The notes under the pieces were generated by a model. That model saw only the letters and a list, made by a program, of their open reading frames with translations, did no database searches and was not told the origin of the DNA. Positions 1 through 52,897 of a DNA stretch of 52,897 bases are shown here, one piece after another. The stretch's first letter is position 1; each line of letters begins with the position of its first letter. The position numbers and the translations under genes were made by a program. The stretch is from Methanothrix sp. (GTDB taxonomy: Archaea > Halobacteriota > Methanosarcinia > Methanotrichales > Methanotrichaceae): assembly GCF_026419855.1 (NCBI RefSeq), contig NZ_JAOAKP010000006.1, positions 1 to 52,897 of the forward strand, in the 5' to 3' direction.

Positions 1-119
1 TTATCCATTTGATGACTTGTTTGGAGAGGCACTGTTCCCGCTGTGTGCTCCTGGCGAATGAATGGGTGCATCCAGCAACCAGTATGCTTGGCCTCTAAGT
101 TGCTGAACACACAAGAGCG
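1..119 (+). mobile_element. MITE-like element, copy 1 (left end cut by window edge)
   Basis: This copy matches the elements at 12429, 31327 and 39591 over nearly its whole length. It ends in the terminal motif AAGAGCG; the opposite terminus (CGCTCTT) is only partly inside the window. It has no reading frame of note, so it must be mobilised in trans if it still moves. The 8 bases after it (120-127) would be the target duplication, but the matching left copy lies outside the window. Confidence 0.85.
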
Positions 120-122
120 ATA

Positions 123-140
123 CCCAATAGGGATTGAAAC
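123..140 (+). other. CRISPR-repeat-like fragment
   Basis: The 18 bases CCCAATAGGGATTGAAAC resemble the 3' half of archaeal CRISPR repeats, which commonly end in ATTGAAAC. Only one copy is visible, next to the end of the MITE-like element, so it could be the last repeat of an array lying left of the window or a relic split by the element. No second repeat spaced 60-75 bases away was seen, so an array is not called. Confidence 0.3.
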
Positions 141-203
141 CTCGTAAACGGTTAACGCTCTTGTTGACATATCGACTTATACATAATTACAACTTCAGTT
201 GTT

Positions 204-316
204 CGCTCTTGTGTTTTCAGCAACTTAGAGGCCAAGCAAGCTGATTGCCGGAAGCGCTCAGCAATTCTCCAAGAACGAACGACGGAATCTGGCAAGTCAT
301 CATATGGATATGAGCG
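204..316 (-). mobile_element. MITE-like element, copy 2 (diverged, inverted)
   Basis: Starting at CGCTCTTGTG (204) the sequence follows the minus-strand version of the element at 41651. It is near-identical to about 240, then carries many substitutions and some deletions, and ends with a recognisable terminus near 301-316 (CATATGGATATGAGCG against CAAATGGATAAGAGCG). It lies in inverted orientation to copy 1, with 84 bases between them. It looks like an old, decayed insertion. Confidence 0.7.
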
Positions 317-744
317 AAACACATTCGGAAAGGTCAGCCCCTTCGTATCAATTCAATGAAGATATACTACCGATTCCTACGCCACGCAGTTTATGAGAGC
401 ATATGGTGCCAGCGCTTTTACCAGTAAAAAAGTGCGAAATTCCCTTCCCCCGCACTGTTTCACCGGTGATTCTCAATCCGTGACCCTGATCGAGCCAGAC
501 TTTTCCCAAGCAGCCGATCGGTGCTCCACCTTCGTTGAGCGATATCGATGGGCAGTATCAATTTTTGTCTGATGCCCAGCAGCTTTGTTAATTGCTGTGA
601 ATCGCTTGCAGTTATTGCCTTTTGGCTCATCCACACGTCATAGATAGACTGTGCTATTTTCCCAGCATGGTGAAAGGTGACCTCCTCTCCGGCCTGAAGA
701 CCGGAGTCTGCGCCCTGCAACTCTCTATCAACACAGTTATCTGC
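317..744. other. Gene-poor stretch without a supported gene
   Basis: I see no gene here that I can support. A minus-strand frame of 86 codons (460-720) has no recognisable domain and no clear ribosome binding site, and its first codons lie inside the extragenic palindrome at 676-729. It may be a remnant of a decayed gene. Confidence 0.5.
676..729 (+). repeat. Extragenic palindrome (REP-like), copy 1
   Basis: The core is CTCCGG-CCTGAAGA-CCGGAG, a 6-bp perfect stem with an 8-base loop, preceded by GGTGAC and followed by a conserved TGCGCCCTGC tail. The same core and tail recur at 22263, 23400, 24347 and around 31297/31459. All copies are intergenic. Confidence 0.7.
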
Positions 745-1218
745 TCAGTTCAGCCTCCAGATTGTGTAGTTGAGGAATGCTGCAAAGCTCACCCATACGA
801 TGTATGGCACAAGAAGAACGCCAGCCTTTCGTGAGATCTCAAAGAATCCTTTCATGGTTATTACTATCGAGAGCCAGAGTGCAGCTATGACAAAAAGCGC
901 GTATAATGGCGATCGCAATCCGAAGAAAGCTCCGGACCATGAGATGTTAAGAATCAGCTGAACGCCGAACGGTATCAGGGCGCTCTTCAGGGGACCCGCT
1001 GATGGTCTTGATTCCAGGATCAGGAACAGCGATACGCCCATCAGCGTGTAGAGGAGAACCCAGACAACTCCTATGAACCATCCGGGCGGGGTGTACGGTG
1101 GTTTGACCAGCGTCGGGTACCACGTGGATACCGATAGATCGGTAAAGTACGACCCGAAGACGCCGGCAAGCTGGCAGATTGTTATGCACAGAACGAGCAG
1201 GACAGTTCTTTCTCTCAT
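745..1218 (-). CDS. tspO: TspO/MBR family tryptophan-rich membrane protein
   Basis: The product of about 157 residues has the five hydrophobic segments and the WYPTLVKPPYTPPGWFIG region near residues 33-50 typical of the TspO/MBR (translocator protein) family. Family members bind porphyrins and related ligands in the membrane; the role in methanogens is not settled. The ATG at 1218 was chosen over the TTG one codon upstream because GAGG lies at a suitable distance. The length matches the family (about 155-160). It stands alone, so context gives no further hint. Confidence 0.88.
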   Translation of the reverse strand: MRERTVLLVLCITICQLAGVFGSYFTDLSVSTWYPTLVKPPYTPPGWFIGVVWVLLYTLMGVSLFLILESRPSAGPLKSALIPFGVQLILNISWSGAFFGLRSPLYALFVIAALWLSIVITMKGFFEISRKAGVLLVPYIVWVSFAAFLNYTIWRLN

Positions 1219-1367
1219 CAAACCTCAAGTTATCTGAAATTCACGCCTTTTGCTGGGAATAGCTGACGTTTGGTATTCTCGGCTGGAGATCATGCGCGTT
1301 TGCGATCTGGATCTCTTTCCGTAGACGATATGCGTCAGCAGATCCGCGCCCCAGATAAATGCCTGGA

Positions 1368-1745
1368 TCAATCCTCCAGCCGGCACAGCTGACAGCTGTG
1401 ATGCCACTTGGGCTCAACCTGTATTCTGACAGGATTGTTCATGCTGTGCAAACCTGCTTTCATATCGTGGATAATCCCGCGCACCTCGTCCTTATCGCGG
1501 GATGTGATCCTTCCGACCTCCGTGCCCACAATGCCATGATGCCCCTCGGTCCTCTCGATCCTCACCACAGAATACTCCTGAGCTTCCTCGCTGTCACCGT
1601 CGCCGAGATACAGGAGATCTCCGTGGTAAAAGCCGTAGCAGAGGGGCCATGTGTGCTCTGTCATCGCCTTGATGAGATCATCCTCGCTCTCCACCTCCAT
1701 GAAGGAGAATATTCGGTCCGGGTGTTTCATCTGATGAACCTCCAT
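1368..1745 (-). CDS. Hypothetical protein, paired with the gene upstream
   Basis: I do not recognise this family. The 125-residue product is soluble and acidic, with a glycine-rich centre (YGFYHGDLLYLGDGDSEEA), and ends in a CQLC motif. It starts at an ATG inside the last codons of the preceding gene (19-base overlap), which suggests translational coupling and a shared job. Confidence 0.65.
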   Translation of the reverse strand: MEVHQMKHPDRIFSFMEVESEDDLIKAMTEHTWPLCYGFYHGDLLYLGDGDSEEAQEYSVVRIERTEGHHGIVGTEVGRITSRDKDEVRGIIHDMKAGLHSMNNPVRIQVEPKWHHSCQLCRLED

Positions 1746-2494
1746 CTCGATCTGACCATCGATGCTAGCTTGGGGTTTTTGAAGCCCATATATATCTCAG
1801 GATCTGTCGTGAACCCTATGAAGGGATCGATAGAGCCCTCCTCCATGTTGGCCACCCATATCTGCACACCCTTCTCATCGAGAAGGCCCGCATGCTCCTG
1901 GTAGAACGCCATGAATGGCCCCAGGCTCTCCTCATGCGGTACGATTGCGGCCATCCCATCGTAAAGCTCGGAGGCGAGGACGCACTCCTCCACATCGAGC
2001 ATGCTGATCCTCGGATATACAAGAACCTCCAGCCGGTCCTCTCCCTTCACGAAAGAGAGCCTGCCTGGTTGCATATGGGATAGCGAGTACCCGGCTCTCA
2101 TGAGAAAGTCTCTCGTCAGGTCCTGCAGGTTGGAGCGAACGAGCTCGAGCAGCTCGTCCCTCGATCCTTTAAATATCTCGTATGCTCTCTCGAAGTCGGG
2201 ACGATCGTACTTTCCGGATAGCGGGAAGTGGAATATCCTTCCGTGCATCACTATGAAGCTGTCAAGCTTCGGGGTGTCCTGAAAGACTGGATGTCCGCTC
2301 ATTATGCTCGAGAATATGCCGGGCGCCGGCCTCTCTCCAACCATTCTTCTCAGGATGTCCATCTCGGCATCGCTCAGGCGCGCCTCACGGATCGCCTGAT
2401 AGATCCTGTGAAGGAGCTCGCATCTCGCGATGATTCCCCTCTCTTTAATGAGACTGTTTATCCTCTCCCCTATAAGCCCTATCTTGTCTGTCAT
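1727..2494 (-). CDS. Hypothetical protein of 255 residues
   Basis: The function is unknown to me. The product is soluble, helical in its first 70 residues (charged, heptad-like), then mixed. Residues 140-200 (SLSHMQPGRLSFVKGEDRLE, then VLVYPRISML) have the alternating pattern of a small alpha/beta domain, conceivably nuclease-like, but no catalytic motif can be assigned. It is first in a two-gene unit with the overlapping gene at 1368-1745. Confidence 0.7.
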   Translation of the reverse strand: MTDKIGLIGERINSLIKERGIIARCELLHRIYQAIREARLSDAEMDILRRMVGERPAPGIFSSIMSGHPVFQDTPKLDSFIVMHGRIFHFPLSGKYDRPDFERAYEIFKGSRDELLELVRSNLQDLTRDFLMRAGYSLSHMQPGRLSFVKGEDRLEVLVYPRISMLDVEECVLASELYDGMAAIVPHEESLGPFMAFYQEHAGLLDEKGVQIWVANMEEGSIDPFIGFTTDPEIYMGFKNPKLASMVRSRWRFIR

Positions 2495-2579
2495 GATCTC
2501 ATGAAGGCTCCTTTATCGATTTTTGCCCTTAAGCTGCGCATGCTACCTTCTTATACACTCTGCAGGAGAGCAGAATTCG

Positions 2580-3548
2580 TTATATCTGAGAAACAACTCT
2601 GGGCTGCATCTCCTGGATAGCAGCGAGCTCTGCCCTCAGCTCTCCCATCTTTGCCACCCTCTCGGCGAATGCATTGTGTCTGTGTATGCTCTCCTCGTTT
2701 ATCTGTTTCAGCGTGACGACCGCGTCATCTGGGAGATCGGTGAACGCAGCGACGACCCTCTGGGCCATCTCCCTGACGCAGTCCTCCACGAACATCGGGT
2801 TCATGTGCGCCCTCGATACGACAAGAGCCTCATCAGGACGCTTCAGCAGGCCGTAGACCTTTGAGGACATAGACTCCTCTATGATTCTTATTATGCGATC
2901 TATGGAGACGCACTTCCTGTCGCTGACCTCTATCGATATGCTCCCGCGGCCCCGCTGGTTGTGCGTGGCCACTGGAACCCTCTCAAGGAAGCTCTCGACT
3001 GCATCCGCATTGAGCCCAAGGTTGAGGAGATCTCTCCGCATCTGCTCCCTGACTATCTCCTGGGCGCAGGGGCATGCTGTGGTGCCGATGACCTCAGCGC
3101 CGACGAGCTTTTTGATGTGTGGATCAGGGAAGGTCGTGGCTCTAGCCTCCGCGAAGATGTCCACCACCTCCTGGCAGTTCACCTTTGTCGCAGGGGTCTG
3201 CCGCTTCACTATGTACTCGCTCTTCATCTTCACCTCAGCCCTAGTTGCATACTCATGCCGCTCGAGCAGACGCAGGGCAATCTTGCCGCATAGCTCCTCT
3301 ATCTCGTAAACCGGCCTCGAGATCTCCTCCTCCAGAACTTCATCGATTGCCTCGGTGTTCCTCGAGAGGTTCGCGCCCTTCCTGCTCGATGGCAGATCCA
3401 CAAACACCTCAAAGTTCGATATGAGAACGATGGGCCTCTCGCCGCTCCTTTCGACCTTCACGAGCTTCTTCACTCCCGTCACCCCGACCCTTGTGAGGTT
3501 GATCGGGTACGCGGGGTGACAGGCCTGAACATCCGGCAATCTCTCCAA
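2580..3548 (-). CDS. mptA: GTP cyclohydrolase MptA (type IB/IV)
   Basis: The 322-residue product matches the archaeal FolE2/MptA family from the N-terminal LPDVQ and [12 protein letters not shown] to the C-terminal half. MptA is a metal-dependent (Fe2+) GTP cyclohydrolase that opens the methanopterin pathway by making 7,8-dihydroneopterin 2',3'-cyclic phosphate. Conserved features include the [10 protein letters not shown] segment around residues 155-165 and [13 protein letters not shown] near 195-207. The start appears to be a TTG at 3548 with GGAG upstream. The length is normal for the family. The unknown gene at 3560-3902 precedes it by 11 bases and may be co-transcribed. Confidence 0.93.
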
Positions 3549-3559
3549 CTCGCTCCACC

Positions 3560-3904
3560 CTATTCCTCATCCAGGCCGAGCTCATCCATCAGCAACAGGA
3601 GCCTGTCGACCTCCTCAAGAAGCTCATCGAGCATCTCCGAGATCCGGCAATCTCTCTCGTTTATGCCATCAAGAATGGACTCAAGCTCGGCCCGAACACT
3701 ATCATCATAGCCTGTGAGCATCAGCTCACGAAGCTGCCTCTCGATATAATCTGGATCATGCATGTGTTTGTCCTCACAGTAAAACCTGAGCCAAAGATAT
3801 TTGAGCCTTTTCTGATGGGTGCACTGCAAGATCGCAGCTCTGCAATCAATTATAGGAAAAGCAGGCAGAAGATCCTTCTCGTAGGGGAAGAGGAAGTCAC
3901 TCAA
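3560..3904 (-). CDS. Small hypothetical protein, acidic C-terminal helix
   Basis: I do not recognise this 114-residue product. The first half is mixed with several aromatic residues and three cysteines. The second half is strongly acidic and leucine-rich ([20 protein letters not shown]), probably a coiled coil. The likely start is a TTG that overlaps the stop of the deacetylase-family gene upstream, and mptA follows after 11 bases, so it sits in a tight operon. Confidence 0.6.
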
Positions 3905-4655
3905 ATCCCGAAATGAAGCTCCTTATGCAGTATCTCAGATCCTGATGGTACCCGCCCTCGAGAACAGCAAATCTGCGTCCACCGCATCTATCCTCAGATG
4001 CGTCTCTTATCAGGGAACCGATCTTCATGTAGTCATCTATATCGAGTATGCCGCCCCAGTCCAGGCGGTACGTGTCAAATCCGGCTGATACGCATATGAT
4101 ATCATACTCGTGGGATTCGAGCGCCTTCTCCACCTGCTCGATGTATCCCCCGCTCTCGAGCTTTATGTAATCGAAGTTCGCGTCGATGGCGCCGATGTTG
4201 ACGACGCTGACATCCGGATCCCATCGAAATATGCTCACAGTGCCGTCGCCGAAGTGCAGGTCGATGTCCAGGATCAGGAGCCTCCTGACATGCTTCCTGA
4301 TCGCCTTCACAGCTATGGCGATGTTGTTGAAGAAGCACATACCCCATGAGTGATCAGCGGATGCATGATGCCCTGGCGGGCGGATAAGCCCGAAGGCCGG
4401 CTCCATCATGGAGATCCTAGCGGCTGCAACGGCGCCGCCCGCTGCAAGAGCCGCAGCCTCATAGAGCCCTCTCAGCCTAACACGCTCGATGTGACCTTCG
4501 GTATGGACCGCCGATATCTCCGCGTGGCTCGCCGGAGCCGGCTCGAAAAACTCGTAGCCGGAGAGCTCCTGAGCCGCAAGTCTGACCCTGTCGGGATGCT
4601 CAACAGGATTTGTGGGGTACCGCCCCTCAAAGCCCCTGCTGTATACGATGATCAT
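3897..4655 (-). CDS. Histone deacetylase superfamily protein
   Basis: The product carries the family signature: RPPGHHA at residues 92-98 (tandem histidines of the charge relay), DIDLHFGDG at 130-138 (zinc and potassium ligands), GFDTYRLDWGG and a final EGGYH. Members remove acetyl groups from lysines, polyamines or other amides. The open frame continues upstream to 4808, but the ATG at 4655 has a GAGGAG ribosome site and the conserved domain begins there, giving 252 residues, short for the family. It overlaps the small gene downstream and belongs to a unit running towards mptA. The substrate is unknown. Confidence 0.85.
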   Translation of the reverse strand: MIIVYSRGFEGRYPTNPVEHPDRVRLAAQELSGYEFFEPAPASHAEISAVHTEGHIERVRLRGLYEAAALAAGGAVAAARISMMEPAFGLIRPPGHHASADHSWGMCFFNNIAIAVKAIRKHVRRLLILDIDLHFGDGTVSIFRWDPDVSVVNIGAIDANFDYIKLESGGYIEQVEKALESHEYDIICVSAGFDTYRLDWGGILDIDDYMKIGSLIRDASEDRCGGRRFAVLEGGYHQDLRYCIRSFISGFE

Positions 4656-4798
4656 CTCTGAGCTCCTCAATCCAGCAGCCGCATAAGCGATATCAAAAGC
4701 ATGTGGAATTCGCGATGCCAATCTCTGCGAATGCCAACACTGAAAAATACTGCCACCGACCAGGATCTCAATCAGGCTGGAGGCAGCAGGAATCCGAC

Positions 4799-5419
4799 TC
4801 AGACGCACGGGAGCGTCAGCGGCGGATTCTCCCCGACCTCTATCTCTTCGCGTATATTGACCTCGCCTATATAGAGGCCGCCCATGAGCATATTGGTTGT
4901 CTTGTCGGTTTTGTTGACGAACCTCGCCCCTATCCTGGCAGTGCCGTGGAGGTACGAGTTGATCTGATAGAGCGAGACGTTCTCGCTCTGGTATATGGTG
5001 GTGTCCTTGACGAGATCTCTTATCGATGAATAGCTCTCTGAGACCACGCTGCCGATATCATAGTTCTTTGCGCATAGCGCGTTTTTCAGATCGCTCTCAG
5101 ATGGGCCCTCTGAGTATGGATGGTACTCGAAGTAGCCCCATTCGTTGAAGTACATCTCGCTCTCATCAGATGTGTTGCTGCTCCAGAAGTCGATCGTCTG
5201 CCTTCTGGAGACGGTCCCGCTGCCTCTCGTCCCGACAACAAGCTTCTGTCCCTTGAACCCATAATCTGTCTCGTATATTTTTGTCTCGTCCATGTATCCG
5301 TTGACAAACAGATATGAGTGCTGTGTCAGAGTGCGGTTGCCTCCGCCGGATGCAGGGCACATGCTGAGACATATCAGGACCAGCATGAGCACCGAAACCA
5401 CGGCAAGGAGACGATTCAT
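4799..5419 (-). CDS. Exported hypothetical protein
   Basis: The ATG at 5419, preceded by GAGAGAGG, opens with a typical signal peptide: MNRLL, a hydrophobic core, then a possible lipobox-like cysteine before SGGG. The mature part of about 180 residues is rich in Ser, Thr, Tyr and Asn with several N-glycosylation sequons (NRT, NTS, NVS, NKT), as expected of an archaeal surface protein. No catalytic motif is visible. It is divergent from the thioredoxin-like gene at 5593. Confidence 0.7.
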   Translation of the reverse strand: MNRLLAVVSVLMLVLICLSMCPASGGGNRTLTQHSYLFVNGYMDETKIYETDYGFKGQKLVVGTRGSGTVSRRQTIDFWSSNTSDESEMYFNEWGYFEYHPYSEGPSESDLKNALCAKNYDIGSVVSESYSSIRDLVKDTTIYQSENVSLYQINSYLHGTARIGARFVNKTDKTTNMLMGGLYIGEVNIREEIEVGENPPLTLPCV

Positions 5420-5592
5420 AACAGAGACCTCTCTCAGATTTCGTTTGAGTGACATGCGATCCACAGCATCTCCTTGATCTGAACGAATAGATACTTTGCG
5501 GTCCGCTTCATATCCATATATGTTGAACCGAAATTGATTTATGTGGATCCACGAAAGCAGAGCTGGTGCGGAGAGACCGCACTGGGGGTCGT

Positions 5593-6108
5593 ATGTTGAA
5601 GCCATACAGCTTTATGGCGGTTCTGCTGGTGCTCTCACTCTCAGCGATGGGGGCAGAGCATTCTGTCGGCACTGGAAAGGATGACTGGTGGACATCCTAT
5701 CCTGATGATAATACCAATGCAGGCGGCTCCGTTAACCATCCTGAGTGGGTTCTGAATGCGCTGAAGGAGCGGCCAGTCCTGATTTTCGTGCATCTGAACT
5801 GCGATTACTGTGCACCACAGAAGGAGGCAATCGATAAGGTCATGCAGGAGTACTCCGGGGATGTGACGCTCTTCGATCTTTCCGGGGATTCTGATGCACG
5901 CGCTGCTGATGCCATCGTCTACGACCCAGACGGCGGAAGGGCACTCGTGCCGCTAACAGTGGTCATCACCCTGGTGAATGATAATGGCGATGTGAAGGTT
6001 GGATGGCACAGCTCTGAGGATATCACTGGCGAGGAATGGATCAGGTCGTACCTGGACGATGCGATCGCTCTTTACAGGGAGAACATAGGCGGCTGGGCTG
6101 GAGCCTGA
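5593..6108 (+). CDS. Secreted thioredoxin-like protein with CxxC
   Basis: The product has a cleavable signal peptide (residues 1-21, ending AMGA) and a thioredoxin-like fold with the active-site pair C70-D-Y-C73 after the strand PVLIFVHLN. A cis-proline-type segment (LVPLTVVI) follows about 50 residues later. It should act outside the membrane in disulfide exchange or maturation of surface or heme proteins. The ATG at 5593 follows TGGGGG and gives a proper signal peptide, unlike the GTG at 5566. Its stop overlaps the start of the CcdA-type gene, so the two are coupled. Confidence 0.82.
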   Translation: MLKPYSFMAVLLVLSLSAMGAEHSVGTGKDDWWTSYPDDNTNAGGSVNHPEWVLNALKERPVLIFVHLNCDYCAPQKEAIDKVMQEYSGDVTLFDLSGDSDARAADAIVYDPDGGRALVPLTVVITLVNDNGDVKVGWHSSEDITGEEWIRSYLDDAIALYRENIGGWAGA

Positions 6109-7355
6109 TGAGATCGATCCATTATTTTTTGGCGATCCTGATGCTGTGCTTCACTGCGGAGGCTGCAGCGGAGAGCATAGATGGACAATCACTTCTTTAC
6201 ATCACAAACATAGAGAGTCCGATATGCAGGGAGTGCGAGGAGGTGCTCCACGCACAGACCGCTGAGATCGCAAGGCTCGCGGCAGAGCATCCTGATGTGG
6301 ATATTCTCACGATAAATATACGGAAGAATCCATACTCACCGAACGGCAGTTCTCTTGCCGTCTCGTGGTGGGGGGTAAATGTGACATGGCCCTGGATGGA
6401 GGACTTCCAGCCTTATCCGGCTGCTGGACGATACATGGACTACTGGTCCTCGGGCACGGGCTTCTCGAACCCGACGATAATAATATTGAACTCCGATGGC
6501 GATGTAGTCAGGGTCTATCGCGTCTACCAGATAGGCAGAGGGCTGATTGACGGCGTACAGAGTTCTGAGAAGCTCTACGCAGATCTGAAAAGCGCTGATG
6601 AAAAGAGCTCGGGCTGGCTTTCAGTCTCGAGCGCCGGGACTTCTGCCATCGGGATGTTTGCGCTCGGGATAATGACATCGCTATCTCCATGCTCAGTGGC
6701 GCTCCTCGCGGCTCTCTTCTCGTACATACTTTCCAGAAAGAGGCGTGAGGGGAGCGCAGGAGATTACAGAGAGGGCCTGGCGATTGGTCTCTCGTTTACA
6801 ATCGGCATGGCAGCAGTGTTTTTTGTGATCGGTCTCTTCGTATCCCAGCTCGGCATCTTCATGCGCAGCTCCAGGTTCTTCGATCTCGCTGCTGGAGTGC
6901 TCCTGATCGTGCTGGGAATGAACAGCATCAGTCCCCTGGGCGAGATCGTGGGCTCGATCTTCAGCTTCAGGCGCTCTGAGAAGAGCTACCTGGAGCGTGC
7001 GATCAACATATCCTTGAGAATATTCGAGCAGTCCTCGATGCTGGGCGCATTCTTCCTCGGAGCATTCTTCTCTCTTGGCTGGGCTCCCTGCGCTATATCG
7101 CTTGTGTTTCCGGTGATAATCTGGCTCCTCTCCCAGGAGGTCTCGCCACTTGGAGGCGGGATCATGCTCTTCATCTTCGGCCTCGGACACGGGGTGCCTG
7201 TGATACCGATGGCTGCGCTCTCTAGGTCGGCTGCAGCAAAAATTGCGGACAGATACATATCGGCAGGCGGCTACATCACTAAGATCTTCGGGCTTCTTGT
7301 TATAACGCTAGGAGTGCTGTTCGCAGCAAGATATTTTGGGTATGCGTTATGGTGA
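6108..7355 (+). CDS. CcdA/DsbD-type thiol transporter with N-terminal thioredoxin-like domain
   Basis: Starting at the ATG that overlaps the previous stop (TGATG), the 415-residue product has a signal peptide, an extracytoplasmic thioredoxin-like domain with C40-R-E-C43, then from about residue 175 a six-helix CcdA/DsbD transmembrane domain. The paired membrane motifs SPCSVALLAALF (194-205) and GWAPCAISL (324-332) carry the cysteines that pass electrons across the membrane. Known relatives shuttle reducing power from cytoplasmic thioredoxin to extracytoplasmic partners. The coupled gene upstream encodes a likely partner. Confidence 0.88.
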   Translation: MRSIHYFLAILMLCFTAEAAAESIDGQSLLYITNIESPICRECEEVLHAQTAEIARLAAEHPDVDILTINIRKNPYSPNGSSLAVSWWGVNVTWPWMEDFQPYPAAGRYMDYWSSGTGFSNPTIIILNSDGDVVRVYRVYQIGRGLIDGVQSSEKLYADLKSADEKSSGWLSVSSAGTSAIGMFALGIMTSLSPCSVALLAALFSYILSRKRREGSAGDYREGLAIGLSFTIGMAAVFFVIGLFVSQLGIFMRSSRFFDLAAGVLLIVLGMNSISPLGEIVGSIFSFRRSEKSYLERAINISLRIFEQSSMLGAFFLGAFFSLGWAPCAISLVFPVIIWLLSQEVSPLGGGIMLFIFGLGHGVPVIPMAALSRSAAAKIADRYISAGGYITKIFGLLVITLGVLFAARYFGYALW

Positions 7356-7610
7356 TGAACATAGCTCAAAATAGCCATATGCCATCTATGCCTTGAATCC
7401 CTGCGGCAAATGGTGGAATCCTGCAGACGCTAAAAGATTCTGAGTTCGGCAGCTTGAAGGACAAAATCAGAGGCTCATGAGGTCGAATCGTCGGATATGC
7501 GAACTCTGGTATCTCCAATCAGTGGCGGTAGACAGTGTCTTTTTCCACGAAATTACCGTTTCGCTGGATCACCGGCTTGAGACAAATCAAAAGCTTGCAA
7601 TTACCCACGC

Positions 7611-8363
7611 TTACTGCAGCGAGTTCCTCGACTGATGCTCCGAGACCACCCTGGCGATCCGGACAAACTCATCGACACTCAGATCCTCAGGCCTTGCCTC
7701 AAGTATCGCTGGATCGAGATCTAGCATAACCTCATCAGCAACGCCTATTGACGCCAGCGCGTTCTTGACCTTCTTTCTCCTCTTGGTGAAGAGATCCCTG
7801 CTTATAGCGGAGAACATCGATTCGTCGACCTGCTCCCTGTCAGCCCTTGGCCTGAATCTGACAACAGATGAGCTGACATGCGGCATTGGCCTGAACGCGG
7901 ACCTGGGCACGGTCTCGAGAATCTCGACATCAGCGTAGTATGAGACATTCACGCTCAGCCTGCCGTAATCCCTGGTGCCGGGGGATGCGAGCATCCTCTC
8001 CACGAACTCCCTCTGGTACATGAGCACCATGAGATCGAAGGGATTCCTGAGCAGCCTCAGCGTTATCTTTGTAGAGATGTGATAGGGAAGGTTCGATACC
8101 ACCTTGTTGTACTCCGGCAGATCCACACGGAGCGCATCGCCCTGGATCACCTCAACGTTGGGGAACCTGTCCTCAACGTAACGGGCGAGATCTGGATCCG
8201 CCTCTATCGCGTAAACCCTGCCAGCTCTTGCAGCCAAGAACTCCGTCAGGCTCCCCCTGCCGGGTCCTATCTCCAGCACCCTGTCGGCGGGCGATATATC
8301 AGCGTAGCCAGCTATCCTCTCAGCGATCCCTCTGTCCACAAGAAAATGCTGCCCTGCCTTCAT
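7611..8363 (-). CDS. ksgA: 16S rRNA dimethyladenosine transferase
   Basis: This is the KsgA/Dim1 enzyme, which uses SAM to dimethylate two adjacent adenosines in the 3'-terminal helix of 16S rRNA during small-subunit assembly. The sequence shows GQHFLVD at the N-terminus, the SAM loop LEIGPGRGSLTEFL, the acidic residue in AIEAD and the catalytic SNLPYHIS. It has 250 residues, normal for archaea. An ATG with GGAGGCGGG just upstream fixes the start. It ends the conserved archaeal run L21e, Rpo4, DUF655, KsgA. Confidence 0.95.
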   Translation of the reverse strand: MKAGQHFLVDRGIAERIAGYADISPADRVLEIGPGRGSLTEFLAARAGRVYAIEADPDLARYVEDRFPNVEVIQGDALRVDLPEYNKVVSNLPYHISTKITLRLLRNPFDLMVLMYQREFVERMLASPGTRDYGRLSVNVSYYADVEILETVPRSAFRPMPHVSSSVVRFRPRADREQVDESMFSAISRDLFTKRRKKVKNALASIGVADEVMLDLDPAILEARPEDLSVDEFVRIARVVSEHQSRNSLQ

Positions 8364-8399
8364 CCCGCCTCCTGTGAGATTTCTCCGCTCCGCATATGC

Positions 8400-9005
8400 T
8401 CACGGTCTTCTGCGGGCCTCGACAGGCTTCGGCTCCTTCGGCTCTGCCGTGAACACCCTGTACTTGATCCGGTCGTCCATGAGCTCCTCTTCAATGCGCT
8501 TCGCGATGAGCTTCTCAGGATTGTGCAGACCCTTCACTCTCTCAGACAGATCTTTAAAGCTCTTGAAAGGGCCTTTTTTACGTTCGTTGAGTATGGCCCA
8601 CATGAGCTTTTTCCCTATGCCCGGGAGCAGCTCAAGACCGTGCATTCTAGTTGTGATCGGCCCAGCCTCGTTGAAGTACCTGATGAACCTCTCCTCGTTA
8701 TCGAGCACTATCTTCTGTATCTCATACCCGAGCTCGAGCTTGGCGCTGTTTGTGAGATCGCTGTAGCTGATTCTCCTGTTCACGCGCTCGATGACATCAC
8801 GTGTTGTCAGATTCACGCGCTGCCCGACCGTCGGGACGACCCCCTCCTTTGGGGTCATCTCCATGAGAACGAAATTTCCCTCGCCCACTGCCTGAACAAG
8901 CGGCCGCTTCTGGTAGCTTGTTATGGCCTCCGAGACGTGCCCGTAGGGGAGATAGTCGAGTATCCTGGCTACTGTTTCCCTCTTCGGAGGCCTGACATCG
9001 GGCAA
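8400..9005 (-). CDS. DUF655 family nucleic-acid-binding protein
   Basis: The product matches the archaeal DUF655 family: an N-terminal OB-like part (ARILDYLPYGH to LTTRDVIERV) and a C-terminal helix-hairpin-helix (LELLPGIGKKLMWAILNER, about residues 122-140). Together these suggest RNA or DNA binding. The gene is conserved between rpo4 and ksgA across euryarchaea, hinting at a role in ribosome or tRNA metabolism, but no activity is established. The start is a TTG 7 bases after the rpo4 stop. Confidence 0.9.
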   Translation of the reverse strand: MPDVRPPKRETVARILDYLPYGHVSEAITSYQKRPLVQAVGEGNFVLMEMTPKEGVVPTVGQRVNLTTRDVIERVNRRISYSDLTNSAKLELGYEIQKIVLDNEERFIRYFNEAGPITTRMHGLELLPGIGKKLMWAILNERKKGPFKSFKDLSERVKGLHNPEKLIAKRIEEELMDDRIKYRVFTAEPKEPKPVEARRRP

Positions 9006-9012
9006 GAGAGAT

Positions 9013-9360
9013 TTACCCCCTGCGCACTATATCGAGAATCGCGTCCAGCTCTTCCTCGGTCAGCGAGAACTTCTCCTTCGCGTAGATCGCCCTGAGCTCG
9101 TCCCTGGTCATGGGCCTGAGGTCCGCTATCTTCACAGCTATCTCGGGGGTAACCTTCTCAAGAGCCAGGAGAGCTTCCACGAGCCGCCTGCTCTCCTCAG
9201 GTGTGCCGTGGGAGAACAGCTCTGCATGGCGCATGGCCCGCCTGAGCTCGTATCCGAGCTCCTCGGGCTCGCCAGACCTTCTCTCCCGGATCTCGCTGAG
9301 AAGCGCATTTACCTCTGCTAGCGTTAGCAGTTCCTCTTTCAGAACGTTCTTGACTATCAT
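9013..9360 (-). CDS. rpo4: DNA-directed RNA polymerase subunit Rpo4 (F)
   Basis: The 115-residue product matches the archaeal Rpb4/RpoF family, which with Rpo7 forms the stalk of RNA polymerase that contacts nascent RNA and TFE. It has the tether-binding N-terminal strand (MIVKNVLKEELLTLAEV) and the C-terminal HRDC-like helical domain (LADLRPMTRDELRAIYAKEKF type). It lies directly after L21e (3-base gap), the usual archaeal order. Confidence 0.95.
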   Translation of the reverse strand: MIVKNVLKEELLTLAEVNALLSEIRERRSGEPEELGYELRRAMRHAELFSHGTPEESRRLVEALLALEKVTPEIAVKIADLRPMTRDELRAIYAKEKFSLTEEELDAILDIVRRG

Positions 9361-9363
9361 TTT

Positions 9364-9654
9364 CTACTTCTGAGCTGCTAGGTGCTCGGGTAATGCTATA
9401 ACGATCTTCTTTGCGTTCAGATCTGGGACCTCCAGCACGTAAGCTCTCCCTCTCCTGCCCACCACAGTTCCGGTCCTGCCATGAAACTTCGGGTGCGGCA
9501 CTCCCTTGTGTATGCTGGGATCGATTATTATGTGAACCTTCTCACCAACGGCGAAATCCTGTATCGCCCTGACCACAGGAGAGATACCCCTCTCCCTGAC
9601 ACCCTTCTTGAGCTTGTCCCTGGTGTTCTTACGAAATCCGTGTGATTTTGGCAT
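9364..9654 (-). CDS. rpl21e: 50S ribosomal protein L21e
   Basis: The product is the archaeal/eukaryotic large-subunit protein L21e: [17 protein letters not shown] start, [19 protein letters not shown] and the SH3-like core [16 protein letters not shown]. It has 96 residues from the ATG at 9654, the usual length. Its 5' end overlaps the last 26 bases of pus10, so the two are translationally linked. Confidence 0.96.
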
Positions 9655-10987
9655 TGGACACTCCACCTACATCTATTACATCCAGCTCCACGACCCTGGC
9701 GTCTGATCCTAGAAGCTCCGCAAGACTGGGCCTCGTCCTGCCACCGTCCCCTGATATCAGCTCCTTAACGTAGAGGCCGCTGTCGCAGCGGACGGTTATT
9801 TTTGCTATCTGGCCGTTCAGATATTCCAGCTCGGCGCTGTGCACCGCCCTCCTGCGGACCTTATCCGCCCTTCTGTGAGAGACGCGAGTTGGCGTACGCT
9901 GTTCTACAAAACCTACCAATTTGGACAGGGCGGATTTAAGCTTTTCTTCATCCACCAGCGCTGAGATCTCTATAACGGCCTCGTAGGTCTTCTCGAACCT
10001 CTCGTTCTTCACGGTCTCGACCATGGACTTGTCGACGAAAATGAGATCGCTGACCTCAACCTTGCCGCTGCACCGTCTGTTTATCTCATCCCTGAGCGCG
10101 CTCAGATCAAGGCATCTCTTGCGTGGGCGCACGACCTCGACAACAAAGGGACGGCCGCTGCCGAGCATTCTGGCATCTATGTCCTCCCTTCCAGCTCCAT
10201 GAAACACGGTGTCCTCGGCATCCGCAGCCTCCACAATCGGCTCCTTCATGAGCTCATCCACAGACTCCTGGTACATTCGCCCTGTGTTGCCGCACCGCTC
10301 GCAGCCCCTACCGCCACAGACCCTGCACGGCCATCTCGTCTGCGGAAATCCGCGCTGGAGCTTCCTGTATCTCCCGTAGATGTAAAGAGGCTGGATCTGG
10401 ATCTCTACGTGCCCGTCTGTGAGATGAAGATGGACAACAACCTCAGGATTGTTTAGATCCGGCTGCTTCCCGCTCTTCACTGCTATGATCTTCCCAACCT
10501 CGCGGTTGATCTCTGACTTCATGGGCTCTGCGTGTCTTGAACACCCGTCAGCGAGCAGAAGCTCCTCATTCTCAGCAAGAAGACCGCTCATGAGCGTGCC
10601 GACCAGAAACCGGCTGAATTCAATTCCTCTGAATGCCTCCACAGCTTTATCCGCGAGCTCCTCAAGGCGCTCTGGACGCATCTGCCCGAGACAGACCCAG
10701 CAGGATCCATCCTCACCCTCGACCCCGAGCCTGAGCCTGGCCTGTCTGCAGGAGGGAGCAAGCGCGCGCAGCATGTCTATGGACTTCTCAGGATCTTGGA
10801 GGTCCGCGCTCATGACCATGACCGTCTTTATAGAGCGCCCGCGCTCGGTGTTTGTCATGCCTGTCCCCAGCATGGCGAATTGCCTTCCGAGGCAGCTGTC
10901 GCATATCGGGCCGAGACGGAGGATCCTCATGGCAGTCGAGATGATCTCAGACGCAATGCAGATGTCATTTTGATTTTCAGAGGGCAT
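9629..10987 (-). CDS. pus10: tRNA pseudouridine synthase Pus10
   Basis: The 452-residue product matches archaeal Pus10, which makes pseudouridine 54 and 55 in the tRNA T-loop. The N-terminal part has zinc-binding cysteines ([10 protein letters not shown], about residues 28-37, and a second [14 protein letters not shown] group near 219-232) and a THUMP-like region. The catalytic domain contains the acidic motif in [16 protein letters not shown] (about 267-282). It overlaps L21e and starts the conserved cluster L21e-rpo4-DUF655-ksgA. Confidence 0.94.
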
Positions 10988-11020
10988 AACACCATCTTTG
11001 CTTGGAGAAATTTTTGTACA

Positions 11021-11124
11021 CGCTGAGGGTGAGATTCGAACTCACGCGGTGCGATGCACCACTGGTTAGCCTGTTCCTTACGGAACCTCAAGACCAGCGC
11101 CGTAGGCCACTTGGCTACCTCAGC
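11021..11124 (-). tRNA. tRNA-Ser (UGA) with a 19-nt intron
   Basis: On the minus strand the acceptor stem is GCTGAGG/CCTCAGC with discriminator G73, the serine identity base in archaea. A long variable arm (GGTGC-ATC-GCACC) and a T-arm GTGAG/CTCAC are clear. The anticodon stem CTGGT/ACCAG encloses 26 bases. A textbook bulge-helix-bulge (CUUG/CAGG helix, bulges AGG and CUA) marks a 19-nt intron after position 37. Splicing leaves the loop CTTGAGA, anticodon UGA. CCA is not encoded. Confidence 0.93.
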
Positions 11125-11179
11125 CCATCACATTTTCCGGGCAAGAGGGTATTAATATCTACCGCTTATACGTCCGTCC

Positions 11180-12421
11180 ATGCTAATACGCAGTGCACAC
11201 ATCATTCGAAACGGGTCTCTGCTTAAGAACATCGACATTCTCATCGAGGAGAACCGCATCTCTGAGGTTGGAAGGGATCTGAGACCTAATGATGATGAGG
11301 TTGTAGATGCAAGAAACATGCTTGCAGTTCCAGGTCTGGTGAACAGCCACACGCATCTGGCCATGACTCTTCTCAGAGGATATGCAGACGACATGGAGCT
11401 GATCCCATGGCTCCGGGATAAGATCTGGCCGCTCGAGGCTCGGCTCAGGCCATCGGATATCCGCGCGGGGGTGAGGCTGGGCTGCCTGGAGCTGATAAGG
11501 TTCGGGGTGACGTGCTACAATGACATGTACTACTTCATGGATGAGACAGCTGCGGCCACTCGGGAGATGGGGATCCGGGGCGTGCTCTCAGGCGTCCTCT
11601 TCGATATGCGACCTGAGCTTATCAGGGATGTCGAGCCGTTCGTCAAAAGATGGAGGGACGATGATCTCATAAAGCCTGCTGTGGGGCCGCATGCCGTCTA
11701 CACCTGCTCTGAGGAGACGCTTCTCAGGGCGAAGGAGATCGCAGAGAAGTACAATGTCATGCTACACATTCATCTCTCAGAGACCAGGGACGAGGTCGAT
11801 ACATTTGTCAACCAGCGGCACATGACACCTGTGGAGTTTCTGGAAAACCTTGGCTTTCTTAGCGAGCGGGTGGTGGCGGCGCACTGCGTCTGGTTGACAC
11901 CAAGGGATATGAGGATTCTTGCGGAGAGGCATGTGAACGTCGCCCACTGTCCGATAAGCAACCTCAAGCTCGCATCAGGCATCGCTCCGATCGCGACCCT
12001 CATCGAGCAGGGTGTGAATGTATGCCTGGGAACAGATGGAGCTTCGAGCAACAACAACCTGGACATCTTCGAGGAGATGAAGGTTGCAGCCGTGGTCCAG
12101 AAGTGCTCAGCAGGGCGGTCAGCGATACTTCCTGCTGATGCTGTCTGGCGGATGGCCACAGAGAATGCATACAGGGCATTCTCCCTTGATATCGGCATCA
12201 GGCCTGGAGCGCTCGCAGATCTCGCCCTGATCAACCTCAAGAGGCCATGGTTCACTCCGGAGACATCGATGCTCTCGCATCTGGTCTACAGCATGCCGGG
12301 CGAGGTTAGCTGCACAATATGCAACGGAAGGGTGCTCATGAGGGATGGCGTGATCGAGGGCGAGGATAAGATACTGGATGAGGCGCAGCGCTGCTACGAG
12401 AGGCTGATCTCAGAGGAGTAG
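11180..12421 (+). CDS. MTA/SAH (5'-deoxyadenosine) deaminase, amidohydrolase family
   Basis: The 413-residue product is a metal-dependent amidohydrolase of the TrzN/MtaD group. It has the zinc motif HTHLAM at residues 57-62, HIHLSETRDEVD near 195-206, AAHCVW near 234-239 and GTDGASSNNNLD near 283-294. Methanogen members deaminate 5'-deoxyadenosine, S-adenosylhomocysteine or methylthioadenosine and so recycle SAM by-products. The preferred substrate cannot be read from the sequence. A MITE-like element is inserted exactly at its stop codon; the target duplication begins with the last base of TAG. Confidence 0.9.
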   Translation: MLIRSAHIIRNGSLLKNIDILIEENRISEVGRDLRPNDDEVVDARNMLAVPGLVNSHTHLAMTLLRGYADDMELIPWLRDKIWPLEARLRPSDIRAGVRLGCLELIRFGVTCYNDMYYFMDETAAATREMGIRGVLSGVLFDMRPELIRDVEPFVKRWRDDDLIKPAVGPHAVYTCSEETLLRAKEIAEKYNVMLHIHLSETRDEVDTFVNQRHMTPVEFLENLGFLSERVVAAHCVWLTPRDMRILAERHVNVAHCPISNLKLASGIAPIATLIEQGVNVCLGTDGASSNNNLDIFEEMKVAAVVQKCSAGRSAILPADAVWRMATENAYRAFSLDIGIRPGALADLALINLKRPWFTPETSMLSHLVYSMPGEVSCTICNGRVLMRDGVIEGEDKILDEAQRCYERLISEE

Positions 12422-12428
12422 ATGCATT

Positions 12429-12547
12429 CGCTCTTATCCGTTTGATGACTTGCGTGGAGAGGCACTGTTTCCGCTATGTGCTCCTGGCGAATGAGTGCAT
12501 CCAGCAACCAGTACACTTGCCCCTGCGTTGCCGAACACACAAGAGCG
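12429..12547 (+). mobile_element. MITE-like element, copy 3, with 8-bp target duplication
   Basis: The element runs from CGCTCTT to AAGAGCG (7-bp terminal inverted repeats, 119 bp). It is flanked by perfect direct repeats GATGCATT at 12421-12428 and 12548-12555, showing insertion by a transposase that makes 8-base staggered cuts. It has no coding capacity. Confidence 0.92.
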
Positions 12548-12828
12548 GATGCATTTTCCTCCGAACCGAAATCTCCCAACCGGCATGGGCATTTTGCGGC
12601 GGGCATGCGCCAGATTGAGTCCAGATCCCTAAGATTCTCCATACAATTAAGTTAAAATAAGCGAATATACGACCATCTAGCGCCGGATCTCCGGCCTGTG
12701 GTGGGATCGGATGATATGATGCAAGGACCACAGCGGACGTGACATAAAATAAAAGGATGCTTCACGCGTTCGCGCCATGACCTTGCTGATCGATCCCAGC
12801 TCAGAATGGAAAGCGCCCACAGCGCACC

Positions 12829-13491
12829 TCATCTTGATATCTTCTTGTGGCAGAACCACCAGTCATAGCAGTCGTACATCTTGAGCCTTTCTTTCGCAGT
12901 CTTCTCATCTGCAGGTGGTGGTATGATGACCTCATCGCCTATGAGATCGTTGTTCGGCCAGTTCGCCGGCGTTGCCACCTTGTTCTTGTCAGCAACCTGT
13001 AGAGCCTCCACGACCCTGAGGATCTCGTCTATGTTCCTGCCAACCTCCTGAGGATAGTAGAGTATCAGCCTTATTACTCCGCTCGGGTCCACTATGAATA
13101 CAGCCCTCACAGTGTTTGAACCCTTCCCCGGATGGATCATGCCGAGCAGGTCAGCGACTTCTCCTGTGTCCGCTATTATCGGGAACTTTATCTCAACCCC
13201 CATCTTCTCTTTGATCCATTCGGTCCACTTCATGTGGGAGAAGACCTGATCGACTGAGAGGCCCACGAGCTCGCAGTTGAGCTTCTTGAAATCCTCCCGG
13301 CGCTTCTGGAACGCTATGAACTCAGTCGTGCATACAGGCGTGAAATCTGCAGGATGGCTGAACAGAACAAACCACTTGCCTGCAAGATCATCCGGCAGAG
13401 TCATAGGACCGTGTGTGGTCCTCACCTCCATTCTCGGAAGCCTGTCCCCAAGGAGAGGCATCCCAAAATCAATCTCAGTTGTGCAGCTCAT
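12829..13491 (-). CDS. Peroxiredoxin, archaeal Prx6-type
   Basis: From the ATG at 13491 (GGGGGAT upstream) the product has 220 residues. The peroxidatic cysteine is C54 in PVCTTEF. Two more cysteines near the C-terminus, C208 and C214, fall where archaeal Prx6-type enzymes such as the Aeropyrum pernix thioredoxin peroxidase have their resolving cysteines. The enzyme should reduce hydrogen peroxide and organic peroxides in this strict anaerobe. The conserved AT-rich element at 13741-13854 lies upstream in the transcribed direction. Confidence 0.93.
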
Positions 13492-13710
13492 ACGAGATCC
13501 CCCAATCACAAACTTCTGGACCTGCTGCTCATGCTGCCAGGTCTGTTGTGGCCTCAAGCAGCATGATGTGCGCTGCGGTCATGACACCGGAATTTCGGTC
13601 TGCATTGTGGATGTGGAGAACACCAACTGCAATCCCCAACGATAACCTCCATGCATCTGGCACAGGCGTCTGGCCGCAGGTTGCAGCCACATGATTTTTA
13701 TTCAGTAATC

Positions 13711-13723
13711 GGCTATAAACCTT
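13711..13723 (-). promoter_or_regulatory. Candidate BRE/TATA promoter for the peroxiredoxin gene
   Basis: Read on the minus strand, AAGGTTTATAGCC has the A-rich BRE followed by a TTTATA box. It would place the transcript start near 13687, leaving a leader of roughly 195 bases before the ATG at 13491. A second candidate TATA box lies inside the conserved element further upstream. Confidence 0.4.
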
Positions 13724-13740
13724 GTGAGACGTTTCCGGTT

Positions 13741-13854
13741 TATAGTCCTTTGCGTCACTTCATATAAGCCAATTTAAAATATGCTGGATATGCCGCAATT
13801 CGCACATGATTTTATGTAATATGAATATTATATCAACTTATGCAGAATGCTATA
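13741..13854 (-). repeat. Conserved 114-bp AT-rich element, copy A (upstream of peroxiredoxin)
   Basis: This stretch aligns with 20151-20265 in inverted orientation at roughly 85% identity with one indel, bounded in both copies by TATAG/CTATA. Relative to the downstream genes both copies point the same way, one towards the peroxiredoxin and one towards the F420H2:NADP oxidoreductase. Strongly kept blocks are GCTTATATGAAGTGACGCAA and TTACATAAAAT. It is either a shared promoter/operator region or a short mobile element; no target duplication was found. Confidence 0.8.
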
Positions 13855-14012
13855 CATGCACATCTTACGAAGTGTAGCTGTGTGCCATTGGCGTTTAGAT
13901 GGCTTAACACGAATGCAAACCATGCTATTCTTTTCACATGTATTGGATCCAAGTCTTTGTCAGAACATCAACATCTACGACGCAATACACCACAGAATAA
14001 ATGCCTTTGAAA

Positions 14013-14046
14013 ACTGAAAAAGAGCGATCCGCCCAGTGAAGGGCGG
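14013..14046 (-). terminator. Terminator of the Spt5-L11-L1-L10-L12 operon
   Basis: After the L12 stop the minus strand forms CCGCCC-TTCACT-GGGCGG, a 6-bp GC stem, followed within ten bases by CTTTTTC. A GC hairpin plus a T-run right after the last gene fits an intrinsic-type terminator. Confidence 0.65.
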
Positions 14047-14054
14047 GATCAGGA

Positions 14055-14372
14055 TTAACCGAAGAGCGCGCCGAGTCCCTCGATGCCGCTCTCCTCTGCC
14101 TCTTCCTTCTTCTCCTCTTCCTCTGCCTTGGCTGCAGGCTTCTTGGCCTCGGTCTCTGCGGCAGCCGCAGCCGGGGCAGCAGCCGCTACCGGCATGGCGG
14201 TCGCCTGGGAGAGTATCTTGTCGATATCGACGCCCTCAAGCGCCGATACCAGGGCCTTGATCCTGACCTCGTCAGGCGTCACACCGGCTGCCTCTAGGAC
14301 CTTCTTTATGCCATCATCACTTACTTCCTTGCCTGAGCTATGTAGTAACAGTGCTGCATATATGTATTCCAT
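14055..14372 (-). CDS. rpl12: 50S ribosomal protein L12 (P1)
   Basis: This is the archaeal stalk protein L12/P1, present as dimers on L10 and recruiting translation factors. It has the N-terminal dimerisation part [18 protein letters not shown], the Ala-rich hinge and acidic tail, and the conserved C-terminal GLGALFG that binds factors. The ATG at 14372 is preceded by AAAGGTGAG and gives the family's usual start (105 residues). It is last in the ribosomal stalk operon. Confidence 0.97.
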
Positions 14373-14387
14373 TAAACTCACCTTTCT

Positions 14388-15353
14388 CTAACCGAACAGA
14401 GAACCCAGCCCCGCGGCTGCGTCCTCCTCTTCCTTCTTCTCCTCTACCTCTTCGACAACCTCTTCTACCTGCTTCTGCTCCGGCGCGCTCTCGCCCGCAG
14501 ACATCAAGCTCGCGATCGCCTGAGCATTGGCATGTGCCTTCATTATGACAAGATCCATCATGCCGGGGACGGGTATACCCCGCTCGGCCACCAGATACCT
14601 CGCCCTGGATGCTGCACGCTGAATGATCGGAGCCACGGTCTGGGGTGTCACATAGGCCACCTCGACTGCGAAGGCGAGCGCCTTTCCAGCAGCCTCTGAT
14701 ATGTCCCTCAGAACCGCCTCTACATCCAGTGTCAGATCAGCTGCGGCGAAAACCAGCCCGTCGCTGTAAGCAGCCCGGAGCTCCAGTCCCACAAGCTTCG
14801 GATAGATCTCCATGAGCTGGAGGACCTCTGCCACCTTGGGCGTTATCACATCGCCCTTCTTCGCGAGCACGACCCTCTGGTTTATCACGACCTTGCCGCT
14901 TTTTATTGCGGCCGGGATTCCAGCGCTCTGGAGCTTTCCGACCATGGGTCCTGGTGAGAAGGAGGTCTCGCCGCTCTCGACCACTATGTCCATCGGCGCG
15001 ACAGCACCGGCCTTTATGGGCATCGGGCGCTTCTCTGCGTCCAGCATCTTCTTGAGCGCAAACGGATTCGCATCCGAGAATATCAGAGCGGTCTGGTCCT
15101 CGATGTAATCCGCAAGCGGCCTGATGGACTCATCGGATTTCAGTATAGCCCTCCGGGCAATGTTGTTGTTGACAACCCTTACCTCCGATAGGGGTCTCAG
15201 GATGCCACGGATCCTCTGAAACTCACTTGCCGGAAGCTCGCGTATACCTGCGACGCCCACGACACGGCTGCTCCTTATGCGCTCCACCAGCTCGTCAACC
15301 TCTTTCAGCTTCCATTCAGGCACGCGAGCGACGTGGCGAACATCTGCTGACAT
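14388..15353 (-). CDS. rpl10: 50S ribosomal protein L10 (P0)
   Basis: The 321-residue product is the archaeal P0-type L10, the base of the ribosomal stalk. It begins HVARVPEWKLKEVDEL, contains PGPMVGKLQSAGIPAAI near residues 135-151, and ends with helical L12-binding segments, an acidic run and GLGSLFG, the tail shared with L12. The length is typical for euryarchaea. It starts directly after the L1 stop with no gap. Confidence 0.97.
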   Translation of the reverse strand: MSADVRHVARVPEWKLKEVDELVERIRSSRVVGVAGIRELPASEFQRIRGILRPLSEVRVVNNNIARRAILKSDESIRPLADYIEDQTALIFSDANPFALKKMLDAEKRPMPIKAGAVAPMDIVVESGETSFSPGPMVGKLQSAGIPAAIKSGKVVINQRVVLAKKGDVITPKVAEVLQLMEIYPKLVGLELRAAYSDGLVFAAADLTLDVEAVLRDISEAAGKALAFAVEVAYVTPQTVAPIIQRAASRARYLVAERGIPVPGMMDLVIMKAHANAQAIASLMSAGESAPEQKQVEEVVEEVEEKKEEEDAAAGLGSLFG

Positions 15354-15992
15354 CTAGATCACCCTTACCGCCGGACCCATCGTCGTCTTGACGTATACCG
15401 ACTTAAGGTTGTGACGACCATCCTTCAGGGTCTGCTCCAGCTTTGTGATTACAGACTCTATGTTCTCTGCAAGCTGCCTGGCATCCATATCTCTCCTGCC
15501 CACGGCTATATGGAATGTTGGCCTGTCTCTGGATCGTATCCTGACGATGTTCTTGAGCCTCGTGACCATCTGGGCGACATCCGCATTTGGCGGGAGTGGC
15601 ATGGGCATCTTTCCCCGTTTGCCTAGAATGGGTCCGAGGGTCTTACCGATGACTGGCATGAACTGCGTCTCGGCTATGAAGAAATCGTACTCATCCGCCA
15701 GCTTTCTCGCGTTCTTTCTGTTCTCCCCCAGAAGCTTCAGCTCCTCCGGAGGTATAACGTAGTCAGCGCCAGCGCTCTTCGCCTTGAGCGCAGTATCTCC
15801 AGCTGCGAAAACCGCGATTCTGTTCGGCCTTCCACGCCCGTGCGGAAGTATTACCTCAGTATCTATCCTGTTGCCGGGCTGTGTCAGATCTATGTTATGG
15901 AGATTGATGGCAAGATCGACGCTCTCCTTGAATCCCCTTGGCGGGGCCTCGGAGATCGCCTTCTTAACTGCCTCTTCGATATTCTCTTTCAT
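15354..15992 (-). CDS. rpl1: 50S ribosomal protein L1
   Basis: The 212-residue product is L1, which forms the mobile L1 stalk at the exit site. It shows the archaeal pattern NLHNIDLTQPGNRIDTEV, HGRGRPNRIAVF, and GPILGKRGKMPMPLPPNADV around residues 118-137. In Methanococcus L1 represses its own operon by binding an mRNA mimic of its 23S site; no such leader site was established here. It lies between L11 and L10 in the standard order. Confidence 0.97.
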   Translation of the reverse strand: MKENIEEAVKKAISEAPPRGFKESVDLAINLHNIDLTQPGNRIDTEVILPHGRGRPNRIAVFAAGDTALKAKSAGADYVIPPEELKLLGENRKNARKLADEYDFFIAETQFMPVIGKTLGPILGKRGKMPMPLPPNADVAQMVTRLKNIVRIRSRDRPTFHIAVGRRDMDARQLAENIESVITKLEQTLKDGRHNLKSVYVKTTMGPAVRVI

Positions 15993-16046
15993 TCATATCA
16001 TCCGTAGTCCACGACTTTTGGTCTTCTACGGCTCAACAGATCGCAA

Positions 16047-16526
16047 TTATGACTTCCCCTCAAAGAGGTGGTCGTAGCTGCCAGATGCAATCGCCTGCTG
16101 CACCTCTTTTGAGGTCATGCCATCTATCTTTATCCCCAAAGAGCCACAGGTGCCGACGATCTCCCTGACCGCGCTCTTCAGGTTCTTCGAGAGAAGGTTC
16201 CTCCTCTTTATCTCTGCGATCTTTATCACCTGATCCATTGATATGTTGCCAGCAAAGCTCTTCTTGTCACCGCTTCCCTTCTCAACCCCGGCCTCCTTCA
16301 GGATCAACGCCGAGGTTGGAGGTGTGCCGACCTCTATCTCGAATTCGGTCCTGCTCTTAACCTTTATCCTCACAGGAACCTGCATGCCGTTAAGATCTCT
16401 GGTCAGCTCATTTATCTTGGCGACAACAGCGGCTACGTTGACACCGAGAGGTCCAAGCGCCGGGCCAAGGGGAGGTCCAGCAGTTGCCTTGCCACCTGAT
16501 ACCAGCGCCTCGACGACATTAGCCAA
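16047..16526 (-). CDS. rpl11: 50S ribosomal protein L11
   Basis: The 159-residue product has the L11 N-terminal domain (VSGGKATAGPPLGPALGPLG, residues 9-28) and the C-terminal rRNA-binding domain ending GTCGSLGIKIDGMTSKEVQ. It sits in the GTPase-associated centre. The start is a TTG preceded by AGAGGTGAA. Confidence 0.97.
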   Translation of the reverse strand: MANVVEALVSGGKATAGPPLGPALGPLGVNVAAVVAKINELTRDLNGMQVPVRIKVKSRTEFEIEVGTPPTSALILKEAGVEKGSGDKKSFAGNISMDQVIKIAEIKRRNLLSKNLKSAVREIVGTCGSLGIKIDGMTSKEVQQAIASGSYDHLFEGKS

Positions 16527-16532
16527 TATTGT

Positions 16533-16994
16533 TCACCTCTGCGCCTCTTCTTTGCTAAGGACTCTTACATGATCCCCTCTGACCGTTATGGGTATGGGCA
16601 CCATGGCCTCGAAGAGCTCCACGGTTATCTCCTCTTTGGCTGAGTCGACTCGCTTCACCCTGGCCATCTCGCCCTTGAACGGTCCGGAGATCAGCTCCAC
16701 AATGGCGCCCTCGCTTATGCCAACGACTGCAGGCTTTGGCGTCAGGAAGTGCTCTATCTCTGCGAAGCTGGATGCGCCTTTTATGACAGAGCGCGCATGT
16801 GGAACCCCCTGGATAGCCTGCTCCACTATCTCTGGGGCCGAAGCCTCCACCAGTACGTAGCCCTTCAGCACATCAGGAACGAGTATCGCCCGTATGTCCA
16901 GCTTGTCCTTTCTTGCTATCTGGGCGACCAGGTTCGCGACCGCACGCTCCTGATTTGCTGTTGTCTTGACTACGTATATGCTGGTCTCGGGCAT
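16533..16994 (-). CDS. spt5: Transcription elongation factor Spt5
   Basis: The product has an N-terminal NGN domain ([20 protein letters not shown]) and a C-terminal KOW domain ([18 protein letters not shown], about residues 92-109). Archaeal Spt5 pairs with Spt4 on RNA polymerase to raise processivity and couple to ribosomes. The frame is open further upstream, but the ATG at 16994 gives the family length (153) and lies about 25 bases behind a TATA box. The secE gene that often precedes spt5 in archaea is absent here. Confidence 0.95.
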
Positions 16995-17004
16995 CCTCAG
17001 TCTA

Positions 17005-17026
17005 GAGGATAAACCATATATAAAAA
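17005..17026 (-). promoter_or_regulatory. BRE/TATA promoter of the spt5-ribosomal operon
   Basis: The minus strand reads AAACCTTTTTATATATGG, a strong archaeal BRE plus TATA box. Its distance to the ATG at 16994 (about 20-25 bases) implies a leaderless or nearly leaderless transcript. Confidence 0.7.
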
Positions 17027-17176
17027 GGTTTGTGACCGCTTTGAGCTTTCCAGGGGGTCTGGATTCAGCATATCTGGGGCTTCTGTTCTCCTGATCTCCA
17101 CTCGATATGCGCATAGCTTATATCTTATCGGATCTTCGCATACCTCAGGATCCCAGGCGCGAAGGAGGTCGCAGAG

Positions 17177-17371
17177 TTGGAGGAAGACCAGAGTGTGCTC
17201 GACCAGTTCGTCCCGTTCTGCCCGAAATGCGGGAACGAGTGCCTGCCCAAGGAGCTGCGGCGGGCTCTCGATGCCCAGAGCTGGAAGAAGATAATCGTTG
17301 AAACTATATACTATTGCCCCAGATGTGATAATTACTGGAGCGAAGGTCTGGTGGAAAAGGGCTATAAATGA
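17177..17371 (+). CDS. Small zinc-ribbon protein
   Basis: The 64-residue product has two CxxC pairs, FCPKCGN at 14-20 and YCPRCDN at 46-52, forming a zinc ribbon with few other features. It starts at a TTG seven bases behind GGAGGT. Its stop overlaps the ATG of the AcuC-like deacetylase gene (ATGA), so the two are translated together. It may be an accessory of that enzyme; its own function is not known. Confidence 0.8.
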   Translation: MEEDQSVLDQFVPFCPKCGNECLPKELRRALDAQSWKKIIVETIYYCPRCDNYWSEGLVEKGYK

Positions 17372-18480
17372 TCTATCTATACTATACAGATATGTTCATG
17401 GGCTACAGCTTTGGCCCAGAACACCCGCTGCAGCCAGCGCGGATCATGCTCACCTACAGGATGATCGAGGAGTACGGGTTCTTTCTTGGATACGATACGG
17501 AAGTTCAGGAGCCATACTACGCGAGCGAGAGCGACCTCCTCATGGTCCACGATCCAGGGTACATCCAGGCGGTGAAGGAAGAGAGGCCGGATCCGGCTCT
17601 CGGCTTGGACGAGCCTGACACTCCGATTTTTCCAGGAATGTACGACGCGAGTGCGCTGATCGCCGGAGCCAGCATCGAGGCCGCGAAGCGTGTTGCATCA
17701 GAGCCATGTGTGGCATTCAACCTCGCCGGCGGTCTACATCACGCATTCCCTGCGAGAGCGTCTGGATTCTGCGTGTTCAACGATTGCGCCCTCGGAATTC
17801 GCGCACTTAGGAAGCGCTTCGACAGGGTTCTCTACATAGATATCGATGCTCATCACGGCGATGGTGTGCAGTACATATTCTACGAGGATCCATCAGTATT
17901 GACGATATCCATCCACGAGTCTGGGAAGTACCTCTTCCCTGGAACAGGGTTCGTGGACGAGATCGGAAGCGGTGAAGGATATGGCTACTCAGCGAACATA
18001 CCGATGCCGATGAATGCGGAGGATGAGTGCTACAGGTACGCCTTCGAGTCTGTCATCCCAGCGCTTTTCAGATGGTTCCGGCCTGATGCTGTCGTCGCGC
18101 AGCTCGGCGTCGATACGCACTACGCAGATCCCCTTGCGAGCCTAGATCTCACTCTTGAAGGCTACGGCTATCTCGTTCGCAGGATAAAAGAGCTCACAGA
18201 TGAGTACGCGAATGGGAGGATGCTCGCACTGGGTGGCGGCGGCTACAACCTGGAGGTTGTGCCGCTCGCATGGACGCTGGCATTTCAGACCCTGCGGGGA
18301 CAGGAGATGCCGGAAGAGCTCCCGAAGTGGTGGGTCGATGCGATAATGAAAATGATAGGAAGACCCCCGCTCTCCCTTCCGGATCGACCCAAGACGAAGA
18401 GGGATGTCCCAAGGGAGCTGATCGAGACCGTGGCAAACCTGAAGAGAAGGCTGACGATGATACACGGCGACATATTCTGA
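17368..18480 (+). CDS. AcuC-like histone deacetylase family protein
   Basis: The 370-residue product belongs to the class I HDAC/AcuC group: GGLHHAFPARASGFCVFND (121-139), DIDAHHGDGVQYIF (158-171), the QLGVDTHYADPL potassium/zinc segment and GGGGYN near residue 288. AcuC relatives deacetylate acetyl-CoA synthetase or other proteins. Acetyl-CoA synthetase is central in Methanothrix, so it is an attractive but unproven substrate. This is the second HDAC-family gene in the window. It is coupled to the zinc-ribbon gene upstream, with trm1 15 bases downstream. Confidence 0.92.
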   Translation: MIYLYYTDMFMGYSFGPEHPLQPARIMLTYRMIEEYGFFLGYDTEVQEPYYASESDLLMVHDPGYIQAVKEERPDPALGLDEPDTPIFPGMYDASALIAGASIEAAKRVASEPCVAFNLAGGLHHAFPARASGFCVFNDCALGIRALRKRFDRVLYIDIDAHHGDGVQYIFYEDPSVLTISIHESGKYLFPGTGFVDEIGSGEGYGYSANIPMPMNAEDECYRYAFESVIPALFRWFRPDAVVAQLGVDTHYADPLASLDLTLEGYGYLVRRIKELTDEYANGRMLALGGGGYNLEVVPLAWTLAFQTLRGQEMPEELPKWWVDAIMKMIGRPPLSLPDRPKTKRDVPRELIETVANLKRRLTMIHGDIF

Positions 18481-18495
18481 TCGCGAGGTCAGTCG

Positions 18496-19551
18496 ATGAT
18501 CGCAGCGGAGGGCTCGGTCAGGGTGAACACAGACGGGATCTTCTACAATCCCAGAATGAGGACCAACAGGGATATATGCGTCGCGATGGCCTCGGAGCTT
18601 GGGATAAGGGAGTACCTGGATGCGTTCTCTGCCACCGGCATACGCGGCATCAGGGTTAGAAAGGAGGCAGGCGTCGAGCGTGTTGTGATGAATGACATCA
18701 GCCCTTCAGCATGCAAGCGCATCAGGGAGAACCTTGCTCTGAATGACATCTCAGACTGCGAGGTGACCTGCGAGAGCGCCAGTGCCCTCATGAGCAGGAG
18801 ACGGTTTGAGGCGATAGATATTGATCCATTCGGCTCCCCCGCGCAGTTCCTCGCCCCTGCAGCATCCTCCGCGAGATCGTATCTCTTCATAACGGCCACT
18901 GATACCGCTCCACTCTGTGGGGCGCATCTCCGGAGCGGCATCAGAAAATATCTCGCGGTCCCTCTGAATACCGAGTACCACAGAGAGATGGGCGTGCGAA
19001 TCCTGATGGGGGCTGTGATAAGAGAGCTGGCAAGGGCTGACAGGCGGGGGATACCTCTGCTCTCGTATGCTACAGAGCACTACGTTCGCCTGCATCTGCG
19101 AATAAAAAAAGGTGCGCGTGAGGCTGATGAGGCCCTCGATTCCATGGGATACGTCGAGCACTGCTTTGGTTGTGGTGGTTGGAGTTTAAGGATGGGCATG
19201 GGCTGCACACCCTCTGGCACTTGCGGCTTCTGTGGGGGAAGAACATGCACCGCAGGGCCTCTCTGGCTTGGCCCGCTTCACGATAAGGATCTCCTCAAGA
19301 CAGCTCTGAACAGGCTCAATCCTGAGAGCCGGGCCCATAGATTAGTACTACTATGCTCTGAGGAAGTTGATGTGCCGTTTTACTACGATCATCATAAGAT
19401 CTGCAGGAGGCTGAGAATCACACCGTCGAAGGTCGAATCCGTCATATCAGATCTGCTGGAGCATGGCTACAGAGCTTCCAGGACGCACTTCACGGGAGTT
19501 GGTATAAAGACCGATGCTCCTTTGAGGGATCTGGTTTCTCTGCTCGCCTGA
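18496..19551 (+). CDS. trm1: tRNA (guanine26-N2)-dimethyltransferase Trm1
   Basis: The 351-residue product matches archaeal Trm1, which dimethylates G26 at the junction of the D and anticodon stems. It opens EGSVRVNTDGIFYNPRM, has the SAM site DAFSATGIRGIR (41-52) and the catalytic IDIDPFGSP (109-117). A C-terminal zinc-binding cysteine group (CFGCGGW and CGFCGG) is present. It probably follows the deacetylase gene in one transcript. Confidence 0.94.
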   Translation: MIAAEGSVRVNTDGIFYNPRMRTNRDICVAMASELGIREYLDAFSATGIRGIRVRKEAGVERVVMNDISPSACKRIRENLALNDISDCEVTCESASALMSRRRFEAIDIDPFGSPAQFLAPAASSARSYLFITATDTAPLCGAHLRSGIRKYLAVPLNTEYHREMGVRILMGAVIRELARADRRGIPLLSYATEHYVRLHLRIKKGAREADEALDSMGYVEHCFGCGGWSLRMGMGCTPSGTCGFCGGRTCTAGPLWLGPLHDKDLLKTALNRLNPESRAHRLVLLCSEEVDVPFYYDHHKICRRLRITPSKVESVISDLLEHGYRASRTHFTGVGIKTDAPLRDLVSLLA

Positions 19552-19816
19552 TGGGATGTTTGAGAATACAGCACCAGATCTTTCCTGGCAATCGACCGGA
19601 TCCAATCCGGAAACAACGAAATCTGGCAGGAAGATCTTCAGCCCATAATTGAGAACCTAAAAGTTAATAAGGAAGAAGGTATATGATAATGATAACTGTA
19701 ATGCTTCGAGAGCATTGCAGGCAAATGTACATGTGGCACGAGGTCGCGTTTAATTACCCCCTTCATTGCTACTCCCTTTCGCATCTCGTGCCATCCCTTC
19801 TTCTTACAGAGGTTGC

Positions 19817-20146
19817 ATGCGTCTGCTGATCTACTTCGTGCTTGGTGGGGCCATCACAGCGCTCGTCGTTCATCTCGGGAGCTCAGGCCGCGGTACGCTC
19901 TCAGCTTTCATCGCCACGTTTCCTGTGCTCACAGCCCTCACATTCATACTGATCTCCATGGAGGGGAGCAGCGCAGATCTCTGTGAGTATGCGAGAGGCC
20001 TTCTGCTCTTCACGCCTGCCTGGATCGCCTATGTCCTGACTGTGCTGTTCACCTTTGAACGCCTCGGCGTCTGGCTGTCAATAGCACTGGGTATGACAGT
20101 ATACGCGGTTTCGTCGTGGATTTTGAGAACACTCATTATGCACTAA
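19817..20146 (+). CDS. Small integral membrane protein (DUF3147-like)
   Basis: From the ATG at 19817, preceded by AGAGGT, the product has 109 residues and four hydrophobic segments. The opening LIYFVLGGAITALVVHLGS and the following SGRGTLSAFIATFPVLTALTF resemble DUF3147-type proteins of unknown function. The stop lies five bases before the conserved AT-rich element, copy B. Confidence 0.7.
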   Translation: MRLLIYFVLGGAITALVVHLGSSGRGTLSAFIATFPVLTALTFILISMEGSSADLCEYARGLLLFTPAWIAYVLTVLFTFERLGVWLSIALGMTVYAVSSWILRTLIMH

Positions 20147-20150
20147 TATT

Positions 20151-20265
20151 TATAGTATTCCGCATAAGTTTATATAATATCGCATATTACATAAAATAGT
20201 GTATGAAGTGCGACATGTCTAGCAAATTTTAAATTAGCTTATATGAAGTGACGCAAAGGACTATA
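20151..20265 (+). repeat. Conserved 115-bp AT-rich element, copy B (upstream of npdG)
   Basis: This is the partner of 13741-13854. Read towards npdG it contains TTTATATAATAT, TTACATAAAAT, TTTTAAATTAGCTTATATGA and GTGACGCAAAGGACTATA. The distance from its end to the npdG ATG is about 113 bases. See copy A for the alternatives. Confidence 0.8.
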
Positions 20266-20345
20266 TACTACTATCGTATTTTTACTATCATCCTTCGCTT
20301 GCCACCCTACTATCATCATTAATACCAACTTTCTTTTTCAGAAAA

Positions 20346-20358
20346 GAATAAATATCAT
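20346..20358 (+). promoter_or_regulatory. Candidate TATA box for npdG
   Basis: GAATAAATATCAT lies about 25-30 bases before the ATG at 20379, and no ribosome binding site precedes that ATG. This fits a leaderless transcript starting from this box. Confidence 0.4.
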
Positions 20359-20378
20359 GTATATGCAGCCTCTAGCCC

Positions 20379-21041
20379 ATGAGGGTTGCTCTTGTCGGTG
20401 GTACCGGGGATATCGGTAATGGATTTGCTGTTCGCTGGGCCCCACATTATGAGGTGATCATCGGGTCCAGAAAGGCAGAGCGGGCTCAGGAGACCGCAGC
20501 AGAGCTCAGCGGATACATGCGATCTCTGGGAATCGAAACGGTGATGGATGGAACAGATAACGCAAACGCAATCAGGGATTCGGACGTCGTCGTTCTATGT
20601 GTCCCTCCGGAGAGCCTGAGCATGGTGACATCCGACCTGAGAGATTTCTACTCGGACCAGATCGTGATCTCGCCTGTGGTCCCAATGGCCCGCACGAACC
20701 ACTTCGAGTACAGGCCGCCTCCAGAGGGATGTGCAGCGTTTCTCGTAAAGAGATCCCTGCCGGAGAGCGTGAGGGTCGTCTCGGCGTTTCACACAATACC
20801 GGCCAAGTCTCTCATGGATGCAGAGAAGATCCTCAAGTTCGATGTTCCGATATGCGGCGATGATAAAGCTGCGAAGGATGTTGTGGCAGAGATGTGCAGA
20901 AAGATTCGCGATCTGAGGCCGCTTGATGCCGGCCCGCTGAGCGTATCGCATCAGGTCGAGGGGCTCACGCCGCTTCTGCTCAACATCGCACGCCTGAACA
21001 AAATGCGCCGTGTCGGCGTACAGTTTATCCAGGAGGAGTGA
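20379..21041 (+). CDS. npdG: F420H2:NADP+ oxidoreductase
   Basis: The 220-residue product matches the archaeal NADPH-dependent F420 reductase (Fno/NpdG), which moves hydride between F420H2 and NADP+ and so supplies NADPH. It opens with the dinucleotide loop MRVALVGGTGDIGNGFA. The IGSRKAERA segment (29-37) provides the NADP phosphate contacts, and VVSAFHTIPAKSL (136-148) lies in the F420 region. The length is usual. It stands alone behind the conserved AT-rich element. Confidence 0.94.
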   Translation: MRVALVGGTGDIGNGFAVRWAPHYEVIIGSRKAERAQETAAELSGYMRSLGIETVMDGTDNANAIRDSDVVVLCVPPESLSMVTSDLRDFYSDQIVISPVVPMARTNHFEYRPPPEGCAAFLVKRSLPESVRVVSAFHTIPAKSLMDAEKILKFDVPICGDDKAAKDVVAEMCRKIRDLRPLDAGPLSVSHQVEGLTPLLLNIARLNKMRRVGVQFIQEE

Positions 21042-21321
21042 AAGCAGCAGGTGCATCCGCGGGAGCGAAATCGGTCACAGGATGCCTTTGGGCGAACTCA
21101 TCCGCCTCCTGTGACCCTTTCATCCCAGGCTTTACGAAAGTGGCATCGGATGCATATTATTTTCATCCACGGCTCATCCCTGTCGGTCAGCGGATCAGTA
21201 ACCCTGCAGAAATAATGCGAAGTTGACTGTGGATGGTTGGGGTTATCGGAGTTCGCCTCTCCAGCGATTCGACCACATGAGCATCATCCGTATGGTTGAC
21301 CCAGCACCATGAGTGTTCTTC

Positions 21322-22140
21322 TCAAGCCGGCTTCCTTGCAGATATCCTCATGCTGCACACCGACTCTGAGAGATCTGCGTTGCCGATGCTGGCGGGCAGG
21401 CACTCAACCGGGAACGGCGACTCTCCGAGGATCGATATATCCTCAAACCCAGCAGATCGCATCGCATCGATGTACTCCTCCACAGTCACTGCGCCTGCCA
21501 GGCATCCTATGTATGCCTCTCTGGATCTTCTCACCGTCTCCGGAATCTCTTTTTTAAGTACAACATCTGATACGATCATCCTGCCTCCTGGCTTCAGGAC
21601 CCTGAACGCCTCCCTGAAGGCTCTGCGCTTATCCGGAACAAGGTTTATGACGCAGTTGGATATGACGACGTCGACGTAGTTATCAGCGACCGGCAGGTTC
21701 TCCAGCTCTCCCTGCCTGAAGTCCACATTTCTGTATCCGCCCTTCCGCGCGTTTTCCCTTGCACGTTCAACCATCTCGCTGGTCATGTCCACCCCTATGA
21801 CCATCCCTTCGGGACCGACTTCTCTCGCCGCCAAGAAACAGTCGAAGCCAGCACCTGAGCCCATATCGAGCACATATTCGCCCCTCTTCAGGGATGCTAT
21901 GGCCACAGGATTCCCGCAGCCAAGGCCCAGGTTCGATTCCTGCGGCGCTGAGAGCATATCCTCATCTGTGTATCCGATCCTCCTGCTTATCTCAACTGCA
22001 GATCCTGTTCCACAGCAGGAGCTCGAGCAGCACGATGACTGTTTCGCGATACGGGAGTATCCATCCCTCACGGCCCTCTTGATCTCTCTTTCCTCTAGCA
22101 TGTCAATCATTTCCGACACCACTCTTGAAGCATTCTGCAC
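21322..22140 (-). CDS. ArsM-type arsenite methyltransferase (SAM-dependent)
   Basis: The 272-residue product has the archaeal/bacterial ArsM layout: an N-terminal cysteine cluster (SSCCSSSCCG, about 35-44), NLGLGCGNPVAIASL (70-84) and the SAM loop VLDMGSGAGFDCFLAAR (89-105). Conserved cysteines follow in SNCVINLVPDKRRAF and YIGCLAGA. ArsM enzymes methylate arsenite to volatile species; some archaeal relatives act on other substrates. No ArsR regulator or arsenite pump is adjacent, so arsenic specificity is inferred from the cysteines. Confidence 0.85.
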   Translation of the reverse strand: MQNASRVVSEMIDMLEEREIKRAVRDGYSRIAKQSSCCSSSCCGTGSAVEISRRIGYTDEDMLSAPQESNLGLGCGNPVAIASLKRGEYVLDMGSGAGFDCFLAAREVGPEGMVIGVDMTSEMVERARENARKGGYRNVDFRQGELENLPVADNYVDVVISNCVINLVPDKRRAFREAFRVLKPGGRMIVSDVVLKKEIPETVRRSREAYIGCLAGAVTVEEYIDAMRSAGFEDISILGESPFPVECLPASIGNADLSESVCSMRISARKPA

Positions 22141-22262
22141 TCCATAAAAGTGGCATTACTTTCCATTGAAGGCCCTGGGATATAAGCACACTGTGTCTCA
22201 GAATGGCATGGACCACTCTGCGGGATGCGGGGCGAGAGCACTTTGTTTGTGGTTCTCTCTAC

Positions 22263-22308
22263 GTGACACTCTCCGGCCTGAAGACAGGAGCTTGCGCACT
22301 GCAGCTCT
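22263..22308 (+). repeat. Extragenic palindrome (REP-like), copy 2
   Basis: GTGACACTCTCCGGCCTGAA continues into GACAGGAGCTTGCGCACTGC. Here one stem base is changed (CAGGAG instead of CCGGAG), so the stem has a mismatch. It lies upstream of hisF. Confidence 0.65.
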
Positions 22309-22381
22309 ACAATGTACCCACCGCATCTCTCAGATCCGGTCCGGCAAGGCTTTTATCTCCGGCAATCAGCTCCTAACAGCC

Positions 22382-23197
22382 ATGAGAGATTATGCCATGA
22401 TCGTTCCATGCCTCGACGTCAAGGTCGTGGATGGGATCCCATCGGTTGTAAAGGGTGTGAAGTTCGTGGACCTGAAGCGCCAGGGTGATCCGGTCGCATT
22501 CGCACGCCGCTACCAGGAGCAAGGTGCAGATGAGCTTGTTTTTCTGGACATCACAGCATCCCATGAGGGAAGAAGGACGATGGTGGATGTCGCCAGGAGT
22601 GTTGCGGATGCTGTTGACATCCCCTTCACGGTGGGCGGGGGGATCAGCAGCATTCAGGGTATAAAGGAGATACTTGAGGCAGGCGCGGACAGGGTTGGGA
22701 TAAACACAGCCGCGGTCAGGGATCCGGAGCTCGTAAAGAGCGCAGCCAGGACATTCGGCTCGGAGAGAATCACGGTCGCAGTTGATGCCAGGCGGAACAC
22801 TGAGATCATCCCGGGCGTGAACGTATATGAGCTGGAGGATGGCAGACGCGCTTGGTTCGAGGTTGTGATCTACGGGGGAAGAGAGCCGACCGGCATGGAT
22901 GCCATAGAGTGGTGCAGGAGGGTGGAGCGACTCGGAGCAGGCGAGATACTGCCCACCAGCATGGACAGGGATGGAACGAACATCGGATATGATTTGCCGC
23001 TCACGAAGGCGATATGCGATGCGGTTGATATTCCGGTCACCGCCAGCGGTGGAGCCTCCACGCCCCACCACATACTTGAGGCGTTCACGGTAGGAGGCGC
23101 GGATAAGGCTCTCGCTGCAGGCATGTTCCATCGCGGAGAGTACACTGTCGGCCAGGTCAAGGAGTACCTGAGAGCGAATGGGCTACATGTGAGATAA
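22382..23197 (+). CDS. hisF: Imidazole glycerol phosphate synthase cyclase subunit HisF
   Basis: The product is a TIM-barrel HisF, which with HisH turns PRFAR and ammonia into imidazole glycerol phosphate and AICAR in histidine synthesis. IVPCLDVK near the N-terminus carries the catalytic aspartate, DITASHEGR follows, and VGGGISS and TASGGAS are phosphate loops; the second catalytic aspartate lies in TSMDRDGT. The frame is open upstream to 22166, but homology begins at the ATG at 22382 (or 22397), giving about 271 residues. No other his gene is adjacent. Confidence 0.95.
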
Positions 23198-23399
23198 CGA
23201 GTCATGTCCTCGTAATCATTGAAATTCGCCGCGCTCAGCCTTGTCGAGGCTCATATATCTTGCCTGTGGATGTCAATTCAAGCGAAACATTCAGCGATTC
23301 AAGCCCACGACCAGATATCGAAGACAAATCGAAACATGCTGGTCGTGGGATCGAACACCTGAAGTGAGATAGATCAACAAGAGTCATCCAGAGAGAGTT

Positions 23400-23434
23400 C
23401 AGAGCGCAAACTCCGGTCTTCAGGCTGGAGGGGT
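23400..23434 (-). repeat. Extragenic palindrome (REP-like), copy 3
   Basis: AGAGCGCAAACTCCGGTCTT continues into CAGGCTGGAG. It is the reverse orientation of copies 1 and 2 and keeps the GCGCAA tail and the hairpin core. Confidence 0.65.
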
Positions 23435-23479
23435 TGATCCCGATCCCACAGCATGCATTTTTATCTCGTCTGCTCGTAT

Positions 23480-23671
23480 GTAGTCTACCTACGACGTGTG
23501 GATAAGTGCAAAAGCAATAGCTACAGGAGATTCATGGCTATCAACTGCGCTTGTAAGGCGTCGGAAAGTATTAACAGGTCATGGATGTCGATTTTCATGC
23601 CGACAGCGTTGAAAACAAACACATCTCGGGGAGCCGGCCCATCCAGATCAACTCAACGAAGGTAGACTACC
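23480..23671. repeat. 192-bp unit bounded by 14-bp inverted repeats
   Basis: GTAGTCTACCTACG (23480-23493) and CGAAGGTAGACTAC (23658-23671) are inverted copies with one mismatch, enclosing about 165 bases. No transposase or target duplication was found. It could be a short non-autonomous element or the closing stem of a structured RNA. Confidence 0.5.
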
Positions 23672-23772
23672 TGATCTCGAAAAATATGTAAAACTGTATT
23701 GATCATCAGCAAAAAAACAGAGGCTGCGTGGTTCACAGAACCAGCAAACTCCTTGTACAAAAGCTGAAGGTT

Positions 23773-23997
23773 TCAGACCTTGTGGCCAATCGCGAAGCGG
23801 CGCATCACACGGTCGACCTGTATCCTTACCTGATCCCCAACCTGGGTATCCGGGACAAAGATAACGAAGCCTTCAACCCTTGCGATACCGTCCCCTTCAC
23901 GGGCGATATCCTCGATCTTCACGTTGTACTCGCTGCCAACAGCCACCGGGGCAGAAGGAGCAGAGCCACGAGAAAATCCTTCCTCACTTCTAAACAA
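23773..23997 (-). CDS. TRAM-domain small RNA-binding protein
   Basis: The 74-residue product is a single TRAM domain (residues about 18-74: VGSEYNVKIEDIAREGDGIA, then FVIFVPDTQVGDQVRIQVDR) with a short flexible N-terminus. Free-standing TRAM proteins are common in methanogens; the studied example from Methanolobus (TRAM0076) behaves as an RNA chaperone linked to cold response. The gene stands alone. Several plus-strand frames over it are shadows. Confidence 0.9.
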   Translation of the reverse strand: MFRSEEGFSRGSAPSAPVAVGSEYNVKIEDIAREGDGIARVEGFVIFVPDTQVGDQVRIQVDRVMRRFAIGHKV

Positions 23998-24120
23998 TTC
24001 TTCACCGTCCTTAGCGAAAAACTACACAGAGTTTTTGCGCATTCATAACTCTGAAATACTCATATTAAAACCTTTTGCCATGCTTGCTACGATGTGGGTG
24101 TTACTATTCTGCAAAATAAG

Positions 24121-24218
24121 TGCCGGGGGCGGGATTCGAGCCCGCGACTTCCAGATGACCCAGGCGCCTTTGGCTTACCCTATGAGTCTGGCGCCCTAAC
24201 CAGCTAGGCCACCCCGGC
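24121..24218 (-). tRNA. Elongator tRNA-Met (CAU) with a 24-nt intron
   Basis: On the minus strand the acceptor stem is GCCGGGG/CCCCGGC with discriminator A, and the T-arm is GCGGG/CCCGC. The anticodon stem CCAGA/TCTGG encloses 31 bases. A bulge-helix-bulge (CUCA/UGGG helix, bulges UAG and UCA) sets a 24-nt intron after position 37, which itself folds through GCC-AAA-GGC. The spliced loop is CTCATAA. The elongator Met gene is one of the most regularly intron-containing archaeal tRNAs. Confidence 0.92.
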
Positions 24219-24346
24219 CCGGAGAGAGCCCTCGTTCGAGATCTTACATAAGGTTTGTGCTCAAAAGCACGGGTCATCAGAGGATCTCAGCACATGATCT
24301 TCGGGCATCTCTCAACAGCCGGACGAGATAGGTGGGATAGAAGGTA

Positions 24347-24385
24347 GCAGGGCGCAAGCTCCGGTCTTCGGGCCGGAGTGGTCAC
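24347..24385 (-). repeat. Extragenic palindrome (REP-like), copy 4
   Basis: GCAGGGCGCAAGCTCCGGTC continues into TTCGGGCCGGAGTGGTCAC. The hairpin core CTCCGG/CCGGAG is perfect and the flanks match copy 1 in reverse orientation. Confidence 0.7.
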
Positions 24386-24478
24386 ATTTCGTGGATGATG
24401 CAGGGTGCTGGATCGCCTTGTTACAGCCACCTGGTCCCCTGGGATAATTATTTCTTGATCGACTCAGAGCATCACGTG

Positions 24479-25681
24479 ATGGAGCTTAGCATCTCTGGAT
24501 CGGTCAGCGATACCCTCGCAGGAAAAACGGTGGCTCTTGGTGTCACGGGGAGCATTGCAGCCGTGAGGGCTGTCGATCTTGTGCGCGACCTCATCAGGCG
24601 GGGTGCGGATGTGCGCTGCGTGATGTCAGAGGCTGCGCAGAGGATACTGCATCCGCAGGCGCTTGAGTACGCCAGTGGCAATCCGGTCATCACCGGGATA
24701 ACTGGCCGCGTTGAGCATGTGGAACTCTGCGGGGTTGAGGGGCGCGCGGATATGCTTCTCATAGCCCCTGCCACCGCGAACACCATCGGGAAGATCGCAT
24801 GCGGCATAGATGACACGCCGGTCACGACCTTCGCCACCACCGCGATAGGAAGCGGAAAGCCGGTCGCGGTGGTGCCTGCGATGCACGAGGCCATGTACAA
24901 TCACCCTGCAGTCGTCGAGAACCTGAAGAAGCTCAGATCGATGGGAGTTGTGTGCATAGATCCCAGGATCGAGGAGTCCAAGGCGAAGATCGCGGAAAAC
25001 TCAAGGATAGTGGCTGAGGTCGAGCGGATTCTTGGGCCGGGAGATCTCAGATCGAGGCGCATTCTTGTGACCAGCGGCGCGACTGCTGAGAGCATCGATC
25101 CGATCAGGATAATAACAAACCGCGCATCAGGAAGAACCGGCGTGGAGATAGCGCGCGAGGCCTACAGGCGGGGCGCGGAGGTGACAGTAGTCCACAGGGC
25201 TAGGCTGGGGCTGCCATTTAAGGAGATATACGTCGAGAGCGCTCAGGATATGCTTGAAGCTGTTATGAAAGAGCTCTCTACGGGGTACGACGCACTCATA
25301 GGCGCAGCAGCTGTCGGTGACTTCACTGTGGATATGGAGCAGAGAAAGATCAAATCTAATGACGAGCTCGTCCTGAGGCTGAAGCCGGCCCCGAAGATAC
25401 TGAGGTCTGTACGCTCAAAGCATCCGGATCTCACGATCATTGGGTTCAAGGCCGAGACATTTGTGAGCGATGAGGATCTGATCAGAAGCGCCCGCGAATC
25501 CATGGATGCATCGCGCCTGAATCTGGTGATTGCGAACGATGTGGGTACAGGCGGGATGGGAACAGACGACAACAGGGTTCTAATTGTAAGAGGTGATGGC
25601 ACATGCGCAGAGGTCTCAGGGAAGAAGAGCATCATAGCGAGAAGGGTGATCGATGAGCTTGTGAGGATCCTGAATGATTGA
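24479..25681 (+). CDS. coaBC: Bifunctional phosphopantothenoylcysteine decarboxylase/ligase CoaBC
   Basis: The product of 400 residues joins the FMN-dependent CoaC decarboxylase and the CoaB ligase. CoaC: VALGVTGSIAAVRAVDLVRD at the N-terminus, PATANTIGKIACGIDD, and the PAMHEAMYNHPAV segment. CoaB: ILVTSGATAESIDPIRIITN and the SGRTGVEIAREAYRRGAEVT region. It makes 4'-phosphopantetheine from 4'-phosphopantothenate and cysteine. The ATG at 24479 lies just before the domain; the upstream extension has no homology. The pantoate kinase gene overlaps its end by 8 bases. Confidence 0.95.
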   Translation: MELSISGSVSDTLAGKTVALGVTGSIAAVRAVDLVRDLIRRGADVRCVMSEAAQRILHPQALEYASGNPVITGITGRVEHVELCGVEGRADMLLIAPATANTIGKIACGIDDTPVTTFATTAIGSGKPVAVVPAMHEAMYNHPAVVENLKKLRSMGVVCIDPRIEESKAKIAENSRIVAEVERILGPGDLRSRRILVTSGATAESIDPIRIITNRASGRTGVEIAREAYRRGAEVTVVHRARLGLPFKEIYVESAQDMLEAVMKELSTGYDALIGAAAVGDFTVDMEQRKIKSNDELVLRLKPAPKILRSVRSKHPDLTIIGFKAETFVSDEDLIRSARESMDASRLNLVIANDVGTGGMGTDDNRVLIVRGDGTCAEVSGKKSIIARRVIDELVRILND

Positions 25682-26588
25682 GATCAGAGGGGCGCACGCG
25701 AGCGGCAGTGAGCTAATCTCACAGGGCGGCAGAAAGGCTGCGGGGTCGGCGAGGGCCACGGTCCCGGGGCATGTGACCGGATTCTTCGCGGCAAGGCGAG
25801 AGGAGGATCCACTTGCATCTGGCTCTATAGGATGTGGTTTCACTCTGGGGCTCCTCGCAAGGACCACTGTGAGCAGAGCGGATTCAACCCAGATAATCAT
25901 CAACGGGCAGCCATCAGAAGCGCCGGTGAGCATGTACGTCGTCGACTCGCTGGCGCCGTCGCCTGTCAGGGTCGAGACAGAGCTGGAGATGATAATGGGC
26001 GCGGGTTTCGGGGCGAGCGGCGCAGGGGCGCTGAGCTGTGCATACGCTCTGAATCATCTGTTCGACCTGGGGATGACGTCGAACCAGGTTGCCTCGGTCG
26101 CGCATCGCGCAGAGGTCCTGAGCGGCACAGGCCTCGGGGATGTCATAGCGCAGAACACCGGCGGGCTGGTCATACGCATAGCACATGGCGCTCCGGGGAA
26201 AGGAGTTGTCGACAGGATTCCGATTCCAAGAACAAAGGTCTACGCGGTTGTGAGAGGGCCTATACCGACAGGAGACGTGCTCAGGGATGCGAGCGTTATG
26301 AAAAGAATCAATGATGCGGGTGAGAGAGCGGTGAAGGAGATCCTGCGCAGGCCGACCCTGGGGGAGTTCATGCGCCTGTCGAGGAGATTCACATATGAGA
26401 CCGGGCTGGCGAGCTCCTGGGCGATTGATGCCATAGAGGCAGTCGAATCTGCAGGTGGAATGGCGAGCATGATAATGCTTGGCGACTCAGTTTTCGCAGT
26501 GGGAGGAGACGAATGCATGGAGGCGCTTCAGCATTTCGGAAATGTGATCGAGACAGAGATCGTTCAGAGGGGGCCCATGCTTGACTGA
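25674..26588 (+). CDS. Pantoate kinase (GHMP family)
   Basis: The 304-residue product is the archaeal pantoate kinase, which phosphorylates pantoate with ATP in the archaea-specific route to 4'-phosphopantothenate. It has the PGHVTGFFA start of the GHMP fold, the ATP loop MGAGFGASGAGALS (about residues 105-118) and a C-terminal glycine-rich motif. It overlaps coaBC upstream and the phosphopantothenate synthetase gene downstream (TTG start inside its last codons). Confidence 0.93.
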   Translation: MIEIRGAHASGSELISQGGRKAAGSARATVPGHVTGFFAARREEDPLASGSIGCGFTLGLLARTTVSRADSTQIIINGQPSEAPVSMYVVDSLAPSPVRVETELEMIMGAGFGASGAGALSCAYALNHLFDLGMTSNQVASVAHRAEVLSGTGLGDVIAQNTGGLVIRIAHGAPGKGVVDRIPIPRTKVYAVVRGPIPTGDVLRDASVMKRINDAGERAVKEILRRPTLGEFMRLSRRFTYETGLASSWAIDAIEAVESAGGMASMIMLGDSVFAVGGDECMEALQHFGNVIETEIVQRGPMLD

Positions 26589-27372
26589 GATACCGAAATC
26601 GCACCCCAGATATGCATCACTCATGACCCGCGAGAGGATCGCAGAGGGTGTGAGGAACGGGATAACAAGCGTCCAGGGCCTGATCGCGCAGGGCAGGGGC
26701 GAAGCGTTCGATTACCTCCTCGGCGAGAGGACGATGCGATCAGCGGATCGGGCAACACTTGCAGCTGCGGCAGCTCTTCTGCTCGCGGAGAGGCCGGCCA
26801 TCAGTGTGAATGGAAACGTAGCTGCTCTCGTCCCAGGAGAGATGGTGGAGCTTGCGTCTCTACTGAGCGCACCACTGGAGATCAACCTCTTTCACAGGAG
26901 CGAGGATCGGGTGAGGAAAATCGCAGATCTTCTCAGATCACACGGTGCAAGCCTGGTGATCGGAGAGAATCCCGACTGCAGGATACCGGGGCTGGATCAC
27001 AGCCGCGCGCTGGCCACAAGGGGTGGCATATACGATGCGGATGTGGTGCTGATACCTCTCGAGGATGGGGACAGGTGCGAGGCGCTTGTGAGGATGGGAA
27101 AGACTGTGATAGCAGTGGACCTCAACCCACTATCAAGGACATCAATGATGGCCAGCATCTCGATAGTGGATAATATAACAAGGGCAGTTCCGAACCTCAC
27201 ACGGAAGATAGGATCGCTATCAGGAGTCCCCCGGGAGGATCTCCATGCGATACTGAGGGATTACAGCAACAGGATCACACTGAAAGACGCTCTCCTCGAG
27301 ATGCGGGAGTATCTCACTGCAAGAATGAATGATCTTGATAGCACAGATCGCTCAGCTGGTAAGCAAATCTAA
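26581..27372 (+). CDS. 4-phosphopantoate--beta-alanine ligase (phosphopantothenate synthetase)
   Basis: The 263-residue product matches the archaeal enzyme (formerly DUF137) that joins 4-phosphopantoate and beta-alanine using ATP. Characteristic stretches are IPKSHPRYASLMTRERI at the N-terminus, SVNGNVAALVPGEMV (74-88), VIAVDLNPLSRTS and the following DNITRAVPNL. A TTG start overlaps the pantoate kinase stop, so coaBC, pok and pps form one tightly coupled operon that covers three successive CoA steps. Confidence 0.94.
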   Translation: MTEIPKSHPRYASLMTRERIAEGVRNGITSVQGLIAQGRGEAFDYLLGERTMRSADRATLAAAAALLLAERPAISVNGNVAALVPGEMVELASLLSAPLEINLFHRSEDRVRKIADLLRSHGASLVIGENPDCRIPGLDHSRALATRGGIYDADVVLIPLEDGDRCEALVRMGKTVIAVDLNPLSRTSMMASISIVDNITRAVPNLTRKIGSLSGVPREDLHAILRDYSNRITLKDALLEMREYLTARMNDLDSTDRSAGKQI

Positions 27373-27564
27373 GAGATCATGCGCAGGTTCGCGGTCTTAA
27401 TAGCGAACATGCTGTCAGAAATAAAAGCGTGCACTAACAATGCGGTGCATGAGTCCAGGAGGACCGCAGGCGACCCATACAGGAGCAGACGACCCACAAA
27501 TGAGTTCTGCTGCATCTCTGAGCGTCCGCAAACAATATCTCTGAGATCATCTTGTGATCACATC

Positions 27565-27756
27565 ATGGACAGAAAGCAGCTGGAGATATTAACAAGCACC
27601 GGCATGGTTCTGGCACTGATAGCCATGCTGCTTGCAATACAGCTAGTGTTCCCTGAGAACATGAGGCCCACCGGTTTCGTCGGAGCCGTGGCTCTTTACA
27701 TAATCCTGATGTCGCTGATCGGCCTCAGGCTTGCCGGTGCAGGCCAGCAGATCTAA
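27565..27756 (+). CDS. Small two-helix membrane protein
   Basis: From the ATG at 27565 the 63-residue product has a short charged N-terminus and two hydrophobic segments (residues about 10-27 and 38-55). I do not recognise it. It lies 36 bases before sepF, so it may be a membrane partner of the cell-division locus, but that is only positional. The frame is open further upstream without any ribosome site; 27565 was chosen because the hydrophobic protein begins there. Confidence 0.55.
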   Translation: MDRKQLEILTSTGMVLALIAMLLAIQLVFPENMRPTGFVGAVALYIILMSLIGLRLAGAGQQI

Positions 27757-27792
27757 ATATAATAATAATCATCACATCCTTGAGGGTTTGAG

Positions 27793-28152
27793 ATGGTGAA
27801 GTTCCTTGAAAGACTGATGGGCAGGCCTGCCACAGATGATTATGTGGAGGTGGATCTGGGCCAGTTCGAGGACGAGCCTGAGAGGCCCAGGGCGTATCTC
27901 AGAGTGGCCGAGCTCACGTCTCTCGATGTGCTGCCGGAGATAAAGCAGGAGATACGATCCCGCAATATTCTGCTGGTCGATATCGCGCCCATGAAGAGGG
28001 ACAAGGCATCTCTGGACAGGGCGATAGGGGAGCTCAGAAAGATCGTCGAGGATATGGCTGGAGACATAGCTGGAGTTGGAGATGACCTGGTCGTCATAGT
28101 TCCGAGCGGCATAAGGATCGACAGGGAGAAGGTTGTGGGAGGAAGAGATTGA
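27793..28152 (+). CDS. sepF: SepF-like cell-division protein
   Basis: The 119-residue product matches archaeal SepF (DUF552): an N-terminal amphipathic helix MVKFLERLMGR for membrane binding, a linker, then the SepF core (AYLRVAELTSLDVLPEIKQE, then NILLVDIAPM, and VVIVPSGIRI at the end). In archaea with FtsZ, SepF anchors FtsZ to the membrane. It is preceded by GAGGGTTTGAG and overlaps the ZPR1-like gene. Confidence 0.92.
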   Translation: MVKFLERLMGRPATDDYVEVDLGQFEDEPERPRAYLRVAELTSLDVLPEIKQEIRSRNILLVDIAPMKRDKASLDRAIGELRKIVEDMAGDIAGVGDDLVVIVPSGIRIDREKVVGGRD

Positions 28153-28724
28153 AGCTCAAGACGAAGGCGAGCTGCCCCCTGTGCGGGGCGACGATGGAGT
28201 TCAACTGGGAGACGACAGAGCTGCCGTACTTCGGGGATGCTCTGATCATAGCAGGGGTCTGCGAGTGCGGCTTCAGGCACAGCGACACAATGCTTCTGAG
28301 CCAGCGCGAGCCGTACAGGCACACACTTGTTGTGAGGGAGCTCGAGGACCTGAACGCCAGGGTTCTGAGGTCCTCCAGCGGCACGATCCACATACCTGAG
28401 ATCGGAGTGGACATAGAGCCAGGATATGCATCTGAGGCTTACATAACAAACATCGAGGGTGTTCTTGTAAGGGTTAAGAACATCGTCGAGTTCGCAACGA
28501 ACGCCGCGAGACAGGCCCAGGATGCAGAGAGGACCGCAAAGGGCGAGGAGATTCTCTCAAAGATAGAGCTGGCGCTCAGAGGCGAGTTCAGCCTCACCGT
28601 GATCCTGGAGGATCCGTTCGGAAACAGCGCCATAATATCCGATCACGTTGTGGCAACACCTCTATCAATAGAGGAGGCCAGCACTCTCAAGACAGGCATG
28701 ATAGTTCTCGATCTCTCCGAGTGA
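28149..28724 (+). CDS. ZPR1-type zinc-finger protein
   Basis: The 191-residue product has the ZPR1 zinc finger (CPLCGATMEFNWETTELPYF, residues 9-28, and CECGF near 38-42) followed by the A/B-type domain ending GDPFG-like (EDPFGNSAIIS, about 155-165). Eukaryotic ZPR1 helps fold translation factor eEF1A; archaeal ones are uncharacterised. The start is a TTG behind GGGAGGA, overlapping sepF by 4 bases. It also overlaps the cofD region, making sepF-zpr1-cofD a unit. Confidence 0.88.
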   Translation: MKLKTKASCPLCGATMEFNWETTELPYFGDALIIAGVCECGFRHSDTMLLSQREPYRHTLVVRELEDLNARVLRSSSGTIHIPEIGVDIEPGYASEAYITNIEGVLVRVKNIVEFATNAARQAQDAERTAKGEEILSKIELALRGEFSLTVILEDPFGNSAIISDHVVATPLSIEEASTLKTGMIVLDLSE

Positions 28725-28726
28725 GC

Positions 28727-29614
28727 ATGCTGATACTCAGTGGCGGCACCGGCACACCGAAGCTGCTTCGCGGCCTTGTACGGGTCGCAGATCCAGAGGA
28801 GATCACGGTTGTTGTCAACACAGCCGAGGACCTCTGGGTCTCCGGAAACCTGGTCTCCCCTGATCTGGATACGGTCCTCTACACGCTCGCGGGGCTTATC
28901 GATGAGGAGAGATGGTGGGGCATCAGGGGGGACAGCTTCATCACGAACGCCCGTTTGAGAGAAATGGGGGTGAGGGAGAGGCTCGCGATAGGCGATGCCG
29001 ACAGGGCTTTTCATATTCTAAGATCAGATGTCATCCGCAGTGGAGGCACGCTCAGCGATGCCACTGAGGTGATGAGAAAAGCGCTGGGGCTCAGGTCCAG
29101 GGTATTCCCGATGAGCGATGAGAGCGTATCCACGATCATAGCAACACCTCTGGGCGAGATGCACTTCCAGGAGTTCTGGGTCGAGAGGCGGGGTGAACCT
29201 GAGGTCCTGGGCGTTCGCCTTGATGGGATCGATGATGCGAGACCCAGCAGGGGATTTCTCGATGCCCTCCGCAGGGAAAACACAGTCATAATCGGACCCA
29301 GCAATCCGGTGACGAGCATCGGCCCGATCCTGTCGCTGAAGGGCGTGAGGGATGCTATGGCCGATAAGATAAAGGTAGCAGTGAGCCCTCTCGATGGCGA
29401 CAGGCCGTTCAGCGGGCCTGCAGCCAGGTTCATGAGGGCCGTGGGGGTCAAGCCGAACGACGAGGGTGTTATCTCGATTCTTGGAGAGGTGGATCACTTC
29501 ATAGTATCGAGGAGCAGCAGATATCCCGGAAGATGCATACGCACCGACACGCGCATGGATAGCATCGAGGGTAGCACAAGGCTTGCGAAGGAGATACTGA
29601 GGCTTGTGGGATGA
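28727..29614 (+). CDS. cofD: 2-phospho-L-lactate transferase CofD
   Basis: CofD transfers the activated lactyl phosphate to 7,8-didemethyl-8-hydroxy-5-deazariboflavin to make F420-0. The sequence shows the nucleotide loop LILSGGTGTPKLLRGL at the start, VVNTAEDLWVSGNLVSPDLD (29-48) and ADKIKVAVSPL plus GPAARFMRAVG later. The ATG at 28727 fits the family start; a GTG at 28721 overlaps the previous stop and is an alternative. About 295 residues, normal. Confidence 0.95.
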   Translation: MLILSGGTGTPKLLRGLVRVADPEEITVVVNTAEDLWVSGNLVSPDLDTVLYTLAGLIDEERWWGIRGDSFITNARLREMGVRERLAIGDADRAFHILRSDVIRSGGTLSDATEVMRKALGLRSRVFPMSDESVSTIIATPLGEMHFQEFWVERRGEPEVLGVRLDGIDDARPSRGFLDALRRENTVIIGPSNPVTSIGPILSLKGVRDAMADKIKVAVSPLDGDRPFSGPAARFMRAVGVKPNDEGVISILGEVDHFIVSRSSRYPGRCIRTDTRMDSIEGSTRLAKEILRLVG

Positions 29615-29710
29615 GCCGTCGTTTTCATCTCATGGACCGCCAGTCACAGTTCCTGTCAGTTCCGTCCAGGACCGTGCGCGAATGAGATCGTTCGTGAGAC
29701 CACAGGGCTG

Positions 29711-29722
29711 CAAAGTATATAC
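29711..29722 (+). promoter_or_regulatory. Candidate TATA promoter of the marker-12 gene
   Basis: AAAGTATATACC lies about 45 bases before the ATG at 29762. A start some 25 bases downstream leaves a short leader containing GAGAAGGAG. Confidence 0.4.
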
Positions 29723-29761
29723 CAGAGCCTGTAGCGATCACTCGCATGAGAAGGAGAACAC

Positions 29762-30718
29762 ATGTTCATAGGCGTTGACCACGGGACGAGGGCGATAAGG
29801 TTTGCGAACCATCATGGTGATGGCATTGCAATACCAAGATCCGAGGCTGGATCACTCAGGCCGGAGGAGATACTGAATAGGATAAAGGATCATTTTCATG
29901 CGCGATCATTCGACCTGGTGGCGCTCTGCTACTCGATGGGCGATGGTATAACGCGCATAACAAGATTGCAGGATGCTGATAACAGGGGACTCGCAAGGCT
30001 CAGCGGTGCCGGAATCGAGATCGGTGGTGGGACCAGGGTCTACGAGGCCATGGCGATCTCCGGATGGCCGGTGGTCCTGCTCCCGGGCATACACAGAGGC
30101 TCCAGCATAGATCTCAGAATGAAGGTCTTTTCGCATGGAGCGAGCCCTGAGAAGGTCGGTTTATCGTACTATGTGGTGCGCAGAGGTGTGGAGAACGCTG
30201 TGATAGCTGATGCCAGCTCCAACACGGTCACGATCGGCATAAATGAGCGTAAGATCGTTGGCGCGATAGATGCGCCGATATTCGCTCCTGGCCTGCTTCA
30301 GGGGCCGCTGGATGTCGATGCGATAAGAGCTGTTGATGATGGAATGATGACAGCGAACGAGGCGTTCTCGCACGGTGGGATCCTAAGAAGGATGAATCTC
30401 CCAGATGAGCATGACGATCTCGCGCTGGAGACCCTGGCACTCTTCGCAGCGATGGAGATGAGCGCGATGTCCATTCTTCTAAAAGACCTCGGCGCTGAAT
30501 CTCCGGATATGTTTCTTGCGGGAGATCCAGCTCCATACATCGCGGAGCGTGTCTCTGAGCTTCTTGGCATCGATGTCATTCCTCTGCCCTCATTTGCTTC
30601 TGCCACAGGCTGTGCCTGGATCGCAGAGGATATATTCGCAGGGATGAGATCCATCATGGGGATAGATGTTGACGAACGGGTCTTCGATGAGGGTGGAGGA
30701 GTGGCTGGAGGTCCTTAA
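29762..30718 (+). CDS. Methanogenesis marker protein 12
   Basis: The 318-residue product matches the methanogenesis marker 12 family, which occurs almost only in methanogens and has an ASKHA (actin/sugar-kinase-like) nucleotide-binding appearance: FIGVDHGTRAIRFA at the N-terminus and a C-terminal DMFLAGDPAPYIAERV helix. The reaction is unknown; the phylogenetic pattern ties it to methanogenesis or its cofactors. GAGAAGGAGAACAC lies before the ATG. A small gene overlaps its end. Confidence 0.88.
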   Translation: MFIGVDHGTRAIRFANHHGDGIAIPRSEAGSLRPEEILNRIKDHFHARSFDLVALCYSMGDGITRITRLQDADNRGLARLSGAGIEIGGGTRVYEAMAISGWPVVLLPGIHRGSSIDLRMKVFSHGASPEKVGLSYYVVRRGVENAVIADASSNTVTIGINERKIVGAIDAPIFAPGLLQGPLDVDAIRAVDDGMMTANEAFSHGGILRRMNLPDEHDDLALETLALFAAMEMSAMSILLKDLGAESPDMFLAGDPAPYIAERVSELLGIDVIPLPSFASATGCAWIAEDIFAGMRSIMGIDVDERVFDEGGGVAGGP

Positions 30719-30929
30719 AGAGCTCGAGGGGATGGTAAGATCCTATGAGAGCAGCGTGACAGCACACGCCCTTCTGCATAGAGTGGAGGCGCTTGCAGGG
30801 CGTGATGACGTGCCGCCTGAGCTGGAGGACAGGCTGGACATGCTGCTGATGGAGCTGACAGAGGCATCAAGAGATGTGTGCACAAACACAAAATGCCCGC
30901 ATTACGGAAAAAGATGCAAGATGCGATAA
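30687..30929 (+). CDS. Small protein with C-terminal cysteine motif
   Basis: I do not recognise the family. From the ATG at 30687 it has 80 residues: a long helix-rich acidic part, then CTNTKCPHYGKRCKMR at the C-terminus, where three cysteines and a histidine could bind zinc. It overlaps the marker-12 gene by 32 bases, so a linked function is plausible. Confidence 0.6.
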   Translation: MRVEEWLEVLKELEGMVRSYESSVTAHALLHRVEALAGRDDVPPELEDRLDMLLMELTEASRDVCTNTKCPHYGKRCKMR

Positions 30930-30936
30930 ATACTGA

Positions 30937-30954
30937 CGCGGGCCTCATCCCGCG
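30937..30954 (+). terminator. Terminator-like hairpin after the marker-12 unit
   Basis: CGCGGG-CCTCAT-CCCGCG is a perfect 6-bp GC stem starting 8 bases after the last stop. The following T-content (GATTTGGTT) is modest. Confidence 0.4.
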
Positions 30955-30971
30955 GGATTTGGTTACGGGGC

Positions 30972-31079
30972 TTACCTGACGCCCGACCGGCTATCGGACC
31001 ACTTGTTTGATATCCACGGCAGCGCAACGACCAGGACTCCGAATATCACCACAACAAGCACATGATCCATGATGCTCAT
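30972..31079 (-). CDS. 35-residue membrane microprotein
   Basis: A short minus-strand frame starts at the ATG at 31079, five bases behind GGAGGTGA, one of the strongest ribosome sites in the window. It encodes 35 residues: MSIMDHV, a single hydrophobic segment (about residues 7-22, Leu/Val rich), then a polar basic tail (ISNKWSDSRSGVR). This architecture is typical of small subunits or regulators of membrane complexes. A BRE/TATA-like AAAAGGTTTAAGTT lies about 50 bases upstream. I do not recognise a family. Confidence 0.65.
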   Translation of the reverse strand: MSIMDHVLVVVIFGVLVVALPWISNKWSDSRSGVR

Positions 31080-31127
31080 CGATGTCACCTCCTGAGAGAC
31101 AGAGCTGTACACCCTCCGATACACTAG

Positions 31128-31141
31128 AACTTAAACCTTTT
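31128..31141 (-). promoter_or_regulatory. Candidate promoter of the 35-residue microprotein
   Basis: On the minus strand AAAAGGTTTAAGTT resembles a BRE followed by a weak TATA box. Transcription would start near 31105, leaving a leader of about 25 bases with the GGAGGTGA site. Confidence 0.4.
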
Positions 31142-31296
31142 GACATGATTGATAACTTCTTCAGAGATTGTTTTACACAAAAGTGGCAATATATCATCAT
31201 TAATAATGATTTTGATGACCATAATGCTGTTGAACAGCGCGCTGGCTCACATCATTTTGGAGGGATGTTCTGGGAGCGCAGCACGGGACCACGGGA

Positions 31297-31478
31297 GTGA
31301 CCGCCCTCCAGCCTGAAGACCGGAGTCGCTCTTATCGTTTAATGACTTGCTTGGAGAGGCACTGTTTCCTCTATGCTCTCCTGGCGAATGAATGAGTGCA
31401 CCCAGCAACCAGTATGCTTGACATCTAAGTTGCTGAACAAACAAGAGCGGACCGGAGTTTGCGCTCTGCTGCCTCTAT
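31297..31478 (+). repeat. Extragenic palindrome (REP-like), copy 5, split by a MITE-like element
   Basis: GTGACCGCCCTCCAGCCTGA and GACCGGAGT (31297-31326) are the left part and TTGCGCTCTGCTGC (from 31459) the right part of the same palindrome family. The two halves are separated by the element at 31327-31449 and the duplicated GACCGGAGT. Removing element and duplication restores a normal copy. Confidence 0.75.
31327..31449 (+). mobile_element. MITE-like element, copy 4, with 9-bp target duplication
   Basis: It runs from CGCTCTTATC to AAACAAGAGCG (123 bp) and is flanked by GACCGGAGT at 31318-31326 and again at 31450-31458. It sits inside REP-like copy 5, so it is younger than that palindrome. 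Confidence 0.92.
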
Positions 31479-31496
31479 CAGCGATTCGCGCATCCC

Positions 31497-33887
31497 CTAA
31501 TCGACCCTCGCCACATCCGATATCTCATCTCCGGGCTTCACGTCCATGATCTTCACGCCTTGTGTTGCCCTCCCCTGCACCCTCACATCGGATGCTGCAA
31601 TCCTGATCATAATCCCTTCCTTTGTGGTTATCAGGAGCCCGTCGTCATCTGATACTGTAATTGCGGCCACCACATCACCTCTCCGCGTGTCGATGTTCTT
31701 GACCCCCTTGCCGCCACGCCTCTGGAGCGGATACTCGCTCAGATCAGTCCTCTTTCCGTATCCCTGAGTGGTTATGGTGAAGAGCGTCTCTCCCTCTTTA
31801 ACCACATCCATGGAGATCAGCTCATCTCCTTCAGAGAGGTTTATCGCCTTCACGCCCATAGATCCCCTTCCGCTCGATCTCACATCGCTCTCGTGGAACC
31901 GTATCGCTTTGCCTTTCTTCGTGGCGACGATCAGCTCCCTCGAGCCGTCTGTGAGCCTTGCAGCCACCAGAGAGTCTCCGCGAAGATTTACGGCCTTGAT
32001 CCCGCCTCTCCTCGGATTGCTGAACGCTCTCAGTGGTGTTTTCACTATGCTGCCCATGCGTGTAGCGAGCACGATGTACTCATCTGTGCTGAAGCTCTCG
32101 ACAGGTATCGCCTCTGTGATCCTCTCGTTCTCCTCAAGCTGCAGGAGACTGGCTATCGATCTGCCTCTGGATACCTTGGATGCCATCGGTATCTCATAGA
32201 CCCTGAGCCAGTGAGCCTTGCCCTTGTCTGTGAAGATCAGGAGGTAATCCAGCGTCGATGCTGTGAATATATCTGTGACGAAATCCTCGCTCTTCGTCTC
32301 GGCCCCGATGCTGCCCTTCCCCCCTCTCCGCTGCATTCTGTACACGGATAGCGGCTGGCGTTTGATGTAGCCGTTGTTTGTTATTATCACCGCGACCTCC
32401 TCCTCCTGGATGAGATCCTCGGGCCTCACAGAATCCACAGACTCCACTATCTTCGTCCTTCTATCATCGCCGTAGCTCTCGGCGAGCTCCCTCAGCTCAT
32501 CCTTAATTATATCGAGAACCTCGGCCCTGCTCGCGAGGATTCCCTTCAATCTTGCGATCGTGGCCTCGAGCTCTCTTGCCTCTGATGCGATCTTCTCCTG
32601 CTCCAGACCCGTTAAACGCTGGAGCCGCATATCAAGAATCGCCTTCGCCTGCTCCTCACTGAGCCCGAATCTGGCCATGAGCAGATCCCTGGCCTCGGAA
32701 GGTGAATGCGAGCCCCTGATGAGGGCTATGACAGCATCTATATTCCTGAGGGCGATCAGAATTCCAGCGAGTATGTGCGCTCTTTTCTCTGCCTGATCGA
32801 GCTCGAACCGGGTCCGCCTCTCGATCACCTCAGCCCTGTAGTTGATGTAGTGCTCCAGGGTCTCCTTGAGAGTCAGTGTCCTGGGCTGGCCATCGACCAG
32901 GACGAGGTTGATTATGCCGTAGGTGGTCTCGAGCTGCGTGTGCTTGTGGAGCTGGTTCAGGACCACCTGCGGATTCACGCCCTGCTTCAGCTCCACAACC
33001 AGCCTTATTCCTTCACGATCAGACTCATCCCTGATCTCCGAGATACCATCCACCCTTCCTGCCTTGACGAGCTCCGCGATGTCCTCCACGATCTTGGCCT
33101 TGTTTACCTGATAGGGAAGCTCTGTGAATACTATCCTAGAGCCCCTCCGCCCCTCCTCTATCTCGGATTTGGCTCTGATCGTTATCGTGCCTCTGCCTGT
33201 GGAATATGCGCTCTCTATGCCGCTTCTTCCAACTATATATCCTCCGGTGGGGAAATCCGGGCCCCGGATGAAGTTCATGAGATCCGCTACAGATGCATCA
33301 GGGTTATCGATCAGGTGGATGAGCGCGTACACGACCTCCCTGAGATTGTGAGGCGGTATGTTCGTCGCCATTCCGACAGCGATGCCTGTGGATCCGTTGA
33401 CGAGCAGGTTCGGGAGCCTGGAGGGAAGCACAGTTGGTTCCTTCATGGAACCATCGTAGTTGGGCACGAAATCCACGGTATCCTTCTCGATATCCGCGAG
33501 CATCTCGCCCGCGATCCTCGAGAGCCGGACCTCTGTGTATCGCATCGCAGCTGGCGGATCCCCATCGACCGAGCCGAAGTTTCCCTGGCCATCAATCAGG
33601 GTGTATCGCATCGAGAAGTCCTGGGCCATCCTGACCATGGTGTCGTAGATCGCTGCGTCGCCATGCGGGTGGTACTTACCCATGACGTCTCCGACGATGC
33701 GGGCGGACTTCTTGTAGGGCTGATCGAATGTCACCCCCTGCTCGTACATGGCGTAGAGGATGCGCCTGTGAACGGGCTTCAGGCCGTCTCTGACATCGGG
33801 AAGCGCACGACCGACTATCACGCTCATCGCGTAATCTATGTAAGAGGATTTCATCTCCTCTGTTACATCGACATCTATCTCTGCCAT
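31497..33887 (-). CDS. gyrA: DNA gyrase subunit A
   Basis: The product of 796 residues is GyrA. It has the tower and winged-helix region with [18 protein letters not shown] (27-44), the catalytic tyrosine Y117 in [10 protein letters not shown], and a C-terminal pinwheel with two QRRGGKG boxes (about residues 525 and 750) needed for wrapping and negative supercoiling. Archaeal gyrase was acquired from bacteria. The ATG at 33887 starts 5 bases after the gyrB stop, so A and B are co-translated. Confidence 0.97.
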
Positions 33888-33892
33888 GCAAA

Positions 33893-35815
<1,923 letters not shown>

Positions 35816-35863
35816 TTACGGGCTTCTACAATAAGTATCTAATCCTCTGGAATACTGCACGCT

Positions 35864-35888
35864 AGAATCGCCCCGCCAGGGCGATTCT
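35864..35888 (-). terminator. Strong hairpin between the DUF35 gene and gyrB
   Basis: AGAATCGCCC-CGCCA-GGGCGATTCT is a perfect 10-bp stem with a 5-base loop. It is 32 bases after the DUF35 stop and about 85 bases before gyrB, both on the minus strand. No T-run follows, so it could end the mevalonate operon or act on gyrBA expression. Confidence 0.5.
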
Positions 35889-35920
35889 GGAAACTCTCTG
35901 AGGATCGAAGCTTCCTGGCC

Positions 35921-36328
35921 TCAAGGGGCATCATCTGCGGGAGCGAACTTCGTGCCGTAGTATATTATGCCCCTCTCCCCCTCCTTTCCGAGTATCCTGA
36001 AAACAGGCCTGACTCGCATGCCTATTTTCATGTTCTCAGGCGCGCAAACAACCTGTCCTGTGAGCTTCGGACCCTCATCAAGCTGGATTATCGCGAGGTT
36101 GTACGGAGTGAGCCTCTCGAAGTCCTCTGTCGCGCTGTATATCGTCGTGTATGTTATCACAGTGCCTGTCCCTCTGAACCTGTGCTCCTCCATCTGGCCT
36201 GTTCGCCTGCAGTTCGGGCACAGAGTCCTTGGAGGGAAGTAATACTCACCACAGCTCTTGCAGTGCGTCCCTATCAGGTTGTACCTCTGGGGTATGCACC
36301 TCCAGAACCTCGGAGCATTTGTCGTCGT
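35921..36328 (-). CDS. DUF35 OB-fold/zinc-ribbon protein, no canonical start codon
   Basis: The frame encodes an APRFWR start region, a zinc ribbon (THCKSCGEYYFPP and LCPNCRR) and an OB-fold (FRGTGTVITYTTIY to GIIYYGTKFAPA). In archaea this protein bridges acetoacetyl-CoA thiolase and HMG-CoA synthase. No ATG, GTG or TTG precedes the zinc ribbon in frame: an in-frame TGA lies about 60 bases upstream, and the first ATG (36193) would delete the whole ribbon. A perfect GAGGTGA sits 4 and 7 bases before two ACG codons (36328 and 36325), so an ACG start, coupled to the thiolase stop, is the best guess. Confidence 0.8.
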   Translation of the reverse strand, partial: TTTNAPRFWRCIPQRYNLIGTHCKSCGEYYFPPRTLCPNCRRTGQMEEHRFRGTGTVITYTTIYSATEDFERLTPYNLAIIQLDEGPKLTGQVVCAPENMKIGMRVRPVFRILGKEGERGIIYYGTKFAPADDAP

Positions 36329-36332
36329 GGTT

Positions 36333-37496
36333 TCACCTCGAGAGTATGTGCACCAGTGCGGTTCCTCCGGAGCCGCCGACGTTGTGCGTCAGACCTATCT
36401 CGGCATCATCCACCTGACGCCTCCCAGCCTCGCCTCTCAGCTGGAGCACGATCTCGTACGCCTGCTTTATTCCTGTGGCGCCTACCGGATGTCCACACGC
36501 CTTCAACCCACCAGAGGTGTTGACTGCAACATCTCCACCAATGGCGGTCCTCCCCTCCTCTGTCGCAGCTCCGCCCTCACCCTTGGGGAAGAACCCGAGA
36601 TCCTCGATGGCCAGGATCTCTCCTATGGTGAAGCAGTCATGGACCTCTGCAACATCTATGTCCTCCGGGGTCAACCGCGCCTGAGCGAATGCCTTCTTAG
36701 CTGCGTAGACCGTCGCGTCAAGCGTTGTTATATCTCTCCGGTCGTGGAGCGCGAGGCTGTCGCTCGCCTGTGCGCTTGCCAGGATCCTGATGGGCGTGTC
36801 GCAGTACCTGGATGCGATATCTGATGGCGCAAGAACAACCGCAGCCGCTCCGTCGGTTATCGGCGAGCAGTCTAGGACCCTGAGAGGATCGGCGACAAGC
36901 GGGGAGCTCACGACATCCTCCACCTTTATCTCCGTGTGGTACTGCGCAATCGGATTCATGTGGCCGTGGTGGTGGTTCTTCACAGCCACCTGCGCGAGCT
37001 GCTCTCTTGTCGTGCCGTACCTGCGCATGTGAAGCCTTGCGATCATCGCGTAAAGCGCTGGAAACGTCGCGCCGAAGAAGCACTCCCACTCCCTGTCCGC
37101 AGCTGCTGCAAGAGCATCTGCCGCTACACCGCTCGAGACATCGGTCATCTTCTCGACGCCAGCTGCTATGACTATGTCCGCGTAGCCGCTGGCGACCGCC
37201 AGGAACGCCTCGCGAAGGGCGAGACCGCCGGATGCGCATGCGGCCTCCACCCTGGTCGATGGGATGTGCAGTCTGGAGAGGCCTGCATAGTCTGCGATCA
37301 AAGCACCTATGTGCTCCTGCTCCACGAACCTGCCGCCGCTCATGTTTCCAACATAGAGAGCGTCTATGGCCTCGCCTGTAACTCCAGCGTCCTCTATCGC
37401 GGCTATGCCTGTCTCCACGACCAGATCGCGCAGGGAGCTGTCCCAGCGTTCGCCGAACCGCGTGCATCCAACCCCGATGATTGATACAGCCCTCAT
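36333..37496 (-). CDS. Acetyl-CoA acetyltransferase (thiolase)
   Basis: The 387-residue product is an archaeal thiolase: [12 protein letters not shown] with nucleophile C87, NHHHGHMNP in the middle, the HDCFT segment and [14 protein letters not shown] near the end (base histidine and cysteine). It condenses two acetyl-CoA to acetoacetyl-CoA, the first step to mevalonate. Its ATG overlaps the HMG-CoA synthase stop (ATGA), and the DUF35 frame follows 4 bases after its stop. Confidence 0.94.
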
Positions 37497-38545
37497 AGTC
37501 TGAGCTTCCCCTTGTGCTTCGCGTATCTCGCGTAGTCGATGTACTCCGCTATTGCTATGTAATCCCTCACGCTCGGGGCACTATCCCTGATATCATTTAT
37601 CCTGTCCGTGACGACGATGCTGAATGCATCGCTTCCAGCGCCGGAGCCGAAGCTGGTGACAAATATGCGCTCCCCCGGCCTCGCCTGATCGAGCGTCGCA
37701 GCCAGGCCTATGAGGGTCGAGCCGGAGTAGGTGTTTCCTATAAGCGGAACAACAAGCCCGGGGGCGATCTGCTCCTTTGTGAATCCGAGCTTCGCCGCGA
37801 CCCTCACGGGGAACTTCCCGTTTGGCTGATGGAAGACAGCATAATCGTAATCCTCTGGCTTCTTCCCCAGCATCTCCATCAGCCCCCTTGCGGCAGATGT
37901 CACATGCTTGAAGTACGCTGGCTCTCCTGTAAACCTGCCACCATGCTCCGGATACGGCATTCCCTCTCGCCGCCAGAAATCCGGGGTATCGGTGGTGAAT
38001 GAGTATGTGCCCTCTATCTCGGCGATGAGGTCTCCAGCACCCACAACATATGCTGCCCCGCCTGCAGCTGCTGTGTACTCCAGAGCATCGCCGGGGGCGC
38101 CCTGGCTCACGTCAGCGCCTATGGCCAGCCCCAGGTCTATCATGCCTGACCTGACGAGACCCATGCATGCCTGTAGAGCCGCTGTGCCTGCCTTGCAGGC
38201 GAACTCCATATCAGCGACTGTATGAGAATGAGAACAGCCGATAGCCTCGCCGACTATGGTGCCGGTCGGCTTCACAGCGTATGGATGGCTCTCCGAGCCT
38301 GTGTATATCGCGCCTATCCTGCGCGGATCGATATTTGCCCTATAGATTGCGTTCCTGGCGGCCTCAACAGCGATGGTGGCGGTATCCTCATCCAGGTCAG
38401 GAACCGCCTTCTCGTAGACGTTGAGGCTCCTGGCGACATCCTCCACCTCTCCCCAGACCCTGGCAATCTCATCGACCTTTATCCTGTACCTCGGAATGTA
38501 AACACCGTAGCTGACTATACCGACGGCCAAGTGATCCCCTCTCAT
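37493..38545 (-). CDS. Hydroxymethylglutaryl-CoA synthase
   Basis: The 350-residue product matches archaeal HMG-CoA synthase: the catalytic cysteine C117 in [12 protein letters not shown], the HQPNGKFP histidine segment (about residue 240) and [13 protein letters not shown]. It adds acetyl-CoA to acetoacetyl-CoA, which is channelled from the neighbouring thiolase through the DUF35 protein. It overlaps the regulator gene upstream and the thiolase gene downstream by 4 bases each. Confidence 0.95.
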
Positions 38546-39261
38546 ATCCTGCTCAGGCTGCTGGATAGCTCCTCTGGCGAGAGCAGCGTGGTAAGAAGGG
38601 GTATGTTCTCCACCCTTGCGATCTTCACAGCCACCGGATCCACGCGCTCAGCCTCTATGCCCTGGAGGATGACCGCCCCTGGTTTCAGGTTTGACACCCT
38701 TATCGCGACCAGCGGCGATCTCCCCCTTGTGACACCTGTGAATATAAGCGCTCTGGCTGTGCTCCGGCCGTAGATCTTGTAGAACTGCTCGGGCAGAAGC
38801 TCCAGTATCGCCTTTATGCTATCGATTATCGTGTAGCCGTTGATCTGCACATCCGTGCTTCCGCATATAAGAGTCGCATCGATCTCTGCCATGAACTCCG
38901 CAAGCGTGACCGGCCTGGCATACTCGCAGACAGAGCATATCGCGCTGAGTCCCACCATATCCCCGAACATGCTCTCGTATGCGCGGAGCACATTGCATCC
39001 TCTCAGCTCATCTATCTTGAGAAGCGCATCGATGATCTTGCTGACGATCAGTATTCCTGGTGATCGTCGCCTGCCGCTCTCGTAATCGCTTATCACGCTG
39101 GGCGATATGCCAAGGTAGTTAGAGAGCTCTGTCTGGCTTATCCCGAAGTTCCGGCGCCACTTTCTGAGGGTCTCGCCAGGGTTCTGGGAAAGCGTGATCT
39201 CGCCGGCGATCTTTTCGGCCAGCAAGCCCCTGATGTTTGAGAACTCACCCTCAGAATTCAT
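38542..39261 (-). CDS. XRE-family transcriptional regulator of the mevalonate operon
   Basis: The product of 239 residues has an N-terminal helix-turn-helix ([20 protein letters not shown] and ESGRRRSPG, about residues 42-70) and a conserved archaeal C-terminal domain with a CSVCEYARP motif and possible ligand-binding fold. In many archaea this gene stands in front of HMG-CoA synthase and presumably senses an isoprenoid or CoA metabolite; the ligand is unknown. The ATG at 39261 lies about 25 bases from a TATA box, implying a leaderless transcript. Confidence 0.88.
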
Positions 39262-39280
39262 GCCAGTTAACTCGATCAAC

Positions 39281-39295
39281 TAGAATATAAAGATG
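39281..39295 (-). promoter_or_regulatory. TATA promoter of the mevalonate operon
   Basis: On the minus strand CATCTTTATATTCTAG provides a TATA box whose expected start point falls near the ATG at 39261. It overlaps the region between the operon and tRNA-Gly, where TCGTCATTTAACGAAAGTGA contains small inverted CGTT/AACG motifs that could be operator half-sites. Confidence 0.5.
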
Positions 39296-39349
39296 GCGAA
39301 ATGTCGTTCGTCATTTAACGAAAGTGAAGAGGGACCCAAAAAAGAGAGA

Positions 39350-39435
39350 TGCGCCGACCGGGATTCGAACCCGGGTTGTAGGCTTTCTTCGGGATGCTTG
39401 GAAGGCCCAAGTCATAACCGCTAGACCATCGGCGC
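39350..39435 (-). tRNA. tRNA-Gly (UCC) with a 14-nt intron
   Basis: On the minus strand the acceptor stem is GCGCCGA/TCGGCGC with discriminator A, and the T-arm is CCGGG/CCCGG. The anticodon stem TGGGC/GCCTA encloses 21 bases. A CUUC/GAAG helix with 3-base bulges CAA and AAA defines a 14-nt intron after position 37. The spliced loop is CTTCCAA, anticodon UCC. The intron is close to the minimum that still forms the splicing motif. Confidence 0.9.
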
Positions 39436-39590
39436 GCCCGCCACTCTATCACATGCCAGACTTTTAATGCTTTCGATTGAGCACATCGGGTCGCTTAATA
39501 TGTTGATCCCTGCGCTAAATACAATTGCAGGAGGCCATGTTATTACAGCTGCAGTTCACTTGCGCACATTCTGAGTGCGATTTACGCAGC

Positions 39591-39713
39591 GCTCTTATCC
39601 ATTTGATGACTTGCTTTGAGAGGCACTGTTCCCGCTATGTGCTCCTGGCGATTGAATTAGTGCATCCAGCAACCAGTATGCGTGCCCTCTAAGTTGCTGA
39701 ACACACAAGAGCG
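39591..39713 (+). mobile_element. MITE-like element, copy 5, with 8-bp target duplication
   Basis: CGCTCTTATC to AAGAGCG (about 123 bp) is flanked by TTACGCAG on the left (to about 39590) and TTACGCAG at 39714-39721. The right duplication contains the stop codon of the minus-strand gene next to it, so insertion left the reading frame intact. Confidence 0.92.
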
Positions 39714-41036
39714 TTACGCAGATGCTCCCATCCGGTCCAGGTGCTTGCGTATCGCGTCAGCGAGTCTGTTCTCAGAGTCGACGAGCTCGTATCTCACAGA
39801 AGTCGATGGCTTGTTTATGCTGATCACGCGGCGCAGGTCAACCGGCGTGGCTATGACCACCGTGTCGCAGTCACATCTGTTGATGCTCTCTTCAAGCTCT
39901 TTTATCTGCTCCGGATAATAGCCCAGCGCTGGTAGGGCATCTTTGATGTGACCGTACCTTTCGAGCGCATCGCGTATGCTGCCGACAGCGTAGGGCCTCG
40001 GATCCACGATCTCCGAGGCGCCGCAGATCTCCGCTGCGATCCTGCCAGCTCCTGAATGCATGCCTCCGTGCGTCAGGGTTGGGCCGTCCTCGATCACCAG
40101 AACCCTCCTGCCCTTTATGAGATCCGGATCCTCCACGCTTATGGCGGAGGCGGCTCTGAACACCACTGCCCTGGGATTGAGCTGCGCAGCGTTTCCCTCT
40201 ATGAACACAACAGCATCTTCAGAGGCGGTGTTCACTTTGTTTATCACTATTATGTCAGCGCATCTGAAGTTGATGCTTCCAGGGTAGTATGTGAGCTCAT
40301 GCCCGGGGCGCATCGCGTCCGCCACAGTGATCCAGAGATCGGGTCTGACAAAAGGAAGATCGTTGTTCCCTCCATCCCAGACTATGATGTCCGCCTCCTT
40401 CTCCGCCTCTCCGAGCACCCTCTCGCAATCCACTCCAGAATATACAGCTGTGCCCCTCATGACGTGAGGTTCGTACTCCTCGCGCTCCTCGATGCTGAGG
40501 GATTCAAGATCGCCGGGAGCTGAGAACCTCTGGACCGCGTGGAAATCCCTGTACGGCATAGGGTGCCGGATCACCACATGTTTCAGACCTGTGGATTTCA
40601 ACACGTTCACCACATACCGTGTGGTCTGGCTTTTTCCCGCGCCGGTCCTCACCGCGCACACTGCAACAACCGGTTTTGATGAGCGGAGCATAGTTTTTTT
40701 GCCCACAAGCTCGAAATCCGCACCGCAGGAGAGCACCCTTGATGCCATCTCCATGACCTCCTGGTTGCTGAGGTCGCTGTATGAGAGAACGCATCTGTCT
40801 ACATCCAGCTCTTCGATCAGTCTTTCGAGGTCGCTCTCAGGGAAGATGGGTATGCCCTCGGGATACAGAGGGCCCGTGAGTTCTGATGGATACACTCGAT
40901 ATGCGATCTTTGGTATCTGCGAGGCTGTGAACCCCACGACATGATGTTCGGCATCGGAGCGATAGAGCACGTTGAAGTTATGGAAGTCCCGCCCTGCTGC
41001 CCCCAGGATCAGAACACTCTCTCTGGACATGGTCAT
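39714..41036 (-). CDS. Cyclic 2,3-diphosphoglycerate synthetase-like protein
   Basis: The 440-residue product matches the cDPGS family, which in thermophilic methanogens closes 2,3-diphosphoglycerate to the cyclic thermoprotectant. It has an N-terminal Rossmann-like part (ESVLILGAAGRDFHNFNVLY), a P-loop VRTGAGKSQTTRYV (about 129-142) and IIVWDGGNNDLPF near 217-229, resembling small GTPase/dethiobiotin synthetase folds. No upstream ribosome site is obvious. Some mesophilic relatives have other roles, so the substrate is inferred. Its stop codon lies within the target duplication of the element at 39591. Confidence 0.85.
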   Translation of the reverse strand: MTMSRESVLILGAAGRDFHNFNVLYRSDAEHHVVGFTASQIPKIAYRVYPSELTGPLYPEGIPIFPESDLERLIEELDVDRCVLSYSDLSNQEVMEMASRVLSCGADFELVGKKTMLRSSKPVVAVCAVRTGAGKSQTTRYVVNVLKSTGLKHVVIRHPMPYRDFHAVQRFSAPGDLESLSIEEREEYEPHVMRGTAVYSGVDCERVLGEAEKEADIIVWDGGNNDLPFVRPDLWITVADAMRPGHELTYYPGSINFRCADIIVINKVNTASEDAVVFIEGNAAQLNPRAVVFRAASAISVEDPDLIKGRRVLVIEDGPTLTHGGMHSGAGRIAAEICGASEIVDPRPYAVGSIRDALERYGHIKDALPALGYYPEQIKELEESINRCDCDTVVIATPVDLRRVISINKPSTSVRYELVDSENRLADAIRKHLDRMGASA

Positions 41037-41103
41037 TTGTGGACGATCTCTACGACAATAACTTTTTCCAGGAGAATCATCCTGATTTCAGTGGTGATCG
41101 GGC

Positions 41104-41616
41104 ATGATAGAACTGCTCAGGAGCAGGAGAAGCATAAGGAGGTACAAGGCAAAGGACATCGAGCCTGAGATGATCGAGATCTTAAAGGAAGCTGCTCTCA
41201 GATCGCCCACATCTCGGGGAATAAACCCATGGAGGTTCTTCTTCATAAGAGACAGGAAGAAGCTTGATGAGCTGTCGCGGGCGAAGGAGAGCGGGTCATC
41301 GTTTCTCCGGAACGCCCCCCTGGGAGTTGTCGTCTGCGCTAAAGAAAGCGAGTCTGATGTTTGGATAGAGGACTGCTCGATTGCGTCCATAATCTTGCAT
41401 CTCACAGCTCACAGCCTTGGCCTAGGATCCTGCTGGATCCAGATAAGAAACAGGATGCATGACGCGCACAAGACCTCTGAGGAGTACGTCAGGGAGGTTC
41501 TCGGTCTTCCGGGGGATCTACGTGTGGAGTCGATCATCGCCATCGGCTATCCTGACGAGATCAAACCGCCTGTGCCAGCGGAGGAGCTGGAGTACGGAAA
41601 GATATCAGCCGACTGA
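41104..41616 (+). CDS. Nitroreductase family flavoprotein
   Basis: The 170-residue product is a compact nitroreductase-fold FMN protein: LRSRRSIRRYKAKDIEPEM (5-23) with the phosphate-binding arginines, ALRSPTSRGINPWRFFFIRD (30-49) and a C-terminal IAIGYPDE. Members reduce diverse substrates with NAD(P)H or other donors. Context gives no substrate; it is divergent from the cDPGS-like gene. Confidence 0.9.
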   Translation: MIELLRSRRSIRRYKAKDIEPEMIEILKEAALRSPTSRGINPWRFFFIRDRKKLDELSRAKESGSSFLRNAPLGVVVCAKESESDVWIEDCSIASIILHLTAHSLGLGSCWIQIRNRMHDAHKTSEEYVREVLGLPGDLRVESIIAIGYPDEIKPPVPAEELEYGKISAD

Positions 41617-41650
41617 AAAATGAATGTGGCAGGCGAAATGTAGTCACTGT

Positions 41651-41774
41651 CGCTCTTGTGTGTTCAGCAACTTAGAGGGCAAGCATACTGTTTGCTGGAT
41701 GCACTCACTCATTCGCCAGGAGCACATAGCGGGAACAGTGCCTCTCAAAGCAAGTCATCAAATGGATAAGAGCG
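41651..41774 (-). mobile_element. MITE-like element, copy 6, with 8-bp target duplication
   Basis: The element (124 bp) is inserted in reverse orientation, 34 bases after the nitroreductase stop. GTCACTGT at 41643-41650 and 41775-41782 is the target duplication. It is nearly identical to copies 3-5. Confidence 0.92.
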
Positions 41775-41949
41775 GTCACTGTAATCGTATCGCTGAGTCC
41801 AGGGTATGCGACCGTGTGGTATTCTTGTAACATTTCGGCAGGTGCACGCCCATCTAGCAGCCACACTTTATAGGAAAGCAGGCAGAAAGCCCCCTTGCAA
41901 GTCACCTCAGATACCTTGATATAGCGGTTGCTGCTGGTTGATTAAGCCA

Positions 41950-42486
41950 ATGAATATAATCGTACACTCCATCTGGCTGATGCTGCCTGCGTATGTACCA
42001 AACAACTTCGCAGCGCTTTTCGGTGGTGGCACGCCTCTCGATCTGGGGATGAGCCTTCCTGATGGGCACCGTGTGTTTGGAAATGGAAAGACGATTCGTG
42101 GCACGATCGCCGGAATCATCGGGGGGATCAGCGTAGGAGTGCTTCAGAACAGCATCGCCGGAGCCTTCGGGCTTCCAAGCTTCGGCGATGGGATGGAGCT
42201 GTTTCTCGTGCTCTTCGGGCTTTCAGCAGGATCGATGCTCGGCGATCTTGCAGCCAGCTTCGTCAAGCGACGCCTGGGAATGGAGCGTGGCGCATCCTTC
42301 TTCCTAGTTGACCAGCTCGACTTTGTCATGGGCGCATGGGCTCTGACATTCCTTCTTGCTCCAGAGTGGTTCAACACGCAGTTCACATCTCCGGTCATAA
42401 TCCTTGTTCTTCTGATCACGCCTGTTCTCCATCGCTTCGCAAATGTGATCGGCTATAGGATCGGGACGAAGAAGGAGCCGTGGTGA
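41950..42486 (+). CDS. carS: CDP-archaeol synthase
   Basis: The product of 178 residues has five hydrophobic helices. The CarS landmarks are [20 protein letters not shown] (12-31), [17 protein letters not shown] (43-59) and a C-terminal [11 protein letters not shown] with acidic metal ligands. It transfers CTP onto unsaturated archaetidic acid, giving CDP-archaeol, the precursor of archaeal phospholipids. The ATG at 41950 fits the family; the TTG at 41938 is an alternative. A microprotein gene follows 53 bases downstream. Confidence 0.93.
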
Positions 42487-42539
42487 GATCAAAAGATTGA
42501 ATACACATCATGTTTTTCTGATCATCAGGAGGTGAGATT

Positions 42540-42692
42540 GTGGCTGAGTACATGCGTGGTTTTGAGCAGAAGACCATCCCGCCCGTGGGCGAGGATTCCG
42601 GAAAGATGGCGTATCTTCCGCTGATAGCCATCCTGGGGTTTGGCGTTTTCGCCCTTATAGTCGCATATATGGTAAAGATGCTGGCCTCCTGA
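42540..42692 (+). CDS. 50-residue membrane microprotein
   Basis: A GTG start at 42540 stands 4 bases behind AGGAGGTGA, an almost ideal ribosome site. The product has a polar N-terminus (MAEYMRGFEQKTIPPVGED), one long hydrophobic segment (about residues 23-45) and a short basic end (MVKMLAS). I do not recognise a family. It could belong with carS upstream (53-base gap) or be independent. Confidence 0.7.
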   Translation: MAEYMRGFEQKTIPPVGEDSGKMAYLPLIAILGFGVFALIVAYMVKMLAS

Positions 42693-43101
42693 GACCGGCA
42701 TCTTTCATGTTTTGCAGGAACTGCAGGCCAGGGTCGTTTACCCGATTCATTGAGATCAACAGCGGGTGACCCCGCAGTCCATGTGAGGTAATGTGCCTAT
42801 AGATAGCGATTTCATGGCGAACTGTTTTATCGATATGGGTACACGATCCTGGCCAGTATGTGCGACTTTTCTCTCCCATCCAGGAGTTTGCGCCCCTCTA
42901 CCCTTATCAGACACGCCTGATAAGAAGGCACGCCTGCTGACGGAGCGGAATTCTGTCATATGCTGTTTTTGTATGAGATGGCTGCATGATATCGCTGTTG
43001 TTCCTCTTGCCATTTCGATAAAAGCGAATCCGGTGCACAAGACAAAATTTATGACAATATAAATCTTAATTCTGATATGCAGCAATGGTTTTTGTTCGCG
43101 A
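42693..43101. other. Intergenic region before the mtr operon
   Basis: About 400 bases without a supported gene. They contain one perfect 8-bp inverted repeat (42903-42924) and otherwise no structure I can name. Frames in either direction lack ribosome sites and recognisable domains. Confidence 0.55.
42903..42924. promoter_or_regulatory. Perfect inverted repeat CTTATCAG-N6-CTGATAAG
   Basis: Two 8-bp arms around ACACGC form either a hairpin or a dimeric operator-like site, 180 bases before the mtr TATA box. Function unknown. Confidence 0.35.
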
Positions 43102-43117
43102 AACCTTTATAAGCCTG
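43102..43117 (+). promoter_or_regulatory. BRE/TATA promoter of the mtr operon
   Basis: CGAAACCTTTATAAGCC is a textbook archaeal BRE plus TATA box. The start would be near 43140, about 50 bases before the mtrE ATG, leaving a leader with a hairpin and a GGAGGAGG ribosome site. Confidence 0.75.
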
Positions 43118-43142
43118 GCTAAAGGATAAGACAGCGTTATTA

Positions 43143-43168
43143 GCCAAATTTGTTCATAATGATTTGGC
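43143..43168 (+). promoter_or_regulatory. Leader hairpin of mtr mRNA
   Basis: GCCAAAT and ATTTGGC form a 7-bp perfect stem with a 12-base loop between the predicted transcript start and the ribosome site (GGAGGAGG at 43181-43188). It could stabilise the mRNA or modulate initiation. Confidence 0.45.
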
Positions 43169-43191
43169 GAAAATGAATAGGAGGAGGAAAA

Positions 43192-44097
43192 ATGGACGCA
43201 TTGAGCATGGGGCTCGTCGCTGCTATGGGGGCCCTTGCGACCGTTGCTGGAGCCAGCGAGGATATCGAGTCGGATATAGGCTCTCAGAGCAATCCAAACT
43301 CGCAGGTCCAGCTTGCTGCTCAGGTCGGAAACCCCCACAGGATATACAATAAGGCGATCTCAGGCGAGCCACCAGCGAACGCTCTCTGGGCTACAACCGC
43401 TGCTGTTGTGGCTTACACGCTGATAACAAAGTTCGCAATGCCTGCGCTCTTCGCAATAGCCATCGGCGCGTCGGTTGCTGCGCTCTTCAACGGAGTCTTC
43501 TCAACCAGCGCTTACTTTGGCAGGAGCGCAAGCCAGCGCAGGTTCAACCAGTGGATATATCTGGATATAGTGCGCTACACAACGACATCCATAATGGCAC
43601 ATGCATGGATAACAGCGTTCTGCATAACATGCATAGCATACATACAGACTGCGATTTTGACACCACACCACCCGTTCCCGATGCCTGTTATCGCTCTGAT
43701 CTGGGGATTGACCGTTGGTGCAATCGGCTCTTCTGTTGGTGATATTCATTATGGAGGCGAGCGCGAGTTCCAGTGGAGGCTCTTCGGTCAGGGTCTCAAC
43801 ACGATGCTATCAGGCCAGATTGTGAGGAAGGCCGAGGCTGGATTGAGGAACTCCATAGACAACGCATGGTTCTGCACGAAGCTTGGAGGGCCGCTCACGG
43901 GTCTTGGGTTTGGCTTAACGGTCTTCCTGGACAACTGGCGCACAACGGTCTTTGACCCGGTGACGCAGGCCGGTCTGGCCATTGGTATGGGTCTCTTCTT
44001 CGTGATAATTATGAACCTGTATAACTTCTACGTTGAGACCTCGATAAGAAAGAAGTACGGCCCGTATCCAGGGTACAAGGGGGATATCGCAGCATGA
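43192..44097 (+). CDS. mtrE: Tetrahydromethanopterin S-methyltransferase subunit E
   Basis: The 301-residue product is MtrE, an integral membrane subunit with about six helices that with MtrC and MtrD forms the sodium-translocating part of the complex. Typical are MDALSMGLVAAMGALATVAG, the loop ESDIGSQSNPNSQVQLAAQV and the long helices that follow. It starts the mtrEDCBAFGH operon behind AGGAGGAGG. mtrD overlaps by 4 bases. Confidence 0.97.
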   Translation: MDALSMGLVAAMGALATVAGASEDIESDIGSQSNPNSQVQLAAQVGNPHRIYNKAISGEPPANALWATTAAVVAYTLITKFAMPALFAIAIGASVAALFNGVFSTSAYFGRSASQRRFNQWIYLDIVRYTTTSIMAHAWITAFCITCIAYIQTAILTPHHPFPMPVIALIWGLTVGAIGSSVGDIHYGGEREFQWRLFGQGLNTMLSGQIVRKAEAGLRNSIDNAWFCTKLGGPLTGLGFGLTVFLDNWRTTVFDPVTQAGLAIGMGLFFVIIMNLYNFYVETSIRKKYGPYPGYKGDIAA

Positions 44098-44783
44098 ACT
44101 TTGATGCTTTAACCATTGTTTACATTCTGGAGATCGTAGTGGGTGGACTGATGGTAGGTATAGGCGTCCACTTCGTGCCGGTCGGCGGCGCGCCTGCTGC
44201 CATGGCACAGGCCACAGGAATCGGTACCGGCACAGTTCAGCTGGCCGCTGGATCCGGACTCACCGGACTGCTGGCAGCAGGTCTCATGATGTCGGTCACG
44301 GATAACATCTGGCCAATTCTGGCATCAGGAGCCGTCGGAGCAATGATAATGATGGATGCCACGATGCTGACCGGCGGCTGGATATATGCATACGCTGTGG
44401 GCGCCCCGTTCGCATCAGCCAAGGTCAACTATGATCCGATCACTGGATACTCACAGCCCCCGTATGTCGCCCCGGGCACAGTCGGGCAGGGTATACCCAC
44501 AGTCTGTTACGTAAGCGGGACGATCGGTGCTCTGATGGGCGGTATCGGCGGCGCAATGATCTACTACCCGCTGATGATGACAAACCATAACCCCTCCCTG
44601 AGCGCGCTCTTCGCGATCGGCATATTCCTGGTGAACGCTGTTCTTGCTTCCTGGAACATCCAGGGGACGATCGAGGGGTTCCACGATCCGAAGTTCAAGA
44701 GATGGCCGAAGGCGTTCAGGTCATGCCTGGTGGCCACCCTGATCCTGGCGCTTGTGGCCGTTACAATAACAGGAGGTGCATGA
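44094..44783 (+). CDS. mtrD: Tetrahydromethanopterin S-methyltransferase subunit D
   Basis: The 229-residue product is MtrD, a membrane subunit with about six helices and glycine-rich loops (VPVGGAPAAMAQATGIGTGT, 25-44). It belongs to the ion-translocating part of Mtr. It overlaps mtrE (ATGA); mtrC begins directly after it behind AGGAGGTG. Confidence 0.96.
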   Translation: MNFDALTIVYILEIVVGGLMVGIGVHFVPVGGAPAAMAQATGIGTGTVQLAAGSGLTGLLAAGLMMSVTDNIWPILASGAVGAMIMMDATMLTGGWIYAYAVGAPFASAKVNYDPITGYSQPPYVAPGTVGQGIPTVCYVSGTIGALMGGIGGAMIYYPLMMTNHNPSLSALFAIGIFLVNAVLASWNIQGTIEGFHDPKFKRWPKAFRSCLVATLILALVAVTITGGA

Positions 44784-44784
44784 G

Positions 44785-45612
44785 ATGACAGTAGGAGGGG
44801 GGGCAGGAGGAGCACCCTCTGCAATAGATCCCAAGAAGCTCAGGGTGTACGGGCTTGCAGGAGCTCTTGTGGGCATATACCTCGCAGCCATTCTCAACAG
44901 CGTTCTCGGAACGGACATATTCTCGATCCTGGCTGCAGCAGGTGCAGTCGCGGCTGCTGTCATGGGGGCGAATGCCGTAAGAAGGGTCTGCGGCTATGGT
45001 ATCGGTACCGGTGTCCCTTCGATAGGAATGCTTGCGCTGGGAATGGGCATAGTCGGTGCGTCGTTTGGTCTCTCGACTGCAGAGCAGCTGGGCATATCGA
45101 TGGCCGGTGTCATCATAGCGCTGGTCTATGCGATGGTCTTCGGCTACATCGTGGGCGCGATCGCAAACAAGGTCATGGGCTTCAACATACCGATCATGGA
45201 GGAGGGGCTCACCGATCTGTCAGGCGCAGGCGCGATGGCAATAATCGGATGGTCCTATGCGGTCTCCGGATCGCTGGCGTATGCAGATATGGTAACTAAG
45301 GTCTTCAACACCGGCTACCTGGCTATAATATTCATCTGCGGCGGCCTTGCGATTCTCCATCCGTTCAATGCGAACCTGGGGCCGGATGAGAAGCAGGACA
45401 GAACACTGGTGAATGGGTTGATGGTCGGCTCTCTGGCAACAGTTGCTGTCGGACTGTGTTCCCTGGCAACGCTCAGCACCACTGCAGCTCTCATAACCAT
45501 TGTGATTGGCGCTGCCGCGTGGTACTACTTCTACGTCTGGTACTACAGGCTGGTCAAGAGGGATGCTGCGGCTGTTGTTGGAACAGGTCTGCTGCCGCCA
45601 AGCGCGCTATGA
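44785..45612 (+). CDS. mtrC: Tetrahydromethanopterin S-methyltransferase subunit C
   Basis: The 275-residue product is MtrC, the third large membrane subunit (seven to eight helices). The ATG at 44785 was preferred over an upstream frame extension because AGGAGGTG (44771-44778) is properly spaced. The start MTVGGGAGGAPSAIDPKKLR matches the family's polar N-terminus. Confidence 0.96.
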   Translation: MTVGGGAGGAPSAIDPKKLRVYGLAGALVGIYLAAILNSVLGTDIFSILAAAGAVAAAVMGANAVRRVCGYGIGTGVPSIGMLALGMGIVGASFGLSTAEQLGISMAGVIIALVYAMVFGYIVGAIANKVMGFNIPIMEEGLTDLSGAGAMAIIGWSYAVSGSLAYADMVTKVFNTGYLAIIFICGGLAILHPFNANLGPDEKQDRTLVNGLMVGSLATVAVGLCSLATLSTTAALITIVIGAAAWYYFYVWYYRLVKRDAAAVVGTGLLPPSAL

Positions 45613-45624
45613 GGAGGCACAAAG

Positions 45625-45975
45625 ATGGGATTCGTCAGAATATCTCCAGAACTGGGGCTGCTCTTCGATCCACTTAAGGGAGTGGTCGCGGAGCAGAGGG
45701 AGGATGTGGTTCTCTACACATTCGATCCGGTGATGGACAGGATTGAGAGGCTTGATGCAATCGCAGATGACCTGATGAACCAACTGGTTCCGGATAACGA
45801 GCTGCTTGAGTCTTACAAGAACAGAGGAAAGACCTCCATCATAGGCGGCCTTTACACCAACATCTGGGTCGGCTTCATCATAGGTCTTGTGATCTCATTC
45901 GTCGTGCTGATCGGCATGGTCTTCAGCGATCCGGCGAAGCTTGAGATGCTCAGAAAGGCTATGGGAGGTGCGTGA
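45625..45975 (+). CDS. mtrB: Tetrahydromethanopterin S-methyltransferase subunit B
   Basis: The 116-residue product is MtrB: a soluble N-terminal part (VRISPELGLLFDPLKGVVAE) and a C-terminal transmembrane helix (WVGFIIGLVISFVVLIGMV, about 86-104). It is a small accessory subunit that packs with MtrA, MtrF and MtrG. GGAGGCAC lies before the ATG. Confidence 0.96.
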   Translation: MGFVRISPELGLLFDPLKGVVAEQREDVVLYTFDPVMDRIERLDAIADDLMNQLVPDNELLESYKNRGKTSIIGGLYTNIWVGFIIGLVISFVVLIGMVFSDPAKLEMLRKAMGGA

Positions 45976-45977
45976 TT

Positions 45978-46709
45978 ATGGTGCTCAAGAAGAAACCCGC
46001 TGAGCCCTGGCCTGTGATCACCGGCGAGTATGAGGTCGGCAACCCGGAGAGCCCTGTGGCGGTTGTGACCTGCGGTTCTCACCTCAAGAACTCGGAGCTG
46101 ATAGCCGCTGGTGCTGCTCTGGCCGGGCCGTGCAAGACCGAGAATATAGGCATAGAGAAGATGGTCGCCAATGTGATCTCCAACCCGAACATCAGGTATC
46201 TGCTGATCACAGGTATGGAGGTCAAGGGGCACATCACAGGGCAGGCGATAGAGGCATTCACTGCCAATGGAATAGACAAGGAGGGCAGGATCATCGGGGC
46301 GAAGGGTGCGATCCCGTTCATCCAGAACCTGACGCCTGAGGCGATAGAGCGGTGGAGGCAGCAGATCACCACGATCAACATGATCGACACAGAGGATATG
46401 GGTGCCATCACCGCGAAGATAAAGGAGCTCGTCGCCAAGGATCCAGGTGCGCTAGATGTCGAGCCGATGATCGTCGAGATCAAGGAGGCTGGCGCCGAGG
46501 AGGGCGAGGGCGGTCTCAGGCCGATGGCCGCGGAGATAGTGGAGGTTCGTTCCAGGATACGGGCCATGGATATGGCCGTGACGAACAACGGCCTGCTCAA
46601 CAAATTCCAGGCTGGAGTTTACGCGGGCAAGATTGAGGGAATCGCGCTTGGAATGACCCTGACCCTGGCCATATTCGGGCTTATACTCAAGATGGTAGGG
46701 GGGAGCTGA
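45978..46709 (+). CDS. mtrA: Tetrahydromethanopterin S-methyltransferase subunit A (corrinoid)
   Basis: The 243-residue product is MtrA, which holds the 5-hydroxybenzimidazolylcobamide that carries the methyl group. The axial ligand corresponds to H85 in ITGMEVKGHITGQA. A C-terminal transmembrane helix (GIALGMTLTLAIFGLILKMV) anchors the subunit. The ATG at 45978 is 7 bases behind GGAGGTG; a GTG at 45972 would be too close. Confidence 0.97.
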   Translation: MVLKKKPAEPWPVITGEYEVGNPESPVAVVTCGSHLKNSELIAAGAALAGPCKTENIGIEKMVANVISNPNIRYLLITGMEVKGHITGQAIEAFTANGIDKEGRIIGAKGAIPFIQNLTPEAIERWRQQITTINMIDTEDMGAITAKIKELVAKDPGALDVEPMIVEIKEAGAEEGEGGLRPMAAEIVEVRSRIRAMDMAVTNNGLLNKFQAGVYAGKIEGIALGMTLTLAIFGLILKMVGGS

Positions 46710-46710
46710 G

Positions 46711-46938
46711 ATGGCAGGTGATGAGATAGTTTACGGGCAGGGAACTCCGGCTGTTATAGAGCCCCCAATGCCCCTCTTCGATCAGATCGTGGACGACATC
46801 AAGTACAAGGCGCAGCTCCTGGCAAGGGAGACGAAGCTGAGCTCTGGCGTCATTGCGGCAACCCCGCAGGGGTTCGCGATCGGCTTCTTCCTCGCCGTGG
46901 CCATGATGCTGGGACCTTTTCTGCTGATGGGGGTGTGA
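46711..46938 (+). CDS. mtrF: Tetrahydromethanopterin S-methyltransferase subunit F
   Basis: The 75-residue product is MtrF. A short cytoplasmic part (DQIVDDIKYKAQLLARETKL) precedes one C-terminal transmembrane helix (FAIGFFLAVAMMLGPFLLMG). It resembles the C-terminal membrane part of MtrA, with which it shares ancestry. AGGGGGGAG lies before the ATG. Confidence 0.95.
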   Translation: MAGDEIVYGQGTPAVIEPPMPLFDQIVDDIKYKAQLLARETKLSSGVIAATPQGFAIGFFLAVAMMLGPFLLMGV

Positions 46939-46941
46939 GCA

Positions 46942-47196
46942 TTGGCAGATGAGGCGAAGGATACAAAGCCGGTCGTCCCTGTTGCGGTGGTCGATCACGA
47001 CCAGTACAGGGAGATAATGGCGCGTCTCGATAAGATCGAGGAGAAGATCGAGTTCTACTCGGCTGAGAAGTTCCTGAGAGCCGGAAAGTCCGTGGGCAGA
47101 GATCTGGGTGTCGCCTACGGTGTCTGTGCTGGACTGATAATAATATTGGCGTACATACTGTTCATGTATGCCGGCAACTGGGTGAAGGTGATTTGA
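46942..47196 (+). CDS. mtrG: Tetrahydromethanopterin S-methyltransferase subunit G
   Basis: The 84-residue product is MtrG: residues about 15-40 form a coiled-coil-like helix (REIMARLDKIEEKIEFYSAE) and a transmembrane helix follows (GVCAGLIIILAYILFMYAGN). The start is a TTG behind GGGGGTGTG. It ends exactly where mtrH begins. Confidence 0.95.
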   Translation: MADEAKDTKPVVPVAVVDHDQYREIMARLDKIEEKIEFYSAEKFLRAGKSVGRDLGVAYGVCAGLIIILAYILFMYAGNWVKVI

Positions 47197-48132
47197 ATGT
47201 TCAGGTTCGATAGAAAGCAGGAGGTCTTCGACTTCGGCAAGTTCAAGATCGGGGGTCAGCCTGGCGAGTACCCGACTTGCTGCATCGGCACTATGTTCTA
47301 TGCCAGGCACAAGATAGTATCCGATCCGGAGCACGGGGTGTTCGATAAGAACGCAGCTGAGAAGCTCTGGAACCAGCAGGTTGAGATGAGCGAGATCACA
47401 GGGAACACCTGCATGAACCAGATTGTGGCAGAGACGAACGAGGCGATGCAGAAGGAGATCGACTGGTTTGTGGAGATCTCAGACTACCCATTCCTCATCG
47501 ATTCCTCTGCTCCAGAGGTGCGCGCCTTCGGTGTGAAGTACGCAACCGAGATCGGGGTCGCGGACAGGGCAGTGCACAACTCCATCAACGCCTCGATAAC
47601 AGATGAGGAGCTGCAGGCGCTGAAGGAGAGCGATCTGGATGCCGCAATAGTTCTGGCGTTCAACGCGATGGAGAAGGGCACGAAGGGCAAGATGGACATA
47701 CTCACTAAGGCTGCAGGCGGCGCAAAGAAGGGGATGCTCGAGTATGCGAAGGACTGCGGCATAACGAGGATTCTAATAGACACAGCGGCTATGCCGCTGG
47801 GCGCTGGCTCCGGAGCCACATACAGGGCGTGCATCGCTGTCAAGGCGATGCTTGGCCTGCCGGTCGGAGGCGGCTTCCACAACGCTGCATCCGCATGGGA
47901 TTGGATGAAGAAGTGGAAGAAGACGCACAAGGAGGCGTTCGCCCCTGTGGATATCGGCTCTAACCTCGTCGCGGGAATCGTGGGTGCTGACTTCTACCTC
48001 TACGGCCCGATCGAGAACGCACCCATGGTGTTCCCGGCTGCGGCGATGGTCGACATCATGAAGGCTGAGTCGATACAGGAGCTCGGCCTCGAGGTGCTGG
48101 ATCCGAACCACCCGATAAAGAAGACCCTGTAG
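47197..48132 (+). CDS. mtrH: Tetrahydromethanopterin S-methyltransferase subunit H
   Basis: The 311-residue product is MtrH, the peripheral TIM-barrel that moves the methyl group between methyl-tetrahydrosarcinapterin/methanopterin and the MtrA cobamide. It opens MFRFDRKQEVFDFGKFKIGG and contains GNTCMNQIVAETNEAMQKEI (66-85), EISDYPFLIDSSAPEVR and GLPVGGGFHNAASAWDWMKK. It ends the operon and is followed by a terminator hairpin. Confidence 0.97.
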   Translation: MFRFDRKQEVFDFGKFKIGGQPGEYPTCCIGTMFYARHKIVSDPEHGVFDKNAAEKLWNQQVEMSEITGNTCMNQIVAETNEAMQKEIDWFVEISDYPFLIDSSAPEVRAFGVKYATEIGVADRAVHNSINASITDEELQALKESDLDAAIVLAFNAMEKGTKGKMDILTKAAGGAKKGMLEYAKDCGITRILIDTAAMPLGAGSGATYRACIAVKAMLGLPVGGGFHNAASAWDWMKKWKKTHKEAFAPVDIGSNLVAGIVGADFYLYGPIENAPMVFPAAAMVDIMKAESIQELGLEVLDPNHPIKKTL

Positions 48133-48165
48133 GGCGTTTTTCCGCCCTGCTCTTATTTTCATTTC
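48131..48165 (+). terminator. Terminator of the mtr operon
   Basis: AGGGCG-TTTTTC-CGCCCT forms a 6-bp GC stem that begins within the mtrH stop codon, followed by GCTCTTATTTTCATTT. The stem plus T-rich tail fits an archaeal terminator, though the next gene starts only 45 bases on and may be read through. Confidence 0.65.
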
Positions 48166-48177
48166 AGGAGTTCTGTT

Positions 48178-48810
48178 TTGCCCAGAGTTTACGTCTCTGT
48201 ATCATTTGACAGAGTTCGCTTCAAATGCCAGCGCTGCGGCGCGTGCTGCCACCACCGCAGGCCATCTGAGTTTTCAGATCTGATTCCACCAGAGCAGGTG
48301 CAGAGATTTGTCGAGAGCTCGAACCTCATACATCTGAATGAGGATGAGATATCAAGAATATCAAGAAGCTACGATCTCAGGCCGGAGGAGTTCGTGGATA
48401 CCCTGCATCCCTACAATGGAAGAACTGTCAGGGTCTCAGATGATGGCTTGAAGGTGGTGCTGGATATACCGGTGCTGAAATCGAAGGCGGATACGACCTG
48501 CATCTTTTACGAGAATGGCTGCAGGATATACCCTCACAGGCCCAGGGCGTGCAGGCTATTTCCCTTTCGCATATCTGAGCGGGATATCGCGGGAGATGTG
48601 ATCCTGAGCATAGATTACAATCCAGGATGCCCAGGTATCGGAAAGGGGGATTATGCTGACACTAGAAAAATCGGGCAGCTTGCAGTGGATATCTTTTCCA
48701 GACGCATGAACGCTCTTGTTCGAGAGACAAAGGAGCTCATTGCATCGGGATCCATCAAGCCCGGTGCCGTGGTGTACAGAACAATGCCCGGTGGACCCCG
48801 GACCAGGTGA
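48178..48810 (+). CDS. YkgJ-type cysteine-cluster protein
   Basis: The 210-residue product belongs to the YkgJ/UPF0153 zinc-or-iron-chelating family: FKCQRCGACCHHRRP (14-28), a linker, then CIFYENGCRIYPHRPRACRLFPF (from about 105), with eight or more conserved cysteines able to bind a metal cluster. The reaction is unknown. It starts at a TTG behind CAGGAG, directly after mtrH, so it may be co-expressed at low level with mtr. Confidence 0.85.
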   Translation: MPRVYVSVSFDRVRFKCQRCGACCHHRRPSEFSDLIPPEQVQRFVESSNLIHLNEDEISRISRSYDLRPEEFVDTLHPYNGRTVRVSDDGLKVVLDIPVLKSKADTTCIFYENGCRIYPHRPRACRLFPFRISERDIAGDVILSIDYNPGCPGIGKGDYADTRKIGQLAVDIFSRRMNALVRETKELIASGSIKPGAVVYRTMPGGPRTR

Positions 48811-49032
48811 TCGATGAACGCAGCACATGTTGTTCATAGATCTTTTTTAGATTTTTGAATCTTTTAGATAGACTAAGTGCCCATGAAATAGGGTGCACAT
48901 CGAAAAACGTAGATTTTATAAAGGAGAAGATTTACTACAGTGAAAATATCTGGGCGGATATTGTGGGGATATCCGCAAGGTGGGGATTCATCTTGTCCAT
49001 GATCATGCTTCTCAGTGTAAAGGAGGTATTAC

Positions 49033-52000
49033 GTGGTAGATGAGGCCGGAGCCTTGTGTGCCATCGCAGGCTTTCTGGATGGTGATATTAGGGATCAAGG
49101 TGTGATCGAGAGGATCGCGCGGGAGGCACATGGGCCTGTATCATCGCTGGCAAAGGCGGTGCTGTCCTCAGATATAACCGGGGCATTATCACATCTGGAT
49201 GAGATCGCAGAGCAGAGCTCGTCAGCAGATCACAGCCTATGGTTTTCGCTGGGCATAATATCACACCATCTCGGTTCGCTCGAACGGGCGGTAAGCCATC
49301 TCTCAAGAGCTCTGGATCTCGCATCGGGAGCAGATACGGTTAGGGTTCTCTCAAGACTTGGATCTATCTATGCGGATGTGGAGGACTGGGATCGCGCGAT
49401 CTCTCTTTACAGCGATGCCCTCTCGCACCTGGAAAGCGGAGATCCGGAGCGAGCTGTTATTCTCAAAAAACTCTCCAGCGTCTACAGAGAGGCCAGAAGA
49501 TGGGATGAGGCGCTGCAGTGCAGCTCGGATGCGATAAATACCTTCAGGTCCTCAGGAGACAGAAGATCCGTCGCGAAGGCGCTCATGGAGGAGGCTGAGA
49601 TCCGCAGGGAGATGGGAGATCTTTCATCTGCTGAGGAGCTATACAGGACGTGCCTTGAGGAGTTCGAGCGACTGGGGGAGATACAGCTCGTGTGCAGGTC
49701 TCTGGAGATGCTGGGTCGGATATCCCAGCTCAGAGGTGATTCCAGGAGAGCAGAGGACCTTTTCGATATGGCCATGCACAGGTACGAGCACTGCCATGAC
49801 AGATCAGGAGCATCGAGAACAGCGCTGCTTCTTGGAGACCTTCATGCGATCGAGGGCAGGTTCTCCAGCGCTGAGGAATGCTACCTGAAGGCTCTGAAGG
49901 GCTATCGAGAGTTATCAGATCGAGAGAGCGTGGCGAGCACGCTTCTGAGTCTGGCAAGGCTCTATGGCTCGATGGGCGAGTGGAAAGGAGCGGTTGAGTG
50001 TTATCGCGAGGCTCTCGATATCCTGCAATCCGAAAAATCACAGGATCTCGCAAGGGCTCTCAGGGAGATGGGGAACGCGTGCTACAGGTTGAGAGACTGT
50101 GAGATGGCGCATGAGTGTTTCATGAGATCTCTCGAGCTCAGCGAGGCCCTTGGGGACAGAGACGGTATGGCTGCTTCACACACAGGCATAGGCCACATGC
50201 TCTCAGACCTCGGCGAGTGGGAGGGCGCTGTGGAGCACTATGAGAGGGGCGCCGAGCTCCTGCGCGAGATGGGAGATCTGAGAGGCGCTGCAGCATGCAC
50301 ATCGAACATAGCGAGCGTGTACCAGATGATGGGCGATCTGGAGAAGGCGCTGGAGGTCTACCAAGATGCGCTTCAGCTCCAGGAGCGGCTTGGCGACATC
50401 CAGGGTGCTTCGAAGACCCTGAACAACATGGGGCTCGTCTATCAGCACATGGGCGAGATCGAGGCAGCTGAGAGGCACTACATGCGCTGCCTGGATATGA
50501 AGAACCGACTGGGGGATGTCTACGGCGCCGCGAATACCCACATCAACCTCGCAACCCTTTACGAGATCCAGAGGCGCTGGGATGATGCTGCAGCTCATTA
50601 TCAGGATGCCCTGGAGACATTCGAGGCGATCGGCGATCGCAGAGGCATGGCCGCGGTGATGAACAACCTTGGAAACGTGTATGAGGAGAGGGGGGACATC
50701 CTGCAGGCGATAAAGAGCTACAGGATGAGCATGGAGCTCGATGGTGGGGATGCCAGCATCGCAAAGATATCCTGGAACCTTGGGGGGCTGTACCAGAGGA
50801 TTGGAGATACGGAGAGCGCAGAGAAGTGCTACAGGGCCAGCCTGGAGGCATTTCAGAAGATAGGGGATGAAAGGGGTGCAGCATATGCTCTCATGGGTCT
50901 CGGCAGCATCGCGCTGGAGCGCGGCCTCTGGGATGATGCGTTGGACTGTTTTAAGAGATGTGCTGACCTCAGGCTTGATGCGTCAGAGGCCCTGAGGGTG
51001 CTCGGCAGCATTGCATCTGTGTATGAAAGAAAGGGGATGTGGCAGGAGGCACTTGCAGAGTACAAAAAGCTGCTCGAGAGGTTCAGGGGGATGGGGGATT
51101 CCCTTGGAGCTGCAGCGGTTCTGAGCACGATGGGCAACCTCCTGGCGGAGCAGGGGCTCTGGGATGATGCCCTGGAGAAATACAAAGAGAGCCTTGATAT
51201 CTTCGAGAGGCTCGGCGACGGATACAGCACGGCTGTCACCACAAACAACATGGCAAATGTCTTTTACAGGAGAGGAGACTGGGACAGGGCTCTGATGCTG
51301 TACACAAAGTCGATGGAGCACTTCCAGCGTGTCGGGGACATGCAGAGCCATGGAGCCACGCTTAGCAACATCGCGAGCATCCACTACAGGAGGGGCGAGT
51401 GGGAAAGGGCGATAGAGCTCTACCACAAGAGCCTCGAGATCTTCGAGGGGCTCGACGATTTCAGGGCTTCATCGATGGTGCTGAACAATCTTGGACTGCT
51501 CTACCACAGGAGGGGGGAGTGGTCGCTGGCAGTCGATCACTTCAGGCTTGCAGTGGAGTACGCGATGCGTGCAGGGGATCGTGAGGCTGCCGCGGAGTTC
51601 CAGGCGAACATAGACATGGTGAGATCATGCCGCGGAGAGTCACCTGTCGATATCGAGGGGTATCTCAAAAGGCTGGAGGAGATCGAGAAATCAGAGGATC
51701 TCGAGGCGGCTGCAGAGATGCATGGGATACTGGCAAATGCATATGCCGATACCTTCCGCTGGGAGGAGGCGCTGGATCATTACCAGAAGAGCCTGGAGCT
51801 ATTCGAGCGCTTCGGCGACAGGTACAGCGCTGCTGAGACGATGTTCAACATGGCGCTCGTGTACAGAGACCGCGGTGAGTGGTCGATCGCTGAGGATCTT
51901 CTCTCAAGAAGCATGAGCGAGTTCAGAGCGCTGAAGGCATCTCCATGCTACAGCATGTCGTGTTTGAACCTCGGGCTTTTGAAGGAGCTCAGGGGAGGAA

Positions 52001-52836
52001 ATCCTGAGGAGGATATACTCTCTGCGATCACCACTTTTGAGAGCATCGGCGCGATCCCGGATCTCTGTGAGGCATACCTCGCGATGGCCAGGGTGAAGCT
52101 CAACAGAGGAGAGATGAACGAGGCGCGCTTCTACCTCTCCGAGGCGGAGACGCTCATACTGAAGACAGGTTACGATTCCATGAGGATCAGGCTTCATATC
52201 GAGTGGGGCGATTTTTACCTGTCACAGGCGCCTGCCGAGGCCAGGAGCTGCTACAGCAAGGCCCTTGCGCTTGCGAGAAAGATGGGGCTCACCAGGGATG
52301 AGGGCGTGGCGCTTCGCAGCCTTGGCGCAGCGGCTCTGAACTCCGGCGATTATGATGATGCAGAGGCGCACCTCCAGAAAGCACTGGAGCTCTTCAAATC
52401 CATCAACTCAATGTACGATCTCCTCTCGACATATGCGCTCATGGCGACGCTGTACTTCAACAGAAAGGATCACGCCAGGGCGGAGGAGACAGCCCTGCTC
52501 CTGGAAAGGCAGGCGAGGAGGCTCGGCTACAGGGATCTCCAGATAAAGGCCCTGGAGATCATGGCTGGCTGTGAGCTGGCGACCTCGAGAACAGACGCAG
52601 CTGTGAGCACATATCTGGAGGCGCTGAACCTGGCACAGTCCGATGGGGTCTCGAGGAGATTGCTGTCAGAGCTGACCAGGAACATAGTCAGCAGTCTGCA
52701 GGAGATACTCAGAGAGAGAGCGAACCTCTCTGATATGTCTGCAATAAAAACAGTCGAGTGCCTGCTCGAGGCGCTCCGCGCGGGTCTGACTTGCAGGATG
52801 GATTTCACAGACGATATCGTGCTAGGGGGCGCATAG
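49033..52836 (+). CDS. Giant tetratricopeptide-repeat protein
   Basis: The 1267-residue product consists almost wholly of about 26-28 tandem repeats of 40 residues of the kinesin-light-chain/TPR_12 type. Typical units read WDxALxxYxxSLExFExLGD, then an Ala-rich second part with NNLGxVYxxRGE. There is no signal peptide, membrane segment or recognisable enzyme domain. Such superhelical scaffolds bind peptides and assemble complexes. A GTG start stands 5 bases behind AGGAGGT. Repeats 7-18 are the most alike and probably arose by recent duplication; the last six are diverged. Partners are unknown. Confidence 0.93.
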   Translation: MVDEAGALCAIAGFLDGDIRDQGVIERIAREAHGPVSSLAKAVLSSDITGALSHLDEIAEQSSSADHSLWFSLGIISHHLGSLERAVSHLSRALDLASGADTVRVLSRLGSIYADVEDWDRAISLYSDALSHLESGDPERAVILKKLSSVYREARRWDEALQCSSDAINTFRSSGDRRSVAKALMEEAEIRREMGDLSSAEELYRTCLEEFERLGEIQLVCRSLEMLGRISQLRGDSRRAEDLFDMAMHRYEHCHDRSGASRTALLLGDLHAIEGRFSSAEECYLKALKGYRELSDRESVASTLLSLARLYGSMGEWKGAVECYREALDILQSEKSQDLARALREMGNACYRLRDCEMAHECFMRSLELSEALGDRDGMAASHTGIGHMLSDLGEWEGAVEHYERGAELLREMGDLRGAAACTSNIASVYQMMGDLEKALEVYQDALQLQERLGDIQGASKTLNNMGLVYQHMGEIEAAERHYMRCLDMKNRLGDVYGAANTHINLATLYEIQRRWDDAAAHYQDALETFEAIGDRRGMAAVMNNLGNVYEERGDILQAIKSYRMSMELDGGDASIAKISWNLGGLYQRIGDTESAEKCYRASLEAFQKIGDERGAAYALMGLGSIALERGLWDDALDCFKRCADLRLDASEALRVLGSIASVYERKGMWQEALAEYKKLLERFRGMGDSLGAAAVLSTMGNLLAEQGLWDDALEKYKESLDIFERLGDGYSTAVTTNNMANVFYRRGDWDRALMLYTKSMEHFQRVGDMQSHGATLSNIASIHYRRGEWERAIELYHKSLEIFEGLDDFRASSMVLNNLGLLYHRRGEWSLAVDHFRLAVEYAMRAGDREAAAEFQANIDMVRSCRGESPVDIEGYLKRLEEIEKSEDLEAAAEMHGILANAYADTFRWEEALDHYQKSLELFERFGDRYSAAETMFNMALVYRDRGEWSIAEDLLSRSMSEFRALKASPCYSMSCLNLGLLKELRGGNPEEDILSAITTFESIGAIPDLCEAYLAMARVKLNRGEMNEARFYLSEAETLILKTGYDSMRIRLHIEWGDFYLSQAPAEARSCYSKALALARKMGLTRDEGVALRSLGAAALNSGDYDDAEAHLQKALELFKSINSMYDLLSTYALMATLYFNRKDHARAEETALLLERQARRLGYRDLQIKALEIMAGCELATSRTDAAVSTYLEALNLAQSDGVSRRLLSELTRNIVSSLQEILRERANLSDMSAIKTVECLLEALRAGLTCRMDFTDDIVLGGA

Positions 52837-52897
52837 ATGTGCGCCTCCTATCCTACCTAAGCTCTCCGTAATTTAGGCATATGGATCCGCAGCATAC

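Follow-up and report, generated by a model that had tools for sequence, protein, structure and literature searches.

Within the window, by which we mean the whole stretch of 52,897 nucleotides of Methanothrix DNA analysed here, a frame of 35 codons on the minus strand (30972..31079) runs from an ATG at 31077-31079 to a TAA stop whose end is at 30972. Its translation, MSIMDHVLVVVIFGVLVVALPWISNKWSDSRSGVR, has homologues in related genomes and belongs to the copies that we call type A. The ribosome-binding site GGAGGTGA (31085..31092, minus strand) stands five nucleotides before the ATG, and GGAGGT is present in 41 of the 43 distinct copies of the family, those of loci L036 and L038 being the two without it. 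The initial annotation, made from the DNA letters, had rated this ribosome site as excellent.

A short gene and its control elements

The promoter that the same annotation had considered plausible corresponds to a TATA-like element, GGTTTAAGTT (31128..31137, minus strand), recognised by eye 49-58 bases upstream of the ATG. It is unchanged in all six genomes of the genus, and GTTTAT is seen by eye at roughly the same position in many type A copies from other genera. Further upstream, an AT-rich palindrome with the core ATCATTATTAATGAT (31193..31210, minus strand) is mostly conserved within the genus and could be a regulator site or a distal promoter. On the other side of the frame, a GC hairpin (30937..30954, minus strand) starts 17 nt past the stop codon and probably forms the 3' end of the transcript. 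Within the first 75 nt past the stop, 26 of the 33 distinct type A copies and two of the ten type B copies have a hairpin of -10 kcal/mol or lower.

When the six genomes of the genus are aligned and inspected by eye, a conserved block extends from about 31272 through the palindrome, the promoter-like element, the ribosome site and the frame to the hairpin, and the sequence upstream of about 31272 aligns poorly. Because this block holds the promoter-like element, the ribosome site, the frame and the hairpin, the gene can be read from its sequence as a one-gene, separately transcribed unit. An upstream in-frame GTG start, which would give 50 residues, was rejected because outside the genus the sequence is conserved from the ATG, or close to it, onwards. 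When the window was scanned for hydrophobic frames of 25-60 residues preceded by a Shine-Dalgarno (SD) sequence, two came up, the small gene and a frame at 42540, so the small gene exceeds chance expectation. An Rfam scan of the region gave one chance match and nothing else.

Between gyrA and the promoter of the small gene, at 31326-31452, sits a MITE-like element of about 124 bp, with the ends CGCTCTTAT...AAGAGCG and 8-base target duplications visible by eye. Other copies lie in the window at 8-119, 12428-12549, 39590-39713 and 41651-41774, and at least 43 matches, itself included, were counted in the 1.9 Mb genome with 40 of 131 first-look candidates scored. The five other genomes of the genus show no such element at the corresponding position.

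A conserved family in one clade of Methanotrichaceae

AlphaFold2 models the protein as one helix spanning residues 3-32 with a mean pLDDT of 91, in agreement with the 35-residue single-helix membrane protein originally proposed. The basic tail of that proposal is likewise recovered in the C-terminal NKWSDSRSGVR, with three basic residues and one acidic, and the 35 residues include no cysteine. Across 30 sequences G14, L20, P21, N25 and R35 are invariant and Q6, A9, F13, D29 and R31 reach at least 90%, the protein of the window having H6 and V9. Conservation of the helix is one-sided, on a face made of positions 6, 9/10, 13, 14, 17 and 20/21 (permutation p 0.003-0.018 over four choices of residue range, modest values from related sequences). 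The selection check on orthologues that the initial annotation had proposed gave a pooled pN/pS of 0.18 for ten type A sequences of genus g2, and within the window's genus any two sequences are separated by 2-7 synonymous and 0-1 replacement changes. Constraint is strong in both tail and helix and, as judged from these substitution patterns, the small frame is under selection as a protein.

The family Methanotrichaceae, or Methanothrix in the wide sense, was covered by 50 genomes, in genera labelled g1-g11. A first search with the peptide in 60 relatives (E up to 10) matched 27 genomes, among them each of the other five from the window's genus, at 97-100% identity; the matches in three of the 27 (G013, G055 and G058) were weak and due to chance. 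With a profile of 30 sequences, full-length or near full-length matches with E below 1e-15 were obtained in 34 of the 50 Methanotrichaceae genomes, and these same 34 account for all matches among the 237 genomes of the class at E <= 0.001. The homologue search suggested at the outset thus bears the gene out, as it does the remark that the frame is too short for usual gene calling. Absence of a conserved start, stop or ribosome site in related genomes had been named as grounds against the gene; start, length and stop are largely kept, together with the GGAGGT.

Carriers make up 34 of the 37 genomes of g1, g2, g3, g4, g7, g8 and g11 and all 23 genomes of this clade with at least 90% completeness and at most 5% contamination, and the three clade genomes with no match are 58-77% complete. 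At E <= 0.001 the profile matched none of the 13 genomes of g5, g6, g9 and g10 and none of the 187 genomes of the class outside Methanotrichaceae, a class-wide absence seen with a loose first look that a strongly diverged relative could escape. A search over 392 genomes of the phylum returned 11 strong matches, all to family members, and otherwise, up to E 0.01, six partial ones (E 0.0026-0.0097). The 34 carriers hold 54 matches, one to three each.

The distribution was also followed on a tree of MtrH with 33 rows, comprising 32 loci and the window and leaving out L089, L091, L092, L095, L096 and L097, mostly partial or interrupted matches. All rows with a copy of the small gene fall in one clade of 22 rows (support 100/99), in four of which (L069, L071, L072 and L074) the sequence past mtrH is too short to judge. 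In L080, just outside this clade, the 8 kb downstream of mtrH contain no copy, and none occurs in the 2.3-8 kb available there in L081-L088. The mtr neighbourhoods of the latter, outside the carrier clade, show no comparable small SD-preceded helix frame, and some of their short frames resemble, by eye, pieces of Mtr subunits. We infer that the small gene became fixed in the ancestor of one Methanotrichaceae clade.

Scans against Pfam and NCBIfam gave no match of substance for the family, PDB sequences none up to E 10, and among the publications listed as matches no description of it was found in the titles and the beginnings of the abstracts. We conclude, on comparative grounds, that an overlooked gene of Methanothrix, strongly conserved in one branch of the group, is real and probably important, and that it founds a new family of an already known general kind.

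A small, one-helix protein with a basic tail, present in several copies in many genomes and equipped with its own promoter-like element, a 3' hairpin and a regulator-like palindrome, also fits a membrane peptide that is toxic or induced by stress and reduces membrane energisation when produced, comparable to the type I toxins Hok, TisB and DinQ or to YohP. Type I toxins are patchily present and often carried on mobile elements. The small gene is instead kept in 23 of 23 good clade genomes, one type A DNA pattern was not matched in viral contigs, tail and helix are both strongly constrained, and the ribosome-binding site is a strong one, which makes this explanation quite improbable.

Gene order and isoforms

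The neighbour of the small gene, at 29762-30718, is the convergent marker 12 gene, as first annotated: it matches TIGR03281 with 288 bits against a cut-off of 181, and a Pfam scan of it gave nothing. The two genes do not form an operon, since they converge and the small gene carries a promoter-like element and a hairpin of its own. In most loci of other genera, mtr is followed on the same strand by a gene for a CxxCxxCC protein and then by type A, which faces marker 12 and cofD (gene names by homology, mtrF and mtrG by position). Type A usually lies 0.8-4.05 kb past the mtrH of mtrEDCBAFGH: 19 of the 21 named clade loci with at least 3 kb after mtrH show it at this distance on the same strand. 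The two exceptions, L060 and L061, are from the window's genus and have no copy within 8 kb of mtrH. Of 23 type A loci of 7-14.5 kb (L026, L028-L032, L041-L052 and L055-L059), 19 have marker 12 in convergent orientation at no more than about 3 kb; it is farther away in L031 and L032 and was not found in L048 and L056.

In the window, mtrE-mtrH occupy 43192-48132, mtrE being about 12 kb from the small gene, and in this genus gyrBA takes the place of mtr upstream of the small gene. In L042 gyrBA was not found and mtr is also not upstream, while the small gene and marker 12 are intact and cofD is present. As the gene orders suggest, mtr moved away in the window's genus and the small gene stayed beside marker 12, the pair being in this comparison a remnant of the mtr-gene-marker 12 order of other genera. 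The gene persists when its upstream neighbour or marker 12 changes and is therefore an independent gene.

Between marker 12 and the small gene, the plus strand holds a frame of 79-87 residues (30690, or 30666, to 30929) that carries CTNTKCPHYGKRC near its end and has no NCBIfam match. It looks like another real small gene, because a similar stretch occurs in 20 of the 21 loci showing marker 12 among 38 compared.

A nucleotide tree of the 43 distinct copies (no support values shown) separates ten copies of type B, from g1, g2, g3, g4 and g7, from the other 33, of type A. A later-arising group with LPWGLNKWSD, termed A2, is nested inside type A, and L030 (g4) lies near the split between A and B. 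Type B follows thrS in L024 and L033-L038. Of the A2 copies, those of L025 and L053 come after mch and those of L027 and L054 do not. Proximity to mtr and mch is no more than suggestive. The promoters, read by eye, are AAAGTTTATC or GGTTTAAG for type A, GCCGCCGCATTTAT-like for A2 and CCGTAACNATTATTAATTAT-like for type B, the last not being visible in L036. The hairpin TCCTGG...CCAGGA occurs 12 times in the 309,518 bases of 29 loci, in nine cases right behind a copy of type A or A2. A search of four genomes for a regulon of the type B promoter motif gave 20 sites with up to two mismatches, compared with 15 when the motif was reversed as a control; two sites were exact, both at type B copies, and on these counts we see no regulon for this motif.

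Several observations concern type B loci. In G011 a second site of the motif near type B leads to another small-helix frame. In L024 the type B copy has on its 3' side a 58-residue frame with one hydrophobic stretch (4483-4659, minus strand), which stands behind a sequence resembling the type B promoter motif. In the genome of the window (G000) a type B copy was not found; in L142, positions 1-2600 of its contig C11, similarity to the type B locus ends about 535 bases from the contig end, at a copy of the MITE-like repeat.

A proposed membrane subunit and its candidate partners

The reading that we favour, with a probability of roughly 55%, is that of a separately transcribed, clade-defining accessory or regulatory subunit that packs one face of its helix on a larger membrane protein. 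An accessory or regulatory role is suggested by the size, the single helix, the conserved face and tail, and the presence in every good clade genome. A short gene with its own promoter-like element, a near-perfect ribosome site and a 3' hairpin would give rise to a single-pass membrane protein of 35 residues which, by the positive-inside rule, would have its N terminus outside and its basic tail inside. The conserved face of the helix, Q6 (H in the window)-A9 (V in the window)/V10-F13-G14-V17-L20/P21, would lie packed on an integral membrane protein of larger size, on whose cytosolic side the tail, N-[KR]-[WF]-[SA]-D-S-R-x-x-x-R, would dock; both contacts are suggested by conservation. The subunit would be non-catalytic. 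Once fixed in the clade ancestor, the gene would have been duplicated into isoforms A and B and later A2, which stand under different promoters, so that the subunit may be swappable with conditions. CydX, KdpF and AcrZ are bacterial proteins of about 30-50 residues with one helix, accessory to a large membrane protein; the Methanothrix protein is like them in size and in its one helix, and the Pfam and NCBIfam scans list no relation to them.

A single conserved face could equally serve self-association, and two or three isoforms are found in many genomes, as might be expected of a self-assembling membrane peptide that acts as a homo-oligomer on lipids or the cell envelope with no other protein partner. 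The near-invariant tail suggests a protein surface instead, and we regard this option as distinctly unlikely.

If the protein is a subunit as we favour, its partner could belong to several systems. A membrane pyrophosphatase (H+-pyrophosphatase) was excluded, as none of the 50 genomes has one. The names offered by weak matches (MetS, ComI, CcoM, holin and DUF6693) were not adopted. Weak similarity along nearly the whole peptide does exist to PF16951 (MaAIMP_sms), the family of MetS, which is a small transporter subunit with a single helix. Seven of 30 members match it, at best with E 0.021 and 15.0 bits, over residues 3-34 in the four matches shown. These scores are far below the cut-off of 26.2 bits, the window's protein has no match, and none of the 50 genomes has a PF16951 protein above the cut-off. 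That the protein serves a sodium-coupled transporter as a small subunit, as MetS does for NSS transporters and small partner proteins do for SSS symporters, is also suggested by an SSF gene (PF00474) lying on the same strand 0.3-0.8 kb past the small gene in G021, G025, G066 and G067, and by one downstream in L032 (G023). However, this pairing is seen in g2 genomes only, in L032 and L056 a hairpin and a short frame with cysteine lie between the two genes, and SSF proteins occur in 50 of 50 genomes, so their presence cannot discriminate. For NSS (PF00209), 13 of the 50 genomes have a match, seven of them being genomes with no small protein, and 28 of the 34 carriers have none. The MetS reading fails because the window's genome shows no NSS transporter, and a transporter subunit in general appears unlikely. 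The intervening frame of L032 (5319-5471), with a counterpart in a like place in L056, encodes 50 residues and is zinc-ribbon-like.

Acetate, on which Methanothrix lives, yields little energy. A protein retained under this regime in every searched good-quality genome of the main clade is therefore likely to touch energy conservation or transport. For the subunit that we favour, the sodium-pumping methyltransferase Mtr is the leading candidate partner, at odds well below even, because of the gene position and of two unrelated small Mtr-binding proteins in Methanosarcina. The initial annotation had supposed a small subunit of a membrane complex; the conserved helix face, the single predicted helix and the usual place after mtr speak for such a subunit, and the identity of the complex stays at the level of a candidate.

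Several findings weigh against the link to Mtr. Shared ancestry alone can conserve gene order with mtr inside one family, and the gene for the CxxCxxCC protein separates mtrH from the small gene. The latter is not part of the mtr operon: it has a separate promoter-like element and hairpin and mostly lies 0.8-4.05 kb beyond mtrH. Type B follows thrS, which has no tie to energy metabolism, the A2 copies of L027 and L054 are near neither mtr nor mch, and Mtr is also found in genomes that have no small protein (L080-L088).

The two Methanosarcina proteins differ from that of Methanothrix. As described, MtrI of Methanosarcina mazei has 68 residues, four cysteines in an N-terminal zinc ribbon with a cysteine ligand to cobalt, and four helices on top of MtrCDE, and is reported only from Methanocomedenaceae, Methanoperedenaceae and Methanosarcinaceae (PMC12774963). 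It is similar as an unannotated small protein of Methanosarcinales, tied to Mtr and encoded outside the mtr operon; its identity with the Methanothrix protein was rejected, as the latter has 35 residues, no cysteine and hence no zinc ribbon, one membrane helix and another distribution than the one published there (PMC12774963). MtrR of M. mazei is reported to be a hydrophilic protein of 49 residues with no transmembrane helix, restricted to the genus Methanosarcina (PMC13370731). Both would be lineage-restricted small proteins acting on Mtr, an action described for MtrR and a candidate one here; the hydrophobic helix 3-32 and the distribution set the Methanothrix protein apart from MtrR (PMC13370731). 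A further small archaeal protein, sP36 of M. mazei, regulates the membrane transporter AmtB1 and differs by its 61 residues and its movement between cytoplasm and membrane (PMC10714827).

A bolder version, which we consider doubtful, would see in the small protein a membrane-embedded, clade-defining ninth subunit or modulator of the Methanothrix Mtr, a third unrelated small-protein tuner and the only membrane-spanning one of the three, with the isoforms A, B and A2 re-tuning the pump. If true, it would add a third small-protein solution to the tuning of the sodium-pumping methyltransferase after MtrI and MtrR of Methanosarcina. The family itself suggests that Methanosarcina and Methanothrix may have entirely different small-protein partners.

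The second frame of the window scan lies upstream of mtrE, on the plus strand at 42540-42692. With no match at E 1e-4 in the other loci fetched, this SD-preceded frame of 50 residues, with a GTG start and one hydrophobic stretch, is 90-92% identical in two loci of the genus.
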